Source: a bacterium
GTDB lineage: Bacteria > Bacteroidota > Ignavibacteria > SZUA-365
Direction: 5' to 3'
Assembly (NCBI GenBank): GCA_020444325.1
Contig: JAHLLD010000008.1
Coordinates: forward strand, 124,001-188,000
Length of the DNA: 64,000 nucleotides
Part shown: piece by piece, positions 1 to 64,000 of the stretch
How positions within the stretch are numbered: position 1 is the stretch's first letter
How the letters are laid out: each line of letters starts with the position of its first letter
Program-made: the position numbers and the translations under genes
Notes under the pieces: model-generated
Database searches by the model: none
The model's input: only the letters and a program-made list of their open reading frames with translations
Told to the model about the DNA's origin: nothing

Positions 1-1007
1 CGCATGGCCGCATCGACGATGGGGTAACCCGTGCGTCCCTCGCACCATGCGGTGAACTCTTTGTCTCCTCCGGGCCAGCGTATGCTGTTGTACTCTGCTT
101 TGAAACTGTGATTGACCACATGCGGGAAACGGTCGAGCAGCATCTGGTAGAATTCCCGCCAGATCAGCTCGTGCAGCCAGGTCTGTGCGCCTTCTTCATC
201 CGATTCCCGTGCGTGGCGAACGCATTCCCGAATCGAAATCGTACCGAAACGCAGATGTGCCGAGAGGCCCGAAGTGCCCTTCCGCGCCGGGTAATCCCGG
301 TCCTCCGCATACCATTGCAGGGAGGGCAGGAATTCCTCAAGCCTCTGCTGCGCAGCATCCTCACCGGCTTCGAGCCAGGTGTCGGATCGGGTGAAACCAA
401 GATCCTTGAGCGACCATGTGTCACTGTGTCGCTTCAGCGATGCACGGGTGGCCAGCGACTTGTCGCGTATGTACTCTTCCGCCACCGGACTATGTCCGAG
501 ACGCTCTTCTTCTTCGAGTCGTTCGAGCCAGGCCCGCCGGTACGGGGTGAATACCTTGTAGGGATCACCACTTTTTGTCAGGATCTCGTCGCGGTGATAC
601 ACCACATGATCCTTGAACGCGTGGAACGCACGGCCATCCTGCACCAGTGCTTCGGCTATGGCGTCGTCGCGTACACGCGCGTAAGGCTCGTAATCATCAT
701 TGACGAATACCGCGTCGGCGTCGCAGTCCGCTGCCAGCTTCGGGATGCGGATCATCGGGTCGCCGTGCAGAACGACAAGATCCGATCCACGTCCACGCAG
801 TGCATTCTGCAGTTTCGCGAGTGCATCGTGGATGAAGCTCAGCCTCCGGTCGCCGCGGTTCGCGATGTCGTCGAGAATATTGCTGTCGAAAATGAAGACG
901 GGGATGACGCGGCGTGATCTGCGGGTGGCTTCCGCCAGTCCGCGGTTATCGGTCAGGCGGAGATCGCGCCGGAACACAAAAAGTACGGTGTCGAAAGATG
1001 ACTGCAT
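1..1007 (-). CDS. phr: Deoxyribodipyrimidine photolyase (3' end outside window)
   Basis: Light-driven DNA repair enzyme that splits UV-induced pyrimidine dimers using FAD. Translating the minus strand from the ATG at 1007 gives about 335 open residues: an N-terminal photolyase alpha/beta domain beginning MQSSFDTVLFVFRRDLRLTD, then the helical FAD domain with 'FTPYRRAW', 'LRFGTISIRE', 'LIWREFYQ' and, at the very edge, the family motif 'TGYPIVDAAM'. Family members are usually about 430-470 residues, so roughly the last quarter lies outside the window. The gene is transcribed away from the TonB receptor, leaving a shared upstream region of 322 bp. The substrate (CPD photolyase versus another cryptochrome/photolyase class) cannot be settled from this fragment. 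Confidence 0.95.
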   Translation of the reverse strand, partial: MQSSFDTVLFVFRRDLRLTDNRGLAEATRRSRRVIPVFIFDSNILDDIANRGDRRLSFIHDALAKLQNALRGRGSDLVVLHGDPMIRIPKLAADCDADAVFVNDDYEPYARVRDDAIAEALVQDGRAFHAFKDHVVYHRDEILTKSGDPYKVFTPYRRAWLERLEEEERLGHSPVAEEYIRDKSLATRASLKRHSDTWSLKDLGFTRSDTWLEAGEDAAQQRLEEFLPSLQWYAEDRDYPARKGTSGLSAHLRFGTISIRECVRHARESDEEGAQTWLHELIWREFYQMLLDRFPHVVNHSFKAEYNSIRWPGGDKEFTAWCEGRTGYPIVDAAM

Positions 1008-1186
1008 GGCGAGCGTGCTTTTGTGATTGATACAGGGATACCCGGAAGGAGCCGGGATGCTGGAGGTGCGTATGTAGTGCGGATGAAGCCGTCAGATGGA
1101 AAAGTGAAAAGACTTTTTCTTGAAAACAAACCCCTCTGCCGTTTCTGCTTCACTATGCGGATTCCGGTACGGACCATCCCGTCCTC

Positions 1187-1244
1187 TTAACATTCGCTTA
1201 ACCTACGGACAATGATCGTTTAACAGGGGGGAAACATAATCTTA
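1187..1244 (+). promoter_or_regulatory. Pho-box-like direct repeats upstream of TonB receptor
   Basis: The 322-bp gap between the divergent photolyase and TonB receptor genes holds TTAACA at 1187, TTAACC at 1198 and TTAACA at 1219, separated by 11 and 21 bp, followed by an AT-rich stretch (TAATCTTA at 1237). The 11-bp period and the core, TGTTA on the other strand, resemble PhoB-type direct repeats. The same repeat occurs before pstB1 and before the porin. No other feature was recognised in this gap. Function is inferred. Confidence 0.45.
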
Positions 1245-1329
1245 ATGCGCGCATTGCAGATTTGAATGATAGGAATTGATTCTCAAAACCAGACGAAATC
1301 ACACAAATCATTCACTGTTTCTCAGGACA

Positions 1330-4200
1330 ATGCGAACCACACTTTCTCTTACCACCCTCCTCACCCTCCTTATCCTTTTCGCAACGAGTGTTTCTGCACA
1401 GAACACCGGTAAGGTACGGGGAACGTTGGTTGACGCAGCAAACGGCGAAGGACTGATCGGTGCCAATATCATTATTGAGGGCATGTCGCTCGGTGCCGCC
1501 GCTGATATCTATGGGAATTTTACCATTGAACCGGTACCTCCCGGAACATATACCATTCACGCTTCGATGATCGGATACGCGAAAAAAACCGTGACCGGCG
1601 TTGTTGTGAAGGCGGGAGAAACGACGAAACTGGAGATGACGCTTGCCCCCGAGGCCTTCGAAATGCAGGAGGTCGTTGTCGAGGCAAAGCTTCTGACCAA
1701 TAACGAGGCGGGTCTGCTCAAGGATCGCCAGAAAGCTGCATCCATCAGTGATGCCATCAGCGCGGAAGATATTTCCCGCTCAGGATCCGGTGATGCCGCC
1801 GCGGCCATGAACAAGGTCACCGGTGCCTCCACGGTGGATGGCAAGTACATTTATATTCGCGGACTCGGTGAGCGCTACACTTCCACGCAGCTTAACGGCG
1901 CGGAAGTTCCGAGCGCTGATCCCAACCGCCGTGCGGTGCAGCTCGATCTGTTTCCCGCGAGTTTTCTTGAAAATCTCGTTACCACGAAAACCTTTACGCC
2001 TGACAAGCCCGGCAACTATACCGGCGGCAGCGTGAATATTTCAACGAAGTCCTTCCCCGACAAACTGACGCTGTCGCTGTCTTCCTCGACGTCCTGGAAT
2101 TCCCAGACGACGGGAAGCGGCAGTTTCCTCACCTACGCTGGTGGCGCAACAGACTGGCTGGGCTTTGATGACGGTACGCGTGCAATTCCCGATGCGCTCC
2201 AGGATCCCAACGTCGAGATCCCCGATCTGAGCTTCGCCTTTACCGATGAAGAGAAGGCGATGCAGCTCGACAGCTACTCGAAATCCTTTAACAGCACCAT
2301 GGCACCGACACGGACCACCGCACCGGTCAACCAGAGCTACGCGCTGTCCTTCGGAAACCAGTACGATGTCCTCGGACAGGCGTTCGGCTTCCTGGGAAGT
2401 CTGACGTATAGCCGTCAGTACTCGCAGTACACGAACGGTGAAGTGGGGCGTTATCAGTTGACGGGGCATGTCGACGACGTAGACGAACTGACGAACGATT
2501 ACATGTTCACTGACCAGAAAGGTAACGACGAGGTGCTCTGGGGCGGACTGCTGAACATGTCATACAAGCTCGGTCAGGCCCACGAGATGGGTTTCAACGT
2601 AATATACAATCGCAGCGCTGACAATACCGCGCGGTACCTGTCCGGCAGCTTTCCCCGCGATCTGACGGGCAACGCGACCTATGAAACACGCAACCTGCAC
2701 TACGTCGAGCGCGAACTGCAGACGTATCAGCTTCGTGGGAAGCACCATTTCGACGCACTGGGCGGACTGAATGTCGAGTGGATCGGCTCGATGTCCAGCA
2801 ACGCGCAGGACGAACCTGACGTGCGCTACTTCACGGACAACTACACCATTCGCGAACGCAACGGCGTTACCGATACCATTTATACGATTCGTCCTTCTAT
2901 CTATCCCATTCCGTCCCGCTACTATCGCAACCTGGTCGAGGACAACAATTCTTTCAACATCGACATGGACATGCCCTTCCAGCAGTGGAACGGCCTGGCC
3001 GCGAAAGTCAAGTTCGGCGGTGCCTACCTCAACAAGGAACGCACCTTCACTGAGCGCCGCTTCGACTTCGGACAGGATGCCATCAGGTATGACGGCGACG
3101 CGGCGGACTTTTTTAACCCTGCAAACGTCGGAATCCTGCCTGATCAGAGCACGGAGCAGTTTTTCCGCTTTGGGAATTATGTGATCGACGCGACCTCGCT
3201 GTCGAACAATTACGGTGGTACGCAGGATATTTACGCGGGATATATGATGATTGATCTTCCGATCTTCAACGATTTCCGCCTGATTGGAGGTGCGCGCTAT
3301 GAGACGACGAAAATGGATGTCGCCAGTATGGACACCTCGCTGACGCGGGGTCAGCTCGACAACCAGGATCTGCTGCCATCGGTCAATCTGCTTTACAACG
3401 TCTCCGAGCGGATGAACCTGCGCGCGGCATACGGAAAGACGCTTGCGCGTCCGACGTTCCGCGAACTCGCCCCCTACGCATCCTTTAACTTTGTCAACGA
3501 CTTCACCTTCATCGGAAACGCCGACCTCGAGCGCACATTGATCGACAACTACGATCTGCGCTGGGAGTGGTTTGTGCGTCCCGGTGAAATTCTTGCCGTG
3601 AGCGGGTTTTACAAATCCTTCTCGAATCCCATCGAGCGCGTTATCAAGAATGTGAACGGTGAAATCGAGTATCAGAACGTCTCCGAGGCACGTGTCTACG
3701 GAATCGAATTCGAATTCCGCAAGCGTCTCGACGAGATCGCAGACTTCCTGAATTACTTCTATATCGGAACGAACTTTACCTGGACGAAGTCCGTGGTAGA
3801 CATTTCCCAGGACGAACTGGATGTTATCCGTGCCGTCAATCCCTATGCTGACGGCACGCGTGAACTCCAGGGCCAGTCTCCCTATCTCTTCAATGTAAAC
3901 CTCGCCTATCAGAACTACGATCAGGGCACCAGTGTGAGCCTGTTCTACAACGTGTTCGGCGAACGCCTCTCCGCAGTCGCGCTGGGTGGGACGCCGAACG
4001 TCTATGAACAACCGCGCGCCATGCTCGATTTTATCGCTTCGCAGCGCCTGTTCTGGGGTTTCACCGCCAAGTTCTCCGCCAAGAATCTCCTTGACGAAGC
4101 AGTGCGGCACGTGCATCACTTTGAAGGGACAGACTATGTCTATTCGAGCTTCAATACGGGCAGAAATTTCTCATTCGGAATAAGCTATACGTTTGAATAG
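1330..4200 (+). CDS. TonB-dependent outer-membrane receptor
   Basis: Outer-membrane beta-barrel for energised uptake of an unknown ligand, driven by TonB/ExbBD, which are not in this window. 956 residues. The start at ATG 1330 was chosen because it gives a clean signal peptide (MRTTLSLTTLLTLLILFATS, cleavage after SAQ); an in-frame TTG at 1276 would add 18 non-signal residues. After the signal come a carboxypeptidase-like regulatory domain (about 27-105), a plug domain containing 'IRGLGERYTSTQLNGAEVP' and 'YTGGSVNISTKSF', then the barrel ending in an aromatic-rich strand 'FGISYTFE'. It is followed 38 bp later by a T9SS-exported protein and preceded by Pho-box-like repeats, so a role in acquiring a phosphorus compound is possible but unproven. 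Confidence 0.9.
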   Translation: MRTTLSLTTLLTLLILFATSVSAQNTGKVRGTLVDAANGEGLIGANIIIEGMSLGAAADIYGNFTIEPVPPGTYTIHASMIGYAKKTVTGVVVKAGETTKLEMTLAPEAFEMQEVVVEAKLLTNNEAGLLKDRQKAASISDAISAEDISRSGSGDAAAAMNKVTGASTVDGKYIYIRGLGERYTSTQLNGAEVPSADPNRRAVQLDLFPASFLENLVTTKTFTPDKPGNYTGGSVNISTKSFPDKLTLSLSSSTSWNSQTTGSGSFLTYAGGATDWLGFDDGTRAIPDALQDPNVEIPDLSFAFTDEEKAMQLDSYSKSFNSTMAPTRTTAPVNQSYALSFGNQYDVLGQAFGFLGSLTYSRQYSQYTNGEVGRYQLTGHVDDVDELTNDYMFTDQKGNDEVLWGGLLNMSYKLGQAHEMGFNVIYNRSADNTARYLSGSFPRDLTGNATYETRNLHYVERELQTYQLRGKHHFDALGGLNVEWIGSMSSNAQDEPDVRYFTDNYTIRERNGVTDTIYTIRPSIYPIPSRYYRNLVEDNNSFNIDMDMPFQQWNGLAAKVKFGGAYLNKERTFTERRFDFGQDAIRYDGDAADFFNPANVGILPDQSTEQFFRFGNYVIDATSLSNNYGGTQDIYAGYMMIDLPIFNDFRLIGGARYETTKMDVASMDTSLTRGQLDNQDLLPSVNLLYNVSERMNLRAAYGKTLARPTFRELAPYASFNFVNDFTFIGNADLERTLIDNYDLRWEWFVRPGEILAVSGFYKSFSNPIERVIKNVNGEIEYQNVSEARVYGIEFEFRKRLDEIADFLNYFYIGTNFTWTKSVVDISQDELDVIRAVNPYADGTRELQGQSPYLFNVNLAYQNYDQGTSVSLFYNVFGERLSAVALGGTPNVYEQPRAMLDFIASQRLFWGFTAKFSAKNLLDEAVRHVHHFEGTDYVYSSFNTGRNFSFGISYTFE

Positions 4201-4238
4201 AACGAATTACCTGTATCACTAATCAGTTGGAGCAATTC

Positions 4239-7133
4239 ATGCTGAAGCAATTGTTGACCATGTTTATCCTCACGCTGATGGCCTCCGGCGCGTTCGCGCA
4301 GAATGTCGTGAACGTGACCGACGCTGACATCAACGGTGATGTGACCTGGACAGCGAACAATACCTATGTTCTTGACGGCTTCGTGTTCGTCGAAGATGGG
4401 GAAACACTCACCATCGAACCCGGTACCATCATCAAGGGGAAACCCGGACAGGCGGAAAACGCCAGTGCGCTGATCGTCGCCCAGGGCGGAAAGATCTTCG
4501 CGAATGGCACGCCCGGAAATCCGATCGTTTTCACCGCCGAGGCGGATAATTTGAACGGAAACCTTCCGCTGGATACACGGGGACTGTGGGGCGGTGTCAT
4601 CCTTCTCGGAAAGGCGACCATCAACACCGCCACCGGCGTGGGGCAGATCGAGGGTATTCCTTCGACCGAACCCCGCGGCGCTTATGGCGGCAATGACGAT
4701 GAGGACAATTCCGGTGTCATGCGTTACGTGTCCATCCGCTACGGCGGTACCGACATCGGCGAAGGTAACGAAATCAATGGCCTGACCATGGCAGCCGTAG
4801 GCAGTGGCACCCGCATCGAGTACATCGAAGTGTTCAACAACAAGGACGATGGATACGAGTGGTTCGGCGGTACGGTCAACTGCAAGTACCTGGTCTCCGC
4901 CTTTAACGGCGACGATGCCTTCGACTATGACGAAGGTTTCCGTGGCTATGGTCAGTTCTGGTTTGCCGTGCAGGCCTCTGACATCGGTAACCGCGGCGCG
5001 GAGCAGGACGGCGGTACCACGCCGGAAGACGGTATGCCCTACGCCATGCCGCAGCTCTACAACGTGACCTACATTGGCAGTGGCATGAACAGCATCAATG
5101 TCGATAACGATCTCGCCATGATTTTCCGCGACAATGCGGGTGGCAAGTACTTCAACAGCATTTTTACCGATTTCGCCGCAGGCGGTATTGAAGTGGAAGA
5201 CCTCGCCTCGGGTGAAGATTCCCGTGCCCGTCTCGAAGCCGGTGACCTCGTGCTCGGAAACAACCTTTGGTGGAACTTCGGCAACGGCAGCGCCATCACT
5301 GACATCGCGTCGCAGGATTTCGTGCAGACCATGCTGACTTCGAATAACAACACGATCGAAGACCCGATGCTGAACGGTATCAGCCGGACCACGGATCAGG
5401 GCCTCGATCCTCGTCCGGGCAGCGGGAGTCCAGCACTGAATGGGGCGATTGCTCCTCCTGACGATATCTTCTTTACCAAGGTGACCTATCGTGGTGCATT
5501 CGGTCCCTACGACCTGTGGATTGATGGTTGGACCGCCACCTCCCAGCTCGGCATTGTGACTGTGCCGCAGTCCGAAATCGTCCAGGTGACGGATGCCGAT
5601 ATTTCCGGCGATGTGACGTGGACGTCGAATAACACATACATCCTCAACGGTTTCGTGTTTGTCGAGGACGGCGAATCCCTCACCATTCAGCCCGGTACGG
5701 TGATCAAGGCTCGTCCGGGACAGGCAGAGAATGCGAGTGCGCTTATCGTTGCGCAGGGCGGAAAAATCTATGCGAACGGCACGGCTGACAACCCCATCAT
5801 TTTCACCGCAGAAGCCGATGACGTCAGCAGCAACAACGATCTCCCGCTCGATACGCGCGGCCTGTGGGGCGGTGTCATCCTCCTCGGTAAGTCTACCATC
5901 AACACGGCAACCGGTGTGGGACAGATTGAAGGCATCCCCTCGACCGAACCTCGCGGTGCGTATGGTGGTGACAATGATGCCGACAACTCCGGCGTCATGC
6001 GCTACGTATCCATCCGCTACGGCGGTACCAACATCGGTGAGGGCAACGAAATCAACGGTCTTACCATGGCTGCTGTCGGAAGTGGTACGACCATTGAGTA
6101 TATCGAAGTCGTGAACAATGCGGATGACGGGTACGAGTGGTTCGGCGGTACGGTCAACACAAAGCATCTTATCTCCGCGTTCAACGGTGACGATGCGTTT
6201 GACTACGACGAAGGTTTCCGTGGAAAGGGTCAGTTCTGGTTCGCCGTGCAGGCCGAGGATGTCGGTAATCGTGGTGCAGAGCAGGACGGTGGTACCACCC
6301 CTGAGGACGGCATGCCGTATGCCATGCCCACGATTTACAATGCCACGTACATCGGCAGCGGCATGAACAGCATCAATCTCGACAACGACCTTGCGATGAT
6401 TTTCCGCGACAATGCCGGTGGCAAGTACATGAACAGCATCTTCACCGAGTTCGCCGATATGGCGATTGAAGTCGAAGACCTCGCCTCCGGTGAGGATTCC
6501 CGTGCCCGCCTCGAGGCCGGTGAACTGCTGCTGAGCAATAACATCTGGTGGAATTTCGGTGCCGGCAGCAGCTTCGATGACATTGTCTCGCAGGACTTCG
6601 TTCGCACCCATCTTTCCTCCAATAACAATCAGATGGTGGATCCGAAGCTGGGCAGCATCAGTCGTACGAACAACGCCATGCTCGATCCCCGTCCGGCAGC
6701 CGACAGCCCTGCCATGTTGAGTTCCGAACTGCCGCCGAACGACGGGTTCTTCAGTTCGGTTTCCTACATCGGTGCTTTCGACGCCACGACGAACTGGATG
6801 AAGGGCTGGAGCTACCTGGATGCAGTCAACGTGCTGGATGTGCGTGAGCGTTTCGACACACGCGTACCCGCCGCCATGGAGCTGTCGCAGAATTATCCCA
6901 ACCCGTTCAACCCTTCCACCAATTTCCGCTTCTCGCTGCCGCAGGCCGGTCATGTGCGCCTCGCAGTGTACAATGTTTACGGACAGCTAGTTGATGTCCT
7001 CGTCGACGACATCCGCGAAGCCGGAAATTATACGCTGACCTGGAAGGCTGACAACCTCGCAAGCGGTACCTACATCTACATGATGCAGTCCGGCGGCCAG
7101 GTTGCAAGCCGCACCATGACGCTGGTGAAATAA
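4239..7133 (+). CDS. Secreted T9SS protein with two near-identical beta-helix-like repeats
   Basis: 964-residue surface or secreted protein of unknown function. The start at ATG 4239 has a GGAG Shine-Dalgarno sequence 6-8 bases upstream and gives the signal peptide MLKQLLTMFILTLMASGAFA; an in-frame TTG at 4227 is less likely. The body is two tandem copies of about 424 residues, from about residues 24 and 448, each beginning 'VTDADI(N/S)GDVTWT' and containing 'GFVFVEDGE(T/S)LTI', 'RGLWGGVILLGK', 'NGDDAFDYDEGFRG' and 'EQDGGTTPEDGMPYAMP'. The pattern suggests right-handed beta-helix repeats. The C-terminus is a type A T9SS sorting domain starting 'LSQNYPNPFNPSTNF' and ending 'SRTMTLVK'. It probably shares a transcript with the upstream TonB receptor (38 bp apart), suggesting a receptor/surface-protein pair. 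Confidence 0.9.
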   Translation: MLKQLLTMFILTLMASGAFAQNVVNVTDADINGDVTWTANNTYVLDGFVFVEDGETLTIEPGTIIKGKPGQAENASALIVAQGGKIFANGTPGNPIVFTAEADNLNGNLPLDTRGLWGGVILLGKATINTATGVGQIEGIPSTEPRGAYGGNDDEDNSGVMRYVSIRYGGTDIGEGNEINGLTMAAVGSGTRIEYIEVFNNKDDGYEWFGGTVNCKYLVSAFNGDDAFDYDEGFRGYGQFWFAVQASDIGNRGAEQDGGTTPEDGMPYAMPQLYNVTYIGSGMNSINVDNDLAMIFRDNAGGKYFNSIFTDFAAGGIEVEDLASGEDSRARLEAGDLVLGNNLWWNFGNGSAITDIASQDFVQTMLTSNNNTIEDPMLNGISRTTDQGLDPRPGSGSPALNGAIAPPDDIFFTKVTYRGAFGPYDLWIDGWTATSQLGIVTVPQSEIVQVTDADISGDVTWTSNNTYILNGFVFVEDGESLTIQPGTVIKARPGQAENASALIVAQGGKIYANGTADNPIIFTAEADDVSSNNDLPLDTRGLWGGVILLGKSTINTATGVGQIEGIPSTEPRGAYGGDNDADNSGVMRYVSIRYGGTNIGEGNEINGLTMAAVGSGTTIEYIEVVNNADDGYEWFGGTVNTKHLISAFNGDDAFDYDEGFRGKGQFWFAVQAEDVGNRGAEQDGGTTPEDGMPYAMPTIYNATYIGSGMNSINLDNDLAMIFRDNAGGKYMNSIFTEFADMAIEVEDLASGEDSRARLEAGELLLSNNIWWNFGAGSSFDDIVSQDFVRTHLSSNNNQMVDPKLGSISRTNNAMLDPRPAADSPAMLSSELPPNDGFFSSVSYIGAFDATTNWMKGWSYLDAVNVLDVRERFDTRVPAAMELSQNYPNPFNPSTNFRFSLPQAGHVRLAVYNVYGQLVDVLVDDIREAGNYTLTWKADNLASGTYIYMMQSGGQVASRTMTLVK

Positions 7134-7161
7134 TATTCAGCATTCCTCGATGCTGATGAGC

Positions 7162-7206
7162 ACAGGAAGTCCCTCTGTCTTCGGGCAGAGGGGCTTCCTG
7201 TTTTAT
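7162..7206 (+). terminator. Strong rho-independent terminator
   Basis: 16-bp arms (7162-7177 and 7186-7201, one mismatch) around an 8-base loop, followed by TTTTATAT. It closes the TonB receptor/beta-helix transcription unit and separates it from pstB1. Confidence 0.88.
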
Positions 7207-7258
7207 ATACGCGTCAAGTGCTGCCGGATTTCCGGCCACATCAGGTGCTCATGAAATC

Positions 7259-7293
7259 CTAACATAAACCAAACAGTTGAATCCATAGATTTC
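7259..7293 (+). promoter_or_regulatory. Pho-box-like repeats and -7 element for pstB1-phoU
   Basis: CTAACATAAACCAAACAG at 7259-7276 contains TAACA (7260) and AAACA (7271), exactly 11 bp apart. TAGATTTC at 7286-7293 resembles a Bacteroidota -7 element (TAnnTTTG). The repeats therefore occupy the -35 region, as expected for PhoB-type activation. The site before the porin has the same TAGATT hexamer at nearly the same spacing. Inferred. Confidence 0.5.
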
Positions 7294-7308
7294 AGGACGC
7301 ATGAACGC

Positions 7309-8076
7309 ATGGATACAATGAAAAATCCGAAGATCAGCATACGGGACCTGAGTTTATTTTACGGCCGAAAGCAGGCGTTGCGGGACATCACCATCGACAT
7401 TCCGGAGAACGAGGTGACTGCGCTTATCGGGCCCTCCGGATGTGGCAAATCGACATTCCTCCGCACTCTGAACAGGATGAATGATTTGATAAACGGCGTC
7501 CGCATCACCGGATCGGTACATATCGACGGGGAGGATGTCTATGCCCGCGGGGTGGACGTTGTGAGGTTGCGCCGGCGAATCGGGATGATATTTCAGAAAT
7601 CGAATCCATTTCCCAAGTCCATTTACGAAAACGTTGCGTACGGACCACGGATCAATGGTATCGCAAGCCGGCAGGATATTGAAGGCATCGTGGAGCGCAG
7701 TCTCCGTCAGGCAGCGCTGTGGGATGAGGTCAAGGATCGGCTGAAGCATTCCGCGCTTGATCTTTCGGGTGGTCAGCAGCAACGCCTCTGCATTGCGCGT
7801 TCGCTCGCCGTCAATCCCGGGACCCTGCTCATGGACGAGCCGGCCAGCGCACTTGATCCGATTGCGACGGCCAAAATCGAAGAATTGATATTTGAACTCA
7901 AATCACAGTACACGATATTAATCGTCACCCACAACCTCCAGCAGGCCGCCCGCGTGAGCGACCACACGGCCTTCTTCTACCTGGGAGAACTCGTGGAGTT
8001 CGGCAAGACGCAGCGGTTGTTTACCAATCCGGAAGAGCGCCGAACGGAGGACTACGTCACAGGAAAATTCGGATGA
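7309..8076 (+). CDS. pstB: Phosphate ABC transporter ATPase PstB (copy 1)
   Basis: ATP-binding subunit of a Pst-type phosphate importer; hydrolyses ATP on the cytoplasmic face of PstCA. 255 residues with Walker A '[17 protein letters not shown]', Q-loop region '[13 protein letters not shown]', signature 'LSGGQQQRL', Walker B '[12 protein letters not shown]' and an H-loop '[13 protein letters not shown]'. The 'LNRMNDL' and '[12 protein letters not shown]' segments are typical of PstB rather than other ABC ATPases. Its stop overlaps the phoU start (ATGA at 8073-8076), so the two are translationally coupled. A second PstB lies at 13144, and this copy is not adjacent to its permeases, so it may serve PhoU signalling or act as an alternative ATPase. 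ATG 7318 is an alternative start. Confidence 0.95.
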
Positions 8077-8780
8077 CCACGGCAGAGAAAGTCATGAATG
8101 AACATATACTGAAACGCTTCGACGAAGAGTTGGATAAACTGTCGAAACGGATACGAAAAATGTCAGTACTCGTCGAGCAGCAGGTGAAGGACGCTGTCCG
8201 TGCTCTGCAAAACTGCGACACGGAACTTGCCGCACAGGTCATCGATGGTGATGACAAAGTGGATCTGTATGACACCAAGATCGAAAAACACTGCATGCGC
8301 CTCCTCGCTTTGCAGCAGCCGGTGGCAGTGGACCTGCGAACAGTGCTCTCGGCGCTTTCGGTCAACCGGAACCTTGAACGCATGGGGGATGCCGCGGTGA
8401 ACATCGCGGAGCGCATCGACGCGCTGTCTCTGCATGCCGAACTTGTTGCACAGACAAAGGTACTGGAGATGGGGCACGTGGCCGCCGAGATGCTGCGGGA
8501 CAGCATTGATGCATTCGCCGAGCTCGACGTGGCGAAGGCGCATAGCGTCGCTGTGCGAGACAATGTCATCGATGCGTTTGATCTTCAGAACTTCGACGTG
8601 CTTATTGGACTAATGAAAGAGTCGCCCGATAATGTTGAAGCGGCAAGCCATCTTCTTCTCGTCTCCCGCAATCTTGAGCGCATCGCGGACGAAGCGACGA
8701 ATATCTCGGAAGAGGCCGTTTTTGTATCGGACGCAAAAATTGTCAAGCACAAGGGTTTCGGTAAAACCGACGGTGCCTGA
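8073..8780 (+). CDS. phoU: Phosphate transport regulator PhoU
   Basis: Cytoplasmic three-helix-bundle repeat protein that links Pst transporter activity to the PhoR/PhoB response and limits phosphate uptake. 235 residues, the normal PhoU length. Two PhoU repeats are visible, with '[30 protein letters not shown]' split between the first repeat's conserved segments and '[24 protein letters not shown]' in the second; the acidic E/DxxxD metal-binding motifs are intact. The start overlaps the pstB1 stop by 4 bp; [13 protein letters not shown] at 8094 is an alternative start closer to the family N-terminus. No PhoR or PhoB gene is present in the window. Confidence 0.94.
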
Positions 8781-9100
8781 CTTCGCGTGTGACTGACAGA
8801 GAGCAGGGCAGCGCAAGGGAGGATACCACTGCAATCTGTCAACGGGAGTAAATCGAGCCGGGAAGCTTCCGGGGGGCTGGAATCAGATGGACAGGTGGGG
8901 AAACCTGATAATGCACATCTTGTACTCGAACTCAGAATAGTGCCAATCGGTGCTGTTTTGAGGGATTCACATACCTCAAACATCCATACACAATCAAAAC
9001 AGCAGGCTAACAGTATCGTAACAAACAGCCGGTAGATTGCATTATCTGCGTGATACTGCTCATATCACGCACAATGAAATAACCATCGAGGAATCTGAAA
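8781..9100. other. Intergenic region between phoU and porin
   Basis: 320 bp with no credible gene. It contains a short palindrome around CCGGGAAGCTTCCGG near 8854-8870 and, in its last third, the Pho-box-like repeats at 8997-9023. A small inverted repeat GTGATA...TATCAC lies at about 9050-9068, in the presumed leader of the porin mRNA. Confidence 0.6.
8997..9040 (+). promoter_or_regulatory. Pho-box-like triple repeat before porin-pstSCAB
   Basis: AAACA at 8997, TAACA at 9008 and TAACA at 9019 form three repeats at an exact 11-bp period; on the opposite strand they read TGTTA-N6-TGTTA-N6-TGTTT, close to the PhoB box core. TAGATTGC at 9033 follows 14 bp after the last repeat start, almost the same geometry as at 7260-7293. 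This is the best of the three candidate Pho sites. Confidence 0.55.
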
Positions 9101-10189
9101 ATGAAAACTGTGCGTACTGCCGCGCTGCTCTCACTGTTTGTTGTACTGTTTGTTTCTGGTGTCAACGCCCAGGATTCTGGCAAGGAGAAGCAGGACAATG
9201 CCGCCGCAGGGGCCGTAGGTCCCGTCAAATTAAGCGGTCTGATGTTTGGAGACTTTTTCTATTACATGGACGCTATGGATGAGGCGGACAAGGATATGAA
9301 CGGTGTGCAGTTTCGCCGTATTTATATAACGACCGACTATGCGATCAACTCCACGTTCTCGACGCGCTTCCGTCTCGAAGCAGATCAGTCCGCGAAGGCT
9401 TCAAATGGAAAAATCAGCGTTTTTGTCAAGGACGCGTTTTTGAAATGGAAGGGCGTTTTTGCGGGTTCCGATCTCGTTGTTGGTATGTCGCCGACCCCTG
9501 CTTTCAGTGTTTCGGAAGATGCCTGGGGGTATCGCGCACTGGAGAAAACGATCATGGACCTGAACAAGGTCGTCTCCTCACGCGATCTTGGTATTGACCT
9601 CAAGGGCAAATTGGATGGAAGCGGCATGGTCCGCTACTGGTTGAAATTTGGTAACAATTCCGGTAACACGCCTGAGACCGACAAGTACAAACGGTATTAC
9701 GGCATGGTGCAGGTCAAACCCACCGATGAGTTCCAGTTCACGCTCTACGCTGACTATGCCTCCAGTCCTCAGGTGTCTGATTCCATCTCCAATACGATGA
9801 AAGACAATGGCGCGCTCGTAACAGCGGGTTTTGTCAACTACAAAGTAAAGGACAGTTTCTCCGTCGGTGTCGAAGGCTTCTACAAGAGTCATGCGAATAA
9901 TTATTACGCCGCCTCCGGTGAGGAGCTGACTGCACAGGCAGGGTTCGGCGTTTCAGCCTTTGCATGGGTGGCGCTGAGCGAAGACTTCCGTCTCGTAGGC
10001 CGCTACGATACGTATGACCCGAACGCCGACGCTGACCGTGGCGACGATGTGCGTTCGCTTCTGCTGGCCGCGCTTGACTACCGGGCTGCCTCGAACGTGA
10101 GTTTCATGCCGGGCGTCGAGGTTCTCAGCCGCGAAGGTATGGAGAACAGCGATGTTATTCCGCGTGTGACCTTCCTCTGGAAATTCTGA
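9101..10189 (+). CDS. Outer-membrane porin, phosphate-regulon type
   Basis: 362-residue outer-membrane beta-barrel. Signal peptide MKTVRTAALLSLFVVLFVSG with cleavage after VNAQ; a GAGGAA Shine-Dalgarno precedes the ATG. The mature protein has the alternating strands of OprO/OprP-like porins: 'GLMFGDFFYYMDAMD', 'QFRRIYITTDYAIN', 'STRFRLEADQ', 'RYWLKFGNNSG', and a last strand 'VIPRVTFLWKF' ending in aromatic Phe. It sits directly upstream of pstS and behind a triple Pho-box-like repeat, so the likely job is phosphate passage across the outer membrane. Phosphate selectivity is inferred from context, not from recognised binding residues. Confidence 0.85.
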   Translation: MKTVRTAALLSLFVVLFVSGVNAQDSGKEKQDNAAAGAVGPVKLSGLMFGDFFYYMDAMDEADKDMNGVQFRRIYITTDYAINSTFSTRFRLEADQSAKASNGKISVFVKDAFLKWKGVFAGSDLVVGMSPTPAFSVSEDAWGYRALEKTIMDLNKVVSSRDLGIDLKGKLDGSGMVRYWLKFGNNSGNTPETDKYKRYYGMVQVKPTDEFQFTLYADYASSPQVSDSISNTMKDNGALVTAGFVNYKVKDSFSVGVEGFYKSHANNYYAASGEELTAQAGFGVSAFAWVALSEDFRLVGRYDTYDPNADADRGDDVRSLLLAALDYRAASNVSFMPGVEVLSREGMENSDVIPRVTFLWKF

Positions 10190-10241
10190 TCACGATCCTA
10201 TGAATAAGCATACTATTACACATCTACGAATGGAGACTTTC

Positions 10242-11279
10242 ATGAAAGGCAAATTCATCGCTGCCGCAATCATCCTGGGGACGCTGCTCTCGCTCGGTAC
10301 GCAGGCGCAGGCACAGGTGAAGCTCAACGGAGCCGGTGCGACCTTCCCGTACATCATCTACTCGAAGTGGTTCGATCTTTACCACAAGAAGACGGGTATT
10401 CAATTCAACTACCAGGCCATCGGCAGTGGTGGTGGCATTCGCCAGGTGACCGAAGGTACTGTTGATTTCGGCGCCTCCGATGCGTTCCTCAGCAATAAGC
10501 AGTTGAGTGACATCAAGAAAAAACGCGGCACCGCCGTGTTGCATATTCCCACGGTCATGGGTGCCGTGGTGATCTCCTATAATCTGCCGTCCGTCGGATC
10601 GGGCCTGCGCCTGACGCCGGATGTGCTGGCGGACATTTTCCTCGGAAAGATCAAGATGTGGAATGACAGCCGCATCAAGAAGATCAACAAGGGGAAGAAG
10701 CTGCCCAGTCGCGCCATTCTGGTAGTCCATCGCTCCGATGGCAGTGGCACCACGAATATTTTTACCGACTATCTCAGCAAAGTCAGCAAGACGTGGAACA
10801 AAAAAGTCGGTGTCGGCAAAGCCGTGAACTGGCCGATCGGGCTCGGTGGTAAGGGGAATGACGGCGTCGCCGGTCTTGTCAAGCAGACCGAGGGTGCCAT
10901 CGGATATGTGGAACTCGCATACGCAGTGCAGAACAAACTTTCCTACGCCTCGCTCAAGAACAAGGCCGGAAAGTATGTGAAGCCGACGTTCAAGGCGGTA
11001 TCCGCTGCAGCGGCAGGATTTGTCAAGGACATGCCCTCCGATCTTCGTGTCTCCATCGTCAACGCCGGAGGCAAGGACTCCTATCCGATCGCCGGGCTGA
11101 CCTGGCTGCTGATTTATCAGGACATGAAGGACAAGCGGAAGGCAAAAGCACTGAAGGATTTCGTTACCTGGGCACTGGATGAGGGCGAATCCTACGCGGA
11201 GGACCTTTACTACGCTCCACTTCCCAAGGAAATTGTAGCAATGTGCAAGAAGCAGGTCGCCAAGATCTCCACGAAATAA
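10242..11279 (+). CDS. pstS: Phosphate-binding periplasmic protein PstS
   Basis: Periplasmic substrate-binding subunit that captures orthophosphate for PstCAB. 345 residues. ATG 10242 was chosen because GGAG lies 7-10 bases upstream and it yields the signal peptide MKGKFIAAAIILGTLLSLGT cleaved after AQAQ; two earlier in-frame ATGs (10200, 10230) would disrupt it. Phosphate-ligand segments are visible: 'NGAGATFPYIIYSKW', 'IGSGGGIRQV', 'DFGASDAFLS' and 'VHRSDGSGTTNIFTDYLS'. It is followed after 1 bp by pstC and preceded by the porin, forming one probable operon. Confidence 0.96.
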   Translation: MKGKFIAAAIILGTLLSLGTQAQAQVKLNGAGATFPYIIYSKWFDLYHKKTGIQFNYQAIGSGGGIRQVTEGTVDFGASDAFLSNKQLSDIKKKRGTAVLHIPTVMGAVVISYNLPSVGSGLRLTPDVLADIFLGKIKMWNDSRIKKINKGKKLPSRAILVVHRSDGSGTTNIFTDYLSKVSKTWNKKVGVGKAVNWPIGLGGKGNDGVAGLVKQTEGAIGYVELAYAVQNKLSYASLKNKAGKYVKPTFKAVSAAAAGFVKDMPSDLRVSIVNAGGKDSYPIAGLTWLLIYQDMKDKRKAKALKDFVTWALDEGESYAEDLYYAPLPKEIVAMCKKQVAKISTK

Positions 11280-11280
11280 C

Positions 11281-12291
11281 ATGCCGCAGTCAATGAACAA
11301 TAAAACTGATGAACGTGCAGGGCAGCAGGACGGGAGTCCGGCTGCCCGTTCGTTCTCTTTTCGTGGCCTGATCCGCACGAATCCGGGTGATTTCATATTT
11401 GAAAATGTCACCCGCTTCTTTGCGTTTCTGGTCCTCGCGCTCGTTTTCCTGATGGTATACGAGATGACCGTCCAATCCCTGCCCGCCATAAAGGAGTTTG
11501 GCTTTGGCTTCATCACCAGTTCAGATTGGGACCCGGTCAATAATCTCTTCGGTGCGCTTCCATTTATTTACGGCACCCTGTTTTCCTCACTTGGTGCATT
11601 GCTTCTCGCAGTACCGCTGAGCGTTGGCGTTGCCATCTTCCTTTCCGAACTCGCACCCGGCTGGCTGGAACAGCCACTGTCGATGCTCGTCGAGCTGCTC
11701 GCCGCCATTCCAAGTATCGTGTACGGTCTCTTCGGCATCTTTGTCATGATCCCCTGGCTGCAGAGTGATATCCAGCCGTTCCTCATGGAAGAGTTCGGGT
11801 GGATGCCGCTGTTCGAGGGCGCACCCTACGGATTCGGCATGATGGCGGCCATTTTGATTCTCACCATCATGATTCTGCCCATCATCACATCCATCTCCCG
11901 TGATGTCATGCGCTCGATCCCGAACTCACAGCGGGAAGCAGCACTGGCACTCGGTGCCACCCGCTGGGAGTCCATTCGTATCGTACTCACCGGATCGAAA
12001 TCCGGTATTCTGAGCGCGGCCCTGCTTGGACTCGGACGTGCCGTCGGAGAAACCATGGCGGTGACAATGGTGATCGGCAACAGTGCGGACATCTCCGTCT
12101 CCCTGCTCAATCCCGCACACACGATGGCGAGTGTGCTGGCAAATGAATTTGCGGAAGCCACGAGCAAGCTCTACGTCAGTTCACTGATTGAGATCGCGCT
12201 TCTGCTCTTCGTGATGACATTGATTCTCAACGCCATCGCCCGCGCCATCGTCTGGCGGATGACAAAACGATATTCTACGGCGGTGGCATGA
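11281..12291 (+). CDS. pstC: Phosphate ABC transporter permease PstC
   Basis: Inner-membrane permease subunit of the Pst phosphate importer. 336 residues with a cytoplasmic N-tail and about six membrane segments, including 'FFAFLVLALVFLMVYEM', 'LFSSLGALLLAVPLSVGVAI', 'IPSIVYGLFGIFVM' and 'MMAAILILTIMILPIIT'. The ABC-permease EAA loop is 'REAALALGATRWESIRIV', followed by 'ALLGLGRAVGETMAVTMVIG'. The start follows the pstS stop immediately with no clear Shine-Dalgarno; ATG 11293 is possible. The 3' end overlaps the pstA start by 4 bp. Confidence 0.95.
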   Translation: MPQSMNNKTDERAGQQDGSPAARSFSFRGLIRTNPGDFIFENVTRFFAFLVLALVFLMVYEMTVQSLPAIKEFGFGFITSSDWDPVNNLFGALPFIYGTLFSSLGALLLAVPLSVGVAIFLSELAPGWLEQPLSMLVELLAAIPSIVYGLFGIFVMIPWLQSDIQPFLMEEFGWMPLFEGAPYGFGMMAAILILTIMILPIITSISRDVMRSIPNSQREAALALGATRWESIRIVLTGSKSGILSAALLGLGRAVGETMAVTMVIGNSADISVSLLNPAHTMASVLANEFAEATSKLYVSSLIEIALLLFVMTLILNAIARAIVWRMTKRYSTAVA

Positions 12292-13139
12292 TGAATACAG
12301 GCGCTCTGTATACCTGGCGAAAAAGCAAGAACATCGCCATGCTGCTGTTGACAGGGACATCCCTGCTTCTGGTCATCGGCGTTCTCGTCCTTATTCTCAC
12401 CTACACGGTGTCCAAGGGCATCAACTATATCAACTGGGATCTCCTTACGGAAATGCCCAAGCCCGTTGGCGAATCGGGCGGCGGCATGGCGAATGCCATC
12501 GTGGGAAGTGCCATCCTGGTTGCGCTGGGCAGTCTGTACGGCATCCCCGTCGGGTTGCTGGCCGGTGTCTACCTCGCACAGACGGAGCGTGGCTGGTTCG
12601 CACGTTCCGTGCGCTTCCTCACGGAAGTACTCAACGGGATTCCTTCCATCGTGATCGGCGTCGTTGCCTTCATCGTACTGGTGATACCGATGCAGCGTTT
12701 TTCCGCCCTTGCCGGTGGTTTTGCACTCGGAATCATCATGATCCCGCTCATTACCCGTACAACGGAAGAAATGATACGGCTGGTCCCATCATCCTTCCGC
12801 GAAGCGGGACTGGCGCTCGGGCTTCCGCGGTGGAAAACCACCGTCTCCATCATCCTCCCCGCTGCCTTCAAGGGGATTTTTACCGGCATCTTTCTTTCCA
12901 TCGCGCGTGCGATCGGAGAGACGGCACCGTTGCTGTTCACCGCACTGGGAAACCGCTTCTGGTCGACCACGCTGGATCAGCCGATCGCATCGATGACCGT
13001 ATTCATTTACGATTACGCGCGTGCGCCGTTCGATGACTGGAATCAGCAGGCATGGGCGGCATCATTCGTTCTTATTGTCATCGTTTTCGCCCTGAACCTC
13101 ATTTTCCGTCTTGTGACACGAAAAACCTATACGGCATAA
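12288..13139 (+). CDS. pstA: Phosphate ABC transporter permease PstA
   Basis: Second permease subunit of the Pst importer, pairing with PstC. 283 residues, about six membrane segments ('[20 protein letters not shown]', '[20 protein letters not shown]', '[15 protein letters not shown]'). The EAA loop reads '[18 protein letters not shown]' and is followed by '[18 protein letters not shown]', the usual PstA signature. Overlaps pstC by ATGA and is followed by pstB2 after 4 bp. Two consecutive ATG codons open the gene; either may be used. Confidence 0.95.
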
Positions 13140-13143
13140 CACC

Positions 13144-13956
13144 ATGTACGACATCATGCAGAAAAGCGAACGGGTCAGTACTCCTTACATCCCGGCGGAG
13201 CCGGGCTTCACCACGCGAATGGAAGCCATCGGGCTCAATGCGTGGTACGGGAAAACGCAGGCACTCTTCAACGTGACGCTCAGCATTCCGAAGAACAAGG
13301 TGCTGGCAATCATCGGGCCGTCGGGTTGCGGGAAGTCCACGTTTCTGCGATCCCTGAACCGCATGCACGAAGAGGTTGGAGGCACGATCACCGGCAGCAT
13401 TCATCTTGATGGCCAGGACATCATGGGTAACGACCCTGTGCTGCTGCGCCGCAAGGTGGGGATGGTGTTCCAGAAACCAAATCCTTTTCCCACCATGTCG
13501 GTCGAGGAAAACGTCGTTGCAGGATTGCGGCTCAACGGGATGCGCAATAGAAAAGAACTCTCACGCATCGCCGAAGAATCGCTGCGGAAGGTTGCGCTGT
13601 GGGATGAGGTGAAAGATGTTCTCAACAAGCCGGGGAATTCCATTTCCGGTGGACAGCAGCAGCGCCTGTGTATTGCACGGACGCTGGCCGTGGAGCCGGA
13701 GGTGATTCTTATGGACGAACCTGCATCCGCGCTCGATCCGATTTCCACAATGAAGATCGAAGAGCTGATCGATGAACTCAAGGAGAAATACACCATCGTC
13801 ATCGTCACGCACAATATGCAGCAGGCAGCACGTATCAGCGACTACACCGCGTTTTTCTATATGGGGAAGCTCATCGAAGTGGATAAAACGTCGAAGATCT
13901 TCACCGATCCTACGCATCGGCAGACGGAAGACTACGTGACCGGCAGCTTCGGCTGA
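13144..13956 (+). CDS. pstB: Phosphate ABC transporter ATPase PstB (copy 2)
   Basis: ATPase directly downstream of pstSCA and so the probable engine of this transporter. 270 residues: Walker A '[17 protein letters not shown]', '[19 protein letters not shown]', signature '[13 protein letters not shown]', Walker B '[13 protein letters not shown]', H-loop '[13 protein letters not shown]'. It has about 15 extra N-terminal residues compared with copy 1 at 7309, and differs at many positions while both keep all catalytic motifs; the pair is an old duplication rather than a recent copy. Ends before a bidirectional terminator. Confidence 0.95.
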
Positions 13957-13988
13957 GCCGCTGCGAAAGTATGTTTCAGGGAGAGTGC

Positions 13989-14023
13989 AATCCCTTCGTC
14001 CATGCCGGACGAAGGGATTTTCA
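13989..14023. terminator. Bidirectional terminator between pstB2 and membrane protein
   Basis: 13-bp perfect arms (13989-14001 and 14007-14019) with a 5-base loop, followed by a short T run on the plus strand and preceded by TTGCA. It lies between two converging genes and can serve both. Confidence 0.85.
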
Positions 14024-14025
14024 TA

Positions 14026-14253
14026 TTACGGAAGCATTTCTTCGGCTTTTTGAAGCACCTCTTTCCCCTCCTTCGGGAGCGAATCGTAGCCGAAATAATG
14101 CATGACTATGGCGAGTGCAATAATGATAACCGCGAGTCCGACAGCGACTTTGAAAAGCTTGCGCACAATGGTGAAGACCAGCGAGACGATGAGACTGACC
14201 AGGACAACACCGAGTATGGGATGTTCAAAAAGCGTATGAAGGAAGGATTCCAT
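14026..14253 (-). CDS. Small membrane protein, 75 residues
   Basis: Unrecognised small inner-membrane protein. Starting at ATG 14253 (an in-frame TTG at 14265 is less likely), it has two hydrophobic segments, 'GVVLVSLIVSLVFTIV' and 'VAVGLAVIIIALAIVMHYF', joined by a short basic linker 'RKLFK', and ends in an acidic/basic tail 'KEGKEVLQKAEEMLP'. It faces the pst operon across a shared terminator and is divergent from the next gene. No conserved motif was identified; real coding is supported by the membrane topology and by the terminator placed exactly after its stop. Confidence 0.6.
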   Translation of the reverse strand: MESFLHTLFEHPILGVVLVSLIVSLVFTIVRKLFKVAVGLAVIIIALAIVMHYFGYDSLPKEGKEVLQKAEEMLP

Positions 14254-14369
14254 GGAGGAGTGCAATACTGTCGCTGTTGCAGGCGAGATGGTGCAGGAAC
14301 TTACGAAAATGCGCGGAGATGTCCCATGCAGCCCTGCTTCTTTCGCCCGCGGGTGCTATCTTGCGTACC

Positions 14370-14786
14370 ATGAGTACAAAGTCCGTCAGTATTCCGTTTA
14401 CGCTGCCTGAGGTGTATCATGGTCTTGCAGAAGGACATGGGCGCCTGCATGTGGGCGCAGAGGGCCTTCGATTGGAATACCGTGTCAAGGACGCTGTACT
14501 GGGACTGCTCAAGTCGCGGGTGCGGGAGTTGTTTGTGCCGTATGAACACATCGACGAATTCGAGTACCGTGAAGGCTGGTTCCGCCGTCGTTTCGTGATT
14601 CATGTCGCCACGATGCAGCTGACAGAGGATTTTCCTGGAAGCGATGAGGGACAGATTATCCTGCGATTCCGCAAGCTGCCGAAGGAAAAACTGCGCGGCA
14701 TCGCGTCCCGCATCTCCCTGCAGCTCTCGGAGCATCGTCTTCAGCAGCTGGACAGTGATGACAGCTGGCCTGAATCTCTGCAATAA
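14370..14786 (+). CDS. Conserved-looking hypothetical protein, 138 residues
   Basis: Unrecognised cytoplasmic protein. ATG 14370 was preferred because residues upstream of it (from 14277) have no domain-like character. It alternates short beta-strand segments ('GRLHVGAEGLRLEYRVKD', 'RELFVPYEHIDEFEYREGW', 'RFVIHVATMQL', 'GQIILRFRKLP') and ends in an amphipathic helix 'IASRISLQLSEH'; this resembles a PH-like fold, but that is a guess from pattern only. No signal peptide. It precedes tex by 111 bp on the same strand, with a candidate tex promoter between them. Confidence 0.65.
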   Translation: MSTKSVSIPFTLPEVYHGLAEGHGRLHVGAEGLRLEYRVKDAVLGLLKSRVRELFVPYEHIDEFEYREGWFRRRFVIHVATMQLTEDFPGSDEGQIILRFRKLPKEKLRGIASRISLQLSEHRLQQLDSDDSWPESLQ

Positions 14787-14824
14787 CGCTCCATGGAATT
14801 TGCTTTTGTCCCCGGCACTGCTTT

Positions 14825-14856
14825 TTGCAGGTGTGCCGGCCAGCATGCTATTTTTT
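14825..14856 (+). promoter_or_regulatory. Candidate Bacteroidota-type promoter for tex
   Basis: TTG at 14825-14827, a 21-bp spacer, then TATTTTTT at 14849-14856, matching TTG-N19/21-TAnnTTTG except the last base. The start codon at 14898 would leave a leader of about 35-40 nt. Confidence 0.4.
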
Positions 14857-14897
14857 ACAGCTACAGGTTTTTTTCATGCTTCCCGGGAACATCATTC

Positions 14898-17129
14898 ATG
14901 TTGAATATACCTGAACTTCTGATCGAAGAACTCTCCCTGCAGCCCTGGCAGGTGACAAATACGCTCGCACTTCTCGAGGAAGGCGGCACCATACCGTTCA
15001 TCGCGCGCTACCGCAAGGAGCGCACCGGTGAGCTGAATGAAATACAGCTCCGCGATCTGGTTGATCGCTTTACCTATCTGACGGAACTCGAAGACCGCAA
15101 ACAAACAGTACTGTCGTCTATCGAGGAGCAGGGCAAGCTGACGGATGAACTGCGTAAATCTATCGAGGAATGCAGACAGAAAACGGAACTCGAAGATCTG
15201 TACCTGCCTTACAAGCCGAAGCGCAGAACACGCGCCACCATGGCGCGGGAGAAGGGGCTCGAGCCATTGGCCGAGCGCATTCGCGCCATGAACAATCCGG
15301 ATTGCAGCACCTCTGATCTCGCTTCGCAGGCAGCTGCGTTCGTAAACGAGGAGGCAGGCGTCGAAACTGTGGAGGATGCCCTTGCAGGCGCGTCGGATAT
15401 CCTCGCCGAAGAACTGGCCGAAGTCGCGGAACTGCGTGCCCATGTTCGATCCACCTTCATGAACAGCGGTATCTTCCATTCGCGGATCAAGGAGGAGTAC
15501 GCCGAGGGGAGCACCAAATATGAAATGTATCGCGACTACCGTGTACCGGTACGTGAAATCGCGTCACACAACATGCTGGCCCTGCGTCGCGGGGAGGCCG
15601 AGGGCGTGCTGTTTTTCGATCTGGAATTCGAGGAAGAAAGTCTTCTCGCATGGCTCGAGGAAAAGAATTCGCACAGCAGCGCCCGTGAGATTCGCGAGTT
15701 CTACCACAGCATGATTCATGACGCCTTCACCCGCCTCATGAAAAACACCCTGATCGGCGAAGTACGCTATGACAAGAAGCTGGAAGCGGATATGGCGTCC
15801 ATCCAGACGTTTGAGGTCAATCTCCGCGAATTGCTGCTTTCCGCTCCCGCCGGCATGAAGCCTACCCTCGGCGTCGATCCCGGTTTCCGCACGGGCTGCA
15901 AGGTCGTTGCAATCGACCGTACCGGCAAATTCCTCGCGTACCATGCCGTGTTCCCGCATACCGGTGACTACAAGCGCATGGAGGCGGTGCAGACGCTGAA
16001 GAACATGATCGAAGAGTATGGGGTGGAACTGATTGCCATCGGCAACGGCACGGCGGGAAGAGAAACCGAGGCGTTCGTTGCAGAGGTTATTGCGGATATG
16101 GATCCGCGTCCCGTCAAAGTCATGGTCAACGAATCCGGCGCATCGATATATTCTGCGAGTGATGTAGCCATTGACGAATTCCCTGATCTCGACCTGACCG
16201 TGCGCGGAGCAATCAGCATCGGACGCAGGCTCATGGATCCCCTTGCCGAACTCGTGAAAATCGACCCGAAGTCCATTGGTGTGGGACAGTATCAGCACGA
16301 TGTCGATCAGCGTCTGCTGCGCAAGAAACTGGACGAAACGGTTGAAAGCTGCGTGAACTACGTCGGTGTCGATATCAACACCGCGTCAAGGGAACTGCTG
16401 AGCTACGTGGCGGGACTAAGCAGCACGGTCGCAAAGAATGTGGTCACCTACCGCAACGAACATGGCGCCTTCAGCAGCAGGCAGGACCTTCTCAAAGTGC
16501 CGCGTTTCGGTCCGAAAGCGTTCGAACAGGCGGCGGGTTTCCTGCGCATTCGCGAGGGAGAACAGCCGCTCGATAATACCGCTGTCCATCCTGAGAGTTA
16601 TCATATCGTCGAAACCATCGCAAGAGATCTTGACGTGACGCTTGAGCGTATCGAGGAGATCGCCTCCCGGGTCAAGGATATTGACATCAGTCGCTATGTT
16701 ACCGAGGATGTCGGTGCTCCGACCCTGCGGGATATCCTTCGCGAGCTCGAAAAGCCCGGACGTGACCCGCGCGCCAGCTTCCGCACGGCGGAGTTCAAGG
16801 AGGGGATCAACGCCATTTCCGATCTTTCCACGGGGATGGAGCTTGAAGGTGTGGTGACAAACGTGGCGAATTTTGGAGCCTTCGTGGACATCGGCGTGCA
16901 TCAGGATGGACTGGTGCACATTTCCCAGTTGGCCGACCGCTTCGTGCGAGATCCAAAGGAAGTCGTCAAAGTCGGTCAGATTGTCCGCGTGCGCGTTCTC
17001 GAAGTCAACGAGCAACTCGGACGCATCTCTCTTTCCATGAAAAAAGGGGACACCGCCAAAAAACCACGTCCCCGCCGCGAGGAAGCAAAGCATTCTCTCG
17101 ACGATTTGAAAAAGAAATTCCAGGGATAA
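14898..17129 (+). CDS. tex: Tex-family RNA-binding transcription accessory protein
   Basis: Cytoplasmic nucleic-acid-binding protein of the Tex/Spt6-like family, associated with transcription. 743 residues, normal for Tex. In order: N-terminal helix-turn-helix region with 'GGTIPFIARYRKERTGELN' (from about residue 28), YqgF/RuvC-like domain ('TLGVDPGFRTGCKVVAIDRT', about 325-450), double helix-hairpin-helix region ('VGVDINTASRELLSYVAGL', 'LLKVPRFGPKAFEQAAGFLR'), and a C-terminal S1 domain ('GMELEGVVTNVANFGAFVDI', about 650-720). The start at 14898 was chosen over in-frame sequence from 14793, which encodes unrelated residues across the promoter. The 3' end runs into an inverted repeat that may terminate it. 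Confidence 0.95.
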   Translation: MLNIPELLIEELSLQPWQVTNTLALLEEGGTIPFIARYRKERTGELNEIQLRDLVDRFTYLTELEDRKQTVLSSIEEQGKLTDELRKSIEECRQKTELEDLYLPYKPKRRTRATMAREKGLEPLAERIRAMNNPDCSTSDLASQAAAFVNEEAGVETVEDALAGASDILAEELAEVAELRAHVRSTFMNSGIFHSRIKEEYAEGSTKYEMYRDYRVPVREIASHNMLALRRGEAEGVLFFDLEFEEESLLAWLEEKNSHSSAREIREFYHSMIHDAFTRLMKNTLIGEVRYDKKLEADMASIQTFEVNLRELLLSAPAGMKPTLGVDPGFRTGCKVVAIDRTGKFLAYHAVFPHTGDYKRMEAVQTLKNMIEEYGVELIAIGNGTAGRETEAFVAEVIADMDPRPVKVMVNESGASIYSASDVAIDEFPDLDLTVRGAISIGRRLMDPLAELVKIDPKSIGVGQYQHDVDQRLLRKKLDETVESCVNYVGVDINTASRELLSYVAGLSSTVAKNVVTYRNEHGAFSSRQDLLKVPRFGPKAFEQAAGFLRIREGEQPLDNTAVHPESYHIVETIARDLDVTLERIEEIASRVKDIDISRYVTEDVGAPTLRDILRELEKPGRDPRASFRTAEFKEGINAISDLSTGMELEGVVTNVANFGAFVDIGVHQDGLVHISQLADRFVRDPKEVVKVGQIVRVRVLEVNEQLGRISLSMKKGDTAKKPRPRREEAKHSLDDLKKKFQG

Positions 17130-17130
17130 A

Positions 17131-17262
17131 AAAGAGCAACGCAGAGAATAAAAGAGGAACGCAGATTTTCGCTGAGGTTACGCAGATTATCGCAGGTGAG
17201 GCATTAAAAAACTTCCTCTGCGATAATCTGTGTCAAATCAGCGAAAATCTGCGTAGCTCTTA
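17131..17262. repeat. Nested inverted repeat built from ATCTGCG units
   Basis: Arms 17152-17175 and 17238-17261 match at 22 of 24 positions (17 bp perfect: 17159-17175 with 17238-17254). Inside lies a second pair, 17183-17195 with 17218-17230, 13 bp perfect, around an AT-rich centre. The left flank also has a short direct repeat (AGAGCAACGCAG, then AGAGGAACGCAG, 21 bp apart). It lies between the converging 3' ends of tex and a T9SS protein gene and could fold into a long hairpin. It looks like a dispersed intergenic repeat element; only one copy is in this window. Confidence 0.8.
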
Positions 17263-17279
17263 TGATTGACGGCGTAATC

Positions 17280-19871
17280 TTATCGAATAATCAGCATTTT
17301 GCGCGTTACGCTGCTGTTACCGCTACGGAGCACTGCGAAGTAGCTTCCTGCCGGGAGTGTTCCTGCGTGGAAGCTGGCGGTGTGTGAGCCAGCCTGGTAG
17401 CTTCCCTGGGCGGGCGTGGCGACCAGCTTGCCGGCAGCATCGTAGACCTGGAGAGTGACCTCAGCTGTGTTCTGGAGATTGAATCGCAATGTGGTCGTTT
17501 CCGCGATACCCGGTCCGAAGGGGTTGGGGTAATTCGGGGCAAGGGAGAACGCCTCCGGCTGCTGGCGGGGAGCGTCGATGGAAACGAGACCATCGGTCGA
17601 CCACATTCCGCGTCCGTAGGTACCGACCACGAGCCTGTTCTCCGGAGTGAGACGCATATCGTAGCAGACGACATTCGGCAGTCCATTGCCATATTGCTTC
17701 CAGTTCGTTCCACCGTTGGTCGTGTACCAGACCCCGAGGTCGGTAGCGAGAAATACGGTATTGCTGTCAACGCGGGAAGGAATAATGGTATTCGCCGGAA
17801 TGTTGGGGAGATCGCCGCTGATATCCGTCCAGTTGTCTCCGCCATCAGTGGATTTGAATGCGTGTCCCGTTCCATAGCCGGAAACGCATGCATACACCGT
17901 GTACAGCTGTCCCCAGTCTACATGAATATCCGTGACCCAGCGGCCCGGCAGTCCATTTCCTTCACCCTCCCATTCGGTATCCAGCGCGATGAGATTGCGG
18001 CAGAAATACACTTCGCCCGTACTGGTGGAAGCATACATGAAACGGGAATTGAGTTCGGGAATTTCGAGATCGGTAATGATACCATTCGTCAGGCTGTTGA
18101 CCGTGATAGTCAGCCAGCTCGTTGCACTGGATGCAGGGGAGAGACGATGGACCTCATTCGTTGCGGTGTAGAGTCGCTCGCCGTCTGGATCGAGTACCAT
18201 CGGACGAATCCAGTTGAAGCGATAACCGGCGAGCCCCGATGTCAGTGGCTCCATCAGCGTCCCGCCGTCAAAGGTACGGAACGGAGTACTGTTCATGCAG
18301 AAGTACATGAGATTGCTGTTTTGCGGATCAACCGCGATGCGCCCGCCGTCACCACTACCCACGTAAACCCACTCGGTTTCACCCGGACTTTTCTGGCGCA
18401 TGTTACTGTTGTCCTGTGTGCCGCCATAAAGCAGTGACGGATTGGACGGGGCATAGGCGATGCCATAGAACTGCACGGTCGCCAGTCCTTCATTCCTCGC
18501 TTCCCAGGTATCTCCCCGGTTGGTGGAGATGAATACACCCCCATCGTTTCCGACGATGAAGGTGTTGGGGTCATCAGGTTTGAAAGCGATATGGTGCTGG
18601 TCCGCGTGAACGTAGGCGGGACTGTTCGGGTCAACGACGCGCAGCTCCCAGCGGGACTGCTTGGAGAACCCTTCTCCACCGTTCGTACTGCGATACATGT
18701 CGATACCGCCGAGCATGACGACGTCGGGCTGGGTGGGGGACGCCGCGATAGTGAGATCGTAATATGCCTGTCCCCTCGTGAATCCATTGCTGATCGCCGA
18801 GAGCTTTCTTTCCCAGGTCTGCCCTGCGTCATGGGAAACGAAGATGCCTTTGAAATCCGCATCCGAATCCGGGAGCCTGTTCCTGTTCGCTGCAACGGCA
18901 GCGTAAATCCGGTCCGGGTCCGAGGTTGGAATGCTCATCACAATGCGGCCGCAGGAATCGCCGGGGGCGAAATTGGTGGCCAGTTTCTGCCAGCTGAAGC
19001 GGCTTCCACCAGTGTATGAGACATAGATACCGTTGGCGCTGCCACCGTAATCGTTACCAACCGCGGCGTACACGATGCCGGGATTGTCAGGTTTATACAC
19101 GACGTCCGATATGACGCCGCTGAGGACGTTCCCCCAATTCTGTCCGCCATCCGTGCTCTTGTAAAGATTGTCGCGTGTAGCGACGAGCAGGGTGTCGGAG
19201 GAATGGGGATGCAGAGCAATGCGGTGAACCGCACTGTTTCCTGACCAGGGCAGCAGTTCCCAGTTGTCACCGCCGTCGGCGCTGCGAAGCACGCCGATGC
19301 CATCGTAAAACGGCGAACCGTTCCGGCGTCCCGCGCCGCCGGGCAGGGGTTCCCCGGTACCGGCATAGATGATGGAGGGATTGGTAGCATCGATAGCCAG
19401 TGCTCCGATGTTGATGCGCGGCTCGAAATCCGAAAGAGCCGTCCATGACTGCCCCAGGTCGGTGCTGCGCCACACGCCTCCGGAGGCTCCGCCGGCGAAG
19501 ATGGTTTCGGTTTCGGTGGGATGGAAAGTCACCGCGCGCATACGTCCACCGATATTGGTCGGACCCTCGGCACGCCACGTTGACGTCGTAGCGAACGGCT
19601 TCATGAGTGCGGACTGTGGCGAGTACGCGATGTCTTCCCAGGCATCCCAGGTTTTGCGGTCCACATTCACACCGGGGTTTCCATACGTGCGCTGCAGATA
19701 ATGCCACTCAAGCATCTTTACGGATTCTCTCGCAGGTTCCGTTGACGCAATGTCATATGAAGTCCTCGAGACAAGAAAATCCGGCCTCGACTGGAACAGA
19801 AACAAAATGGCAAACACTCCCGTATACAACGCTGTGAATCCGACAGCGGGAGACTGAAACAGTCGCATCAT
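17280..19871 (-). CDS. Secreted BNR/sortilin-like beta-propeller protein with T9SS tail
   Basis: 863-residue exported protein of unknown substrate. ATG 19871 has GGTGGAG 6-12 bases upstream; an in-frame GTG at 19883 is less likely. N-terminal hydrophobic segment 'AVGFTALYTGVFAILFLF', then many BNR/Asp-box units such as 'GGVWRSTDLGQSWTALSD', 'VLRSADGGDNWELLPW', 'LYKSTDGGQNWGNVLS', 'GVFISTNRGDTWEARN' and 'AFKSTDGGDNWTDISG', as in VPS10/sortilin or exo-sialidase-like propellers (about residues 85-760). The C-terminal 85 residues are a type A T9SS sorting domain starting 'LAPNYPNPFGPG'. No catalytic sialidase arginine triad was identified, so hydrolase activity should not be assumed. Confidence 0.9.
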   Translation of the reverse strand: MMRLFQSPAVGFTALYTGVFAILFLFQSRPDFLVSRTSYDIASTEPARESVKMLEWHYLQRTYGNPGVNVDRKTWDAWEDIAYSPQSALMKPFATTSTWRAEGPTNIGGRMRAVTFHPTETETIFAGGASGGVWRSTDLGQSWTALSDFEPRINIGALAIDATNPSIIYAGTGEPLPGGAGRRNGSPFYDGIGVLRSADGGDNWELLPWSGNSAVHRIALHPHSSDTLLVATRDNLYKSTDGGQNWGNVLSGVISDVVYKPDNPGIVYAAVGNDYGGSANGIYVSYTGGSRFSWQKLATNFAPGDSCGRIVMSIPTSDPDRIYAAVAANRNRLPDSDADFKGIFVSHDAGQTWERKLSAISNGFTRGQAYYDLTIAASPTQPDVVMLGGIDMYRSTNGGEGFSKQSRWELRVVDPNSPAYVHADQHHIAFKPDDPNTFIVGNDGGVFISTNRGDTWEARNEGLATVQFYGIAYAPSNPSLLYGGTQDNSNMRQKSPGETEWVYVGSGDGGRIAVDPQNSNLMYFCMNSTPFRTFDGGTLMEPLTSGLAGYRFNWIRPMVLDPDGERLYTATNEVHRLSPASSATSWLTITVNSLTNGIITDLEIPELNSRFMYASTSTGEVYFCRNLIALDTEWEGEGNGLPGRWVTDIHVDWGQLYTVYACVSGYGTGHAFKSTDGGDNWTDISGDLPNIPANTIIPSRVDSNTVFLATDLGVWYTTNGGTNWKQYGNGLPNVVCYDMRLTPENRLVVGTYGRGMWSTDGLVSIDAPRQQPEAFSLAPNYPNPFGPGIAETTTLRFNLQNTAEVTLQVYDAAGKLVATPAQGSYQAGSHTASFHAGTLPAGSYFAVLRSGNSSVTRKMLIIR

Positions 19872-20012
19872 AAAAATCTCCACCAGGAAAAAATATTGTC
19901 AATCAGTAAGGACGAATTCGTCCATTATGTAAGATCATGTTCTGCACAACGGTATGCAATGAAAATCGTTGTCCACAGCCGAGGAAGGATATGAGTTCAA
20001 TGATTCCGATGC

Positions 20013-20020
20013 TATATTTG
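20013..20020 (+). promoter_or_regulatory. Perfect TAnnTTTG -7 element
   Basis: TATATTTG matches the Bacteroidota -7 consensus exactly and lies 37 bp upstream of the ATG at 20057. No clear TTG is present at the -33 position, so this is a partial promoter prediction. Confidence 0.35.
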
Positions 20021-20056
20021 CTTCATTCCAACAACATTTCACAATACAGGTATTCC

Positions 20057-20794
20057 ATGCGCAAGGTCTCTACGCTCCTTCTTGTCTTCGCCGTGTTCCC
20101 CGCACTATTAACGACACATGTGCAGGCCCAGGAATTCCGTCTCGGACAGTTTCAGGGCGGCCTCGATTTCCTCGTTGCGCTTCCGCAGGCGGATTTCAAG
20201 GATAATACCGATGATGTCGGCGTGGGACTGACCCTCGATCTCGGCTATGTCATCCCTGATCTTCCCGTCATTGCAGGCGGTACGTTCGGATTTGCCTCCT
20301 TTGGCAGTGAAACCTTCAACGTACCATTCAGCGGCACAGTACAACTCGTGAACGTCGATCTCACCACCAGCAACAACCTCGCGTTGGGACATCTTTTCCT
20401 GCGTGTTCAGCCGCAGAATGGGGCATTTCGCCCGTATTTCGAAGGTCTGGCCGGCTTCAAGTACCTCTGGACGGAGTCCAAGGTCGAAGACGAGCGCTTC
20501 GAGGACAGCGAAATCGCCGGCTCGACGAATCTTGACGATATCGCGTTTTCCTACGGCGCTGGCGGTGGAATCATGTTTCGCGTGTACAGTGGGGAGACGA
20601 ACCAGACTGGACAGGGTGTAGAGGTACTTATCGACCTGCGCGCGCGCTATCTCTACGGGGGCGAGGCGAAATATTTCGATGCCACATCCATTGAGCTGAA
20701 CGAGGATGATGTCCCCATCCTTCGTGAGGAGAACGCCAAGCAGTCGGAAACCGATATGCTCAATATCGGTATCGGTGTCGTCGTTCGCATCTGA
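20057..20794 (+). CDS. Outer-membrane beta-barrel protein
   Basis: 245-residue predicted outer-membrane protein of unknown role. ATG 20057 gives the signal peptide MRKVSTLLLVFAVFPALLTT with cleavage after HVQAQ; the open frame extends upstream to 19937 but without a signal-like start. The mature part shows alternating barrel strands ('FLVALPQADFKDN', 'VGVGLTLDLGYVI', 'GHLFLRVQPQNG', 'FRPYFEGLAGFKYLW', 'VEVLIDLRARYLYGG') and ends 'MLNIGIGVVVRI'. The likely family is the OmpA/porin-fold 'outer membrane beta-barrel' group. It is followed by a good terminator, so it is probably monocistronic. Confidence 0.8.
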   Translation: MRKVSTLLLVFAVFPALLTTHVQAQEFRLGQFQGGLDFLVALPQADFKDNTDDVGVGLTLDLGYVIPDLPVIAGGTFGFASFGSETFNVPFSGTVQLVNVDLTTSNNLALGHLFLRVQPQNGAFRPYFEGLAGFKYLWTESKVEDERFEDSEIAGSTNLDDIAFSYGAGGGIMFRVYSGETNQTGQGVEVLIDLRARYLYGGEAKYFDATSIELNEDDVPILREENAKQSETDMLNIGIGVVVRI

Positions 20795-20849
20795 TTTCAG
20801 TACCGGTACCTTCAGCGGCACTTTGCAGCACACTATCGTGTTAAGAAAA

Positions 20850-20877
20850 CGGGCATCACAGGATGCCCGCTTTTTTT
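20850..20877 (+). terminator. Rho-independent terminator
   Basis: CGGGCATC (20850-20857), 4-base loop, GATGCCCG (20862-20869), then seven T after one C. Ends the barrel gene at 20057. Confidence 0.92.
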
Positions 20878-20894
20878 AGGAAAAGGATCATTGC

Positions 20895-21812
20895 ATGATA
20901 GAAGAACAAAAAGCAGAGAAACAGCTCGTCACAACGCCTGACAGCGCTGGAAGCGATGCAGACGGAGGCGTTCAGCAGGGGCGGAGAGACTTTCTTCGCA
21001 CGAGTCTGACTGGACTCACTGTCATTTCAGTCAGTGGGCCTTCATTTGGCAAGATCGCAAGCGAGCCGGATTTCGAGGTGGTGTACAAAACCATCCGCAT
21101 GCCGGGGCTCCCGGACAAACTCCGCGGTACGCGCATCGCCATGATATCGGATATTCATTCCGGTCCAACCATGTCGCGCAAAGACCTGGTGCCGTACGTG
21201 AAACATATCAACAAGCTCAAGCCCGATGCCATACTGCTGCCGGGAGACTTCATTCAGAACAAGAACGAAGAGATCGAGCCTGTATGCGATGTGTTTCGTC
21301 ATCTGAAGGCTCCCTACGGTGTCTATGGCTGCACCGGGAATCATGACTACTTCGCTGATGCAGACCATGTCTCCAATGAACTGGAACACGCCGGCGTGAA
21401 CATGCTGCGCAATGAACATGCCGTTCTCGATATCGAAGGGGAACAGCTCGCCCTTATCGGCATCGACGATGTGAGTGATGGAAATCCTTTTCACAGCCAG
21501 TTTAAAACCGCGGTAGATGGGTTGGATCCCCGTATTCCGAATATCCTGCTCTGCCACAAACCGTACTACCTCGAGGACGCATCGGAATGGGGAGTCAATC
21601 TGATGGTCAGCGGACATACGCACGGGGGACAGATCGTGCTCGCGCGTGCATTCGGCGTTGTGGTGACCATCGCTTCGCTGTATTCCGGGTACATTGAAGG
21701 ACTCTACGAGCATGACGACACCCAGATGTATATCACGCGTGGAATCGGCACCGTCGGTATTCCCATCCGCATCAACTGTCCCCCGGAGATCACCCTGCTT
21801 ACCCTGACCTGA
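20895..21812 (+). CDS. Tat-exported calcineurin-like metallophosphoesterase
   Basis: 305-residue metallophosphoesterase. Metal-binding motifs are complete: 'MISDIHSG' (DxH), 'LLPGDFIQN' (GD), 'GCTGNHDYF' (GNHD) and 'VSGHTHGGQI' (GHTH). About 25 residues from the N-terminus the sequence 'GRRDFLRTSLTGLTVISVSG' looks like a twin-arginine (Tat) signal preceded by a polar extension. The arrangement resembles the YaeI/YkuE group of phosphodiester or phospholipid phosphohydrolases; the real substrate cannot be read from sequence. It stands between a terminator upstream and a bidirectional terminator downstream, and no Pho-box-like repeat was seen in front of it. Confidence 0.88.
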   Translation: MIEEQKAEKQLVTTPDSAGSDADGGVQQGRRDFLRTSLTGLTVISVSGPSFGKIASEPDFEVVYKTIRMPGLPDKLRGTRIAMISDIHSGPTMSRKDLVPYVKHINKLKPDAILLPGDFIQNKNEEIEPVCDVFRHLKAPYGVYGCTGNHDYFADADHVSNELEHAGVNMLRNEHAVLDIEGEQLALIGIDDVSDGNPFHSQFKTAVDGLDPRIPNILLCHKPYYLEDASEWGVNLMVSGHTHGGQIVLARAFGVVVTIASLYSGYIEGLYEHDDTQMYITRGIGTVGIPIRINCPPEITLLTLT

Positions 21813-21840
21813 TCGTCAGTCGACAGAAGATATAATATGG

Positions 21841-21871
21841 ATGAAGGGCGATGCACAGCATCGCCCTTCAT
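21841..21871. terminator. Bidirectional terminator
   Basis: 14-bp perfect arms (21841-21854 and 21858-21871) with a 3-base loop, between the converging metallophosphoesterase and asnS genes. T-rich flanks are weak on both sides. Confidence 0.75.
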
Positions 21872-21893
21872 GTCTCTTGCGCTAGAAACTCGT

Positions 21894-23396
21894 TTACGGC
21901 TTGTTGCGATGAATCAACCGCGGGAAGGGGATGGTTTCCCGCACATGATCAAGGCCGCAGATCCATGCCACGGTGCGCTCGACGCCGAGACCGAAGCCTG
22001 CATGGGGCACACTGCCGTAACGCCGTAGATCGAGGAACCACTCAAATACTTCCTGCGGGAGCTGATGCTCTTCGATGCGTTCGAGCAGGTAGTCGAGATT
22101 GTCTTCACGCTGACTGCCGCCGATGATCTCACCATATCCTTCCGGTGCGAGAACGTCCATCGCAAGTGCTTTGCTCTCGTCTTCAGGATCCCGCTTCATG
22201 TAGAAGGCCTTGACGGCCGCGGGATAGCGATGTACGATGACGGGACGATCGAAGTACCAGGTGAGCAGCGTTTCGTCGCTACCGCCGAGGTCATTGCCAT
22301 GCTCGAAATTCGCGGCGGATTCCTTCCATTTCGGGAGGTTGCGCAGCAATTCGTCGAGTTCCGCTACGCGGTTGTTGATCTCGATTTCGCGGCTGTCGAA
22401 TTTCTTGCGCTGCCACTGCTTGACCTGATTGTATTTCGCTTTGTTGTCTTCGAGTTCTGCAAGCAATTCCCCGCGTTCCTTTTCTGCGGAAGCCTGTTTC
22501 TCATCGACCATTTTCGCAGTCTTTTCGCTGTGCAGCATTTCCACAGCTTCGTCGTAGGAGAGACGCGGGAAAGGAGCCATGATGTTCTCGAGCACGGAAA
22601 GATCGCGTCCGAGTTCTTTCAACTCAGCGGGACGCTCCTTCAGCACGGTCTGGACAATATGGGAAATGAATTCTTCGGCGAGGTTCATGTCGTCCTCGAG
22701 ATCGAACCAGGCCATCTCCGGTTCCACCATCCAGAATTCGGTCAGGTGGCGGCGCGTTTTCGATTCCTCCGCGCGAAAGGTCGGTCCGAACACGTAGACT
22801 TTCCCGAGCGCCATGGCGCCGGCTTCGCCGTAGAGCTGACCCGACTGCGTGAGATATGCTTTCCCGAGTTTGAAATATTCAGTCTCAAACAGCGTTGACG
22901 TTCCTTCAACGGCGTTTGGTGTAAGAACAGGAGCGTCGAAAAGCACGAACCCCCGGTCATCGAAGAAATTGCGTATGGCACGGATAATACTGTGCCGAAT
23001 GCGCAGGATCGCCACCTGTCTGCGGGAGCGAATCCAGAGATGGCGCCGGTCGGCAAGAAATTCAATCCCGTGTTCTTTCGGGGTGATGGGGTATTCTTCA
23101 GCGATCGTGACCACGTCCAGCGCAGTGACATCCATCTCGAAACCGCCCGGCGCACGTTCATCCGAGCGCACACTGCCGGTCACCATGAAGGAAGATTCCT
23201 GCGTCAGTGACCTGGCTTTTTCCCAGTCGGCTTCCGAGACGCTGTCGGGCGTGACCACGCACTGGCAGAGTCCCGTTCCGTCACGGAGAATGAGAAAAAC
23301 GATTTTCCCGCCTTCGCGGCTGTTGTACAGCCAACCCTTGAGGGTGACTTCCTCACCGACATGATCGGAGAGCTGTTCAATATACACGTCGACCAT
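21894..23396 (-). CDS. asnS: Asparaginyl-tRNA synthetase with coiled-coil insertion
   Basis: Class II synthetase charging tRNA-Asn. 500 residues, some 35 longer than E. coli AsnRS. N-terminal OB-fold anticodon domain ('[20 protein letters not shown]'), motif 1 region '[20 protein letters not shown]', motif 2 '[20 protein letters not shown]', motif 3 '[16 protein letters not shown]'. Between '[11 protein letters not shown]' and '[12 protein letters not shown]' is an insertion of about 70 charged, probably coiled-coil residues ('[18 protein letters not shown]', '[19 protein letters not shown]') not present in standard enzymes. tRNA-Asn(GTT) is encoded at 50044 in this window. Presence of asnS suggests direct asparaginylation. 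Confidence 0.95.
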
Positions 23397-23439
23397 GGAT
23401 CTGCTGTCGATGCTTGTGAGACATGGTGAATGTGCAAGA

Positions 23440-23528
23440 TAGGAAAAATGTGTGAGAAGGAAGGAGGGGGAATGATGGATGGAGGGGTAAAAATGGAAAG
23501 ATGGAAAAATCGAACGATGGAAAGATCC
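23440..23528. repeat. Purine-rich stretch with ATGGAAAG octamers
   Basis: Between ppx and asnS the plus strand is almost all purine plus T. ATGGAAAG, ATGGAAAA, ATCGAACG and ATGGAAAG follow one another as octamers from 23493 to 23524. No gene is visible; the region also contains the asnS promoter. Confidence 0.5.
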
Positions 23529-23539
23529 GTTGTAGGATG

Positions 23540-25102
23540 TCAGGTGTCGGTTTCGACCATGATAGAGACTTTTCTGCTGAACACTTCTTCAAAGAGTTCT
23601 TTGCGGCGTTCGGCACCCCAGACTTCGATGCTGTAATCGGTATCTCTTTTGAGTCCCAGTGAGATAGTCACATGTTTTTTCCCGATCTCGCAGAGAACAC
23701 TGGCGAAAATGTCGCGGTGCCGGCGGTCGAGTCCATCTGCGATCCGGAGCATCGCTGAGAGTTTGCGCACGCGGGTCTGGTCTTCTTCCACGAGCCGGGG
23801 AAAGCCTTCGTGCTTGCTGCGGGGATGGCTTTTGCGGTGGTACCGGGCAATGTTCGCGACAATCTCGATTTCCCTGTCCGTAAAGCCCATCAGCTCACTG
23901 TGACGAATGATGTAGTAGCTGTGTTTGTGATGCTGTGAATGCGAGATGTGGTAGCCGATGTCGTGCAGTACGGCGGCAGCTTCAAGATACTCGCGGTCAG
24001 TGTGTCCCAGTTCGTGCAATTCCCGGAGCTGATCGAACAGCGCAAGAGCGTTCTTGCGGACGGTCGCAGCGTGTCGGGCTTCGTAGTGGCAGGATTCCGC
24101 GAGATGGTAGATGCTGGCTTTCCGGATATCCGTCAGATGGTTGACGGAGCGTTCCTCGCCAACCAGTTTCTGCAGTGTATCGAGGAGAATGCCTTCGCGC
24201 AGGGCATACTTGCTCGTTACCATTGTGTCGAGTTTCAACTGTTCGAACACCTGTTCAAGAATGAGGATGCCAGCCACGATGATGTCCGCACGTGCGGGAT
24301 CCAGGCCCGGTATTGCCCTGCGTAACCCCACGGTTTTCCTGGAAAGCACGTCACTCGTAATGCGCTTGAGGTCCTTCTTCTCAATTGTGACATTCCCTTC
24401 ATCCTGGTTGAATTCCTCACCCCGGGCGGCGAGTATCATACCGGCAACATTCAGGATGGTGCCGGAGCTGCCGACCACAGCGGTGAGGGGACGATTCTTT
24501 ATGGCTCGGACGACAGGATCGAGTGCGCCGATCAGGTGAGCGCGGCAGGCGTCAATATCCTTGTTCTTCAGTGTCTTTCCACTGAAGTAGCGCCTGGTCA
24601 GGCGCACCGCGCCCAGCTTGAGGCTGTTGGCGTAATGTACGCTGCCTTCCTCGCCGACAAGGAATTCCGTGCTGCCGCCACCGATATCGACCAGCAGGGT
24701 GGATTCCTTATACACCGGCAATGCCTGCAAAACACCGAGATAAATAAGACGCGCTTCCTCGTAGCCGCTGACGACTTCGATCTCGATCTGCAATTCGTCA
24801 CGCACACGCCGGAGGAACTCGTCGCGATTCAGTGCCTCACGCACCGCGCTCGTAGCCACCGCGCGAATGGGTGCCCCGTGCGTTTGCGCGATCAGCGAGA
24901 AGCGCCGCAGCGTATCGACTGCGCGATCCATGGCCTCCTCGCCGAGATGTTTCATATCCGTCATCCCTTCCCCGAGGCGTACCACCTCCTTGTCCTTCCC
25001 GAGCATGGTGAACTTGCCGTTGCTTTTGATGTCGGCAATCACGAGATGAAAAGAATTCGTCCCGAGATCGATGGCAGCAAGTTTGCGGATGTTGTCGGGC
25101 AT
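23540..25102 (-). CDS. Exopolyphosphatase/guanosine pentaphosphatase family (Ppx/GppA)
   Basis: Hydrolyses terminal phosphates of polyphosphate or pppGpp in the cytoplasm; which of the two cannot be decided here. 520 residues. The ASKHA phosphatase domain (about 5-310) shows '[18 protein letters not shown]', '[16 protein letters not shown]', '[15 protein letters not shown]' and '[15 protein letters not shown]'. The C-terminal HD-type domain (about 325-500) has '[20 protein letters not shown]' and '[13 protein letters not shown]'-like residues. It is the last gene of a run of closely spaced minus-strand genes and starts 16 bp after the GT9 gene. Confidence 0.93.
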
Positions 25103-25118
25103 GGATGTTCTCGTGCGT

Positions 25119-26273
25119 TCAGTGCCTGGGTTCCTGATATTCCTCTTCGTCCTCCAACAGGGTGGTGGACTGGCTGAGGATGCTGCGGAGCATGTTGGTC
25201 AGTACCTTCCAGACTTTTTCGATGGGGATGGTGTCGACGCTGCCATTGCGGCCGAGAATGAAACGGTGCGCGTCTCCGAGCGGGGCCCATTGCAGGGGAT
25301 CCGTGGGACCGAAGAGGCTGAGGGTCGGTGTGCCGACACCGGCGCTTACATGCATCATGCCCGTATCATTCGTGACATACACGTCACAGTTGCTGATCAC
25401 CGCGGCGACGTCGCGAATCGGTTCATTCTGCATGATCAGGCAGGCATTCGGCATGTTGAGTGTCATCTCGTGCAAGGGAGCGTCGTCATCGGGACCGGCG
25501 GTGATGACGATGAACGCACCGTAGATTTCAGCGCAGCGGTTCGCGATCTCAGCAAAGCGCAGGGCGTCCCAGCGATTCGGGATTTTTGCCGCACCGGGAT
25601 GAAAACCAATGACGATGTCGCGTCCACCGCTTTTCTGCATGATGGTCTCTTTCCCCTGCGCGATTTCCTCCTCGCTGAGGCCTATTTCGAGTTCGGGAGA
25701 CACGGGGTCGAGGACGAGGATGCTTGCGATATCGAGATTGCGCTGTGTCTGATGCCGCGTGGGATCGCGGCGCCAGTCGAGATCGACCTTCACATTGTAA
25801 TAGTACGCGGTAAGATTGCTTTTCCCGTTGAGCGATCCGGGGCCGATACGGCGGTCAGCACGCGAGAAGAATGTCAGGACGTCGCTGGTGACGGACATGG
25901 ACACCGTTGCAGGGGTAATGGCCAAATCGAATTTCCTTCGGCGCAGAGCGCGCCCGAAGCGCCAGACCTGAAACGGGGAGCGGATGAATTTATTCTTGTC
26001 GTAGACGATGATTTCATCGAGAAACGGGGCGCCGCGAAGTATTTCACTGTTCAGCGGCCTGGCAAGGAGGGCGATATGCGCATTGGGATAGGTGGTACGC
26101 AGTGCGCGGAAGAGAGGAACAGCACAGAGCATATCTCCGAGCTGATTATGCTGACGGACGACGAGGATATTCTTGACGGAGTTCCTCGGCACCGTGGTGA
26201 CCTTTCGGACGTGCACGAACAGGCGCACGAATCCGAAAAGCAGGCGTTTGAAGGATTTCTCAAGAAATTTCAT
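25119..26273 (-). CDS. Glycosyltransferase family 9 (heptosyltransferase-like)
   Basis: 384-residue GT9-family enzyme, probably adding heptose or a related sugar to lipopolysaccharide core from ADP-activated donor. N-terminal basic helix, then 'ILVVRQHNQLGDMLCAVPLF' (acceptor/N-domain start), 'HIALLARPLNSEILRGAPF', and the donor-binding C-domain with 'IVIGFHPGAAKIPNRWD', 'VYVTNDTGMMHVSAGVGTP' and 'LSLFGPTDPLQWAPLG'. The DTGxMH motif is the family hallmark. A second GT9 gene is at 61331. Lies 14 bp after the small membrane gene and 16 bp before ppx. Confidence 0.92.
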   Translation of the reverse strand: MKFLEKSFKRLLFGFVRLFVHVRKVTTVPRNSVKNILVVRQHNQLGDMLCAVPLFRALRTTYPNAHIALLARPLNSEILRGAPFLDEIIVYDKNKFIRSPFQVWRFGRALRRRKFDLAITPATVSMSVTSDVLTFFSRADRRIGPGSLNGKSNLTAYYYNVKVDLDWRRDPTRHQTQRNLDIASILVLDPVSPELEIGLSEEEIAQGKETIMQKSGGRDIVIGFHPGAAKIPNRWDALRFAEIANRCAEIYGAFIVITAGPDDDAPLHEMTLNMPNACLIMQNEPIRDVAAVISNCDVYVTNDTGMMHVSAGVGTPTLSLFGPTDPLQWAPLGDAHRFILGRNGSVDTIPIEKVWKVLTNMLRSILSQSTTLLEDEEEYQEPRH

Positions 26274-26287
26274 GACAACGCGGGCCG

Positions 26288-26482
26288 CTATTCGTCATTG
26301 TTCCTGTCGTCGAGCTCTTCAAAATCCGCATCCACCGCCTGACCGTCGAAACGGCGTTTGCGCGCCGTACGCTGAAACGGGCCACGGCTGGCGGAAGAAC
26401 GCTGACTTCCCCCGAAGAGCCGGCGAAAGAGTGAATACACCAGCCAGCTGATGATGGCAATGAAAATGAAACGGAACAGCAT
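26288..26482 (-). CDS. Small membrane-anchored protein, 64 residues
   Basis: Unrecognised small protein with one N-terminal membrane segment 'FRFIFIAIISWLVYSLFRRL' followed by a polar, basic then acidic tail ('RTARKRRF', 'DADFEELDDRNNDE'). Coding is supported by the TGATG junction: its ATG shares the A of the kinase stop codon (26482), the usual sign of translational coupling, and the GT9 gene starts 14 bp further on. It resembles short DUF4834-type membrane proteins of Bacteroidota in size and layout, but that assignment is tentative. Confidence 0.7.
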   Translation of the reverse strand: MLFRFIFIAIISWLVYSLFRRLFGGSQRSSASRGPFQRTARKRRFDGQAVDADFEELDDRNNDE

Positions 26483-27141
26483 CAGGAATCCCGGGGTAAG
26501 CGTGACATGGGAGTATAATATTCGACAGCAACGTGATCCGGCTTCGTGATTTCCCGGATCAGTTCGTCGAGATGGTCTTCATGCTTCACAAAATCGATTT
26601 CCGTGGCGTTGACGATGAGCAGCGGACTCGATTTGTAGCGAAAGAAAAAATAATTGTAGGCGTCGTTCAGATCTGAAATGTATTTCCGTGACATGGCGCG
26701 CTCGAAGTCGCGCCCCCGAAGCCTGATATTCTGCATCAGGCGATCGACGCTTGACTGCAGGTAGACCACGAGGTCGGGCTTGGCCAGCGATTTTTCCATG
26801 TTCGCCGCAAGCATGTCATAGAGATGCAATTCGTCATCCTGCAGATTGAGATGGGCAAACACTTTGTCCTTCTCAAAAATATAATCGGTAATCAGATATT
26901 CGCTGAACAATTCCTGCTGCGCCAGTGTCTGCAGCTGCTTGAAGCGGGTGAGAAGGAAGAATAGCTGGGTCTGAAAAGCGTAGCGTTCAGGATTCTGGTA
27001 GAAGCGTTCGAGGAAAGGATTCTCCTCGAATTTTTCGAGGACGAGCTGTCCCCCCATCCTTTCATGCAGCAGGCGTGCGAGGCTGGTTTTTCCCGCCCCG
27101 ATCACTCCTTCGATAGCGATATATCGGACGTCTCGTTGCAT
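26482..27141 (-). CDS. Deoxynucleoside kinase
   Basis: Cytoplasmic salvage kinase that phosphorylates deoxynucleosides (dAK/dGK type). 219 residues. P-loop 'IAIEGVIGAGKTSLARLLHE', then 'ENPFLERFYQNPERYAFQTQ' (substrate region), 'YLITDYIFEKDKVFA' (conserved DRS/DYx-like region) and the lid 'IRLRGRDFERAMSRKYI'. Length and motifs fit the bacterial dNK family; base preference cannot be read. It is preceded 16 bp upstream by folK and coupled to the small membrane gene downstream. Confidence 0.93.
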   Translation of the reverse strand: MQRDVRYIAIEGVIGAGKTSLARLLHERMGGQLVLEKFEENPFLERFYQNPERYAFQTQLFFLLTRFKQLQTLAQQELFSEYLITDYIFEKDKVFAHLNLQDDELHLYDMLAANMEKSLAKPDLVVYLQSSVDRLMQNIRLRGRDFERAMSRKYISDLNDAYNYFFFRYKSSPLLIVNATEIDFVKHEDHLDELIREITKPDHVAVEYYTPMSRLPRDS

Positions 27142-27157
27142 GCTGTTTCCGTTTAGG

Positions 27158-27679
27158 TCAACCCGTTGTGGTCAGGATGTCGCCGGTGTTTCTGATCTCT
27201 CCGCCGTCTTTACACAGCCGGGCGAGCTCATCAATACTCCGATGCTCGACGGGATGCCGGAGCGTGCCGGCGATTTCCCGAAGAGGTTCGAGAACGAAAT
27301 TCCGCTGCGCGAGAAACGGGTGGGGAATGGAGAGGTCCCCTTCGTCGAGAACGCTGTCCGCGTAAAGCAGAATATCAATGTCAATGATACGCGGCCCGTT
27401 CTTGCGCGTCGAAACGCGTCCCATACGAAGCTCGATATCCTTTACTGCTCTGAGCAGCTCGGCCGGTGCAAGCGTGGTGCGAATTTCCGCCGCTGCGTTG
27501 TAGAAGGGGTCCTGGTCGGGTTCGCCCCAGGGCTCCGTTTCATAAATGCTGGACGCCTGTTCGATCTCGGTACCTTCGAGCTGTGCGATCAGCGTCAGCG
27601 CCAGTCGCAGGTAGCCCTTGCGATCGCCGATATTCGATCCGAGACCGAGAAAGACCCTTGTGGGGTCAGCGATGCTCAT
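27158..27679 (-). CDS. folK: HPPK, 6-hydroxymethyl-dihydropterin pyrophosphokinase
   Basis: Folate biosynthesis: transfers pyrophosphate from ATP to 6-hydroxymethyl-7,8-dihydropterin. 173 residues. ATG 27679 was chosen because the conserved N-terminus follows at once ('VFLGLGSNIGDRKGYL'); longer in-frame sequence to 27784 is folB antisense-frame residue. 'YETEPWGEPDQDPFYNAAAE' and 'GPRIIDIDILLYAD', followed by 'IPHPFLAQRNFVLEPLREIA', are the family signatures. Its start overlaps the folB 3' end by 14 bp, so the two successive steps are co-expressed. Confidence 0.96.
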   Translation of the reverse strand: MSIADPTRVFLGLGSNIGDRKGYLRLALTLIAQLEGTEIEQASSIYETEPWGEPDQDPFYNAAAEIRTTLAPAELLRAVKDIELRMGRVSTRKNGPRIIDIDILLYADSVLDEGDLSIPHPFLAQRNFVLEPLREIAGTLRHPVEHRSIDELARLCKDGGEIRNTGDILTTTG

Positions 27680-28034
27680 TGACTTCAATTTCCACGCAAT
27701 CAATGACGCCTTTGATGGGAACGCCGGGTTTGCGTACGCGCACCACGACGCCGCGAACTTCCACGAATTCCGCAAGGATGGCATCCGCGATGCGTTTCCC
27801 GACGGTCTCTATCAATTTATGCGTCTGTTTCGTGACAATGTCTTCGATCAGATTGTATACAGCCTCGTAATTCACCGTGCGTTCGAGGCTGTCACTTTCC
27901 GCCGCGGAAGTAATGTCTGTTTCCATGTCCACATCGATGTGGAAGCGTCCCCCGAGGTGGCGCTCCTCATGGTGATTGCCATGGTAGCCGTAAAACACTG
28001 CGTTGTGAAGCCGTATGAAGTGCTTCTTTTCCAT
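27666..28034 (-). CDS. folB: Dihydroneopterin aldolase
   Basis: Folate biosynthesis: cleaves dihydroneopterin to 6-hydroxymethyl-dihydropterin and glycolaldehyde, the substrate of FolK. 122 residues, full length. Visible family segments are 'IRLHNAVFYGYHGNHHEE', 'LERTVNYEAVYNLIEDIV' with the substrate-binding Tyr/Glu, 'HKLIETVGKRIADAIL' and 'VRVRKPGVPIKGVIDCVEIE'. Lies 39 bp after gltX and overlaps folK. Confidence 0.95.
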   Translation of the reverse strand: MEKKHFIRLHNAVFYGYHGNHHEERHLGGRFHIDVDMETDITSAAESDSLERTVNYEAVYNLIEDIVTKQTHKLIETVGKRIADAILAEFVEVRGVVVRVRKPGVPIKGVIDCVEIEVNEHR

Positions 28035-28073
28035 TATCTCAAACTACTGTATTGACGTATCACAGGCAAACAA

Positions 28074-29498
28074 TCAGGGGGCAGGGACATGGATTTGCTC
28101 CAACGCCCGGTGCAGCCGCCGCAGGCAGGTTTCACGTCCCAGCACTTCCATCATATCGAACAGACTCGGTGATGCCGTGCTGCCGGTCAGGGCGAGGCGG
28201 ATGGGGTGAATGAGCTTTCCTGCCCCCATCTCGAGTTCCTCGGCATGGGCCCGGATGAGTTCTTCAAGTGCCGCGGCAGTGAATGCGCATTCTTCGAGTT
28301 TCGGAAGCAGGGAAGTGAGGGTGGCCGGAGTGTCGGCTTTCCACCGTTTGCTCACACCGGCTTCGTCGTATTCTTCCGGATCGCGGTAAAAATACATGCC
28401 GTTCGTGAAGAAGTCCGGCAGCAATGCCATGCGCTCTTTCATCAGCGGGACAATGGGAGTGAAATCCTCACGCGCGACGTCGTCGAGCGAATCAGGGCGG
28501 TGACGCAGAATGCGATCGAGCAGTTCCCTGTCGTTGAGCAGGCGAATGTGCTGTCCGTTCATCCACATCAGTTTCTCTTCGTCAAAGACGGAGCTTTTCT
28601 TGAGCACGCGGCGGATATCGAAGGCTTCCACCAGTTCTTCGCGTGAGAGCACTTCGCGATCGTCACCGGGCGACCAACCGAGAAGGGCCAGGAAATTGAA
28701 CATGGCTTCGGGAAGGTAGCCGCGCTGCTGAAATTCCCCGACGGAGGTGGCGCCATGCCGTTTCGACAGCCGCTTTTTATCCCCGCCAAGTATCAGGGGG
28801 AGATGGCCGAACTGCGGGGTCTCATAATCCAGTGCGTGATACAGCATCACCTGCTTCGGCGTGTTGGAAAGATGGTCGTCGCCGCGCAGCACATGCGTGA
28901 TCCCCATGTCATGGTCGTCGACCACGACCGCGACCATATATGTCGGCGAACCGTCCGAACGAAGCAGCACGAAATCGTCGATTTCCTCGTTGCTGAAAGA
29001 GGTTTCGTCATGGACGATGTCATTGAACACCGTGCGGCCGTCAGGGACGTGGAAACGCAGTACTTTCGGGGTCCCGGAGGCTTCCTTTTCCGCACGCTCT
29101 TCCGGCGTAAGATGTCGGCAATGTCCGTCATACAGGAACGCGCCGCCCGCGGCTTCCGCAGCCGCACGCTTCGCGTCAAGATCTTCGCTGCTGCAATAGC
29201 ACCAGTACGCCCGGTTTTCCGCGAGCAGTCGGAGGCATTCTTCCCGATGGCGTTCGGCACGGGTGGACTGCAGCACGGGTTCCTCATCCCATTCAACGCC
29301 CAGCCAGTGCAATCCCCCGAGAATTTCCCGCGTCATTTCCTCGCTGCTCCGCTGCCGGTCTGTGTCCTCGATGCGCAGGAGAAAACGTCCCCCGGCACTG
29401 CGGGCGAACAGCCAGTTGAAAATTGCGGTGCGCGCGCCGCCCACATGCAGATAGCCAGTGGGACTCGGTGCGAAACGGACGGTCATACGTGGTGTCAT
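28074..29498 (-). CDS. gltX: Glutamyl-tRNA synthetase
   Basis: Class I synthetase charging tRNA-Glu. 474 residues. HIGH-type motif 'APSPTGYLHVGGARTAIFNW', KMSKS-type motif 'DKKRLSKRHGATSV', and the all-helical C-terminal anticodon domain. Cysteine and histidine residues near 'YWCYCSSEDL' and 'YDGHCRHLTPEE' fit the zinc-binding insertion found in many GluRS. ATG 29498 is the longest start; ATG 29486 (MTVRFAPSPTG) is equally plausible, and neither has a clear Shine-Dalgarno. The 188-bp upstream gap contains three phased 17-bp palindromes. Confidence 0.95.
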   Translation of the reverse strand: MTPRMTVRFAPSPTGYLHVGGARTAIFNWLFARSAGGRFLLRIEDTDRQRSSEEMTREILGGLHWLGVEWDEEPVLQSTRAERHREECLRLLAENRAYWCYCSSEDLDAKRAAAEAAGGAFLYDGHCRHLTPEERAEKEASGTPKVLRFHVPDGRTVFNDIVHDETSFSNEEIDDFVLLRSDGSPTYMVAVVVDDHDMGITHVLRGDDHLSNTPKQVMLYHALDYETPQFGHLPLILGGDKKRLSKRHGATSVGEFQQRGYLPEAMFNFLALLGWSPGDDREVLSREELVEAFDIRRVLKKSSVFDEEKLMWMNGQHIRLLNDRELLDRILRHRPDSLDDVAREDFTPIVPLMKERMALLPDFFTNGMYFYRDPEEYDEAGVSKRWKADTPATLTSLLPKLEECAFTAAALEELIRAHAEELEMGAGKLIHPIRLALTGSTASPSLFDMMEVLGRETCLRRLHRALEQIHVPAP

Positions 29499-29584
29499 GA
29501 ATATTGTGTCTTTGATGATGTGATTGTCAGTGCTGGCGCCATTCGAGCTTCCAGGACGCCTCTACGAGGCTGTGCCATACGAAT

Positions 29585-29667
29585 TATGCAGTTTCTGCAT
29601 AAACCGGCGCCGTGAATTATGCAGTTTCTGCATATTGTGCCGCCCAAAAATATGCAGTTTGTGCATA
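29585..29667. promoter_or_regulatory. Three 17-bp palindromes at exact 33-bp spacing
   Basis: TATGCAGTTTCTGCATA at 29585-29601 and 29618-29634, and TATGCAGTTTGTGCATA at 29651-29667. Arms TATGCAG/CTGCATA flank a 3-base spacer. Only the 17-bp sites (plus a few flanking A/T) are conserved; the 16-bp spacers differ. The 33-bp spacing equals about three helical turns, so all three sites face the same side of the DNA. The nearest site lies 86 bp upstream of gltX. Likely operators for an unidentified dimeric regulator; a fourth copy is at 48140. Confidence 0.7.
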
Positions 29668-29686
29668 TTCCGTCCTTACGGAGCGT

Positions 29687-30376
29687 TCAATGTGACCGCG
29701 GCAGTTCTGAAGGGGAGCGCCCCGCCGTCCCGCGCCAGGCCGCACGCAGGATGAGGGAGAACACCAGAAGGGCCAGCGCACTCCAGAGCACACCCCAGAC
29801 AATGGCGGGAATTCCTGTCATGCCAGCGAGTATGCTGGCGTCGGTCACCCGATCCTGCAGCGTGAGCAAGTCCTCCTTGACATCGACGAGCGCGTAGAGG
29901 CAGCTCATGGCGCCGAGGTATTGTACGGTCAGCTGAAGCCAGCGTTCAGGCAGCCAGCGTGCCGCGGCGAGCAATGCGCTCCCTGCCAGCAGGGTAAAAA
30001 TAAGACCGAAGGCATTACGGACAAAGAAGGCGGCTATGAGCAGCAGGGCGGCGCCTGTGACGATGCTGACAGCGACGGCGCTGCCCCGACGCAGGCTGAG
30101 GAGGAAAATGCTGCCGCCGAGCAGCATGCTGCCGAGATATCCACTCGATACCACGAGCCAGGGCCATCCACCCTGGGTGACCGCCATGCCGCCGATGCGC
30201 GCGTCAATCACGATATGGTCGACACTTCCGCCGGTCAGGATTGCGGCAAGGGCATGGCTGCATTCATGGAGAACCACGACGAAGAGCTTGACCGGAATGA
30301 GGATGATGGAGTCCCAGAACACGATCGACAGCACAAGCAGCGCGAGAATGCCAATAAGCTGCTTCCGCGGATTCAT
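29687..30376 (-). CDS. M50B-like membrane metalloprotease family protein
   Basis: 229-residue polytopic inner-membrane protein. 'VVVLHECSHALAAILTGG' holds the HExxH zinc-protease motif inside a membrane segment, followed by 'GGWPWLVVSSGYLGSMLLGG', as in the M50B-like peptidase family. Several further membrane helices follow. The ATG at 30376 forms a TGATG overlap with the polA stop, so the two are co-translated; an in-frame TTG at 30379 is less likely. A second acidic ligand typical of M50 site-2 proteases was not confidently placed, so activity is inferred. Confidence 0.82.
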   Translation of the reverse strand: MNPRKQLIGILALLVLSIVFWDSIILIPVKLFVVVLHECSHALAAILTGGSVDHIVIDARIGGMAVTQGGWPWLVVSSGYLGSMLLGGSIFLLSLRRGSAVAVSIVTGAALLLIAAFFVRNAFGLIFTLLAGSALLAAARWLPERWLQLTVQYLGAMSCLYALVDVKEDLLTLQDRVTDASILAGMTGIPAIVWGVLWSALALLVFSLILRAAWRGTAGRSPSELPRSH

Positions 30377-33075
30377 CAATGTGCCTCCAGCCAGGTCGTT
30401 CCCGTGCCTGCTTCGACGTCGATGGGCACGCGGAGGTCGAGCGCGTTGCGCATCAGGTCTACCACGAGGGTGCGGACTTCCTCGACTTCTGCCTCCGGGA
30501 CTTCAAACACCAGTTCGTCATGCACCTGCATGATCATAGTGCTCATGAGTTCACGTCTGCGCATTTCTGCTTCGATATTGATCATGGCAATTTTAATCAT
30601 GTCGGCTGCACTGCCCTGGATGGGGGCGTTGATGGCGGTGCGCTCGGCGAACATGCGCACGTTCCGGTTTTTCGCGTTGATGTCAGGGATGTAGCGTCGG
30701 CGTCCCCGCATCGTCTCCACGTAGCCGTGCTCCTTTGCGAAGCCGATGGTGCTGGCGATGTAGTCGTTGATACGTGGGTACTTCTCGAAATAGCGGTCGA
30801 TCAGTTCCTTTGCATCGTTGTTGTCGATACCCAGGCGCTGTGCCAGTCCGAAGGCACTGATCCCGTAAAGAATCCCGAAATTCGTAGTTTTTGCCATGCG
30901 GCGCTGGTCGGGAGTGACATCCCCGGCGGAGACATCGAAAAGACGCATAGCCGTGCTGCTGTGGATGTCCTCGCCGCTGGCAAAGGCCTCGATCATGTGT
31001 TCATCGCCGGAAATCTCCGCGGCCAGCCGCAGCTCAATCTGGGAGTAATCTGCGGAAAGCAGAACCGCGCCGCTGTCTTCGGCGACGAAGGCCCTGCGGA
31101 TTTCGCGGCCCGCCTCAGTGCGGATAGGGATATTCTGCAGGTTGGGGTCGGTGGAACTGAGCCTGCCCGTCGCGGCCACGGCCTGATTGTAGGAGGTATG
31201 CACGCGGCCCGTTTCGGGATGGATCAGGCGGGGCAGGGCATCGACGTAGGTGGATTTCAGCTTCGTCAGCTGCCGGTACTGCAGAATCTGCTCAATGATC
31301 GGATGCGTGCCGAGCAGGGATTCGAGGACGGACACATCGGTGGAATATCCCGTCTTGGTTTTCTTCCGTGCCGGAAGATTCAGCTCCTCAAAAAGAACCT
31401 GCCCGAGCTGTTTCGTGGAATTGATATTGAACTCCTCACCGGCCATCGAGTGAATTTCGCCGGTTGCATGTTCAATCTGTCCTTCCATCTCTGAAGAAAT
31501 GTCCTCCAGTATCGCCGTATCGATTTTCACACCGCGATGTTCCATGCGGGTGAGGACATGGACGAGGGGAAACTCGATCTCGTCAAGCAGCTTTTCCTGT
31601 CCCGTTTCCTGAATCTCTCCGCGCAGCGCGGCTGCAAGCTGCAGCGTAATATCCGCATCTTCGGTGGCGTACGGCGCCACATCTTCGAGCGGGATGTCGG
31701 CCATGGATTTCTGATCCTTACCCTTCCCGATCAGCGTCGTGATGGATACGGGCCGGTACTGCAGATGCTGCAGCGCCAGGGCGTCCATGGAATGATCCCC
31801 TTCCGGACGATGGATGTACGCGGCGAGCATGGTGTCGTACAGCGGCTGCATGCTTTCGACACCGTATTTGCGCAGCACGAGGAGGTCAAATTTCAGGTTC
31901 TGTCCGATGACCGTCTGCGTGCCGCTGAACAGAGGGCGCACGGCCTCGAGTACTTCGTCACGACTGAGCTCAGCGTTGACCGGGACATACCAGCCGTGAT
32001 GGGGACGCACGGAAAAGGAGAGTCCGACCAGCTCCGACAGCATCGGATTGGTGCCACTGGTTTCCGTATCGAAACAGAACTCATCGGCGGCCGCAATCTC
32101 CTTCACCATCGCCTGCAGGGCGCCGGTATCCGTCACCGTGATGTATTCATGCTCCACGCTTTCGATATCCCGCAGGCCGATACTCCCACCTGCGCTTTCG
32201 CCGTCGCTTTCCTCATCGAGTCTGTCGAGGAATCGTTTGAGCTCCAGTTCCGTGTACAGTTCACGCAGCCGCGCACTGTCCTTCACCGTAAAGCGCAGAT
32301 CCATGGGATCGACCTCGACAGGGACATCGATATCGATTGTCACGAGTTCGCGGGAGAGCATGGCCTCTTCCTGCTGCTCGGAGAGCTTCTTGTGCACGCC
32401 TTTTTTCGTCACTTCGTCGAGGCGCTCGTAGAGGGCCGGAATGGAGCCGAACTGCTGCACGAGGGGAATCGCGGTTTTCTCACCGATGCCCCGAACGCCC
32501 GGAATGTTGTCAGACTGGTCGCCCATGAGTCCGAGGACGTCTATCACCTGCTCTGGCGCAACACCAAACTTTTCCTTCACGCCTGCGATATCGATGATGT
32601 CATAGCTGTCCCCCGCCTTTCCCGGTTTGTAAAGCACAATATTCTCTGTCACCAGCTGCATGAAATCCTTGTCCGGCGTCACCAGGCAGCAGAACAGTTT
32701 TTCCTTCTCGGCCCGGCGCGCGAGTGTGCCGATGATGTCATCCGCTTCGTAACCCGGCATTTCGAGCACGGGAATCTGGTACGCTTCGACAACCTGTTTG
32801 AGGTAGGGGAGCTGCTCTACCATGTCATCAGGCATTTTCTCCCGCGTGGCCTTGTATTCCGGATAGCGTTTGTGACGGAAGGTCGGTGCGGCGGTGTCGA
32901 AGGCGACGGCGATGTGCTCCGGCTTCTCGTCGGTCAGGATTTTCTCCAGCGTGCTGACGAACCCGTAGATCGCGCTGGTGTTCATTCCCTTCGAATTTAT
33001 CAGGGGACGATTGATGAACGCGAAATACGCACGGTAGGCGATGGCCATGCCATCAAGTATGAAGAAGCGTTCCAT
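30376..33075 (-). CDS. polA: DNA polymerase I
   Basis: Repair and Okazaki-fragment-processing polymerase. 899 residues. ATG 33075 was chosen because the conserved N-terminus follows ('MERFFILDGMAIAYRAYFAF'); the frame is open about 50 residues further upstream without family similarity. Domains: 5'-3' exonuclease (1-290, 'PEYKATREKMPDDMVEQL', 'GYEADDIIGTLA', 'MGDQSDNIPGVRGIGEKTA'), 3'-5' proofreading exonuclease (about 310-490, with 'FCFDTETSGTNPML' and 'YATEDADITLQL', so the acidic residues are intact), and polymerase ('SADYSQIELRLAAEISGDE', 'KTTNFGILYGISAFGLAQRL', 'MIMQVHDELVFEVPE'). Confidence 0.97.
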   Translation of the reverse strand: MERFFILDGMAIAYRAYFAFINRPLINSKGMNTSAIYGFVSTLEKILTDEKPEHIAVAFDTAAPTFRHKRYPEYKATREKMPDDMVEQLPYLKQVVEAYQIPVLEMPGYEADDIIGTLARRAEKEKLFCCLVTPDKDFMQLVTENIVLYKPGKAGDSYDIIDIAGVKEKFGVAPEQVIDVLGLMGDQSDNIPGVRGIGEKTAIPLVQQFGSIPALYERLDEVTKKGVHKKLSEQQEEAMLSRELVTIDIDVPVEVDPMDLRFTVKDSARLRELYTELELKRFLDRLDEESDGESAGGSIGLRDIESVEHEYITVTDTGALQAMVKEIAAADEFCFDTETSGTNPMLSELVGLSFSVRPHHGWYVPVNAELSRDEVLEAVRPLFSGTQTVIGQNLKFDLLVLRKYGVESMQPLYDTMLAAYIHRPEGDHSMDALALQHLQYRPVSITTLIGKGKDQKSMADIPLEDVAPYATEDADITLQLAAALRGEIQETGQEKLLDEIEFPLVHVLTRMEHRGVKIDTAILEDISSEMEGQIEHATGEIHSMAGEEFNINSTKQLGQVLFEELNLPARKKTKTGYSTDVSVLESLLGTHPIIEQILQYRQLTKLKSTYVDALPRLIHPETGRVHTSYNQAVAATGRLSSTDPNLQNIPIRTEAGREIRRAFVAEDSGAVLLSADYSQIELRLAAEISGDEHMIEAFASGEDIHSSTAMRLFDVSAGDVTPDQRRMAKTTNFGILYGISAFGLAQRLGIDNNDAKELIDRYFEKYPRINDYIASTIGFAKEHGYVETMRGRRRYIPDINAKNRNVRMFAERTAINAPIQGSAADMIKIAMINIEAEMRRRELMSTMIMQVHDELVFEVPEAEVEEVRTLVVDLMRNALDLRVPIDVEAGTGTTWLEAH

Positions 33076-33239
33076 GATCTCTCTGTAACGATGAGGTGAA
33101 ACATGAATAATACTGAATGCGGGCGCAATAATGAAGGAGCGCTCCATGATCACCGTGCCTGCTGGCGGCGGCGGGATGCACGCATCCGGTTCACAGGGAT
33201 GGGCTTCCGTTTCGCACAAAATCAAAGTAATTTCCAGTC

Positions 33240-33947
33240 ATGAAGCTTTTGCGAAGTATACTGCTTCCCGGCCTCCTGCTGTTGATCGGAGTGCGCAGCA
33301 CACCTGCACAGAGTGCGGAGGAATGGCTGTATTTCCCTGCTGCCGGTGCGGCAGGGGAGCTGCGTGGTGCTGTCGGACTCCGCATGCTTACACTGCCGCA
33401 GGATGTCGTCGAGGAGGAAATCAACAAGGCGCCGTCGCTCGACGTACGCGGGACGCTTGGACTGTCGCATGGTGTGGATCTCACAGGGGAGGCGATTCTG
33501 CAGTATGTGACCAATCAGTTTCGCCTCGGTGCCCGGTGGTCCTGCGATCTCGGTGTCGTTTCGGCTGCGGCGGGGTACGATGTCGCGCTCTGGTTCGGTT
33601 TCGTGGATTTCGAAGGCTTCGATAACCGGGCAAACGGCTGGACGCACTACCCGTATATCTCTGTGGGACGCCGTACAGGTGACATCGGGGTGACGGTACG
33701 CGGTGAGGCAATCTGGCTGCAGGCAGTGCGCAGTTTTGCCGGTGACAATGAGGTGCGGAATACGGGCAACCGTCTCGCCGGCCTGGCCGCCACGGCCATA
33801 CTCGAACAACCGTTTTGGAAAAACACCCACGCCCTGCTCGGTGTCCGGCTGGCATGGACAGATTTCCATTACCAGTCCTGGTTCGCCTTCTCCACATTCA
33901 AGCGAAAACTCCTGTATTCTGAACTGATTTTCGGCATTCTTCTGTGA
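33240..33947 (+). CDS. Predicted outer-membrane beta-barrel protein
   Basis: 235 residues, function unknown. Signal peptide MKLLRSILLPGLLLLIGVRS, cleavage near TPAQS. The mature part shows repeated beta-strands ('AGAAGELRGAVGLRML', 'LDVRGTLGLSHGVDLTGEA', 'FRLGARWSCDLGVVSAAAGY', 'ALLGVRLAWTDFHYQSWF') and ends with aromatic/hydrophobic residues 'YSELIFGILL'. It overlaps the start of the GDPD lipoprotein gene by GTGA, and a second barrel gene follows that one, so three envelope proteins are made from one message. Confidence 0.72.
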   Translation: MKLLRSILLPGLLLLIGVRSTPAQSAEEWLYFPAAGAAGELRGAVGLRMLTLPQDVVEEEINKAPSLDVRGTLGLSHGVDLTGEAILQYVTNQFRLGARWSCDLGVVSAAAGYDVALWFGFVDFEGFDNRANGWTHYPYISVGRRTGDIGVTVRGEAIWLQAVRSFAGDNEVRNTGNRLAGLAATAILEQPFWKNTHALLGVRLAWTDFHYQSWFAFSTFKRKLLYSELIFGILL

Positions 33948-35188
33948 TACGCTCCCTGCTGATCATACTGGCATCCTGCTGTCTGCTCTCCTGTACGGAG
34001 GATGCGGAATCCGTCATCATCCCTGACTTCGATCCTTCAGGCAGCCTGGCGGGAATGACGCGCCTGAGCGAAGCGACCATGATGGCCATGGAAGGCGTGT
34101 ATGCCGTGACGGACGGGGAACAATTTCTCGGGGATGAGATTGTGCTGAAATATGGCGGCGGGGGACTGTCGGTATTCACCGGTCGCGATGCCACGTACTG
34201 CTTCCTGGAAAGCGGGGCTGTCGATTCCACACTTACCCTTGCAGGATACTGGCGCAGGCTGGTCAACACCGAAACTGGTGTTCTGCAGCTCACCATAGCA
34301 CCGGAACAGGGAGGCGGTATGCTGCAGAGAGGACAGCGACCCCGACAGGGGCAGGTGGTGGCCCGTGGGCAGTTTAACACGAGTAGCGGACAGAGTGGAC
34401 GCGACATCACGCTTGTCTGGCAGCGTCCCGTACATGAGGAAAGCACCCCCTTTCTCATCCTCGCGCACCGGGCCGGAGGACGGAATTCGGACCTGCTTCC
34501 GGCATCGGAAAACTCGGCGGAACTCGTGCGCCTCGCGGAACGCTTCGGCGCAAACGGTGTGGAAATCGACGTGCAGCTTACCAGCGACGGCGTACCCGTC
34601 ATTTATCACGATGAAAAACTCAATCTGCGTCTCACGCAGAAATCCGGTCTCGTCGGGGCCATCAGCGACTATACGATAGCGCAGCTCGAAACCTTTGTGC
34701 GGCTGCGGAACGGCGAGCGCATACCCACGCTCAAGCGGATGCTCGCCACGATACTGCGTCAGACGGATCTGCGTTTTGTCTGGCTGGACAGCAAACCCTC
34801 GGTCCCACTGTCACTGCTTCGCGAGATACAGAAGAGTTATGCCGACAGCGCCCGGATATTCGGACGTGACCTGACCATCGTGATAGGACTGCCTGATGAC
34901 GACAAAGTGCAGGAGCTGCTCAGGCTGACGGATTACGCCGAGGCGGATGTGCTCTGTGAGCTCAGCCTGGATCTCGTACGGCAGACACAGGCGGAGTTCT
35001 GGGCGCCGCGATGGACGTTGGGGACACAGAATGCAGCGGTGCAGGAGATGCAGGGGGAAGGAAGAAAGGTCCTGGTATGGACACTGGACGATGCGAAATT
35101 TATTGAAGCATATCTGCGGGATGGGAATTTCAACGGGATGCTGACAAATTATCCTTCCCTCGTCGCATATTATTACTACAGGCAATGA
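33944..35188 (+). CDS. Glycerophosphodiester phosphodiesterase-family lipoprotein
   Basis: 414 residues; hydrolysis of glycerophosphodiesters to glycerol-3-phosphate and alcohol is the family activity. GTG start overlapping the previous stop. Lipoprotein signal 'MIRSLLIILASCCLLSC' with lipid-attachment Cys17. An unrecognised N-terminal domain, probably beta-rich (about 35-165), precedes the GDPD barrel, which has 'LILAHRAGGRNSD' (His175, Arg176), 'ENSAELVRLAERFGANGVEIDVQ' split around Glu189 and Glu207/Asp209, and 'GVPVIYHDEKLNL' (His222). The C-terminal 'LVWTLDDAKF' and 'GMLTNYP' also fit the family. Flanked by two barrel proteins in one probable operon. Confidence 0.9.
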   Translation: MIRSLLIILASCCLLSCTEDAESVIIPDFDPSGSLAGMTRLSEATMMAMEGVYAVTDGEQFLGDEIVLKYGGGGLSVFTGRDATYCFLESGAVDSTLTLAGYWRRLVNTETGVLQLTIAPEQGGGMLQRGQRPRQGQVVARGQFNTSSGQSGRDITLVWQRPVHEESTPFLILAHRAGGRNSDLLPASENSAELVRLAERFGANGVEIDVQLTSDGVPVIYHDEKLNLRLTQKSGLVGAISDYTIAQLETFVRLRNGERIPTLKRMLATILRQTDLRFVWLDSKPSVPLSLLREIQKSYADSARIFGRDLTIVIGLPDDDKVQELLRLTDYAEADVLCELSLDLVRQTQAEFWAPRWTLGTQNAAVQEMQGEGRKVLVWTLDDAKFIEAYLRDGNFNGMLTNYPSLVAYYYYRQ

Positions 35189-35772
35189 AACGACTTCTCG
35201 TCATAGTGCTGCTCTTGCTGTCATACAATGCATCCCACGCACAGGAATCTGGTGACGATGACTTTTCCATCGTCCTCACTGCAGGCGGTGGTCTCGCGCA
35301 TTACCTGCATGCGGTGGATATCGAAGGGGATGTACGCAAGTATGGTGCAGCGGGACATCTGCGTCTGATGTGGCATCCCGATCATCGGCTGCGCATGGGC
35401 GTGGAAACCGGATGGACGTTCTTCTATCATTATGATATCTCCGAAGTTGACACCCCCTTTGGTCCGACCAGCGCAGCACTGACACTGACTGCCGTCCCCG
35501 TTCTGCTCGTATTCTCCATGCCAGTGCACGAGGCGGTAACACTGTATGCCGGGACGGGAGGGTATATCGTGCGCTCACATGCGACGTCGTTCGACAATAC
35601 GGTGAATGTTACATCCTTCAGCCAGGGGTGGATGGCAGCGGGGAGCTGGGAACTCGGGAAGCTGGGAGGGATTGCAATCGAATCGGAGCTGACCTGGTAC
35701 GGCGCCACCGAATTCGATGACGCCGCGGTGATCCTGCAAATGCAGGCGAGTCTGCCGATTTTGCGGTGGTAA
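35185..35772 (+). CDS. Predicted outer-membrane beta-barrel protein
   Basis: 195 residues, function unknown. Signal peptide MKRLLVIVLLLLSYNASHAQ. Barrel-like strands follow: 'FSIVLTAGGGLAHYLHA', 'GHLRLMWHPDHRLRMGVETG', 'AALTLTAVPVLLVFSM', 'VTLYAGTGGYIVRSH' and the final 'AVILQMQASLPILRW'. Its ATG overlaps the GDPD stop (ATGA at 35185). Only 14 bp separate its stop from the convergent xth gene, with no clear terminator. Confidence 0.7.
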   Translation: MKRLLVIVLLLLSYNASHAQESGDDDFSIVLTAGGGLAHYLHAVDIEGDVRKYGAAGHLRLMWHPDHRLRMGVETGWTFFYHYDISEVDTPFGPTSAALTLTAVPVLLVFSMPVHEAVTLYAGTGGYIVRSHATSFDNTVNVTSFSQGWMAAGSWELGKLGGIAIESELTWYGATEFDDAAVILQMQASLPILRW

Positions 35773-35786
35773 GTGCCTGCGCGGCG

Positions 35787-36551
35787 CTATTTCACATCGA
35801 GAACAACGGGTGCATGGTCCGACCCCATGACATCCATCTGTATCGATGCGTCCTTGCATTGCGGAAGGAAATCCGGCGTCACGATAAAATAGTCGATACG
35901 CCAGCCCGCATTCCGATCGCGGGCGCGTGTCCGCATGTCCCACCAGGAATAGTGGTCGGCGGCATCGGGATGGAAATGCCGGAAGGTATCAACGTAGCCG
36001 AGTTCGGTTATGCGATCGAGCCATGCCCGTTCGATGGGCATGAAGCCCGAAGTCTTCTCGTTCTGCTTGGGGTTTTTCAGATCGATCTCTTTGTGTGCGG
36101 TGTTGACATCGCCGCAGATGACCAGCGGAGTGCCGGATTTTCGTTCTTCCTCGAAGTGATCCAGGATCTGATCATAAAAATCGAGTTTGAAACGAAGACG
36201 TTCCTCACCCCGACCGCCATTGGGGAAATAAATGTTGTACAGAACGAAGTCCTTGTACGCGGTGCGCAGGACGCGTCCCTCGGTGTCCATGGGAATGATG
36301 TCCGTTCCGGAACGCACATCTTCGGGACGTGTGCGCGTGAATGTTGCGACGCCACTGTAGCCTTTGCGTTCTCCGGCATGCCAGTACGTATAGTAATCCG
36401 GTGGTGTCAGCAGAGTTTCGTCGAGCTGCTCGGGGTGCGCCTTGGTTTCCTGGACGCAGAGCACGTCAGGAGCTTCGTCCTCGAGGTAATCAAAAAAGGT
36501 TTTCTTCGCAGCGGCACGGATTCCATTGACATTCCAGGATACTAACCTCAT
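35787..36551 (-). CDS. xth: Exodeoxyribonuclease III (AP endonuclease)
   Basis: Base-excision-repair nuclease cutting at abasic sites. 254 residues, normal length. Family motifs: 'RLVSWNVNGIRAA' with the metal-coordinating Asn, 'PDVLCVQETKAHPEQL' with the catalytic Glu, 'LYNIYFPNGGRGEERL', 'VICGDVNTAHKEIDL' with the Asp/Asn pair, 'TFRHFHPDAADHYSWWDMRT' and the C-terminal 'GSDHAPVVLDV'. Its start overlaps the end of the HerA-like gene (ATGA at 36548-36551), tying the two together translationally. Confidence 0.95.
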   Translation of the reverse strand: MRLVSWNVNGIRAAAKKTFFDYLEDEAPDVLCVQETKAHPEQLDETLLTPPDYYTYWHAGERKGYSGVATFTRTRPEDVRSGTDIIPMDTEGRVLRTAYKDFVLYNIYFPNGGRGEERLRFKLDFYDQILDHFEEERKSGTPLVICGDVNTAHKEIDLKNPKQNEKTSGFMPIERAWLDRITELGYVDTFRHFHPDAADHYSWWDMRTRARDRNAGWRIDYFIVTPDFLPQCKDASIQMDVMGSDHAPVVLDVK

Positions 36552-39202
36552 TCATCGTCTCCTTTCTTGTCCGATGATGTGGACGAGCTCTTGCGAGAGC
36601 GTCCCGTTCCACGACGCGCTCCGCGGCGTGGCGCGCGTTTCTGCGGCTTTTTCTCAGGCTGTTTCTCCTTGTCTTCGGAGGAATCGGCATCTGCGGTCGC
36701 GCCGCTTTCATCGGTATTGCCTGCTGAGGATTGTTTGCCGGATTGGTCCTCACCCTTGTGGTTGTCAGCCTTGCTCTTTCCGGCATTGGGATCAAATTCT
36801 TCGATGGTGAGAGTGGATGAAGAGCTGCTCTTCGCCGCATCGGAGGATTTTTCACTATCCTCCTTCGCGGAACTGCTGCTGGATGCGGGCTCTTCCTTTC
36901 TGCCGGTCTTTCTGCCGCGACCACCGCGCTTCCCGCGTGTGGACTTACGTGCAGGCTTCTCTTCCTTCGCAGAATCCTTTTCACCGTCTGCATTCTTGTC
37001 CGCGGCCTTCTGCTCATCAGCTTTCTGGTCTGAGGTTTTTTCTATCTTTGCAGTACCGGCATCGCCTGATTCCGGTGCGCTGTCCTCTCCAGCTTCGTCA
37101 TCCCCGGTCTTATCTGATTCCCGGGCCTCGCTGTCTTCACTGCGGGAGTGCTTCCCGCCGCGGCGGCGGCGCGAACGCGTGGTGCTTTTTGATGAGGAGC
37201 TTTTCGCCGACGAAGAGGAGGACGTCTTCTCCTCCTGGGCATCGTCTTCTGATTGCTCAGCGTCATCCTCATGCTCATCTTCGAGGCGCTGCTTTTCCGC
37301 CTCTTCCTTCTTGCGACGTTCGGCTTCTTCCTTCTCTTTCTCTTCGCGTTTGCGACGTTCTTCGCGTTCCTTCTCCTCGCGCTTGCGGCGTTCTTCACGC
37401 TCCTGTTCCTGTCGTTTGCGGCGTTCCTCCTCCTGTGCCATGTATTCCTGGCGGCGGCGTTCCTGCTCCACCTTCATCTCGTCGAGATACTGGTGAATGT
37501 TTTCCGCGTTTTTCTGTGTGATGACGGGCAGGGGGACGCGCCGATGGTATGGCGAGTCGGATGCGGTGTAGAGGAAGTCGCCGTCCTCATACCGCACGGC
37601 CGGCTGCAGGAAGTGCTGCGAGAGATTGAGGAGGTCAGCGATACCCGCGGGCTCTTCCGCGAAGGTGATGGGACCGATGAAGTAAGTTTGAATTTTCCGC
37701 GCCAGCTGCTGATCAAGCGATGCTGCTGTTTCCAGGGTGAGGCAGAAACCGAGTCCATGCCTGCGTCCATTGGTCAGCAGCGTCTGCAGTGTGTCATTGA
37801 AACGGTCGGAGCCCGCTTCGCGCAGCCCTGCACCGTTGCGGCCGACGTATTCGTCGATATTGTTGAAGATGAACAGCACCGGGGTGCGGATCTTCAGGCG
37901 TTTCAGGCGCTCGTCGATGAGCGTCTGCGAGAGCGTGCCGATAAAGCGCAGGATGTCGGTGGTCTTCTGTCCCTGGACGACAAGGAGGCTGGACTTGTCG
38001 TCGCTGTTCAGTTGGCCGACGAGGTCCTGTATCGTCTTGCGCGTCGCGGGAGGAACATCCTTCGAATAGGTCTCGAAGACGGACTGGATTTCCGCCTTGA
38101 GATCGTACAGCGTACGGCGGGCGGCATGACTTTTTGATTCCTGGCTGAAATCGTCGATCATGTCGAGCATGTCCTTGGTATTCTTCTCCGAGAAGCGCTC
38201 TCCACGGTATGTTTCCGCAATGCCGTTCATCAGTTCGTTCATGTATTCCTCGACATCCTCCTCGAGCCCGTCGAGGATATCGACACTGATTTCCGTAATG
38301 AACTGATCGACCGTCTGCTCATTGGGACGGAAGATGGTCACGCGATTTTCACGCATCCACGTGGAAATGGGGAAACTGAAATCATGACGGCGCTGCTCGA
38401 GAACGGAGGGGAGAATCATCATATCGAGATAATCGAGTACCGCGCGCTTGTGTGCGGAACGGTCTCCGGGATTGCGCATTGCCGAGAATACACTGGCGGG
38501 GACGAATTTGTCGTTCAGACAGAGCACACTGGCGTGCGGAAAATGCGTCAGTTGTGGAGCGAGCGACAGCGTGCCATGATTGTTCACATCGCAGTACACG
38601 ACATGAACCGGTGTTTCCGACTGCTGCAACAGGGATTGAATCAGGTTGGTTGCGATCGTAGTGCGTGCACGGGGACGTGCGCTGATCACGGCTGCGTTAC
38701 CGCGCAGGAGGGCCGCAGCGTCAAGACCGACTTTCACATCAGGGTTGCTGCGGTACTTTCCGATATCCACCCTCGACCCATTCTCCTCGAGCCGGCTTTC
38801 CGGGGCGATATGATGGATGACGCTGCGGGTGATGTCGTCGTCGAGAACATGCGCCGCGCCGTCAAATGCGGGGAAAGTGTCTGCGCCCTGAATTTCCGGC
38901 CCGGTCTTGGCATTCTTGTAGCGTAGCTCCTGTCCGATCGGTGTGGACGTGCAGGTGAGGGTCACCAGGTTCTTTTTCGAAGATTTCTTTTCCTCGGGAA
39001 CGGGGAAATAATCCACGATCTGCAGGATGGTGTAGCGCTTGTCACGGGCAGCATGGAACATGTTCTCCGCGGCAATGAGGCGTCCGGGCTGGATGATGCT
39101 GATTTCATCATGGGGAACGCTGAGGGAAACCGTACAGAGAAAACGCGTCTGGCTGTTCGGGGTGAGATCCGTGACCGCACCGGAGATGCTGTTGATGAAC
39201 AT
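36548..39202 (-). CDS. HerA-like P-loop ATPase with degenerate Walker A and RG/charged tail
   Basis: 884 residues, function unknown. ATG 39202 begins a folded N-terminal region ('MFINSISGAVTDL'); open frame upstream of it is not protein-like. Residues 1-110 resemble a HAS-barrel; the ATPase core follows. The Walker A position reads 'GNAAVISARPRARTT' (168-182), lacking the GK(T/S), while a Walker B-like 'PVLFIFNNIDEYV' (441-453) and 'NGRRHGLGFCLTLETAASL' (HerA-type arginine region) remain. Residues about 577-650 form a long E/R/K coiled coil ('EERRKREEKEREERRKRE'), and 650-884 are disordered, Ser/Glu/Lys-rich with basic patches 'RSRRRRGGK', 'RGKRGGRGRKTGRK' and 'RAPRRGARRGTGRSRK' that look nucleic-acid binding. 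Lies between dnaX (67 bp) and xth (overlap). Confidence 0.75.
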   Translation of the reverse strand: MFINSISGAVTDLTPNSQTRFLCTVSLSVPHDEISIIQPGRLIAAENMFHAARDKRYTILQIVDYFPVPEEKKSSKKNLVTLTCTSTPIGQELRYKNAKTGPEIQGADTFPAFDGAAHVLDDDITRSVIHHIAPESRLEENGSRVDIGKYRSNPDVKVGLDAAALLRGNAAVISARPRARTTIATNLIQSLLQQSETPVHVVYCDVNNHGTLSLAPQLTHFPHASVLCLNDKFVPASVFSAMRNPGDRSAHKRAVLDYLDMMILPSVLEQRRHDFSFPISTWMRENRVTIFRPNEQTVDQFITEISVDILDGLEEDVEEYMNELMNGIAETYRGERFSEKNTKDMLDMIDDFSQESKSHAARRTLYDLKAEIQSVFETYSKDVPPATRKTIQDLVGQLNSDDKSSLLVVQGQKTTDILRFIGTLSQTLIDERLKRLKIRTPVLFIFNNIDEYVGRNGAGLREAGSDRFNDTLQTLLTNGRRHGLGFCLTLETAASLDQQLARKIQTYFIGPITFAEEPAGIADLLNLSQHFLQPAVRYEDGDFLYTASDSPYHRRVPLPVITQKNAENIHQYLDEMKVEQERRRQEYMAQEEERRKRQEQEREERRKREEKEREERRKREEKEKEEAERRKKEEAEKQRLEDEHEDDAEQSEDDAQEEKTSSSSSAKSSSSKSTTRSRRRRGGKHSRSEDSEARESDKTGDDEAGEDSAPESGDAGTAKIEKTSDQKADEQKAADKNADGEKDSAKEEKPARKSTRGKRGGRGRKTGRKEEPASSSSSAKEDSEKSSDAAKSSSSSTLTIEEFDPNAGKSKADNHKGEDQSGKQSSAGNTDESGATADADSSEDKEKQPEKKPQKRAPRRGARRGTGRSRKSSSTSSDKKGDDE

Positions 39203-39269
39203 GGCAATGTCTCTTGAAAAAACGTGTGTTATATCCCGGGCCGGGAAGCTGTGCTCGACTGCAGGGGCA

Positions 39270-40808
39270 TTAGTGCCGCGGCAGCAGTTCTGCGTCGAGG
39301 TTGTTGATGAGCATCTGTACGATGGGATGAGGAGGGTTTTCCGGTGAAGATGAAGGCTGTTCGCCCTGTGCCGGTTCGGCTTCTCCGGGGACGGTCGCTT
39401 TATGCGAACCGGCGGCGGAAAGCGAGGCGGAATTGAGTGCCTGGCGGAAGCGTTCTTCTGCCTGGCGCAGGGGTTCAGTCGCATTCGACTCCCGATGCGG
39501 TCGGTTCTCGGCGGCAGGTGGCGACGCGGTTGTGGGCGGAGCGGCAGCGGCAGCTGAGGGGCGCGCAGCTGCGCTGCCCTTCACCGATGCGTTGCTCTTC
39601 ACGGTGGAATGTCCCTGAGACGAATTCCCGGTTGGACTGTTTCCGGATGCGGTGCCGCCACCATGCGGCAGAGAGACGCCGCCCTGCTCGATCTGCGCCA
39701 GCAACGTGCTGATCTCGACGGTGCTGTCCATCTTGATCATGTCGATTAGCGCAATTTCGAATTTCAGGCGAGGTTGGGGACTGAACTTGATGGCCTGCAT
39801 GGTCTGCGCATTGAGTTTGAGCAGACGAAGCAGGTCGCCTTCGGTGAACTGTTCCGCATCGCTGCGATAGCGATCACGGATGTCTTCAGGGGCCTCGATA
39901 AGCCGCGTATCTCCGGTGGACCGTACCACGAGAAGATTCCGCAGGTGTTCTTCGAGACCGGCCAGAAAATCCTGAATATCGTACCCGCTCATTACAACAT
40001 CCTCGGCGAGCGCAAAGCCCTCGCGGGTGTTTTTAGTAATGATCAGATTCGTGAGTGAAAAAAAAGTGTCCTGATCAACAATATGCAGAACCTGTCGCAC
40101 GTCATCGTAACGCAGGCTGCTGCCGCTGAAGGCGACAACCTGGTCGAAGATGCTCTCCGCATCACGCATCGAACCGTCACCCTTGCGCGCGATGGCGAAA
40201 AGGGCATTTTCCTCAGCGTCGATGTTTTCGGCTGAGCAGATGCTGCGCAGTTGACCAACAATATCTTCTGTTGCTATGCGTCTGAAATCGTACCGCTGGC
40301 AGCGGGAAATGACCGTCGGAGGCATTTTATGCGGTTCCGTGGTCGCAAAAATGAACAGTGCATGTGCCGGCGGTTCCTCGAGTGTCTTCAGCAGGGCATT
40401 GAACGCCCCTTTTGTCAGCATATGCACTTCATCAATGATGTACATTTTGTACTTGTCCCTGCTCGGCGTATAACGCACGGCATCCCGGATGGTGCGCACC
40501 TGTTCCACGCCGTTGTTCGACGCGCCGTCGATTTCAATGACGTCGATGCAGCGCCCCTGCGAAATTTCCACGCAGGTATCGCAGGTATTGCAGGGCTCAC
40601 CGTCTTTTGCGTTGGGACAGTTGAGCGCCTTGGCAAAAATGCGCGCCGTGGTCGTCTTCCCCACACCTCTGGGTCCGGAGAACAGGTACGCGTGTGCAAT
40701 GCGTTCCAGCTTGATGCTGTTCAGCAGTGTATTGACGACGTGTCCCTGCGCTACGACTTCGGTGAACGTGGAAGGCCGGTATTTCCGGGCAGTTACAAGA
40801 AATGACAT
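39270..40808 (-). CDS. dnaX: DNA polymerase III subunit gamma/tau
   Basis: Clamp-loader ATPase of the replicative polymerase. 512 residues. 'RKYRPSTFTEVVAQ', Walker A 'FSGPRGVGKTTTARIFAKAL', zinc-binding cysteines in 'CPNAKDGEPCNTCDTC', Walker B/DExx 'MYIIDEVHMLTKGAFNALLK', SRC motif 'PPTVISRCQRYDF'. The C-terminal third (about 385-480) is Ala/Ser/Pro-rich linker. No slippery heptamer was noted, so no claim is made for a separate gamma form. It is first in the dnaX-HerA-like-xth run. Confidence 0.95.
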   Translation of the reverse strand: MSFLVTARKYRPSTFTEVVAQGHVVNTLLNSIKLERIAHAYLFSGPRGVGKTTTARIFAKALNCPNAKDGEPCNTCDTCVEISQGRCIDVIEIDGASNNGVEQVRTIRDAVRYTPSRDKYKMYIIDEVHMLTKGAFNALLKTLEEPPAHALFIFATTEPHKMPPTVISRCQRYDFRRIATEDIVGQLRSICSAENIDAEENALFAIARKGDGSMRDAESIFDQVVAFSGSSLRYDDVRQVLHIVDQDTFFSLTNLIITKNTREGFALAEDVVMSGYDIQDFLAGLEEHLRNLLVVRSTGDTRLIEAPEDIRDRYRSDAEQFTEGDLLRLLKLNAQTMQAIKFSPQPRLKFEIALIDMIKMDSTVEISTLLAQIEQGGVSLPHGGGTASGNSPTGNSSQGHSTVKSNASVKGSAAARPSAAAAAPPTTASPPAAENRPHRESNATEPLRQAEERFRQALNSASLSAAGSHKATVPGEAEPAQGEQPSSSPENPPHPIVQMLINNLDAELLPRH

Positions 40809-40880
40809 CGATATTTACTCGATACTTCGATTGAAAAAGTTAGGCATGCCGGGGTTCATAAGCAAACGGCAATACGGGGG

Positions 40881-43800
40881 TTAATCCGTCACCGGCAGAG
40901 TGATGATGACGGTGCTGCCCTCCCCGACGGCGCTTTCGATGCGGATTTCCCCACCTGCATCGGTTATGATTTTGCGAACGATCGCCAGTCCGAGTCCCAT
41001 GCCTTCTGTCTTTGTCGAGAAATTGGGTTCGAAAATGCGTGGGAGCAACTCCGGTGCGATACCGCTTCCCGTATCGCTGATCCGTATCGTGAGCACTGTA
41101 TCGTCTGAAATCGCCTGAATGCGGATGGATCCTTCATCCTGCATGGCCTGCACCGCGTTGCGGAGAATATTGGTCAGTGCGCGGGAGAATTCTTCCCGGT
41201 CAGCGACGATGCGGGGAAGCTGACCCTGCAGATCGAGTGTGAATTCAACGTGCTCATGGTTGTGGAAGAGGGCAACAGACTCCTGCAGCGCCTCCGAGAC
41301 GTCTATTGCACCGGTACTGCGTCGCGGCATGCGGCCGAAACGGGAGAATTCGTCGCTAATGCGCGAGAGACTGTCAATCTGGTCGATCAGTGTGCGGGTT
41401 ACTTTCTCGATGATGCTTCCGAGCTGTTCGGCACCGTCTTTCCACGCGCGGTGGAGGTGCTGGACTGCGAGCTTCATCGGCGTAAGGGGATTGCGAATCT
41501 CATGGGCAACCTGCTTGGCCATTTCCTTCCAGGCGAGCTCGCGTTCCGCCGCAGCGAGTTCTTCCTGGCTTTGCCTGAGGCGCCGCGTCATCGTATTGAA
41601 GCTGTCCATCAGATCTACGATCTCCGCCGATCCTCTCACGCTCAGCTGCCGGTCGAGATTCCCCGCAGAGATATCACGTGTGGCGCTGAGAAGTTCCTGC
41701 AAGGGACGCGAGATCTGCCTGGCGAGCGCCGTGCTGATCATGACGACGAGAACGGCGATGATCGTAATAAAGAGAAAGATCGTGGCAGATGCGCGCACGA
41801 AACCCTGCTCGACCTGGCCCTGCTGGAAGAGGGTGGGAGTGGATATTACCGCAGCCAGCTGGCCGGACTGGTCGCGCAGTGCTCGATAGCCGACATAGTA
41901 GGCGAAATCACCGATGCGTTCCGGGACGAAATAGGCGTCCTTTCCCCGCTGGACGATGTTGACATAGGCGAGAGGGTGCAGCCGGTCATTGAGTAGTCCG
42001 ACATGATACAGTTCGGGTTTGCTCGTCGCGACAAGCTCCGCATCGGCATACACATTCAAATCCCTGCCTGAACGAAAGCGAATTTCCTGACAGAGCATGT
42101 CGTCGACGAATTCCGGCGTCGCCATGATGTCGAGTGAGTCCGGAAGACGCTCGAGGATATTACTGCGCAGGACGTCAAGATCTTCCGCTACCTGCTGTTC
42201 AATTTCACGGCGCGTCTCCTCGATCACGAAATCCCTGCCGTAAAACCACACAAGGAGCAGAGGGATTGCTGCTACCGCCAGAAGGGCGAGCTGCAGCTTG
42301 CGGGCGAACGTAAAGCGCGTAAACAGCTTGCCGCGCTCCCTGAACAGTGTGATGACGAGAAGGATGAATATGCTGAAGGCGAAATAGAGTACGACGATTC
42401 GCAGCCCGCGATACACCGAGAGTATGAACACGGATTTCCCGCGCGTGATGGACAGGATATTCGCGTGCGCGTCGGGAATCGACATGAAATAACTGGCAAG
42501 CGGGATTCCGTCAACCGGCAGCGTGCTCCAGACAGTCTGCGCACTGTCGGCGAATGCCTGCGTTACTTCCGACGGGAGACCGATACTGCGCTCGAGTCTG
42601 CGGTCTGTTGTCTGGACCATGCGCCCGTTGGAAAAACGGCTGATGATGTAATCGTCTTCAGGAGCGAGACTTTCGCTCGCAGGCGCGCTGCGCAGGAGGT
42701 CTACAGATTGTCTGCGTACCTGCATCGGGTCGGGAGTTTCCAGGATGACGACAGCGAGCAGTTTTTCCCCTTCCTTCGTGTGAATATCGGTGTAGGCCTT
42801 GTAATATCGGCGTCCTCTCGTCTCATGCCAGCGATAGGTCGACTGCACGATGCCTTCTGTGCTCTCGACGGTACTCGAGAGGGTGTGCATGGAAAAGAGG
42901 AAGGGGTCATTTCCTACGGCGAAACGTGAGACCAGCGTCCGCGCCGAATCCAGCAGGAGTATGGCGGAATTGTTCTGCAGCCGGCTGAGCGGTGAACCGG
43001 ACCAGATGCGGAATGCGGCTTCGTAATCGAGCCGCCCCTCACGTGAAGGCACGGGCAGTGCCTCCAGTTCCGTCCGGGAGACATACTGCAGTGTCTGTTC
43101 GAGAAGCACCTGTGACCATCCGTCGACGGGACGCGCGAGATCGATGGCGATGGCTTCGATTTCGCTGAAACGTTTGTCCTCCATGAAATGGCCAAAGAGT
43201 CCTACTGTCAGTAATCCTCCGAGTGTCACACAAACGGTGAATGGGACAAGGAGGGAAGCGGACCTGCCGTGCAGAAGGGGAACGCGGGCGAGTTGCGGTA
43301 CGCCGAGCAGCAGCAGGCAGAGCAGATAAATCCAGAAGGGGAGCAGGACATCGCGAGTGGTAAGATGCAGCAGGAGGAGCCCGGCGATGCCGCCGGCTGT
43401 GAACAGGGCGATGCGGAGGGCTCTGCCGAGCGACTCTCCCATCGCACGTTTCAGGAACAGGTACATGCTCAGAAGCGCAAAGCCCAGTGCCAGTGAGAAC
43501 AGATATGCGTTGACGATCATGAAGAGAAACATCGGCTGGGAAAGAAGTCCGGCCACATCGTCATAGTTGAACTGCGAATCGATCACGAAGCTGCGCAGCG
43601 AGGCGGCATACCCGCGCAGCATGAAGGGGAGCAGCAGGAACATGGCCGTCCCGGCCACCCATGCGGCCAACGGCTTGAGCGGGATGTCGCGCCGATGCAG
43701 CGCGCTGCGGTACACGAACATTGCGGAAAACAGCAATGCCAGTACCGACAGCAGCAGCTCCCCCGGTGCGCTCGCGATGCCACCGCCAAAGGTGGATGCG

Positions 43801-44750
43801 AAGTACGCCGGATCGAGCATCGCCTCAGGCAACATGAATTCGGTAAATGCTGTCCAGTGCAGCAGCATACGCAGCAGCCAGATATGGATGATCGCAAGCA
43901 GGGGAGCGGCCAACGGCAGGCGCAGGTTGCCATACCACCGGAAGAGCGGGATGGTGATGACGATCAGGATGCTGAAGAAGAGAAACGCCAGCACACGGTT
44001 GAACTGTCTGCGAATTTGTCCGAGGTAGCTGGTCTGATCGGCCGCATGGAACGAAAGATACCCGAGCGTGTCACCCTCCGCCACGAATGGAATATGGCGC
44101 CGTTCTCCGTCACGCTCCTGTGATCGCGTTCGCTGGTATGTGAGATCCGCATCCAGTTCGCGGCTGAGTGCCGGAATCACCGCTTCGCTGTTGAGGAAGC
44201 GCTGGTTGATGGGGACCACGGTCGTAAGCGGAGTGCCGACACGCAGGGAACCAAGCGTGCGTCCGTGATGGTCGAGCACATGCCGTACCTGGGTCAACAG
44301 GATGTAGGGGCTGCGCTGCAGGATGGAAAATTTCGCTTCGGGCTGTGGTGTGGCCGATGCGGTCATGGGCTCGCCGGCGAACGCGATGAGCTTGCCGCTG
44401 CCGTCACGGAGTTCAAATGACCAGTCCTCTTCCGGAAATTCCGCGAGCATACGCGTCGAAGCTGCGGCCCGCGCCCTGGCGTTCTGCTGCGGGGCGAGGA
44501 GCTCAGCAGTCCCGGATTCCAGAAGACGCGCCCCGAGATCGCGCATTTCAGACAGCCGCTGATCCAGTTTCCGGGTGATCAGCGCGGACTCACCCTCGTC
44601 GACTTCAACGTGCAGCGTTTCCCAGTTTCGTTCGATGCTCTGTGTAAAATATTCCCTCGCGGCGAAGACGATGGACAGCAAAAACAGCAGGACCGCCGTG
44701 GCATACAGCCAGCGCTGTTCACGCTGCAACCATGTCAGGCGTTCGTTCAT
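40881..44750 (-). CDS. Multi-sensor NtrY-like histidine kinase, 1289 residues
   Basis: Membrane sensor kinase with unknown signal and no response regulator nearby. Order: membrane helix (about 14-31); first extracytoplasmic region (about 32-240) with 'PYILLTQVRHVLDHHGRTLG'; a block of about eight membrane helices ('VLAFLFFSILIVITIPLF' through 'VCVTLGGLLTVGLFGHF'); second extracytoplasmic region of about 220 residues; two more helices; third, cache-like region ('RDLNVYADAELVATSKPEL'); helix 'IFLFITIIAVLVVMIS'; HAMP ('RQISRPLQELLSATRDISAG'); HisKA with 'KQVAHEIRNPLTPMKLAVQH'; HATPase_c with N box 'LTNILRNAVQAMQ' and G boxes 'DTGSGIAPELLPRIFEP' and 'KTEGMGLGLAIVRKI'. All catalytic motifs are intact. 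It starts 21 bp after the DUF4783 gene. Confidence 0.92.
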   Translation of the reverse strand: MNERLTWLQREQRWLYATAVLLFLLSIVFAAREYFTQSIERNWETLHVEVDEGESALITRKLDQRLSEMRDLGARLLESGTAELLAPQQNARARAAASTRMLAEFPEEDWSFELRDGSGKLIAFAGEPMTASATPQPEAKFSILQRSPYILLTQVRHVLDHHGRTLGSLRVGTPLTTVVPINQRFLNSEAVIPALSRELDADLTYQRTRSQERDGERRHIPFVAEGDTLGYLSFHAADQTSYLGQIRRQFNRVLAFLFFSILIVITIPLFRWYGNLRLPLAAPLLAIIHIWLLRMLLHWTAFTEFMLPEAMLDPAYFASTFGGGIASAPGELLLSVLALLFSAMFVYRSALHRRDIPLKPLAAWVAGTAMFLLLPFMLRGYAASLRSFVIDSQFNYDDVAGLLSQPMFLFMIVNAYLFSLALGFALLSMYLFLKRAMGESLGRALRIALFTAGGIAGLLLLHLTTRDVLLPFWIYLLCLLLLGVPQLARVPLLHGRSASLLVPFTVCVTLGGLLTVGLFGHFMEDKRFSEIEAIAIDLARPVDGWSQVLLEQTLQYVSRTELEALPVPSREGRLDYEAAFRIWSGSPLSRLQNNSAILLLDSARTLVSRFAVGNDPFLFSMHTLSSTVESTEGIVQSTYRWHETRGRRYYKAYTDIHTKEGEKLLAVVILETPDPMQVRRQSVDLLRSAPASESLAPEDDYIISRFSNGRMVQTTDRRLERSIGLPSEVTQAFADSAQTVWSTLPVDGIPLASYFMSIPDAHANILSITRGKSVFILSVYRGLRIVVLYFAFSIFILLVITLFRERGKLFTRFTFARKLQLALLAVAAIPLLLVWFYGRDFVIEETRREIEQQVAEDLDVLRSNILERLPDSLDIMATPEFVDDMLCQEIRFRSGRDLNVYADAELVATSKPELYHVGLLNDRLHPLAYVNIVQRGKDAYFVPERIGDFAYYVGYRALRDQSGQLAAVISTPTLFQQGQVEQGFVRASATIFLFITIIAVLVVMISTALARQISRPLQELLSATRDISAGNLDRQLSVRGSAEIVDLMDSFNTMTRRLRQSQEELAAAERELAWKEMAKQVAHEIRNPLTPMKLAVQHLHRAWKDGAEQLGSIIEKVTRTLIDQIDSLSRISDEFSRFGRMPRRSTGAIDVSEALQESVALFHNHEHVEFTLDLQGQLPRIVADREEFSRALTNILRNAVQAMQDEGSIRIQAISDDTVLTIRISDTGSGIAPELLPRIFEPNFSTKTEGMGLGLAIVRKIITDAGGEIRIESAVGEGSTVIITLPVTD

Positions 44751-44771
44751 GAAGCCGCGTATCCTTGCCGA

Positions 44772-45257
44772 TCAGCGTGATGCTACAGTGATCTGGTTGA
44801 TAACCCAGCGCTCGTCGACCTGCGCCAGGCTGACAAACATCTCGGCGCTGCCCCGGCGGCCCCTGCGTTCATAGGTGAAGGGTCCGAAGCCGTAGGGATT
44901 CCTGATGGAGAAATTCCGGCTGCTGTAGGAAAAACTGATCGGGATGTAGGTGGAGAAAAAGGACTCGAGAATCAGGTAAGCCTGTTCGCTGCTGTAGTAT
45001 CCGTTGATGCCCGTAAACAGGTTCAGGTACACCTTGTGTCCCAGTTTCGATTTGAGGAAACGGATATTGCCGGAACTGAGCGCATCCTTGGCATTGAGCA
45101 GCAGTTCCCGTGCTTCCCGCTCAGATTCCGGGTGTTGATCCGCAACATAGAGCGCGTCCTCCCCGGCAGGCGCGACGGCAGCTGTACCTGTCGTGCGTGC
45201 AACCTGCGGAAGGAAGCTCAGCAATGCGAGCACAAGGGCGAACGAGGTTCTACGCAT
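44772..45257 (-). CDS. DUF4783-family exported protein
   Basis: 161 residues, function unknown. ATG 45257 gives a signal peptide (MRRTSFALVLALLSFLPQVA); ATG 45263 would add two residues, and further in-frame upstream sequence runs through a terminator. The mature part fits the NTF2-like DUF4783 family of Bacteroidota: 'GNIRFLKSKLGHKVYLNL', 'GYYSSEQAYLILESFFSTY' and the closing 'VSLAQVDERWVINQITVA'. It lies directly before the multi-sensor kinase, so a periplasmic partner of that kinase is possible. Confidence 0.8.
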   Translation of the reverse strand: MRRTSFALVLALLSFLPQVARTTGTAAVAPAGEDALYVADQHPESEREARELLLNAKDALSSGNIRFLKSKLGHKVYLNLFTGINGYYSSEQAYLILESFFSTYIPISFSYSSRNFSIRNPYGFGPFTYERRGRRGSAEMFVSLAQVDERWVINQITVASR

Positions 45258-45276
45258 ACACATCTGTACGAACATA

Positions 45277-45307
45277 AATTGAAAGCACCCGGAAAGCAAC
45301 CGGGTGC
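45277..45307 (-). terminator. Rho-independent terminator
   Basis: On the minus strand GCACCCGG (45307-45300), 7-base loop, CCGGGTGC (45292-45285), then TTTCAATTT. Ends the DUF4384 gene and marks a break before DUF4783. Confidence 0.85.
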
Positions 45308-45340
45308 CTTTGAAGAATGCCATTGTGTGCCTCGCGCGTT

Positions 45341-47173
45341 TCATCGTGTACGGGACCTGCTGCCTGATGAACTGCTGCTGCGGGAAGTCCCGCTGCGGGA
45401 AGTCCCGCTGCTGCGCGAAGATCGCGTATTACTTTTTAATTCGTCGCCACTCGAACTGCTCCGGGAGGACGTTGTCGTGCGCCGGGAGGGAGTTGAGGAG
45501 GGGGTGGACCGTGTTGTGCTGCGCGGAGACGATGAGGGTGTGCTTATACGCACTCCGCTGGAGCGGTTCGAGCTGGACGAGATACTTGATTTCGGTGCTG
45601 TCGTGCTTGGGCGTGCACTACTGCTCCTCGATGATGTTCTGCTGGAAGGTTCGATACTGGAACTGCCAGACGTCCTTGTTGTCGCGCTGCTTCCGGTTCT
45701 GCTCGACGTGCTGAAGCCAGTAGATGAGGTCGTGCTTCGTGGGATCGTTCTGGATCGAGAACTCGTGCTGGAAGCAGACGATGCGCCGGTCCCGGGTGTG
45801 GTGCGGTTCGAGGAGATCCGGGAGGCCGCCGGATTCGTTTTCGGGATACTCGACGAGGGGGCGGTTGTGCCGTCACGGCGCGCCGGACGCTCGCGTGTTG
45901 AAATAGTCGACGTTGGCGTGGTCCTTGCAGTGGTTGCATCCTGGCTGGCGGAACGAGATGCGCTGCGATTCAGACTGCTTGAAGGAATCGTCCTTCCCGA
46001 AGATGACGAACTGCTTCGCGTGCTCCCGCTTCCACGACTTCCGCCAGTCGAGCCAGTCGATGAGGGCCCGGATCTCGAAACAGTTCCAGAGCGGCCGCCG
46101 GATCTTGTGCCGCTTCCCGAGCGTGTCGAGGTGCCTGTGCGTGTCGAGGTGCCTTCTCTCGACCCGCTGCGGGTGATGCCGGAGGAGCGTGTAGTGCCGG
46201 AGGAGCGACTGGTGCCACTCAGGACACGGGTGTTCCCGCTGCGGCGCACCGTGTTTTCACGATACGTGACCAGACGATAGGATCTGCTGTAGTTGTGGCG
46301 CGTCTTGAGCACCGGTGACCGATAGACCACTTTTGTATGGGGACGATAGATCGGGCGCATGGGACGGTAGTTTCCATAGCCGACAGCACAGTCCACGTAG
46401 CGATAGCGATGTCTGTGTACCGGCACGGTGCGAAATTCAAATCGCCAGAAGGGACCACCGAACACAAAACGCTTGACATGCGGATGGTAGTCATAGCCCC
46501 ACCAGTAGTCGTAATCATAGGTAGTGCGGACAGTGTAGCGGGGGCAAGTGTCATAATAGGGATCGAAGCGTACCCGGCGGCCATGGCAGTCGTAGCACAT
46601 GTAGCGCGGGTACCACACCCGCCGGCCGAGGAAGTACGAAGTCGTGGCAGTGGCATGCACATCGTAGGCATCTATAAGCCGGGCGTCGATGCGATTCATC
46701 GCGAGGAAGGGGTCGCCGTTGACCGGATCCAGGCGCAGGCGGTACGCACCATTCCGAATGGTGATGCGGAAGGGACGCGGCGAGCGGGATGCAACGGCGT
46801 GGAGGTAGCCGACGCCGCTGGGTCCGCGCAGGCGCAGATTCACGTCTGCGTAATAATCCGGGAGCCTGTACGTCGTGCCGCCGAAAACAAAGCCGTCGTC
46901 CGGGTACCGGGGGAAGAGGATTTCCGTCCGGCCTTCGGTGTCGATGGTATAGATGCTGACATAGCAATCAGTGTTGGTGCGGAAATAGACTTCGAGGAGT
47001 TCGCCTGTTGCGTACACGGCATCCTGATCGCGATTGGTCCACAGGTCGACGTTCAGGCCATGGTCATACGATACGACGGGACCGGGAATGGACATGGAAC
47101 TGCCGGTTGCCGTGTTTTTCAGCATCGGGATGAGAAGTATGCTGACTGCGAGGATGAGTATGATGCGTTTCAT
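45341..47173 (-). CDS. DUF4384 protein with 300-residue Ser/Thr/Arg tail
   Basis: 610 residues, exported, function unknown. Signal peptide MKRIILILAVSILLIPMLK. DUF4384 domain (about 38-108): 'VDLWTNRDQDAVYATGELLE', 'DCYVSIYTIDTEGRTEILFP', 'FGGTTYRLP'. A middle region (about 190-300) is rich in Tyr, Arg, His and Cys ('RYMCYDCHGRR', 'YDYDYWWGYDYHPHVKRF'). From about residue 305 to the end nearly every residue is Ser, Thr, Arg, Gly or Pro, ending 'SGTSRSSSSSGSRSRTR'. Such tails are usually disordered; they may carry modification or wall/LPS attachment, which is speculation. Ends at a clear terminator. Confidence 0.8.
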   Translation of the reverse strand: MKRIILILAVSILLIPMLKNTATGSSMSIPGPVVSYDHGLNVDLWTNRDQDAVYATGELLEVYFRTNTDCYVSIYTIDTEGRTEILFPRYPDDGFVFGGTTYRLPDYYADVNLRLRGPSGVGYLHAVASRSPRPFRITIRNGAYRLRLDPVNGDPFLAMNRIDARLIDAYDVHATATTSYFLGRRVWYPRYMCYDCHGRRVRFDPYYDTCPRYTVRTTYDYDYWWGYDYHPHVKRFVFGGPFWRFEFRTVPVHRHRYRYVDCAVGYGNYRPMRPIYRPHTKVVYRSPVLKTRHNYSRSYRLVTYRENTVRRSGNTRVLSGTSRSSGTTRSSGITRSGSREGTSTRTGTSTRSGSGTRSGGRSGTVSRSGPSSTGSTGGSRGSGSTRSSSSSSGRTIPSSSLNRSASRSASQDATTARTTPTSTISTRERPARRDGTTAPSSSIPKTNPAASRISSNRTTPGTGASSASSTSSRSRTIPRSTTSSTGFSTSSRTGSSATTRTSGSSSIEPSSRTSSRSSSARPSTTAPKSSISSSSNRSSGVRISTPSSSPRSTTRSTPSSTPSRRTTTSSRSSSSGDELKSNTRSSRSSGTSRSGTSRSSSSSGSRSRTR

Positions 47174-47226
47174 GGCCTGCCTCCTTGTGTTCTTGTGATG
47201 CGTAGTCCTGTTCGTATGGGGTCTGT

Positions 47227-48057
47227 TCAGTGCCGTCGCAGCTCGCCGCGCTTGCGGTCGCCGCTGCGATGACGCTTGCTGAGTTCGCCTCCGGTGCCGA
47301 TAATCAGCTCGGGATTCCCCGTTGCGGTCTGGTATGCCCAGTCGAAGACGAGGGAAGCGGACCCGATATCGACGATGCGAACCTTTGCGTAGTGGTTGTC
47401 GAAGGTGCGGACAACATATGTGTGTCCTCGAATTGCAAGCGCGTCACCCGTGGGATTCCAGCCCTCAGCGGGGGCGGTTGAAATCTCATCGATGCTCGTC
47501 GTGTATCCCATGTCCTGGATTTCCGTGTCATCCCAGACCACGAGATAGGGGACGCCGCTGCTGCTTGTCTCGAAGAACAGGTCCGTAAAGTCCGTGTCAA
47601 AATGGAGGATGGAATAATCGGAGAAGTCGTAGCCCGCGAGCTGCGGAGAAACGAAGCGGTCGCGTAGCTGGACACCGCGTCCCTCAGGCCGCGGCGTGTC
47701 GTACGCAACGTCACGGCTCAGATCGCTCTCATTGCCGTTGACGTCATACGCCGTAACAGCGTAGTATTCAGTGATGCCATTCGTGGCGCCGCGATCGACG
47801 TAATGTGCCGTGCGGGTGCTGCCGACGAGTTCATATGTGCCGTCGTAACGATCACTGACATACACATTGTATCCGGCGAGGTCGGCTTCCTGGTTTTCAT
47901 ACCACGACAGTTCAATTGCATTGTCGAGCGAGATTGAAATAATGCCGACAGGGGGCAGCGGGGCATAGTCGTCAACATAGTAGACTTCATCGTGACGGTC
48001 GTCGCATGCGGTTAGTAAGGCGATGAAAAGTAAAAGGGGAAGCAATCGGGTTTTCAT
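47227..48057 (-). CDS. Lipoprotein with fibronectin type III-like domain
   Basis: 276 residues, function unknown. ATG 48057 has AAGGAG 7-12 bases upstream; the frame is open to 48294 but that portion covers the promoter. Lipoprotein signal MKTRLLPLLLFIALLTAC with Cys18. An FN3-like domain (about 36-110) reads 'NAIELSWYENQEADLAGYNV' and 'GITEYYAVTAYDVNGNES'. The C-terminal half ('DYSILHFDTDFTDLFFE', 'HTYVVRTFDNHYAKVRIVDI') was not recognised. A 17-bp palindrome shared with the gltX region lies 82 bp upstream. Confidence 0.82.
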   Translation of the reverse strand: MKTRLLPLLLFIALLTACDDRHDEVYYVDDYAPLPPVGIISISLDNAIELSWYENQEADLAGYNVYVSDRYDGTYELVGSTRTAHYVDRGATNGITEYYAVTAYDVNGNESDLSRDVAYDTPRPEGRGVQLRDRFVSPQLAGYDFSDYSILHFDTDFTDLFFETSSSGVPYLVVWDDTEIQDMGYTTSIDEISTAPAEGWNPTGDALAIRGHTYVVRTFDNHYAKVRIVDIGSASLVFDWAYQTATGNPELIIGTGGELSKRHRSGDRKRGELRRH

Positions 48058-48139
48058 GGTCTCAGCTCCTTCTTGATGTGCTACCCTATTCAATGCAAAG
48101 AGAGTGCCAGAACGAAACAATGACGAAAACGCACCGGAA

Positions 48140-48156
48140 TATGCAGATTCTGCATA
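48140..48156. promoter_or_regulatory. Fourth copy of the TATGCAG...CTGCATA palindrome
   Basis: TATGCAGATTCTGCATA, arms perfect, spacer ATT. It lies 82 bp upstream of the lipoprotein start at 48057, compared with 86 bp for the nearest copy upstream of gltX. The rest of the 287-bp gap (48058-48344) holds a GA-rich stretch (48225-48250) and the terminator at 48281. Confidence 0.6.
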
Positions 48157-48280
48157 TTTTCCTGAGTTCTGCGTCGCAGACGGCGACATAGTTGTCTCAA
48201 AAAGTGGACAGTGGGGTGTCAGGCATGTGGAATGGGAGGGAGGAGGGAAACCGACGGGGTAGGCGTGGGCCGGAAATAAG

Positions 48281-48305
48281 GAAGCCTCCCGCAACGGAAG
48301 GCTTC
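48281..48305 (-). terminator. Probable terminator of the TPR gene
   Basis: Arms GAAGCCT/AGGCTTC (48281-48287 and 48299-48305), extended by partly paired CCC/GG, followed on the minus strand by TTATTTCC. The T run is imperfect. Confidence 0.6.
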
Positions 48306-48344
48306 ACATGTTCATGTTGTCGCGGCTAATCGATGTCGAAGGGC

Positions 48345-49043
48345 TTACTCGGTCTCGATTCCGAATTCCGCACGGATACGTTCGGCAGCCTGTTTGTACT
48401 TCTGCTGTTTGCTTTCTGAGGCTTTTTCGAGCATTTCCGCTGCTGGACCATTTTCACCCGCTTTCGCGTAGGCACGGCCTGCTGCGAGGTAACGCTCTGA
48501 CGAAAGCAGATCGTTCTCGAACGTTTTCGCGGCCTTTTCATAGAGCGGAGCCGCTTCCGCGAAATTTTCCTTGGCTTCGTACACAGCTGCTTCGCCCGCC
48601 AGTGCCGCGGCGCGGAGCATGTCGGTATCGGGCGAGGCGTCTTCGTATACGCTCAGTGCCTTGTCGTATTCTCCTGCATAGAGATAGGAATTGCCGAGGT
48701 AAATCATGGCAACTTCGGCGGTGGGAGTTCCGCTGTACTTGTCGGCGATTTCTTCAAGCCCCATGATACCCTGGCTGGCATCGCCACCGATGGCCAGACG
48801 ATACTGCTGCTGCTGATACAGTTCCTGCACCTTGCGCAGCTCGCGATTCGCTGCCAGATCATCGGCAGCCACGCCTGACATATACAGGTATCCTACAATA
48901 ATGATGGCTGCGACGCCGAGGGCGACACCACCTATCACCTTGGTATTGGCTTTGAACCAGTCCTGTGCGGAATACATGAAATCCGCGGTTGAAGATTTGG
49001 GGACCGCTTCGCGGGAAGAGATTTTTTTCTTGGCGGTTAACAC
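48345..49043 (-). CDS. TPR-repeat membrane-anchored protein
   Basis: 232 residues. Layout: cytoplasmic N-terminus, one membrane anchor 'VIGGVALGVAAIIIVGYLYM' (about 38-57), then tetratricopeptide repeats outside ('IYLGNSYLYAGEYDKALSVY', 'AAALAGEAAVYEAKENFAEA', 'RYLAAGRAYAKAGENGPAA'). This matches the YfgM/TPR_21-like group, whose members act as periplasmic chaperone partners; the exact role here is not known. tRNA-Arg lies 43 bp upstream on the same strand. Confidence 0.85.
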   Translation of the reverse strand: MLTAKKKISSREAVPKSSTADFMYSAQDWFKANTKVIGGVALGVAAIIIVGYLYMSGVAADDLAANRELRKVQELYQQQQYRLAIGGDASQGIMGLEEIADKYSGTPTAEVAMIYLGNSYLYAGEYDKALSVYEDASPDTDMLRAAALAGEAAVYEAKENFAEAAPLYEKAAKTFENDLLSSERYLAAGRAYAKAGENGPAAEMLEKASESKQQKYKQAAERIRAEFGIETE

Positions 49044-49086
49044 TGACGAGCTCCGGTTTACACAAGAAGTGACAGAAAAACGTTCG

Positions 49087-49160
<74 letters not shown>

Positions 49161-49339
49161 ATTTCTGCGCAGTGTCCCTGGAAAAAAGTCCAGGGTCTTT
49201 CGCAAAAGGTGCAAGATGAAATATACGAAAGTTTTTTTCGCAGACCAATACACTGGGGTCCGTGTCATACGCTGCGGCCCTGTTGGTTCTCGGGATGGAA
49301 GCATCTGCGCGAAACCATTCCATCACGACTCCCCGGTGA

Positions 49340-49984
49340 TCAGAAATGGTCGAGATATTCGCGCACGAATGGATTATGTCCTTTTTCGAACCCGATGGTG
49401 GTATGTGGGCCATGTCCCGGATAGACGACGGTTTCATCGGGCAGGACCAGGAGTTTTTCCGTGATACTGCGCATGAGAATGTCGTAATCTCCACCGGGCA
49501 GATCAGAACGGCCGATGCTGCTGTGAAACAGCACATCCCCACTGAACAGTTTTCCTTCGGAGGGTATATGCAGGGCGATATGCCCTGGTGTATGGCCGGG
49601 AACGTGCAGCACATCAACACGCAGATTGCCGCAGGAGATCACGTCACCTTCCTCGAGAAGGCGTCCCGGAGAAACGCTATCTATTACTATGGGAAGACCG
49701 AGCATCGATTTTTGTGCTTCCTCCAGCATCGGTGCATCAGCAGTCCCGACCCAGACCTCAACCCCGAGATCTTCCGAAAGCCGGCGCGCCTCTCCGACAT
49801 GGTCGAAATGCCCGTGTGTCAGCACGATGGCGCATGCCGTCAGTTCACGTTCCTGCAGCATACGCCGCAGGGGTTCGGCCCCGTCGATGGGAACGTCGAT
49901 CACGAGCGCGTTCGCGGATTCTTCATCGGCGACAATGTACCCCATGGTATCCACCGGACCGCATTCCACATACTGCACTAACAC
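49340..49984 (-). CDS. MBL-fold metallo-hydrolase (glyoxalase II-like)
   Basis: 214 residues. The GTG at 49984 was chosen because GGAGG lies 6-10 bases upstream and because the frame further upstream runs through a terminator and tRNA-Asn. Metal ligands: 'VLTHGHFDHVGEA' (HxHxDH), 'LHVPGHTPGHIAL' (third His), 'KLFSGDVLFHSS' (Asp) and 'VVYPGHGPHTTIGFE' (last His). This is the hydroxyacylglutathione-hydrolase-like family of small cytoplasmic hydrolases; the substrate is not determined. Lies between two tRNA genes on the same strand. Confidence 0.92.
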   Translation of the reverse strand: MLVQYVECGPVDTMGYIVADEESANALVIDVPIDGAEPLRRMLQERELTACAIVLTHGHFDHVGEARRLSEDLGVEVWVGTADAPMLEEAQKSMLGLPIVIDSVSPGRLLEEGDVISCGNLRVDVLHVPGHTPGHIALHIPSEGKLFSGDVLFHSSIGRSDLPGGDYDILMRSITEKLLVLPDETVVYPGHGPHTTIGFEKGHNPFVREYLDHF

Positions 49985-50011
49985 ATCTTCCTCCAAAGGC
50001 CATACGACATG

Positions 50012-50040
50012 AAAAAAGCGCGGCTTCTTCGCCGCGCTTT
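50012..50040 (-). terminator. Terminator after tRNA-Asn
   Basis: On the minus strand GCGCGGC, 6-base loop, GCCGCGC, then six T. It lies between tRNA-Asn and the MBL hydrolase start, so the latter needs read-through or its own promoter. Confidence 0.88.
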
Positions 50041-50043
50041 CAG

Positions 50044-50115
50044 CTCCCCGGGCAAGACTCGAACTTGCAACCCTGCGGTTAACAGCCGCATGCTCTACCA
50101 TTGAGCTACCGAGGA
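50044..50115 (-). tRNA. tRNA-Asn (anticodon GTT)
   Basis: 72 nt, minus strand. Acceptor TCCTCGG/CCGGGGA, D stem GCTC/GAGC, anticodon stem TGCGG/CCGCA with loop CTGTTAA (anticodon GTT), T arm GCAAG-TTCGAGT-CTTGC fully paired, discriminator G. CCA is not encoded. Confidence 0.97.
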
Positions 50116-50570
50116 ATAAATAGATAACAAAAATACGATTTGAGGGCTGAAATGTCAAGAGAATTGGGGTTTTTTTCGGCGGATTTTCCCGTCCTTTTTT
50201 CCGCCGCAGATCGGGGTTTCCGGCAGAATTATCATATATTGTGCCCGGCTCTCAATGGGCCTCAAGAGCCTGTCTCGGCGCGTGTGCTGGCAGCTGCGTG
50301 GAAGCGCTTTCGCCGGATTCGCTGATTAGTTGCTTTTTTTAAGTGTCGATTGTATGTTTTCCTTACTGATTGACACATGCGACCCACCGAAAAAATATTG
50401 GTGAATCATGCCAGCGTATAGGAAGCGTCCATGACCACCAGAGCGATTGTTATTCCCGGGTAGAGTACACGCGACTCAATTCTCCCGCCCCATGGGCGTT
50501 TATTACCATTTCAGCGAGATCTTTCTTCATGTTTTTCCCAAATACTACTCAAACCTTTACAGGAGGAACT
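50116..50570. other. 455-bp gene-free region upstream of DUF4397 operon
   Basis: No credible gene or RNA was seen. The left part is the promoter region of tRNA-Asn (minus). The right part contains a candidate promoter at 50330-50360 and an AAGGAG-type site AGGAGG at 50561-50566 serving the gene at 50571, leaving a long leader of about 200 nt. Confidence 0.5.
50330..50360 (+). promoter_or_regulatory. Candidate Bacteroidota-type promoter
   Basis: TTG at 50330-50332, 20-bp spacer, TATGTTTT at 50353-50360 (one mismatch to TAnnTTTG). It would drive the DUF4397/TonB receptor cluster. Confidence 0.4.
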
Positions 50571-51293
50571 ATGCAACAAAAGCTGCTACGGAAAGCCGGG
50601 TTGCTGGGCATGGTGCTTCTGCTGTCAGGCATTGTCCTGACCGGTTGCATCGATGAACCAAACCCACCGGTTCTGGGCCGTATCACTTCCGAGGTGCGCT
50701 TTGTGCACGCGATTCCGGGTACTGCTGCCGTCGACATCTGGGTCGATGATGAGCCTGCCGTCACCAACGTCGGCTACAAAGGCGCATCGGACTACCTGAC
50801 GGTCAATTCCGGAAACCGCTTTTTCCGCGTTGTCCCGGCAGGGCAGGACAGTTCGGCCGCCATCTTCCGTTCGCAAGTGAACGTTCGCTCGCTGATGAAG
50901 ATCACGGCGCTGTTCCACAACACGGACCAGGACGTCCAGCTGCTCACGACGCAGGAACGCTTTACCTATGCGGATGAAACCAGCAAGCTGATCGATGACA
51001 GCTGCGAGGTGAAGCTCATCAACCTGAGTCTCACAAGCGCAAAGTATGGCCTCGCCAAGCGCATTGGCGAAAATGACTTCGAAGTCGTGATTTCGCCGAT
51101 CGACGGTGGATTACTCACGCCCTATCTCCGCATGCCCGCAATGAGCGGCGATTATTTCATCGCTCGCGATGGTGGTGGTGTGGTTCTTGATTCTGAAATG
51201 GCAGGCGCCTCTTTCGAGAATCCTCATCGCTATACCGTTGTCGTTGTCGGGGCTGATGGTGCACTTGAGCTCGTTAAGCTCTTGGATGAATAG
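50571..51293 (+). CDS. DUF4397-type lipoprotein
   Basis: 240 residues, function unknown. AGGAGG lies 5 bases before the ATG. Lipoprotein signal 'LLGMVLLLSGIVLTGC' with Cys26. The mature domain begins 'SEVRFVHAIPGTAAVDIWVD', the typical opening of DUF4397 domains, followed by 'GASDYLTVNSGNRFFRVVPA' and a second beta-rich half ending 'RYTVVVVGADGALELVKLL'. It precedes the TonB receptor by 128 bp and may be an outer-membrane accessory lipoprotein of that module. Confidence 0.82.
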   Translation: MQQKLLRKAGLLGMVLLLSGIVLTGCIDEPNPPVLGRITSEVRFVHAIPGTAAVDIWVDDEPAVTNVGYKGASDYLTVNSGNRFFRVVPAGQDSSAAIFRSQVNVRSLMKITALFHNTDQDVQLLTTQERFTYADETSKLIDDSCEVKLINLSLTSAKYGLAKRIGENDFEVVISPIDGGLLTPYLRMPAMSGDYFIARDGGGVVLDSEMAGASFENPHRYTVVVVGADGALELVKLLDE

Positions 51294-51421
51294 AAGTCAG
51301 TAAACCCGAACGGTCGGGGCAGGATTGGTGGAACCATGGAAGGACCGGCTCCGATCAGACCGTTTCAACACTGGAGGACACAGGAGTTTAAACGTTTTCT
51401 CAAGTTCTGAAGGAGGATATT

Positions 51422-54400
51422 ATGCATAAACGGATCCTGATTGCTATCCTCTGTATGCTTTTCCCGGTGGCTGCAATGGCACAAAACGGCAAGATTGCCG
51501 GAAAAGTTACAGACCGCGAGACAGGAGAGCCTCTTATTGGAGCAAATGTCGTGATCGATGGTACCGAGCGCGGCTCCGCAACCAATATCAATGGTGAATA
51601 CGTCATTTTGAACGTTCCCATTGGCAAGGTTACTCTTGTTGCTAGCTACATTGGTTATCAGCAGATAACCATTCGCGACATTCTCATTAAATCGAATGAA
51701 ACTTCCTCGGTGGATTTCCAGCTCCCAAGCGAGGCCTTCAAGGTTGGCTCGGTGGAAATTATCGCGCAGAAACCACTGGTGGATAAAAATGTCACCAACA
51801 GCAAAGCCACCGTCACTCAGGAGGAGATCGAGAATCTTCCCGTCCGCGGTGTCGATGGTATTGTCGCCCTGCAGGCGGGTATCGTTGCACAGGATGGCGA
51901 AATTCACGTACGCGGCTCCCGTGGAGACGCGACGGGATACATCGTCGACGGTGTGAACGCCAATGACCCGGTCTATGGCGGACGCGCACTGACGGTGATC
52001 AACAATGCCATCAAGGAAATCAATTTCCAGGCAGGTGGTTACTCGGCTGAGTTCGGCGGCGCGAATGGTGGACTGATTCAGACCACGACGCGCACCGGTG
52101 AGCAGAAGCTCAATTTCGGCTTCGAGGCCTACACTGACAGCTGGAATGGCATCGGCGAGGAGAACTTCCTCGGTTCATACAATTATGGCACGAGCCAGTA
52201 TGTGCTGACGGCAGGCGGACCGATCTGGGGTCCGGTCAAATTCTTCGTTGCCGGACAGAACTCATTCAATCGTACGCCAGCGCGCTACCGCGATGCGTAC
52301 ACTCTCTCGAACGCCGCGACGGAACTCGCGCTGCGGCAAACCGACGCGCACGCGATGCTCGCTCCCGAGGAGCAGATGAAAGCGGGTGTATTCGATCCGC
52401 GCCTGGGCGCCAGCGCGAAGAAAATCGACTATACCTATCCCGCGGGAACGGTGATCAACAATGCCTCAGAGGCCTACGCCGTCCAGGGAAACATGACCGT
52501 GGATCTGAACCCGATCAATATTCGCGTCGGCGGTAGCTACTCGTACTACACCGATCGTGACGGCGCGAGTATTTTTGAGGCCTATCAGACGGGACGCATG
52601 GCGCGTGTCGTCGATGGCGCTGTTCAGTACTACACGAATCCCAACGATTTCAGCTATAACGAAGACGACATTTCCGTCGTGAACGCGCAGCGGGCATTGT
52701 GGGATCAGACGGAAAACTATTCCGCGAACCTCAAACTGACCCATCTGCTCAGCCAGACGACGTTCTATGAGGTATTCGTCAATTACTTCGGGTACTTCGG
52801 CCTGCAGATGGATCCCCAGTTCCAGCACGATCTCTTTGCATACGGTGATTCCATCGACAATGCCCCCTACGGATATACCCTGCAGGGTGATGGCGTGCAG
52901 CCCGAGCGCACGCAGCTGTTCGGTGATCTTTTTGACGTGTACGGCACTCCCGAGACGGGATATGCCTACCAGAAAGACCGTTACAGCTCCATCAGCGGTA
53001 AGCTGAATTTCGTGCACCAGATCGGACGGACGCATGAGATCAAGGTCGGTGGTGAAGCCACGCGTTACGAAGTGCGGCAGTTCGACATCGTCCCCTTCCT
53101 GCTCAAGACCTATATCCGCAGTAACCCCGATGCCTCGCCAACATCGCAGGCGGTCAGTTCGCGAACCAATTACTTCGGATACGACCAGTGGGGCAGAACA
53201 CTTGATGACGGTCCCAATGGCCCGCGCAACCCGATTTTCGCATCGGCCTACGCACTGGATAAAATCGAACTCGAGGATCTGGTCATCAACCTCGGTCTGC
53301 GCTGGGATTATATCGATACTGATACCGAGCAGTTCAAAGATCCCAATAACGTGCAGTTCACCGATGACGGTACTCTCGATCCCGAAGGAATGGAGCCGAC
53401 GGAAGCAACTTCGACCTTCAGTCCACGTATCGGTTTTTCCTTCCCGGTGACCGATCAGACAGTATTCTATGCACAGTACGGCAAGTTCGTGCAGCAGTCC
53501 CGTCTCCGCGACGTGTATCTCGGCAATGCCCTTGCTGCCGATAATATCCGTGGCGGCTACGCAATTCAGAGTCCCGTCGGTTTCGGTCTCAAGCCGGAAC
53601 AGACCATTCAGTATGACTTCGGGTTCCGTCAGCAGATCGGCGATTTCCTCGCCTTCGATCTTGGCGCGTTCTACAAGGATATCCGTGACCAGATTCAGCA
53701 GGTGCAGATTCCGGCCGAACTCGGTGCTTCCCATCAGGCGTACTTCGCCTGGGTGAACGGAGACTTCGCGACAACCTCCGGTGTTTCGCTGAAGGTCGAT
53801 CTCCGGCGCGTGGAACGCATCCAGGCTTCGGTTGACTACACTTACTCTGATGCACGAGGCACGGGATCGGCTCCCTCCACGGCATTCCGCGCCCTCTGGC
53901 TTTCGCCGACCGAGGATCCGTATCTGCCGAAGTACATTACGGCACTTGATTTCAACCAGTCCCACCGTGGATCGATCAACATCGATTACCGCTTCGGCGT
54001 CGATGACGGTCCTTCATTCGGCGGAGTCCATCCGCTTGAACGTCTCGGACTCAACCTTCTCTTCCAGTTCAACAGCGGACATCCCTACACCCGCGTTGAC
54101 GAAAACAGCTATGACAACCGTCGTCAGCCGATCGAGGTGCTCAACGAGTCAACAACTCCCTGGAATTTCCAGATTGACGCCCGTCTCGACAAGACGGTGA
54201 GCATCGCCGGTCTCGACGTAAACTTCTACGTATGGGTCATCAACCTTCTCGACACGAAAAACGTGATCGATGTCTGGATGCAGTCCGGCAGCGCTTCTGA
54301 TGACGGGTATCTCTCAACCGTCAACGGCAAGCAGCAGTTGCAGACCTACGAAAGCTACGGTACCGTCTTCAGCAACTTGTACCGCAACTACTATTATCAG

Positions 54401-54502
54401 ACCTACCTGATGAACCCGCGGACGTCACTGGCGTCAGACGTTGACAATGCGCACTATGGCCCCCCGCGTCAGGTACGTGTCGGTCTCAGACTTAATTTCT
54501 AA
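51422..54502 (+). CDS. TonB-dependent receptor with carboxypeptidase-like N-domain
   Basis: 1026-residue outer-membrane receptor, ligand unknown. AAGGAGG lies 5-11 bases before ATG 51422. Signal peptide MHKRILIAILCMLFPVAAMA; CarboxypepD_reg domain (about 22-105: 'GKVTDRETGEPLIGANVVID', 'SYIGYQQITIRD'); plug domain (about 130-220: 'LPVRGVDGIVALQAGIVAQD', 'IHVRGSRGDATGYIVDGVN', 'GGYSAEFGGANGGLIQTTTR'); barrel to the end, 'QVRVGLRLNF'. The following two genes are a T9SS cargo-like protein and a PorV-like protein, a gene order that suggests the receptor works with a secreted partner. Confidence 0.93.
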   Translation: MHKRILIAILCMLFPVAAMAQNGKIAGKVTDRETGEPLIGANVVIDGTERGSATNINGEYVILNVPIGKVTLVASYIGYQQITIRDILIKSNETSSVDFQLPSEAFKVGSVEIIAQKPLVDKNVTNSKATVTQEEIENLPVRGVDGIVALQAGIVAQDGEIHVRGSRGDATGYIVDGVNANDPVYGGRALTVINNAIKEINFQAGGYSAEFGGANGGLIQTTTRTGEQKLNFGFEAYTDSWNGIGEENFLGSYNYGTSQYVLTAGGPIWGPVKFFVAGQNSFNRTPARYRDAYTLSNAATELALRQTDAHAMLAPEEQMKAGVFDPRLGASAKKIDYTYPAGTVINNASEAYAVQGNMTVDLNPINIRVGGSYSYYTDRDGASIFEAYQTGRMARVVDGAVQYYTNPNDFSYNEDDISVVNAQRALWDQTENYSANLKLTHLLSQTTFYEVFVNYFGYFGLQMDPQFQHDLFAYGDSIDNAPYGYTLQGDGVQPERTQLFGDLFDVYGTPETGYAYQKDRYSSISGKLNFVHQIGRTHEIKVGGEATRYEVRQFDIVPFLLKTYIRSNPDASPTSQAVSSRTNYFGYDQWGRTLDDGPNGPRNPIFASAYALDKIELEDLVINLGLRWDYIDTDTEQFKDPNNVQFTDDGTLDPEGMEPTEATSTFSPRIGFSFPVTDQTVFYAQYGKFVQQSRLRDVYLGNALAADNIRGGYAIQSPVGFGLKPEQTIQYDFGFRQQIGDFLAFDLGAFYKDIRDQIQQVQIPAELGASHQAYFAWVNGDFATTSGVSLKVDLRRVERIQASVDYTYSDARGTGSAPSTAFRALWLSPTEDPYLPKYITALDFNQSHRGSINIDYRFGVDDGPSFGGVHPLERLGLNLLFQFNSGHPYTRVDENSYDNRRQPIEVLNESTTPWNFQIDARLDKTVSIAGLDVNFYVWVINLLDTKNVIDVWMQSGSASDDGYLSTVNGKQQLQTYESYGTVFSNLYRNYYYQTYLMNPRTSLASDVDNAHYGPPRQVRVGLRLNF

Positions 54503-54557
54503 GTCTTGATCGAAGTTGACCAATGATTAAACGTAGAAGTAATACAAGGAGACTGGC

Positions 54558-57500
54558 ATGAAAATGATTGGAAAGCTGTTCCTGCTGCTAACCATGCTGC
54601 TCTTTGCCACTGGCCTTCAGGCAGGTGAGCATGAAGGTGGCAAGGACAAGGGGCGGTTGCATAAAACAACGATAAACGACCAATACGATTTTATATCGAT
54701 CAACAATATCCTGATGTGGATTTCGAACAACGGATTCACATCGCATAATCCGCAATCTGGTGGCTCCGGACTCGAATGGCCGGCGGGTAGCGGCAAATAC
54801 GCCATTTACCAGGACGGTCTCGTCTGGGGCGGAAAGGTGCAGGGCACCATCCATATCGGCGGTGCCACCTACAGTGAAGGTTTGCAGGCCGGGAATATCA
54901 AGGCCGACGGCACGACCGATCCCGCAAACCCGATCCATCGCATCTTCAAGGTCCGCAAGGTCAACCGCAAGAGCTTTGGCAACTTGTCCGCCACTGAGCA
55001 GGATCGCCTGCGCAAGGACTTTGAAGAGTGGCCGACACAGTTCGGTGCTCCGTACACCGATGGCGACAATGACGGCAGCTACAGCCCGGACTTTGAAGAA
55101 TGGCTGGATGAAGACCCGAATGCAGACACTCCGTGGTTTATCGGCGACGAAGTGATCTGGTTTGTGTCCAACGACCAGGACGGTCAGCGCACCGCCGACC
55201 TTTACGGCTCCCCGCCGATCGGCGTGGAAGTGCAGACGCTGGTCTGGGGCTACAATCAGACCGGTCCGCTCGGCAACATGGTGTTCACCAAGTACATCGT
55301 GATCAATAAGGGTCCCGATCCTCTCGAAGACGCATATTTCGCACAGTGGTCGGATCCCGATCTCGGCGACGCGAATGATGATTTCGTCGGTATTGACACC
55401 ACCTTGTCGCTCGGCTATGTCTACAACGGTCTCGCGTCGGATGACACCTACGGTATTCCGCCTGCAGCGGGCTATGACTTCTTCCAGGGTCCCGTCGTTC
55501 CAGGCGAACCCGAGGATGAAGCGCATTACAACTTCGGAACGCTTCAGGGATGGAAAAATCTCGAAGTGACTTCCTTCGCATTCTACATCAATTCCGATCC
55601 CGTGTATCAGGATCCTGACCTGGGCGATCCGGCCGGTGCGCAGCAGATGTATAACTATCTGCAGTCGCGCCTCTACGACGGCGGTCCCTTCGTCGATCCC
55701 ACAACGGGCGAGGAAGTCAAGATCGCTCTCGCTGGTGATCCTGTGACCAAGCAGGGCTGGATTGACGGTATTGTGAATCCTCCCGATGATCGCCGTATGA
55801 TGATGACGACTGGACCGTTCACGCTGGATCGGACAACCGACCTCGCGAATGGAAAGCTCAACAAGCAGGAAGTTGTTGTCGCACGCATCGTGGGACGCGG
55901 TTCCGACCGCATCTCCAGTCTTCAGGTGCTGCGTTACTACGACCGTTTCGCGCAGCTCGCTTTCGACAATAACTTCGATCTCCCGAAGGCGCCTCCCGCA
56001 CCTGACGTCGCTGTTTCAGAGCAGAACGGCAAAATCCTTCTCCACTGGGGTACGCCCGCAGGTATTGCACAGACGGAGCCCTTCGACGATCGCGGTTACA
56101 AGTTCCAGGGCTACAACGTCTATCAGTTCCCGAGCCCCAGTTCGACGCTGGATGATGCCATCCGTATCGCGACCTACGATGTCATCGATAATGTCGCAAC
56201 CATTTTCGATGAGGTCATTGATCCGAAAACGGGTGCCGTCGTCGTCCTCCCGGTGCAGTTTGGTACCGATTCGGGTATTCAGCGTCTCATTGAGATTGAG
56301 GACGACGCCATCACGGATCGTCCCCTCGTGAACAACCAGCCCTATTACTTCGCTGTTACAGCGTACTCTTTCAACCCCGATGATGAGGCCACCCCCCGTC
56401 AGCTCGAATCGACACCCGACATCCTGACCGTGCGTCCGCAGACCATGGATCCGGGCTACCGTGCCGGTGCGGAGCTCAATGAGAATCTGCAGGTCATGCA
56501 TACGGAAGGACTGTCCACTGGCAAGGTCCTTGTCAAGGTCATCGATCCGGAAGAACTGACCGGTGATTCCTACGCAGTTACCTTTACCTCACAGGGGAAG
56601 GTTGAAACGGTGTATTACGACACCACCCTCATTGTTGACGACTATGGCTGGAACCTGACCAATACGAGCAAGAATACGGTGATGGTTTCCGATGCCTCGG
56701 CATTCGGCGGACTCGACACCGACTATTACGTGTTTGATGGCTTCCAGATCGGTGTCAGCGGCAGCGGACACTACGTCCAGGGCCGTGAAATTCTCGCCGT
56801 CGAGTGGGAGAACGGTCCCAGGGTATATGAAGGATACGCTGGTTATGAAATCGTTGGACAGGACTTCTTCGGCAGCAGCATAGAATCCTATGATGTGAAG
56901 AAGATTGTCGAAATCCGCTTCGACCGGAACAATACCTCGAAGGGATACTACTTCCTCCGCGGTGGCGATCCCAGCTATGGATACGTCGGGTATTTCGATT
57001 CTCCTTTCACCGTGTGGGATGTGACAGACAAGAACAACCCGCAGCAGCTCTCCTGGGCACAGGTGGAGAGCATCGACAGTCCGACACATAACAATACGTT
57101 TGACCCCGTGGTCGTGACAGATCGCGAGTATCTGTTTATTCTTGACAAACCGTATTCGGATACTCCGGACCCGGTGTACACCAACTATATCCTTACAGCT
57201 GATGCGGCCGTCATGCCCATTCTCTATGCCATGTGGCCAATTCAGACAAGCATCGCCGACGGATCACCCCAGCCCTTCACGGATGGTACCATCATGCGGT
57301 GGGTCCCCAATGTTCCGTTCGACGATACGGATGTATTCACATTCACAACTCCGAAAGCCACGTACGATAATAATCTCGCGAAGGAGGATGTTTCCGACAT
57401 CCAGGTCTTCCCGAACCCGTACCTGGGATCCAATCAGCAGGAGCTGAACAAGTATCAGCGCTTTGTGACCTTCAACCATCTGCCGCCTCGTGCCAACTTC

Positions 57501-57707
57501 CGTATCTATACGGTATCCGGTTCGCTGGTGGCCTCCTTTGAGAAAGATGACGGTTCACAGCTTGCCAACTGGGATCTTCAGAATGACAACGGTCTGCCCG
57601 TTGCCAGTGGCATGTACATCATTCATATCGAGATGCCCGACCTGAACACCGAAAAGGTGCTCAAGCTCGGCGTGGTCAGCGAGGCACAGTACCTCGACCG
57701 TATCTGA
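54558..57707 (+). CDS. Large T9SS-exported protein of unknown function
   Basis: 1049 residues. Shine-Dalgarno AAGGAG just upstream of the ATG; signal peptide 'MKMIGKLFLLLTMLLFATGL' cleaved after QA. The body has an N-terminal region rich in Asp/Gly/Asn loops ('YTDGDNDGSYSPDFEEWLDE', 'QWSDPDLGDANDDFVGIDT'), which resemble calcium-binding loops, an FN3-like segment (about 480-610: 'GKILLHWGTPAGIAQTEP', 'QPYYFAVTAYSFNPDDEATP'), and a C-terminal sorting domain 'VFPNPYLGSNQQELNKYQRF' ending in 'EKVLKLGVVSEAQYLDRI'. No enzymatic motif was recognised. It sits between the TonB receptor (55 bp) and the PorV-like gene (73 bp). Confidence 0.88.
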   Translation: MKMIGKLFLLLTMLLFATGLQAGEHEGGKDKGRLHKTTINDQYDFISINNILMWISNNGFTSHNPQSGGSGLEWPAGSGKYAIYQDGLVWGGKVQGTIHIGGATYSEGLQAGNIKADGTTDPANPIHRIFKVRKVNRKSFGNLSATEQDRLRKDFEEWPTQFGAPYTDGDNDGSYSPDFEEWLDEDPNADTPWFIGDEVIWFVSNDQDGQRTADLYGSPPIGVEVQTLVWGYNQTGPLGNMVFTKYIVINKGPDPLEDAYFAQWSDPDLGDANDDFVGIDTTLSLGYVYNGLASDDTYGIPPAAGYDFFQGPVVPGEPEDEAHYNFGTLQGWKNLEVTSFAFYINSDPVYQDPDLGDPAGAQQMYNYLQSRLYDGGPFVDPTTGEEVKIALAGDPVTKQGWIDGIVNPPDDRRMMMTTGPFTLDRTTDLANGKLNKQEVVVARIVGRGSDRISSLQVLRYYDRFAQLAFDNNFDLPKAPPAPDVAVSEQNGKILLHWGTPAGIAQTEPFDDRGYKFQGYNVYQFPSPSSTLDDAIRIATYDVIDNVATIFDEVIDPKTGAVVVLPVQFGTDSGIQRLIEIEDDAITDRPLVNNQPYYFAVTAYSFNPDDEATPRQLESTPDILTVRPQTMDPGYRAGAELNENLQVMHTEGLSTGKVLVKVIDPEELTGDSYAVTFTSQGKVETVYYDTTLIVDDYGWNLTNTSKNTVMVSDASAFGGLDTDYYVFDGFQIGVSGSGHYVQGREILAVEWENGPRVYEGYAGYEIVGQDFFGSSIESYDVKKIVEIRFDRNNTSKGYYFLRGGDPSYGYVGYFDSPFTVWDVTDKNNPQQLSWAQVESIDSPTHNNTFDPVVVTDREYLFILDKPYSDTPDPVYTNYILTADAAVMPILYAMWPIQTSIADGSPQPFTDGTIMRWVPNVPFDDTDVFTFTTPKATYDNNLAKEDVSDIQVFPNPYLGSNQQELNKYQRFVTFNHLPPRANFRIYTVSGSLVASFEKDDGSQLANWDLQNDNGLPVASGMYIIHIEMPDLNTEKVLKLGVVSEAQYLDRI

Positions 57708-57780
57708 CGGTTCCACACGCATCGACACGACGCATATGAACACTTGTTGTGAATCAGATACATCATTAAGGAGATACATC

Positions 57781-58830
57781 ATGCGTACTACGCTTTCATC
57801 TTTCCTGGCTGTGTTGCTGGTGCTGACACTTCTGAGCACCACCGCAAACGCCCAAGGAGGAGGCCGCTCCGGTACCGCTGCAGCCGAACAGCTGCTGGTT
57901 CCCGTGGGTGCCCGGGGCATCGCCCTCGGGAGTGCCTACAGCGCGGGTCTCTCGGGTCTCAACGCCATCTATTACAACCCTGCCGGTCTTGCCGCAAGCA
58001 GGAACAGTGCAGAGGCAACATTTTCCCATACGTCAGCTTTCGGTGACCTCGGTGTCGATTATGCCGCAGTGGGCGCCGAATTCAGCGGCTTCGGCTACCT
58101 GGCGTTTTCCATCAAATCCCTGTCCTTCGGCGATCTGGACATCACCGATGAACAAAACCCGGATGGGACAGGCGCGACCTGGTCACCGACTTTTGTCGCT
58201 CTCGGTGTGACATATTCCCGTGCGCTGACCGACCGCATCCGTGCCGGTGTGTCCGCCTACCTTGTCAGTGAGGACCAGTACCGCGTTTCCGCATCGAACG
58301 CTTCGTTCGATATCGGTGTCCAGTACCAGGGACTCGCGGGCATGCGCGGACTCAGTCTGGGTGTCACCCTTCGCCATCTCGGTGGAAACATGCAGTACAC
58401 CGGCGCAGGACTTACCCGCCGCGTCGATGAACTTGACGGGAAACGCGATCCGCAGCTGCTGCGCATCGAGGCTGCGGGCTTCAGTATGCCGACCTCCCTG
58501 GAACTGAGCCTCGCCTACACGCGCAGTTTTGCCGAACTCCACAACGTCACCGTTGCCGGTTCTTTCGAGAACAACAATTTCCTTCTCGACCAGTACCGCC
58601 TGGGTGTGGAATATGGATTCAAAAACTTCTTCTTCCTGCGTGGTTCCTATAACCTCGCGGGCGACGAACCGAACGATGCGTTCGACGAAGGAGCCTATGA
58701 ATATGATGCGGCCTTTGGCGCAGGCGTGAACTTCGATGCCGGCGATCTCATGATCGGCGTCGATTACGCCTATCAGAACATGAAGACGTTTGATGGCAAT
58801 CATGTCATCACGGTCAATCTCGGGTTCTGA
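57781..58830 (+). CDS. PorV/PorQ-family outer-membrane protein
   Basis: 349 residues. Signal peptide MRTTLSSFLAVLLVLTLLST, cleavage after ANAQ. The mature start 'GTAAAEQLLVPVGARGIALG' and 'GLNAIYYNPAGLAASRNSAEA' are the hallmark of the PorV/PorQ group, a FadL-like 14-strand barrel; the protein ends 'NHVITVNLGF'. PorV shuttles T9SS cargo from the translocon to the attachment complex; many FCB genomes carry several PorV-like paralogs beside individual cargo genes. Here it follows a T9SS-tailed protein, so a dedicated partner role is plausible. Confidence 0.9.
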   Translation: MRTTLSSFLAVLLVLTLLSTTANAQGGGRSGTAAAEQLLVPVGARGIALGSAYSAGLSGLNAIYYNPAGLAASRNSAEATFSHTSAFGDLGVDYAAVGAEFSGFGYLAFSIKSLSFGDLDITDEQNPDGTGATWSPTFVALGVTYSRALTDRIRAGVSAYLVSEDQYRVSASNASFDIGVQYQGLAGMRGLSLGVTLRHLGGNMQYTGAGLTRRVDELDGKRDPQLLRIEAAGFSMPTSLELSLAYTRSFAELHNVTVAGSFENNNFLLDQYRLGVEYGFKNFFFLRGSYNLAGDEPNDAFDEGAYEYDAAFGAGVNFDAGDLMIGVDYAYQNMKTFDGNHVITVNLGF

Positions 58831-58848
58831 TACCCTACAATCCTGACT

Positions 58849-58885
58849 GAGAGGCCTCGTCACGCATTGCGGGACGAGGCCTCTC
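58849..58885 (+). terminator. Strong hairpin after the PorV-like gene
   Basis: 13-bp perfect arms (58849-58861 and 58873-58885), 11-base loop. No T run follows directly, so it may act as an mRNA 3' stabiliser rather than an efficient terminator. Confidence 0.65.
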
Positions 58886-58989
58886 CCGTTACAGCGGAGC
58901 GCAGGAATCGTCTTGTTTTATGATTACGGTTTGCTAGTTTATTTTATGCCCATTGCGTGGCATTCTTCCATGAACCTGAGGAAGCTCCC

Positions 58990-60357
58990 ATGAACCGGTT
59001 TCTTGCCCTCCTGTTCCTCGTGTTGCTTGCAATGACCGCTTCAGCACAGGACGCAACAACGCTGCGAATGAACATCGATTTCGCGTCATTCAAGTACGAT
59101 GACCAGACCAGCTACGTCGAGATGTATTACTCCTTTCCCCGCAGCGCGATCCAGTATACGTTGCGAAATAATGTTTACAACGGTTCGGCGGTTGTGCATA
59201 CCATCATTCGACGGGAGGACAAGGAGGAGGATCCCGTACTGAAAAACTGGCGTGTCCCCATCAGCCTGAATGACACTACGGGACTGAAAGAAAAAACATT
59301 GATCGGTCGCGTCAACTATCTGCTTGAGCCGGGCCGTTACCGCATCACTGTAATCACACGCGATGAGGCCCAACCGCTGGAAAGCGACAGTGTTGAGGTG
59401 CGCTACGAAGTTCGCCAGTTTGGCAGTAAGAATCTGAAATTCAGCGATATCGAGCTTGCCTCGTCCATTCAGAAAGCCGAGAACGATCCTGCCAACATCT
59501 TTTACAAAAATACCCTTGAGGTCATCCCGAATCCTACTCTGCTCTACGGGAAGCCGATGCCGAATGTTATGTATTACGCGGAACTCTATAACGTGAAGCA
59601 CGACGATTTTCTGGTGAAAAGCGAGATTGTTTCTTCTTACGGGAAGACCATGGTGAGCAAAGCCCGTGAGCGACAGGGGAAGCATGCTTCACGCGTCGAA
59701 GTGGGCTCACTGAATCTCAGTACCCTCCCTTCCGGTGTCTATACATTGATTCTCTCATACGGCGACACCTCGGGTACATTCCTCGAGTCTCAGAGCAAAC
59801 CGTTTTACGTGTTCAACCCGGACATACCCATCGACACCGCCGCCATCACACAGATCGCAGACCAGATTGCGGCCGAGTTCGCGGCGATGAGTGAATCCGA
59901 ACTGGACGAGCAGTTTGCCATGGGGCTATACGTGGCGACATCAGATGAAAAAAATATCTGGTCTTCGCTCACGGGAGCGGAGCCGAAGAAGAAGTTTCTG
60001 ACCAAGTTCTGGCGGTCTCGCGACACGGATCCTGTCACACCGCAGAATGAGTTTTTCTCAGAGTACCAGCAGCGTGTGGCCATTGCGAACGAGCAGTTCC
60101 GTTCCGCATTCCGCAAAGGCTGGCGATCAGATCGCGGACGTGTCTATATCGTGTATGGTCCGCCGGATTATATCGAACGCATGTCGAGCGAAAGCGATAT
60201 GAAACCGCATGAAATATGGCGATACGATTACATCGAGGGCGGTGTTGAATTCATCTTCGTCGACAAGGGCGGTTTCAATAACTACGAGCTCGTGCATTCC
60301 ACAAAGCGCAATGAAATCAACAATCCGGACTGGGAACGCTCTGCCGGAACGTACTGA
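58990..60357 (+). CDS. GWxTD domain-containing exported protein
   Basis: 455 residues, function unknown. ATG 58990 gives the signal peptide MNRFLALLFLVLLAMTASAQ. An N-terminal beta-rich half ('ATTLRMNIDFASFKYDDQTS') is followed by the GWxTD domain (about 310-455) with 'WRSRDTDPVTPQNEFFSEY' and 'RKGWRSDRGRVYIVYGPPDY', where the name-giving motif is GWRSD, and 'HEIWRYDYIEGGVEFIFVD'. Family members occur in FCB bacteria, Gemmatimonadota and Acidobacteriota, often with cell-envelope genes; here an LpxL-like acyltransferase follows after 30 bp. Confidence 0.88.
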   Translation: MNRFLALLFLVLLAMTASAQDATTLRMNIDFASFKYDDQTSYVEMYYSFPRSAIQYTLRNNVYNGSAVVHTIIRREDKEEDPVLKNWRVPISLNDTTGLKEKTLIGRVNYLLEPGRYRITVITRDEAQPLESDSVEVRYEVRQFGSKNLKFSDIELASSIQKAENDPANIFYKNTLEVIPNPTLLYGKPMPNVMYYAELYNVKHDDFLVKSEIVSSYGKTMVSKARERQGKHASRVEVGSLNLSTLPSGVYTLILSYGDTSGTFLESQSKPFYVFNPDIPIDTAAITQIADQIAAEFAAMSESELDEQFAMGLYVATSDEKNIWSSLTGAEPKKKFLTKFWRSRDTDPVTPQNEFFSEYQQRVAIANEQFRSAFRKGWRSDRGRVYIVYGPPDYIERMSSESDMKPHEIWRYDYIEGGVEFIFVDKGGFNNYELVHSTKRNEINNPDWERSAGTY

Positions 60358-60387
60358 CGTTTCCCGGAAGAACGCCGTCGCATCGAC

Positions 60388-61338
60388 GTGAAATCGACAC
60401 TCGAGTACGTTCTTTTTGCATCGGTCGCGCGCATCCTGCAGCTTTTGCCGCTGGGTGCGGTGCGACTGTTTGCGCGTACCCTGGCCAAGACGCTGTTCTA
60501 CGTTCTTCCACTGCGGCGCGGCCTTACACTGCTGCAGCTTCGGCGTGCATTTCCTGAACATGAGGAAGCAGAGATTCGGCGCATTGCCAAAGGGAGCTAC
60601 GTCAATCTGATCACCACCATCTTTGAAATGATGTGGACGCCGCGACTGCATGAAGGCAACCTCGGGCAGGTGCTGCGCGTCCACAATCTTGACGTCGTCG
60701 AACGTGCACGCAAGCGCGGATCGGGTGTCGTCATGATGTCAGGGCATTTCGGAAACTGGGAATGGCTCTGTACCGGCGCATCCCGGCTGATGGGATTCAA
60801 TGTGACAGTCGTCGTTCACCCGATACATAATCCCGCCGTGGATGAACTCGTAGAGCGATGGCGGGAGTCGATGGGCAACCGGGTGGTGGATATGGGGCTG
60901 TCGGTCCGTGAGATTATAAGGGCGCTGCGCAATCGTGAAGTTGTCGCGATGCTCGCGGATCAGAGCGGTCCAAGCGGTTCACTGTATGTCCGCTATTTCG
61001 ACCACTTCGCGGCGACGTATGAAGGACCCGCGACGTTTGCACTGCGTACCGGATCCCCTGTGATCATGTCATTCGCCGTACGCGCCGCGGATGGAAATTA
61101 CGATGTACTGCAGGAGGAAATCCCGACGTCGGATCTGCGAGGACTCAATGACGCCAATGTCAGGGAGCTCACGCGCCGCCACGTTCGGACACTTGAGCGT
61201 ATGGTGAGAAAGCATCCCGAGCAGTGGCTCTGGCAGCACAAGCGCTGGAAACATAACCCGCGCGAGGACAGTGTGTTGGTCGAGGATCCTCCCATGGCCG
61301 AGGATGCACCCGATGTTGAGGATTCGTCCGATGCCTGA
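60388..61338 (+). CDS. LpxL/HtrB-family lipid A acyltransferase
   Basis: 316 residues; inner-membrane-associated enzyme transferring an acyl chain to lipid A or a related glycolipid. GTG start at 60388 with 'KSTLEYVLFASVARILQLLP' as membrane anchor. Catalytic HxxxxE-type motif is 'MMSGHFGNWEWLCTGASRLM' (His-N-W-E), followed by 'VTVVVHPIHNPAVDELVERW', 'EVVAMLADQSGPSGSLYVRY' and 'HPEQWLWQHKRWKH', all typical of the family. The acidic tail (last 30 residues) is unusual. It overlaps the GT9 gene by 8 bp. Confidence 0.93.
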   Translation: MKSTLEYVLFASVARILQLLPLGAVRLFARTLAKTLFYVLPLRRGLTLLQLRRAFPEHEEAEIRRIAKGSYVNLITTIFEMMWTPRLHEGNLGQVLRVHNLDVVERARKRGSGVVMMSGHFGNWEWLCTGASRLMGFNVTVVVHPIHNPAVDELVERWRESMGNRVVDMGLSVREIIRALRNREVVAMLADQSGPSGSLYVRYFDHFAATYEGPATFALRTGSPVIMSFAVRAADGNYDVLQEEIPTSDLRGLNDANVRELTRRHVRTLERMVRKHPEQWLWQHKRWKHNPREDSVLVEDPPMAEDAPDVEDSSDA

Positions 61339-62347
61339 GGCACTTGTCATACAGACGGCGTTCGCCGGTGATCTGATTCTGACCACACCCCTGATAGAGG
61401 CTGTCGCCACCTGCGCAGATGGCAATGTGGTCGATGTGCTGTGTATCCCCGGAACAGCGCCACTGCTTGAGAATAATCCCCACGTGCGTGAAATCCTGCC
61501 GTACGACAAGAAAACCGGGAGACCGGGGTTGCTGGGTATGATGCAGCAGTTATCTCGCAGGGGCTACGATCTCTGCATTTCACCGCATAGATCAATGCGC
61601 AGCGCCATGCTTGCGCGAGCTTCCCGTGCAAAACAGCGTATCAGTTTCGACCGCTCGGCAGGCGGTCCGCTTTACACGCAGCGCATTCCCTACGAGCGCA
61701 GTGCGCATGAAGTTGATCGCAATCTCTCCCTGCTTCACAGCATGGATTGTACCCTCCCTGCCATATTGCGTCCTGCACTGTATCCTGCTGATGCGCACAG
61801 GGAGGAGGTTGTGAAATTTTTCAACCCGGAGGATGCTCCGTTTCTCGTTCTGGCGCCTGGATCGGTCTGGGCGACAAAAAGGTGGACGACGGAAGGCTTT
61901 GCCTCACTTGCCGATGCCATGCGTGACCGTTATCGCATTGCGCTCATCGGCGGCAGGGGAGATGAGGCACTGTGCAGGGAAATATCAGAGACATTGCCTC
62001 CCGGGGATCAGGTGAATCTCGCCGGGAAACTCAGTTTCCTCGCCTCTGCATATCTGATCGAACAGGCAAGAATGCTCGTGAGCAACGACAGCGCTCCTGT
62101 CCATATCGCGTCGGCCATGGGAACACCGGTAGTGGAAATTTACGGGGCGACCTCACCTGCATACGGCTTCACGCCCTATGCCGTACCGCACCGAATCGTA
62201 CAGCGTGAGGACCTTCCCTGCAAGCCATGTGCGATTCACGGTGGAGATCACTGCCCGATTCAAACGTTTGTCTGTATGCGTGAACTCTCCAGCACGACGG
62301 TGCAGCAGGCCGTCGAGGACTTGCTCGCGGAAACTGCTGTGGAATGA
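61331..62347 (+). CDS. Glycosyltransferase family 9 (heptosyltransferase-like)
   Basis: 338 residues. ATG 61331 (inside the end of the acyltransferase gene) starts the conserved 'EALVIQTAFAGDLILTTPLI', which matches heptosyltransferase N-termini; upstream in-frame residues do not. C-domain: 'FLVLAPGSVWATKRWTTEGF', 'IALIGGRGDEALCREI', 'MLVSNDSAPVHIASAMGTP' (xDSAPxH motif) and 'VEIYGATSPAYGFTPY'. Coupling to an LpxL-like gene points to LPS core or lipid A-proximal assembly. Compare the second GT9 at 25119. Confidence 0.93.
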   Translation: MPEALVIQTAFAGDLILTTPLIEAVATCADGNVVDVLCIPGTAPLLENNPHVREILPYDKKTGRPGLLGMMQQLSRRGYDLCISPHRSMRSAMLARASRAKQRISFDRSAGGPLYTQRIPYERSAHEVDRNLSLLHSMDCTLPAILRPALYPADAHREEVVKFFNPEDAPFLVLAPGSVWATKRWTTEGFASLADAMRDRYRIALIGGRGDEALCREISETLPPGDQVNLAGKLSFLASAYLIEQARMLVSNDSAPVHIASAMGTPVVEIYGATSPAYGFTPYAVPHRIVQREDLPCKPCAIHGGDHCPIQTFVCMRELSSTTVQQAVEDLLAETAVE

Positions 62348-62368
62348 TCTTGCTCTCCCGATTACGAC

Positions 62369-62391
62369 AAAGGCCCCTGACGGGGCCTTTT
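62369..62391 (+). terminator. Rho-independent terminator
   Basis: AAAGGCCCC, loop TGAC, GGGGCCTTTT. Symmetric A/T flanks allow function for both converging genes (GT9 and fmdB-like). Confidence 0.9.
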
Positions 62392-62415
62392 CTGCATCTC
62401 GCATGAGAAGACAGC

Positions 62416-62751
62416 TCAGGCGCTGCCTTTCTCCGTGGAGGTTGATTTTGAGGAGGATGTCGTCGAGGAGGCACTGCCGTTGCTGTTTTTCTCAGAGGGG
62501 GCTGCCGTGGAACTCGAGGCAGTTGAACTCTCCTCCGACGATGACGAAGCTGCCGCGGAGGATGAGGATTTTTTGTAATCCGTCAGGTAGTATCCCGATC
62601 CCTTGAACAACAGTCCTGCACCGGCCCCGATCAGCCGTTGCAGCGCAGGTTTGTTGCAGGCGGGACAGATTTCAAGCACGGGGTCTTTCATCGACTGAAA
62701 TTCTTCGAAGCGGTGCCCGCATTCCTTGCATTGATAGTCATAGGTTGGCAT
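62416..62751 (-). CDS. FmdB-family zinc ribbon protein with Ser-rich tail
   Basis: 111 residues. The first 60 residues are a standard FmdB/CxxC regulatory domain: 'MPTYDYQCKECGHRFEEFQS' and 'EICPACNKPALQRLIGAGAG', with Cys8, Cys11, Cys29 and Cys32 forming the ribbon, then 'FKGSGYYLTDYKK'. The remaining 50 residues are nearly all Ser, Ala, Thr, Glu and Lys, probably disordered. Molecular role is unknown; the family was named for a putative regulator of formamidase genes. Confidence 0.9.
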   Translation of the reverse strand: MPTYDYQCKECGHRFEEFQSMKDPVLEICPACNKPALQRLIGAGAGLLFKGSGYYLTDYKKSSSSAAASSSSEESSTASSSTAAPSEKNSNGSASSTTSSSKSTSTEKGSA

Positions 62752-62823
62752 GATGTATTTCCTTGGTACTGCGTCGTGAGTAAGTATCTACTCGAAGAAC
62801 ACGATATGAATGAGATGCGTTTA

Positions 62824-63318
62824 CTACCGGCTGCGTTGCGCCGTGCCGAATTGTGCCTCCAACGCTGCACGTACATTGTCCGGGACAAAATCCGAAACGT
62901 CTGTACGATGCCTTGCAAGTTCACGAACGATGGAGGAATTCAGGTAGGTGAAGCGCTCATGAGGCATGAGAAAGACCGTGGCAAGCTCATTTTCGAGTTT
63001 GCGATTCATCAGCGCCATCTGGAATTCAAATTCAAAATCGGATACGGCCCGGAGTCCGCGAACCAGCGCAACTGCTCCCTGTTTTCGCGCATAATCGACG
63101 ATCAGTCCGTCGAAGGTATCGACCTCCACGTTGGGAATGTGCGATAATGCGCCCTGCAGCAGGGAAACACGTTGTTCCGTAGAAAAAAGCGGCGTCTTTG
63201 AAGAATTCTTCGCCACGGTCACGATGACCTTGTCGAAGATACCGGTGGCACGCTCCAGAACATCGATATGTCCATACGTTACTGGGTCAAATGATCCCGG
63301 ATATACTGCGGTTTTCAT
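62824..63318 (-). CDS. coaD: Phosphopantetheine adenylyltransferase
   Basis: Penultimate step of CoA synthesis: ATP plus 4'-phosphopantetheine gives dephospho-CoA. 164 residues, normal length. Nucleotidyltransferase motif 'AVYPGSFDPVTYGHIDVLER' (TxGH), 'VRGLRAVSDFEFEFQMALMN', and 'NSSIVRELARHRTDVSDFVP' with the conserved Ser/Arg. Its start overlaps the rsmD stop (ATGA), so the pair is co-translated, as in many bacteria. Confidence 0.97.
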   Translation of the reverse strand: MKTAVYPGSFDPVTYGHIDVLERATGIFDKVIVTVAKNSSKTPLFSTEQRVSLLQGALSHIPNVEVDTFDGLIVDYARKQGAVALVRGLRAVSDFEFEFQMALMNRKLENELATVFLMPHERFTYLNSSIVRELARHRTDVSDFVPDNVRAALEAQFGTAQRSR

Positions 63319-63869
63319 ACTGCCTCGCCGCTGTGAGATTGGTAGATGGTGATAATGGTGCTTCCGTACACGCGTTCATCCTGCACGCTCAGCTGGTCGC
63401 TCTCGGGGAGAGGGATGCGTCCGCCATGTTCAAGCACCGCGATGCCGCGTGGTTGAAGCACGGAAGCGAGACCGTTCATAAGTTCTTCTGCGGAAAACTC
63501 CGCGTACGGGGGATCGGCGAAGACCAGCGGGTACCGATGCTCCGAGTTTCGGCAAAACCGGATAACATCACGTTTCTGCACGCGGCATTGCTGATCTGCG
63601 CCAAGTGCCGAGATATTGCGCCTGAGTACCGCCAGGCTGCTGGCACTGTGCTCAACAAAGGTGGCCTCTGCGGCCCCGCGGCTCAACGCCTCCAGACCGA
63701 GTCCGCCGCTCCCGGCGTAGAGGTCGCACACCGCTGTCCCTGGCCAGTCGACCAGACCCGCAAGAATATTGAACAGCGATTCTTTCACGCGGTCTGTTGT
63801 CGGACGGAAGGCGGCGCTGCTCGGGACGTGCAGAGCATGTCCTTTCCACTGACCGGAAATAATTCTCAC
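63315..63869 (-). CDS. rsmD: 16S rRNA (guanine966-N2)-methyltransferase
   Basis: Methylates G966 of 16S rRNA. 184 residues. GTG start at 63869 overlaps the preceding stop. Family landmarks: 'MRIISGQWKGHALHVP', 'RPTTDRVKESLFNIL', SAM-binding motif I 'AVCDLYAGSGGLGLEALSRG', and catalytic motif 'LVFADPPYAEFSAEEL' (DPPY). Followed directly by coaD. Confidence 0.96.
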   Translation of the reverse strand: MRIISGQWKGHALHVPSSAAFRPTTDRVKESLFNILAGLVDWPGTAVCDLYAGSGGLGLEALSRGAAEATFVEHSASSLAVLRRNISALGADQQCRVQKRDVIRFCRNSEHRYPLVFADPPYAEFSAEELMNGLASVLQPRGIAVLEHGGRIPLPESDQLSVQDERVYGSTIITIYQSHSGEAV

Positions 63870-64000
63870 GGCAGCCCCAGAAGGGCAGCAGACGCAGAGG
63901 CATCATAGATTCGTTCGCCGCCTTGATCGAAACCACGCCTGATGGCATCCGGTACCTCACTGTCCGCAAGGGGAATACAGCGCGTGACATCGCAGCGCAG
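63866..64000 (-). CDS. C-terminal fragment of an unrecognised protein
   Basis: The minus strand is open from the window edge to a TGA at 63866-63868, giving about 44 residues that include 'CDVTRCIPLADSEVPDAIRR' and 'GGERIYDASASAALLGLP'. The GTGA overlap with rsmD supports it as a real gene end. The family was not recognised. Confidence 0.55.
   Translation of the reverse strand: MRCDVTRCIPLADSEVPDAIRRGFDQGGERIYDASASAALLGLP

Follow-up and report, generated by a model that had tools for sequence, protein, structure and literature searches.

Gene X, an open reading frame in the 64,000-nt stretch of DNA analysed here (the window), very probably encodes a pseudo-ATPase of the HerA fold, in which the architecture and the arginine-finger motif of HerA are retained and the residues of the ATP site are replaced. 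The features of gene X and its neighbours are listed in Table 1. Proteins of the HerA/FtsK kind are regarded as DNA pumps; a conserved lineage of HerA in which the catalytic residues are lost and the fold, the arginine-finger motif and the operon position are kept would show that the HerA ring can be used without ATP. The order in which gene X occurs is uncultured, and the gene also suggests that this order has an unrecognised core component with links to dnaX, xth and polA, for which neither Pfam nor NCBIfam has a model. Our explanation as a whole, in which gene X serves replication or gap repair as a HerA-type scaffold that works independently of ATP, stands at about even chances.

Table 1. 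Features of gene X and neighbouring genes in the window (residue numbers refer to the gene X protein)
Feature	Position	Strand	Basis or remark
Gene X, HerA-fold pseudo-ATPase (very probable) with disordered tail	36548..39202	(-)	884 aa, start ATG at 39202
N-terminal beta domain, residues 1-92, at the place of the HAS barrel	38927..39202	(-)	Model strands; full-length Foldseek matches to HerA
RecA/HerA-like core, residues 116-566, with inserted helical bundle	37505..38857	(-)	Model, Foldseek, hhalign
Helical bundle, residues 236-398, inserted in the core as in HerA	38009..38497	(-)	Model helices
Degenerate P-loop SARPRARTT, residues 174-182, R180 at the place of the Walker A Lys	38657..38683	(-)	S174, A175 and P177-T181 in 14/14
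End of strand 2, DVNNxG, residues 205-210, acidic position 209 variable	38573..38590	(-)	hhalign, conservation
Walker B site VLFIFNNIDE, residues 442-451, D/E replaced by N447 N448	37850..37879	(-)	hhalign to HerA, model
GRRHG, residues 479-483, at the place of the HerA arginine-finger motif GRKxG	37754..37768	(-)	14/14; aligned to EGRKYG
E491, at the approximate place of the HerA sensor Gln (SQRP)	37730..37732	(-)	hhalign, conservation
Predicted continuous ER/K-rich helix, residues 564-641	37280..37513	(-)	pLDDT 70-80 over 581-630
Basic patch 1, residues 667-688 (TTRSRRRRGGK)	37139..37204	(-)	Conservation analysis
Basic patch 2, residues 752-769 (RKSTRGKRGGRGRKTGRK)	36896..36949	(-)	Conservation analysis
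Conserved tail motif LTIEEFDPNAGKS, residues 798-810	36773..36811	(-)	In most f1 homologs
Basic patch 3, residues 855-871 (KRAPRRGARRGTGRSRK)	36590..36640	(-)	Sequence, homolog tails
dnaX, upstream neighbour	39270..40808	(-)	Pfam DNA_pol3_delta2 1.5e-45, gamma3 domain III
xth-type AP endonuclease/exonuclease III, downstream neighbour	35787..36551	(-)	Pfam Exo_endo_phos 2.1e-34; 4-nt overlap with gene X
polA, linked part of the neighbourhood	30376..33147	(-)	Downstream of xth in L022, L024, L025, L027, L029 and the window

Gene X encodes a protein with the HerA fold

All homologs of gene X start with the same Met-Phe. Searches of the protein against Pfam and NCBIfam gave no match above the curated cut-offs, including those of DUF87 and HerA_C. 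The best Pfam match was NACHT, which scored 16.8 bits against a cut-off of 26.7 and spanned the Walker B region only. A sequence search against the PDB returned nothing useful and no match above the cut-off.

An AlphaFold2 model was built from 14 homologs, with moderate confidence (pLDDT 66.5, pTM 0.63; pLDDT ~64 in the P-loop block). In this model an N-terminal beta domain (strands at residues 7-16, 20-30, 42-50, 55-65 and 79-92), a RecA-like core and an inserted helical bundle form the architecture of HerA. The HerA of D. radiodurans (drHerA) has an equivalent helical insert in its core (PMC9960219). When the model was compared with the PDB by Foldseek, the best 50 matches listed were all HerA or the HerA relative TdpA (9.1e-15 to 1.9e-10). 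The matches ran over the whole length (8xav at 9.1e-15, 8zis, 8xau, 8wet, 9x1l, 4d2i, 7wrw), with TM-scores of only ~0.4 on both sides and unreliable placement of domains. A second model, longer and poorer, again matched the HerA family (1.7e-8).

Profile alignment pointed the same way. The gene X profile aligned by hhalign to a mixed set of intact HerA proteins from relatives with an E-value of 6.3e-7 over 430 columns; smaller HerA subsets gave weaker values (3.8e-4 to 0.013), and the controls FtsK and DnaX gave 0.45 and 0.27. Single-sequence alignments to individual HerA proteins were weak (best 6e-4), and a profile was required. The fold spans residues 1-566, and its core carries a net negative charge (-11 in the window protein). 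The HerA-like core proposed in the first-pass annotation is thus borne out by Foldseek and the profile alignment, and fold prediction did not reveal an unrelated fold.

The ATP site of gene X is remade

The catalytic residues of drHerA are K175, T176, D487/E488 and D220 (PMC9960219). The alignment places K175 and T176 at R180 and T181 of gene X, D487/E488 at N447/N448, and D220 at the variable position 209. SARPRARTT, with R180 in 14/14 homologs, stands where the Walker A pattern GxxGxGK[ST] is expected, and the earlier observation that the Walker A lysine is lost and that the P-loop lacks GKT was correct. In the model a strand ends at residue 174 and a helix begins at 177, with no phosphate-cradling loop between them (moderate confidence).

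The Walker B acidic pair is likewise absent, with N447-N448 (FIFNN) in its place in 14/14. This assignment follows from the hhalign alignment and from the predicted strand 442-446, which ends just before the two asparagines. The first-pass annotation had read a Walker B-like DE pair here; that pair, D450-E451, sits three residues past N447-N448 and off the Walker B position. The acidic residue after strand 2 is also missing: position 209 is T, A, M, Q, H, N, L, S or I among the homologs. The nearby D205 is invariant and could conceivably have taken over the role of the lost acidic residue. The sensor Gln of HerA is replaced, and E491 is invariant. The arginine-finger motif GR[KR]xG is present as GRRHG in 14/14.

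Because three defining catalytic features of HerA are lacking, gene X falls, as far as sequence can place it, outside the active HerA translocases. Given the loss or remaking of these residues, its protein should neither hydrolyse ATP nor translocate. Since the Walker B acids and the strand-2 acidic residue are lost in addition to the lysine, the case against a motor is stronger than the first-pass annotation made it.

The altered site is conserved

The 14 homologs are 54-88% identical to the window protein, and their frames are intact. S174, A175, P177, R178, A179, R180, T181, N447 and N448 are identical in 14/14. The P-loop and Walker B windows lie at conservation percentiles of 0.996 and 0.968, and few stretches of the protein are as conserved as SA[RK]PRAR[ST]. 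Both sites show synonymous codon variation (e.g. AGC/AGT vs TCC at S174), and at most altered-site positions the changes are synonymous only. Conservation of the gene X core is on par with that of dnaX and xth.

The fixed residues and the mostly synonymous codon changes indicate, at the level of sequence, that the altered ATP site is a selected, remade state rather than local decay. Local decay of the P-loop is ruled out by the 14/14 conservation, and no homolog has GKT. That the whole gene is a decaying HerA relic without function, as the lost active-site residues could suggest, has next to no likelihood in view of the intact frame, the identity among the 14 genomes, the strong conservation of the altered site with its codon pattern, and the fixed operon position.

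The same conservation bears on another explanation, in which the Arg-rich loop binds a nucleotide, another phosphate ligand or the backbone of DNA or RNA, and such hydrolysis-free binding moves the ring from one state to another. The P-loop site is not merely eroded, and GRRHG is invariant, as this explanation would have it. However, the glycines are lost, the Walker B acids are Asn in 14/14, and the model lacks the cradling loop. Nucleotide binding at a Lys-to-Arg site is still compatible with the sequence. We consider such a ligand-driven switch unlikely.

A charged helix and basic patches form the tail

Residues 577-641 consist of 80% E/R/K, with a best heptad a/d hydrophobic fraction of 0.16 and E-K/R i+4 pairs about 4 s.d. 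above shuffles. This combination of composition, few heptad hydrophobics and excess i+4 pairs suggests, as read from the sequence, that in genus g1 the segment is a single ER/K helix and not a coiled coil. The helix is shorter or more Ala-rich in other genera, where a coiled coil may occur. The first-pass description of the tail therefore holds for the long charged helix and the three Arg/Gly patches; its "coiled coil" is doubtful on composition and the heptad test.

Past the helix, the homolog tails are low-complexity and disordered and contain two to four patches of Arg/Gly or Arg/Ser. Most f1 members have the motif [LI]xxE[ED]FDPxAGK in the stretch that separates patch 2 from patch 3. IEEFDP was considered as a docking motif common to other proteins and was rejected; its one DNA-level match in the own genome was gene X itself.

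Gene X is linked to dnaX, xth and polA

In the window, dnaX lies 67 nt upstream of gene X. The dnaX-X gap is 48-78 nt in 13/13 loci examined, so the tight linkage to dnaX noticed earlier is kept across the order. The xth gene is downstream of gene X in each contig that reaches that far, directly in family f1 and one gene further in family f3. The translational overlap with the AP endonuclease gene in the first-pass annotation is present in the window and the close relative L017 (a 4-nt, ATGA-type overlap), but it is not general: elsewhere the two genes are 3-27 nt apart, with larger spacings of 88 and 198 nt, or have one gene inserted between them. In family f3 this extra gene is of the carboxymuconolactone-decarboxylase type, as seen in L027 (5575-6376).

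In L024, L025, L027 and L029, the genes dnaX, X, xth and polA are clustered on a single strand (window counterpart 30376-40808). Three other genes lie between xth and polA in the window and in L022; those in the window are on the opposite strand and include a GDPD-like one. In L018 and L021, polA was absent from the 5-6.5 kb next to xth. A 1289-aa membrane sensor histidine kinase-like protein is encoded directly upstream of dnaX (window 40881-44750), and this adjacency occurs in seven homologous loci.

YbaB/EbfC, a small nucleoid-associated protein, is in many bacteria usually encoded right after dnaX. The fold of gene X is unrelated to it, and ybaB is on another contig of the window's genome.

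The neighbours also bear on the idea that gene X is an RNA-side scaffold, of the degradosome or ribosome-assembly type, that merely shares a transcription unit with dnaX. Its ER/K helix, acidic stretches and Arg/Gly patches recall the general layout of RNA-binding scaffolds, and its core is acidic. However, dnaX, xth and, often, polA encode DNA enzymes, and the fold relatives act on DNA. An RNA-side role is in our judgement distinctly improbable.

Gene X is confined to one uncultured order

Homologs were found in 14 of 391 genomes of the class, all of one uncultured order of Bacteroidota-type bacteria (families f1 and f3). Among 247 genomes sampled across the phylum, none but the window's own genome had one. 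A pattern-limited scan of 84,980 species yielded only 11 gene X loci, from MAGs whose titles read Ignavibacteria, Bacteroidetes or Chlorobiota. G011 and G012, both from the order, lack gene X; because neither has a true dnaX match, they are uninformative on its absence. Phage origin was considered and rejected, as no relative occurred among viral contigs. An intact version at the same locus was also sought: 18 dnaX loci outside the order carry PorV-like or other genes downstream, never gene X.

Proposed role of gene X

The beta domain, RecA-like core and helical bundle of gene X retain the HerA layout. Because this layout is kept, the protein probably still forms a ring or partial ring. Its ATP site has been remade, the Gly-rich P-loop becoming SARPRARTT and the Walker B pair NN, with the strand-2 acidic residue gone. 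The stiff ER/K helix bears the long disordered tail, whose Arg/Gly patches may hold nucleic acid; with a core of net negative charge, any DNA binding would depend on the tail. The short conserved tail motif may dock a partner. Most likely, gene X is made together with DnaX, the ExoIII-type nuclease (Xth) and Pol I (PolA), and where replication or gap repair takes place it acts alongside them as a passive tether or scaffold.

The first-pass annotation had suggested a structural repair or replication factor rather than an active translocase. The losses at Walker A, Walker B and strand 2 uphold its non-motor part; for the replication or repair part, we infer such a role from the gene neighbourhood. 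A further-reaching proposal, that an ATP-independent HerA ring is a core hub linking the clamp-loader gene product to ExoIII and Pol I, enzymes of base excision and gap repair, throughout the order, is tentative and rather doubtful. If true, a ring-motor fold would have been turned into a structural hub of the replisome or of repair.

Relation of gene X to other HerA proteins

Gene X was compared with the HerA DNA translocase of the HerA-NurA system from D. radiodurans (7wrw/7wrx), S. solfataricus (4d2i) and T. kodakarensis (9x1l). It shares with the HerA translocases the full-length structural match, the N-terminal beta domain, the RecA-like core, GR[KR]xG and the insertion of the helical bundle between strand 2 and later strands. 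It differs from them in that the Walker A Lys, the Walker B acids, the strand-2 acidic residue and the sensor Gln are all replaced. Unlike HerA-NurA, it has no NurA and has the long ER/K helix, the Arg/Gly tail and the linkage to dnaX and xth. In the HerA-NurA resection system the nuclease NurA is usually encoded next to HerA; a search for NurA in 21 genomes gave 0/21.

The best Foldseek matches are defence HerA proteins (SIR2-HerA/Nezha and DUF4297-HerA; 8xav, 8zis, 8wiv), and the closest sequence relatives among the class genomes (e.g. L119 and L127) are HerA proteins that match Pfam DUF87. Defence HerA proteins are patchy in occurrence and associated with effector nucleases, and their GxxGxGKS and acidic Walker B are intact, whereas gene X is a core gene, motif-inactive, and lies beside dnaX. 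Inactive P-loop modules are known in defence, for example iSTAND BrxB and the inactive Swi2/Snf2 module of PglZ and DndH (PMC12839542, PMC10853773). These P-loop ATPases serve without catalysis as binding or scaffold modules and provide a precedent, but they belong to other P-loop families and to fast-evolving defence; gene X evolves slowly and is outside a defence locus. In the open-licence papers searched, no inactive HerA was described, only other inactive P-loop families.

Retention of GRRHG while the cis catalytic residues are lost is the pattern expected of a trans-acting subunit, and gene X might accordingly be an inactive member of a mixed ring that gives its arginine finger to an active HerA/FtsK-type ATPase. 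Its own genome has no HerA_C or NurA match and no intact HerA was detected there; the two DUF87 matches are both weak, one being FtsK and the other (C3) only a short P-loop stretch. A mixed ring with an active HerA is thus unlikely in this genome. HerA is also sporadic among the relatives, whereas gene X is universal, and no ATPase other than DnaX adjoins it. Overall, we regard a mixed ring as highly unlikely.

True HerA among the relatives was found in G001, G007 and G012. The HerA or HerA_C-family proteins of these single order members (L125 in G001, L135 in G007 and L124 in G012) are likely products of mobile or defence genes. L130 (G008:C1:1797000-1803500) is a very long open frame with a HerA/DUF87-type P-loop domain, of which >1300 aa are shown and 1822 reported.
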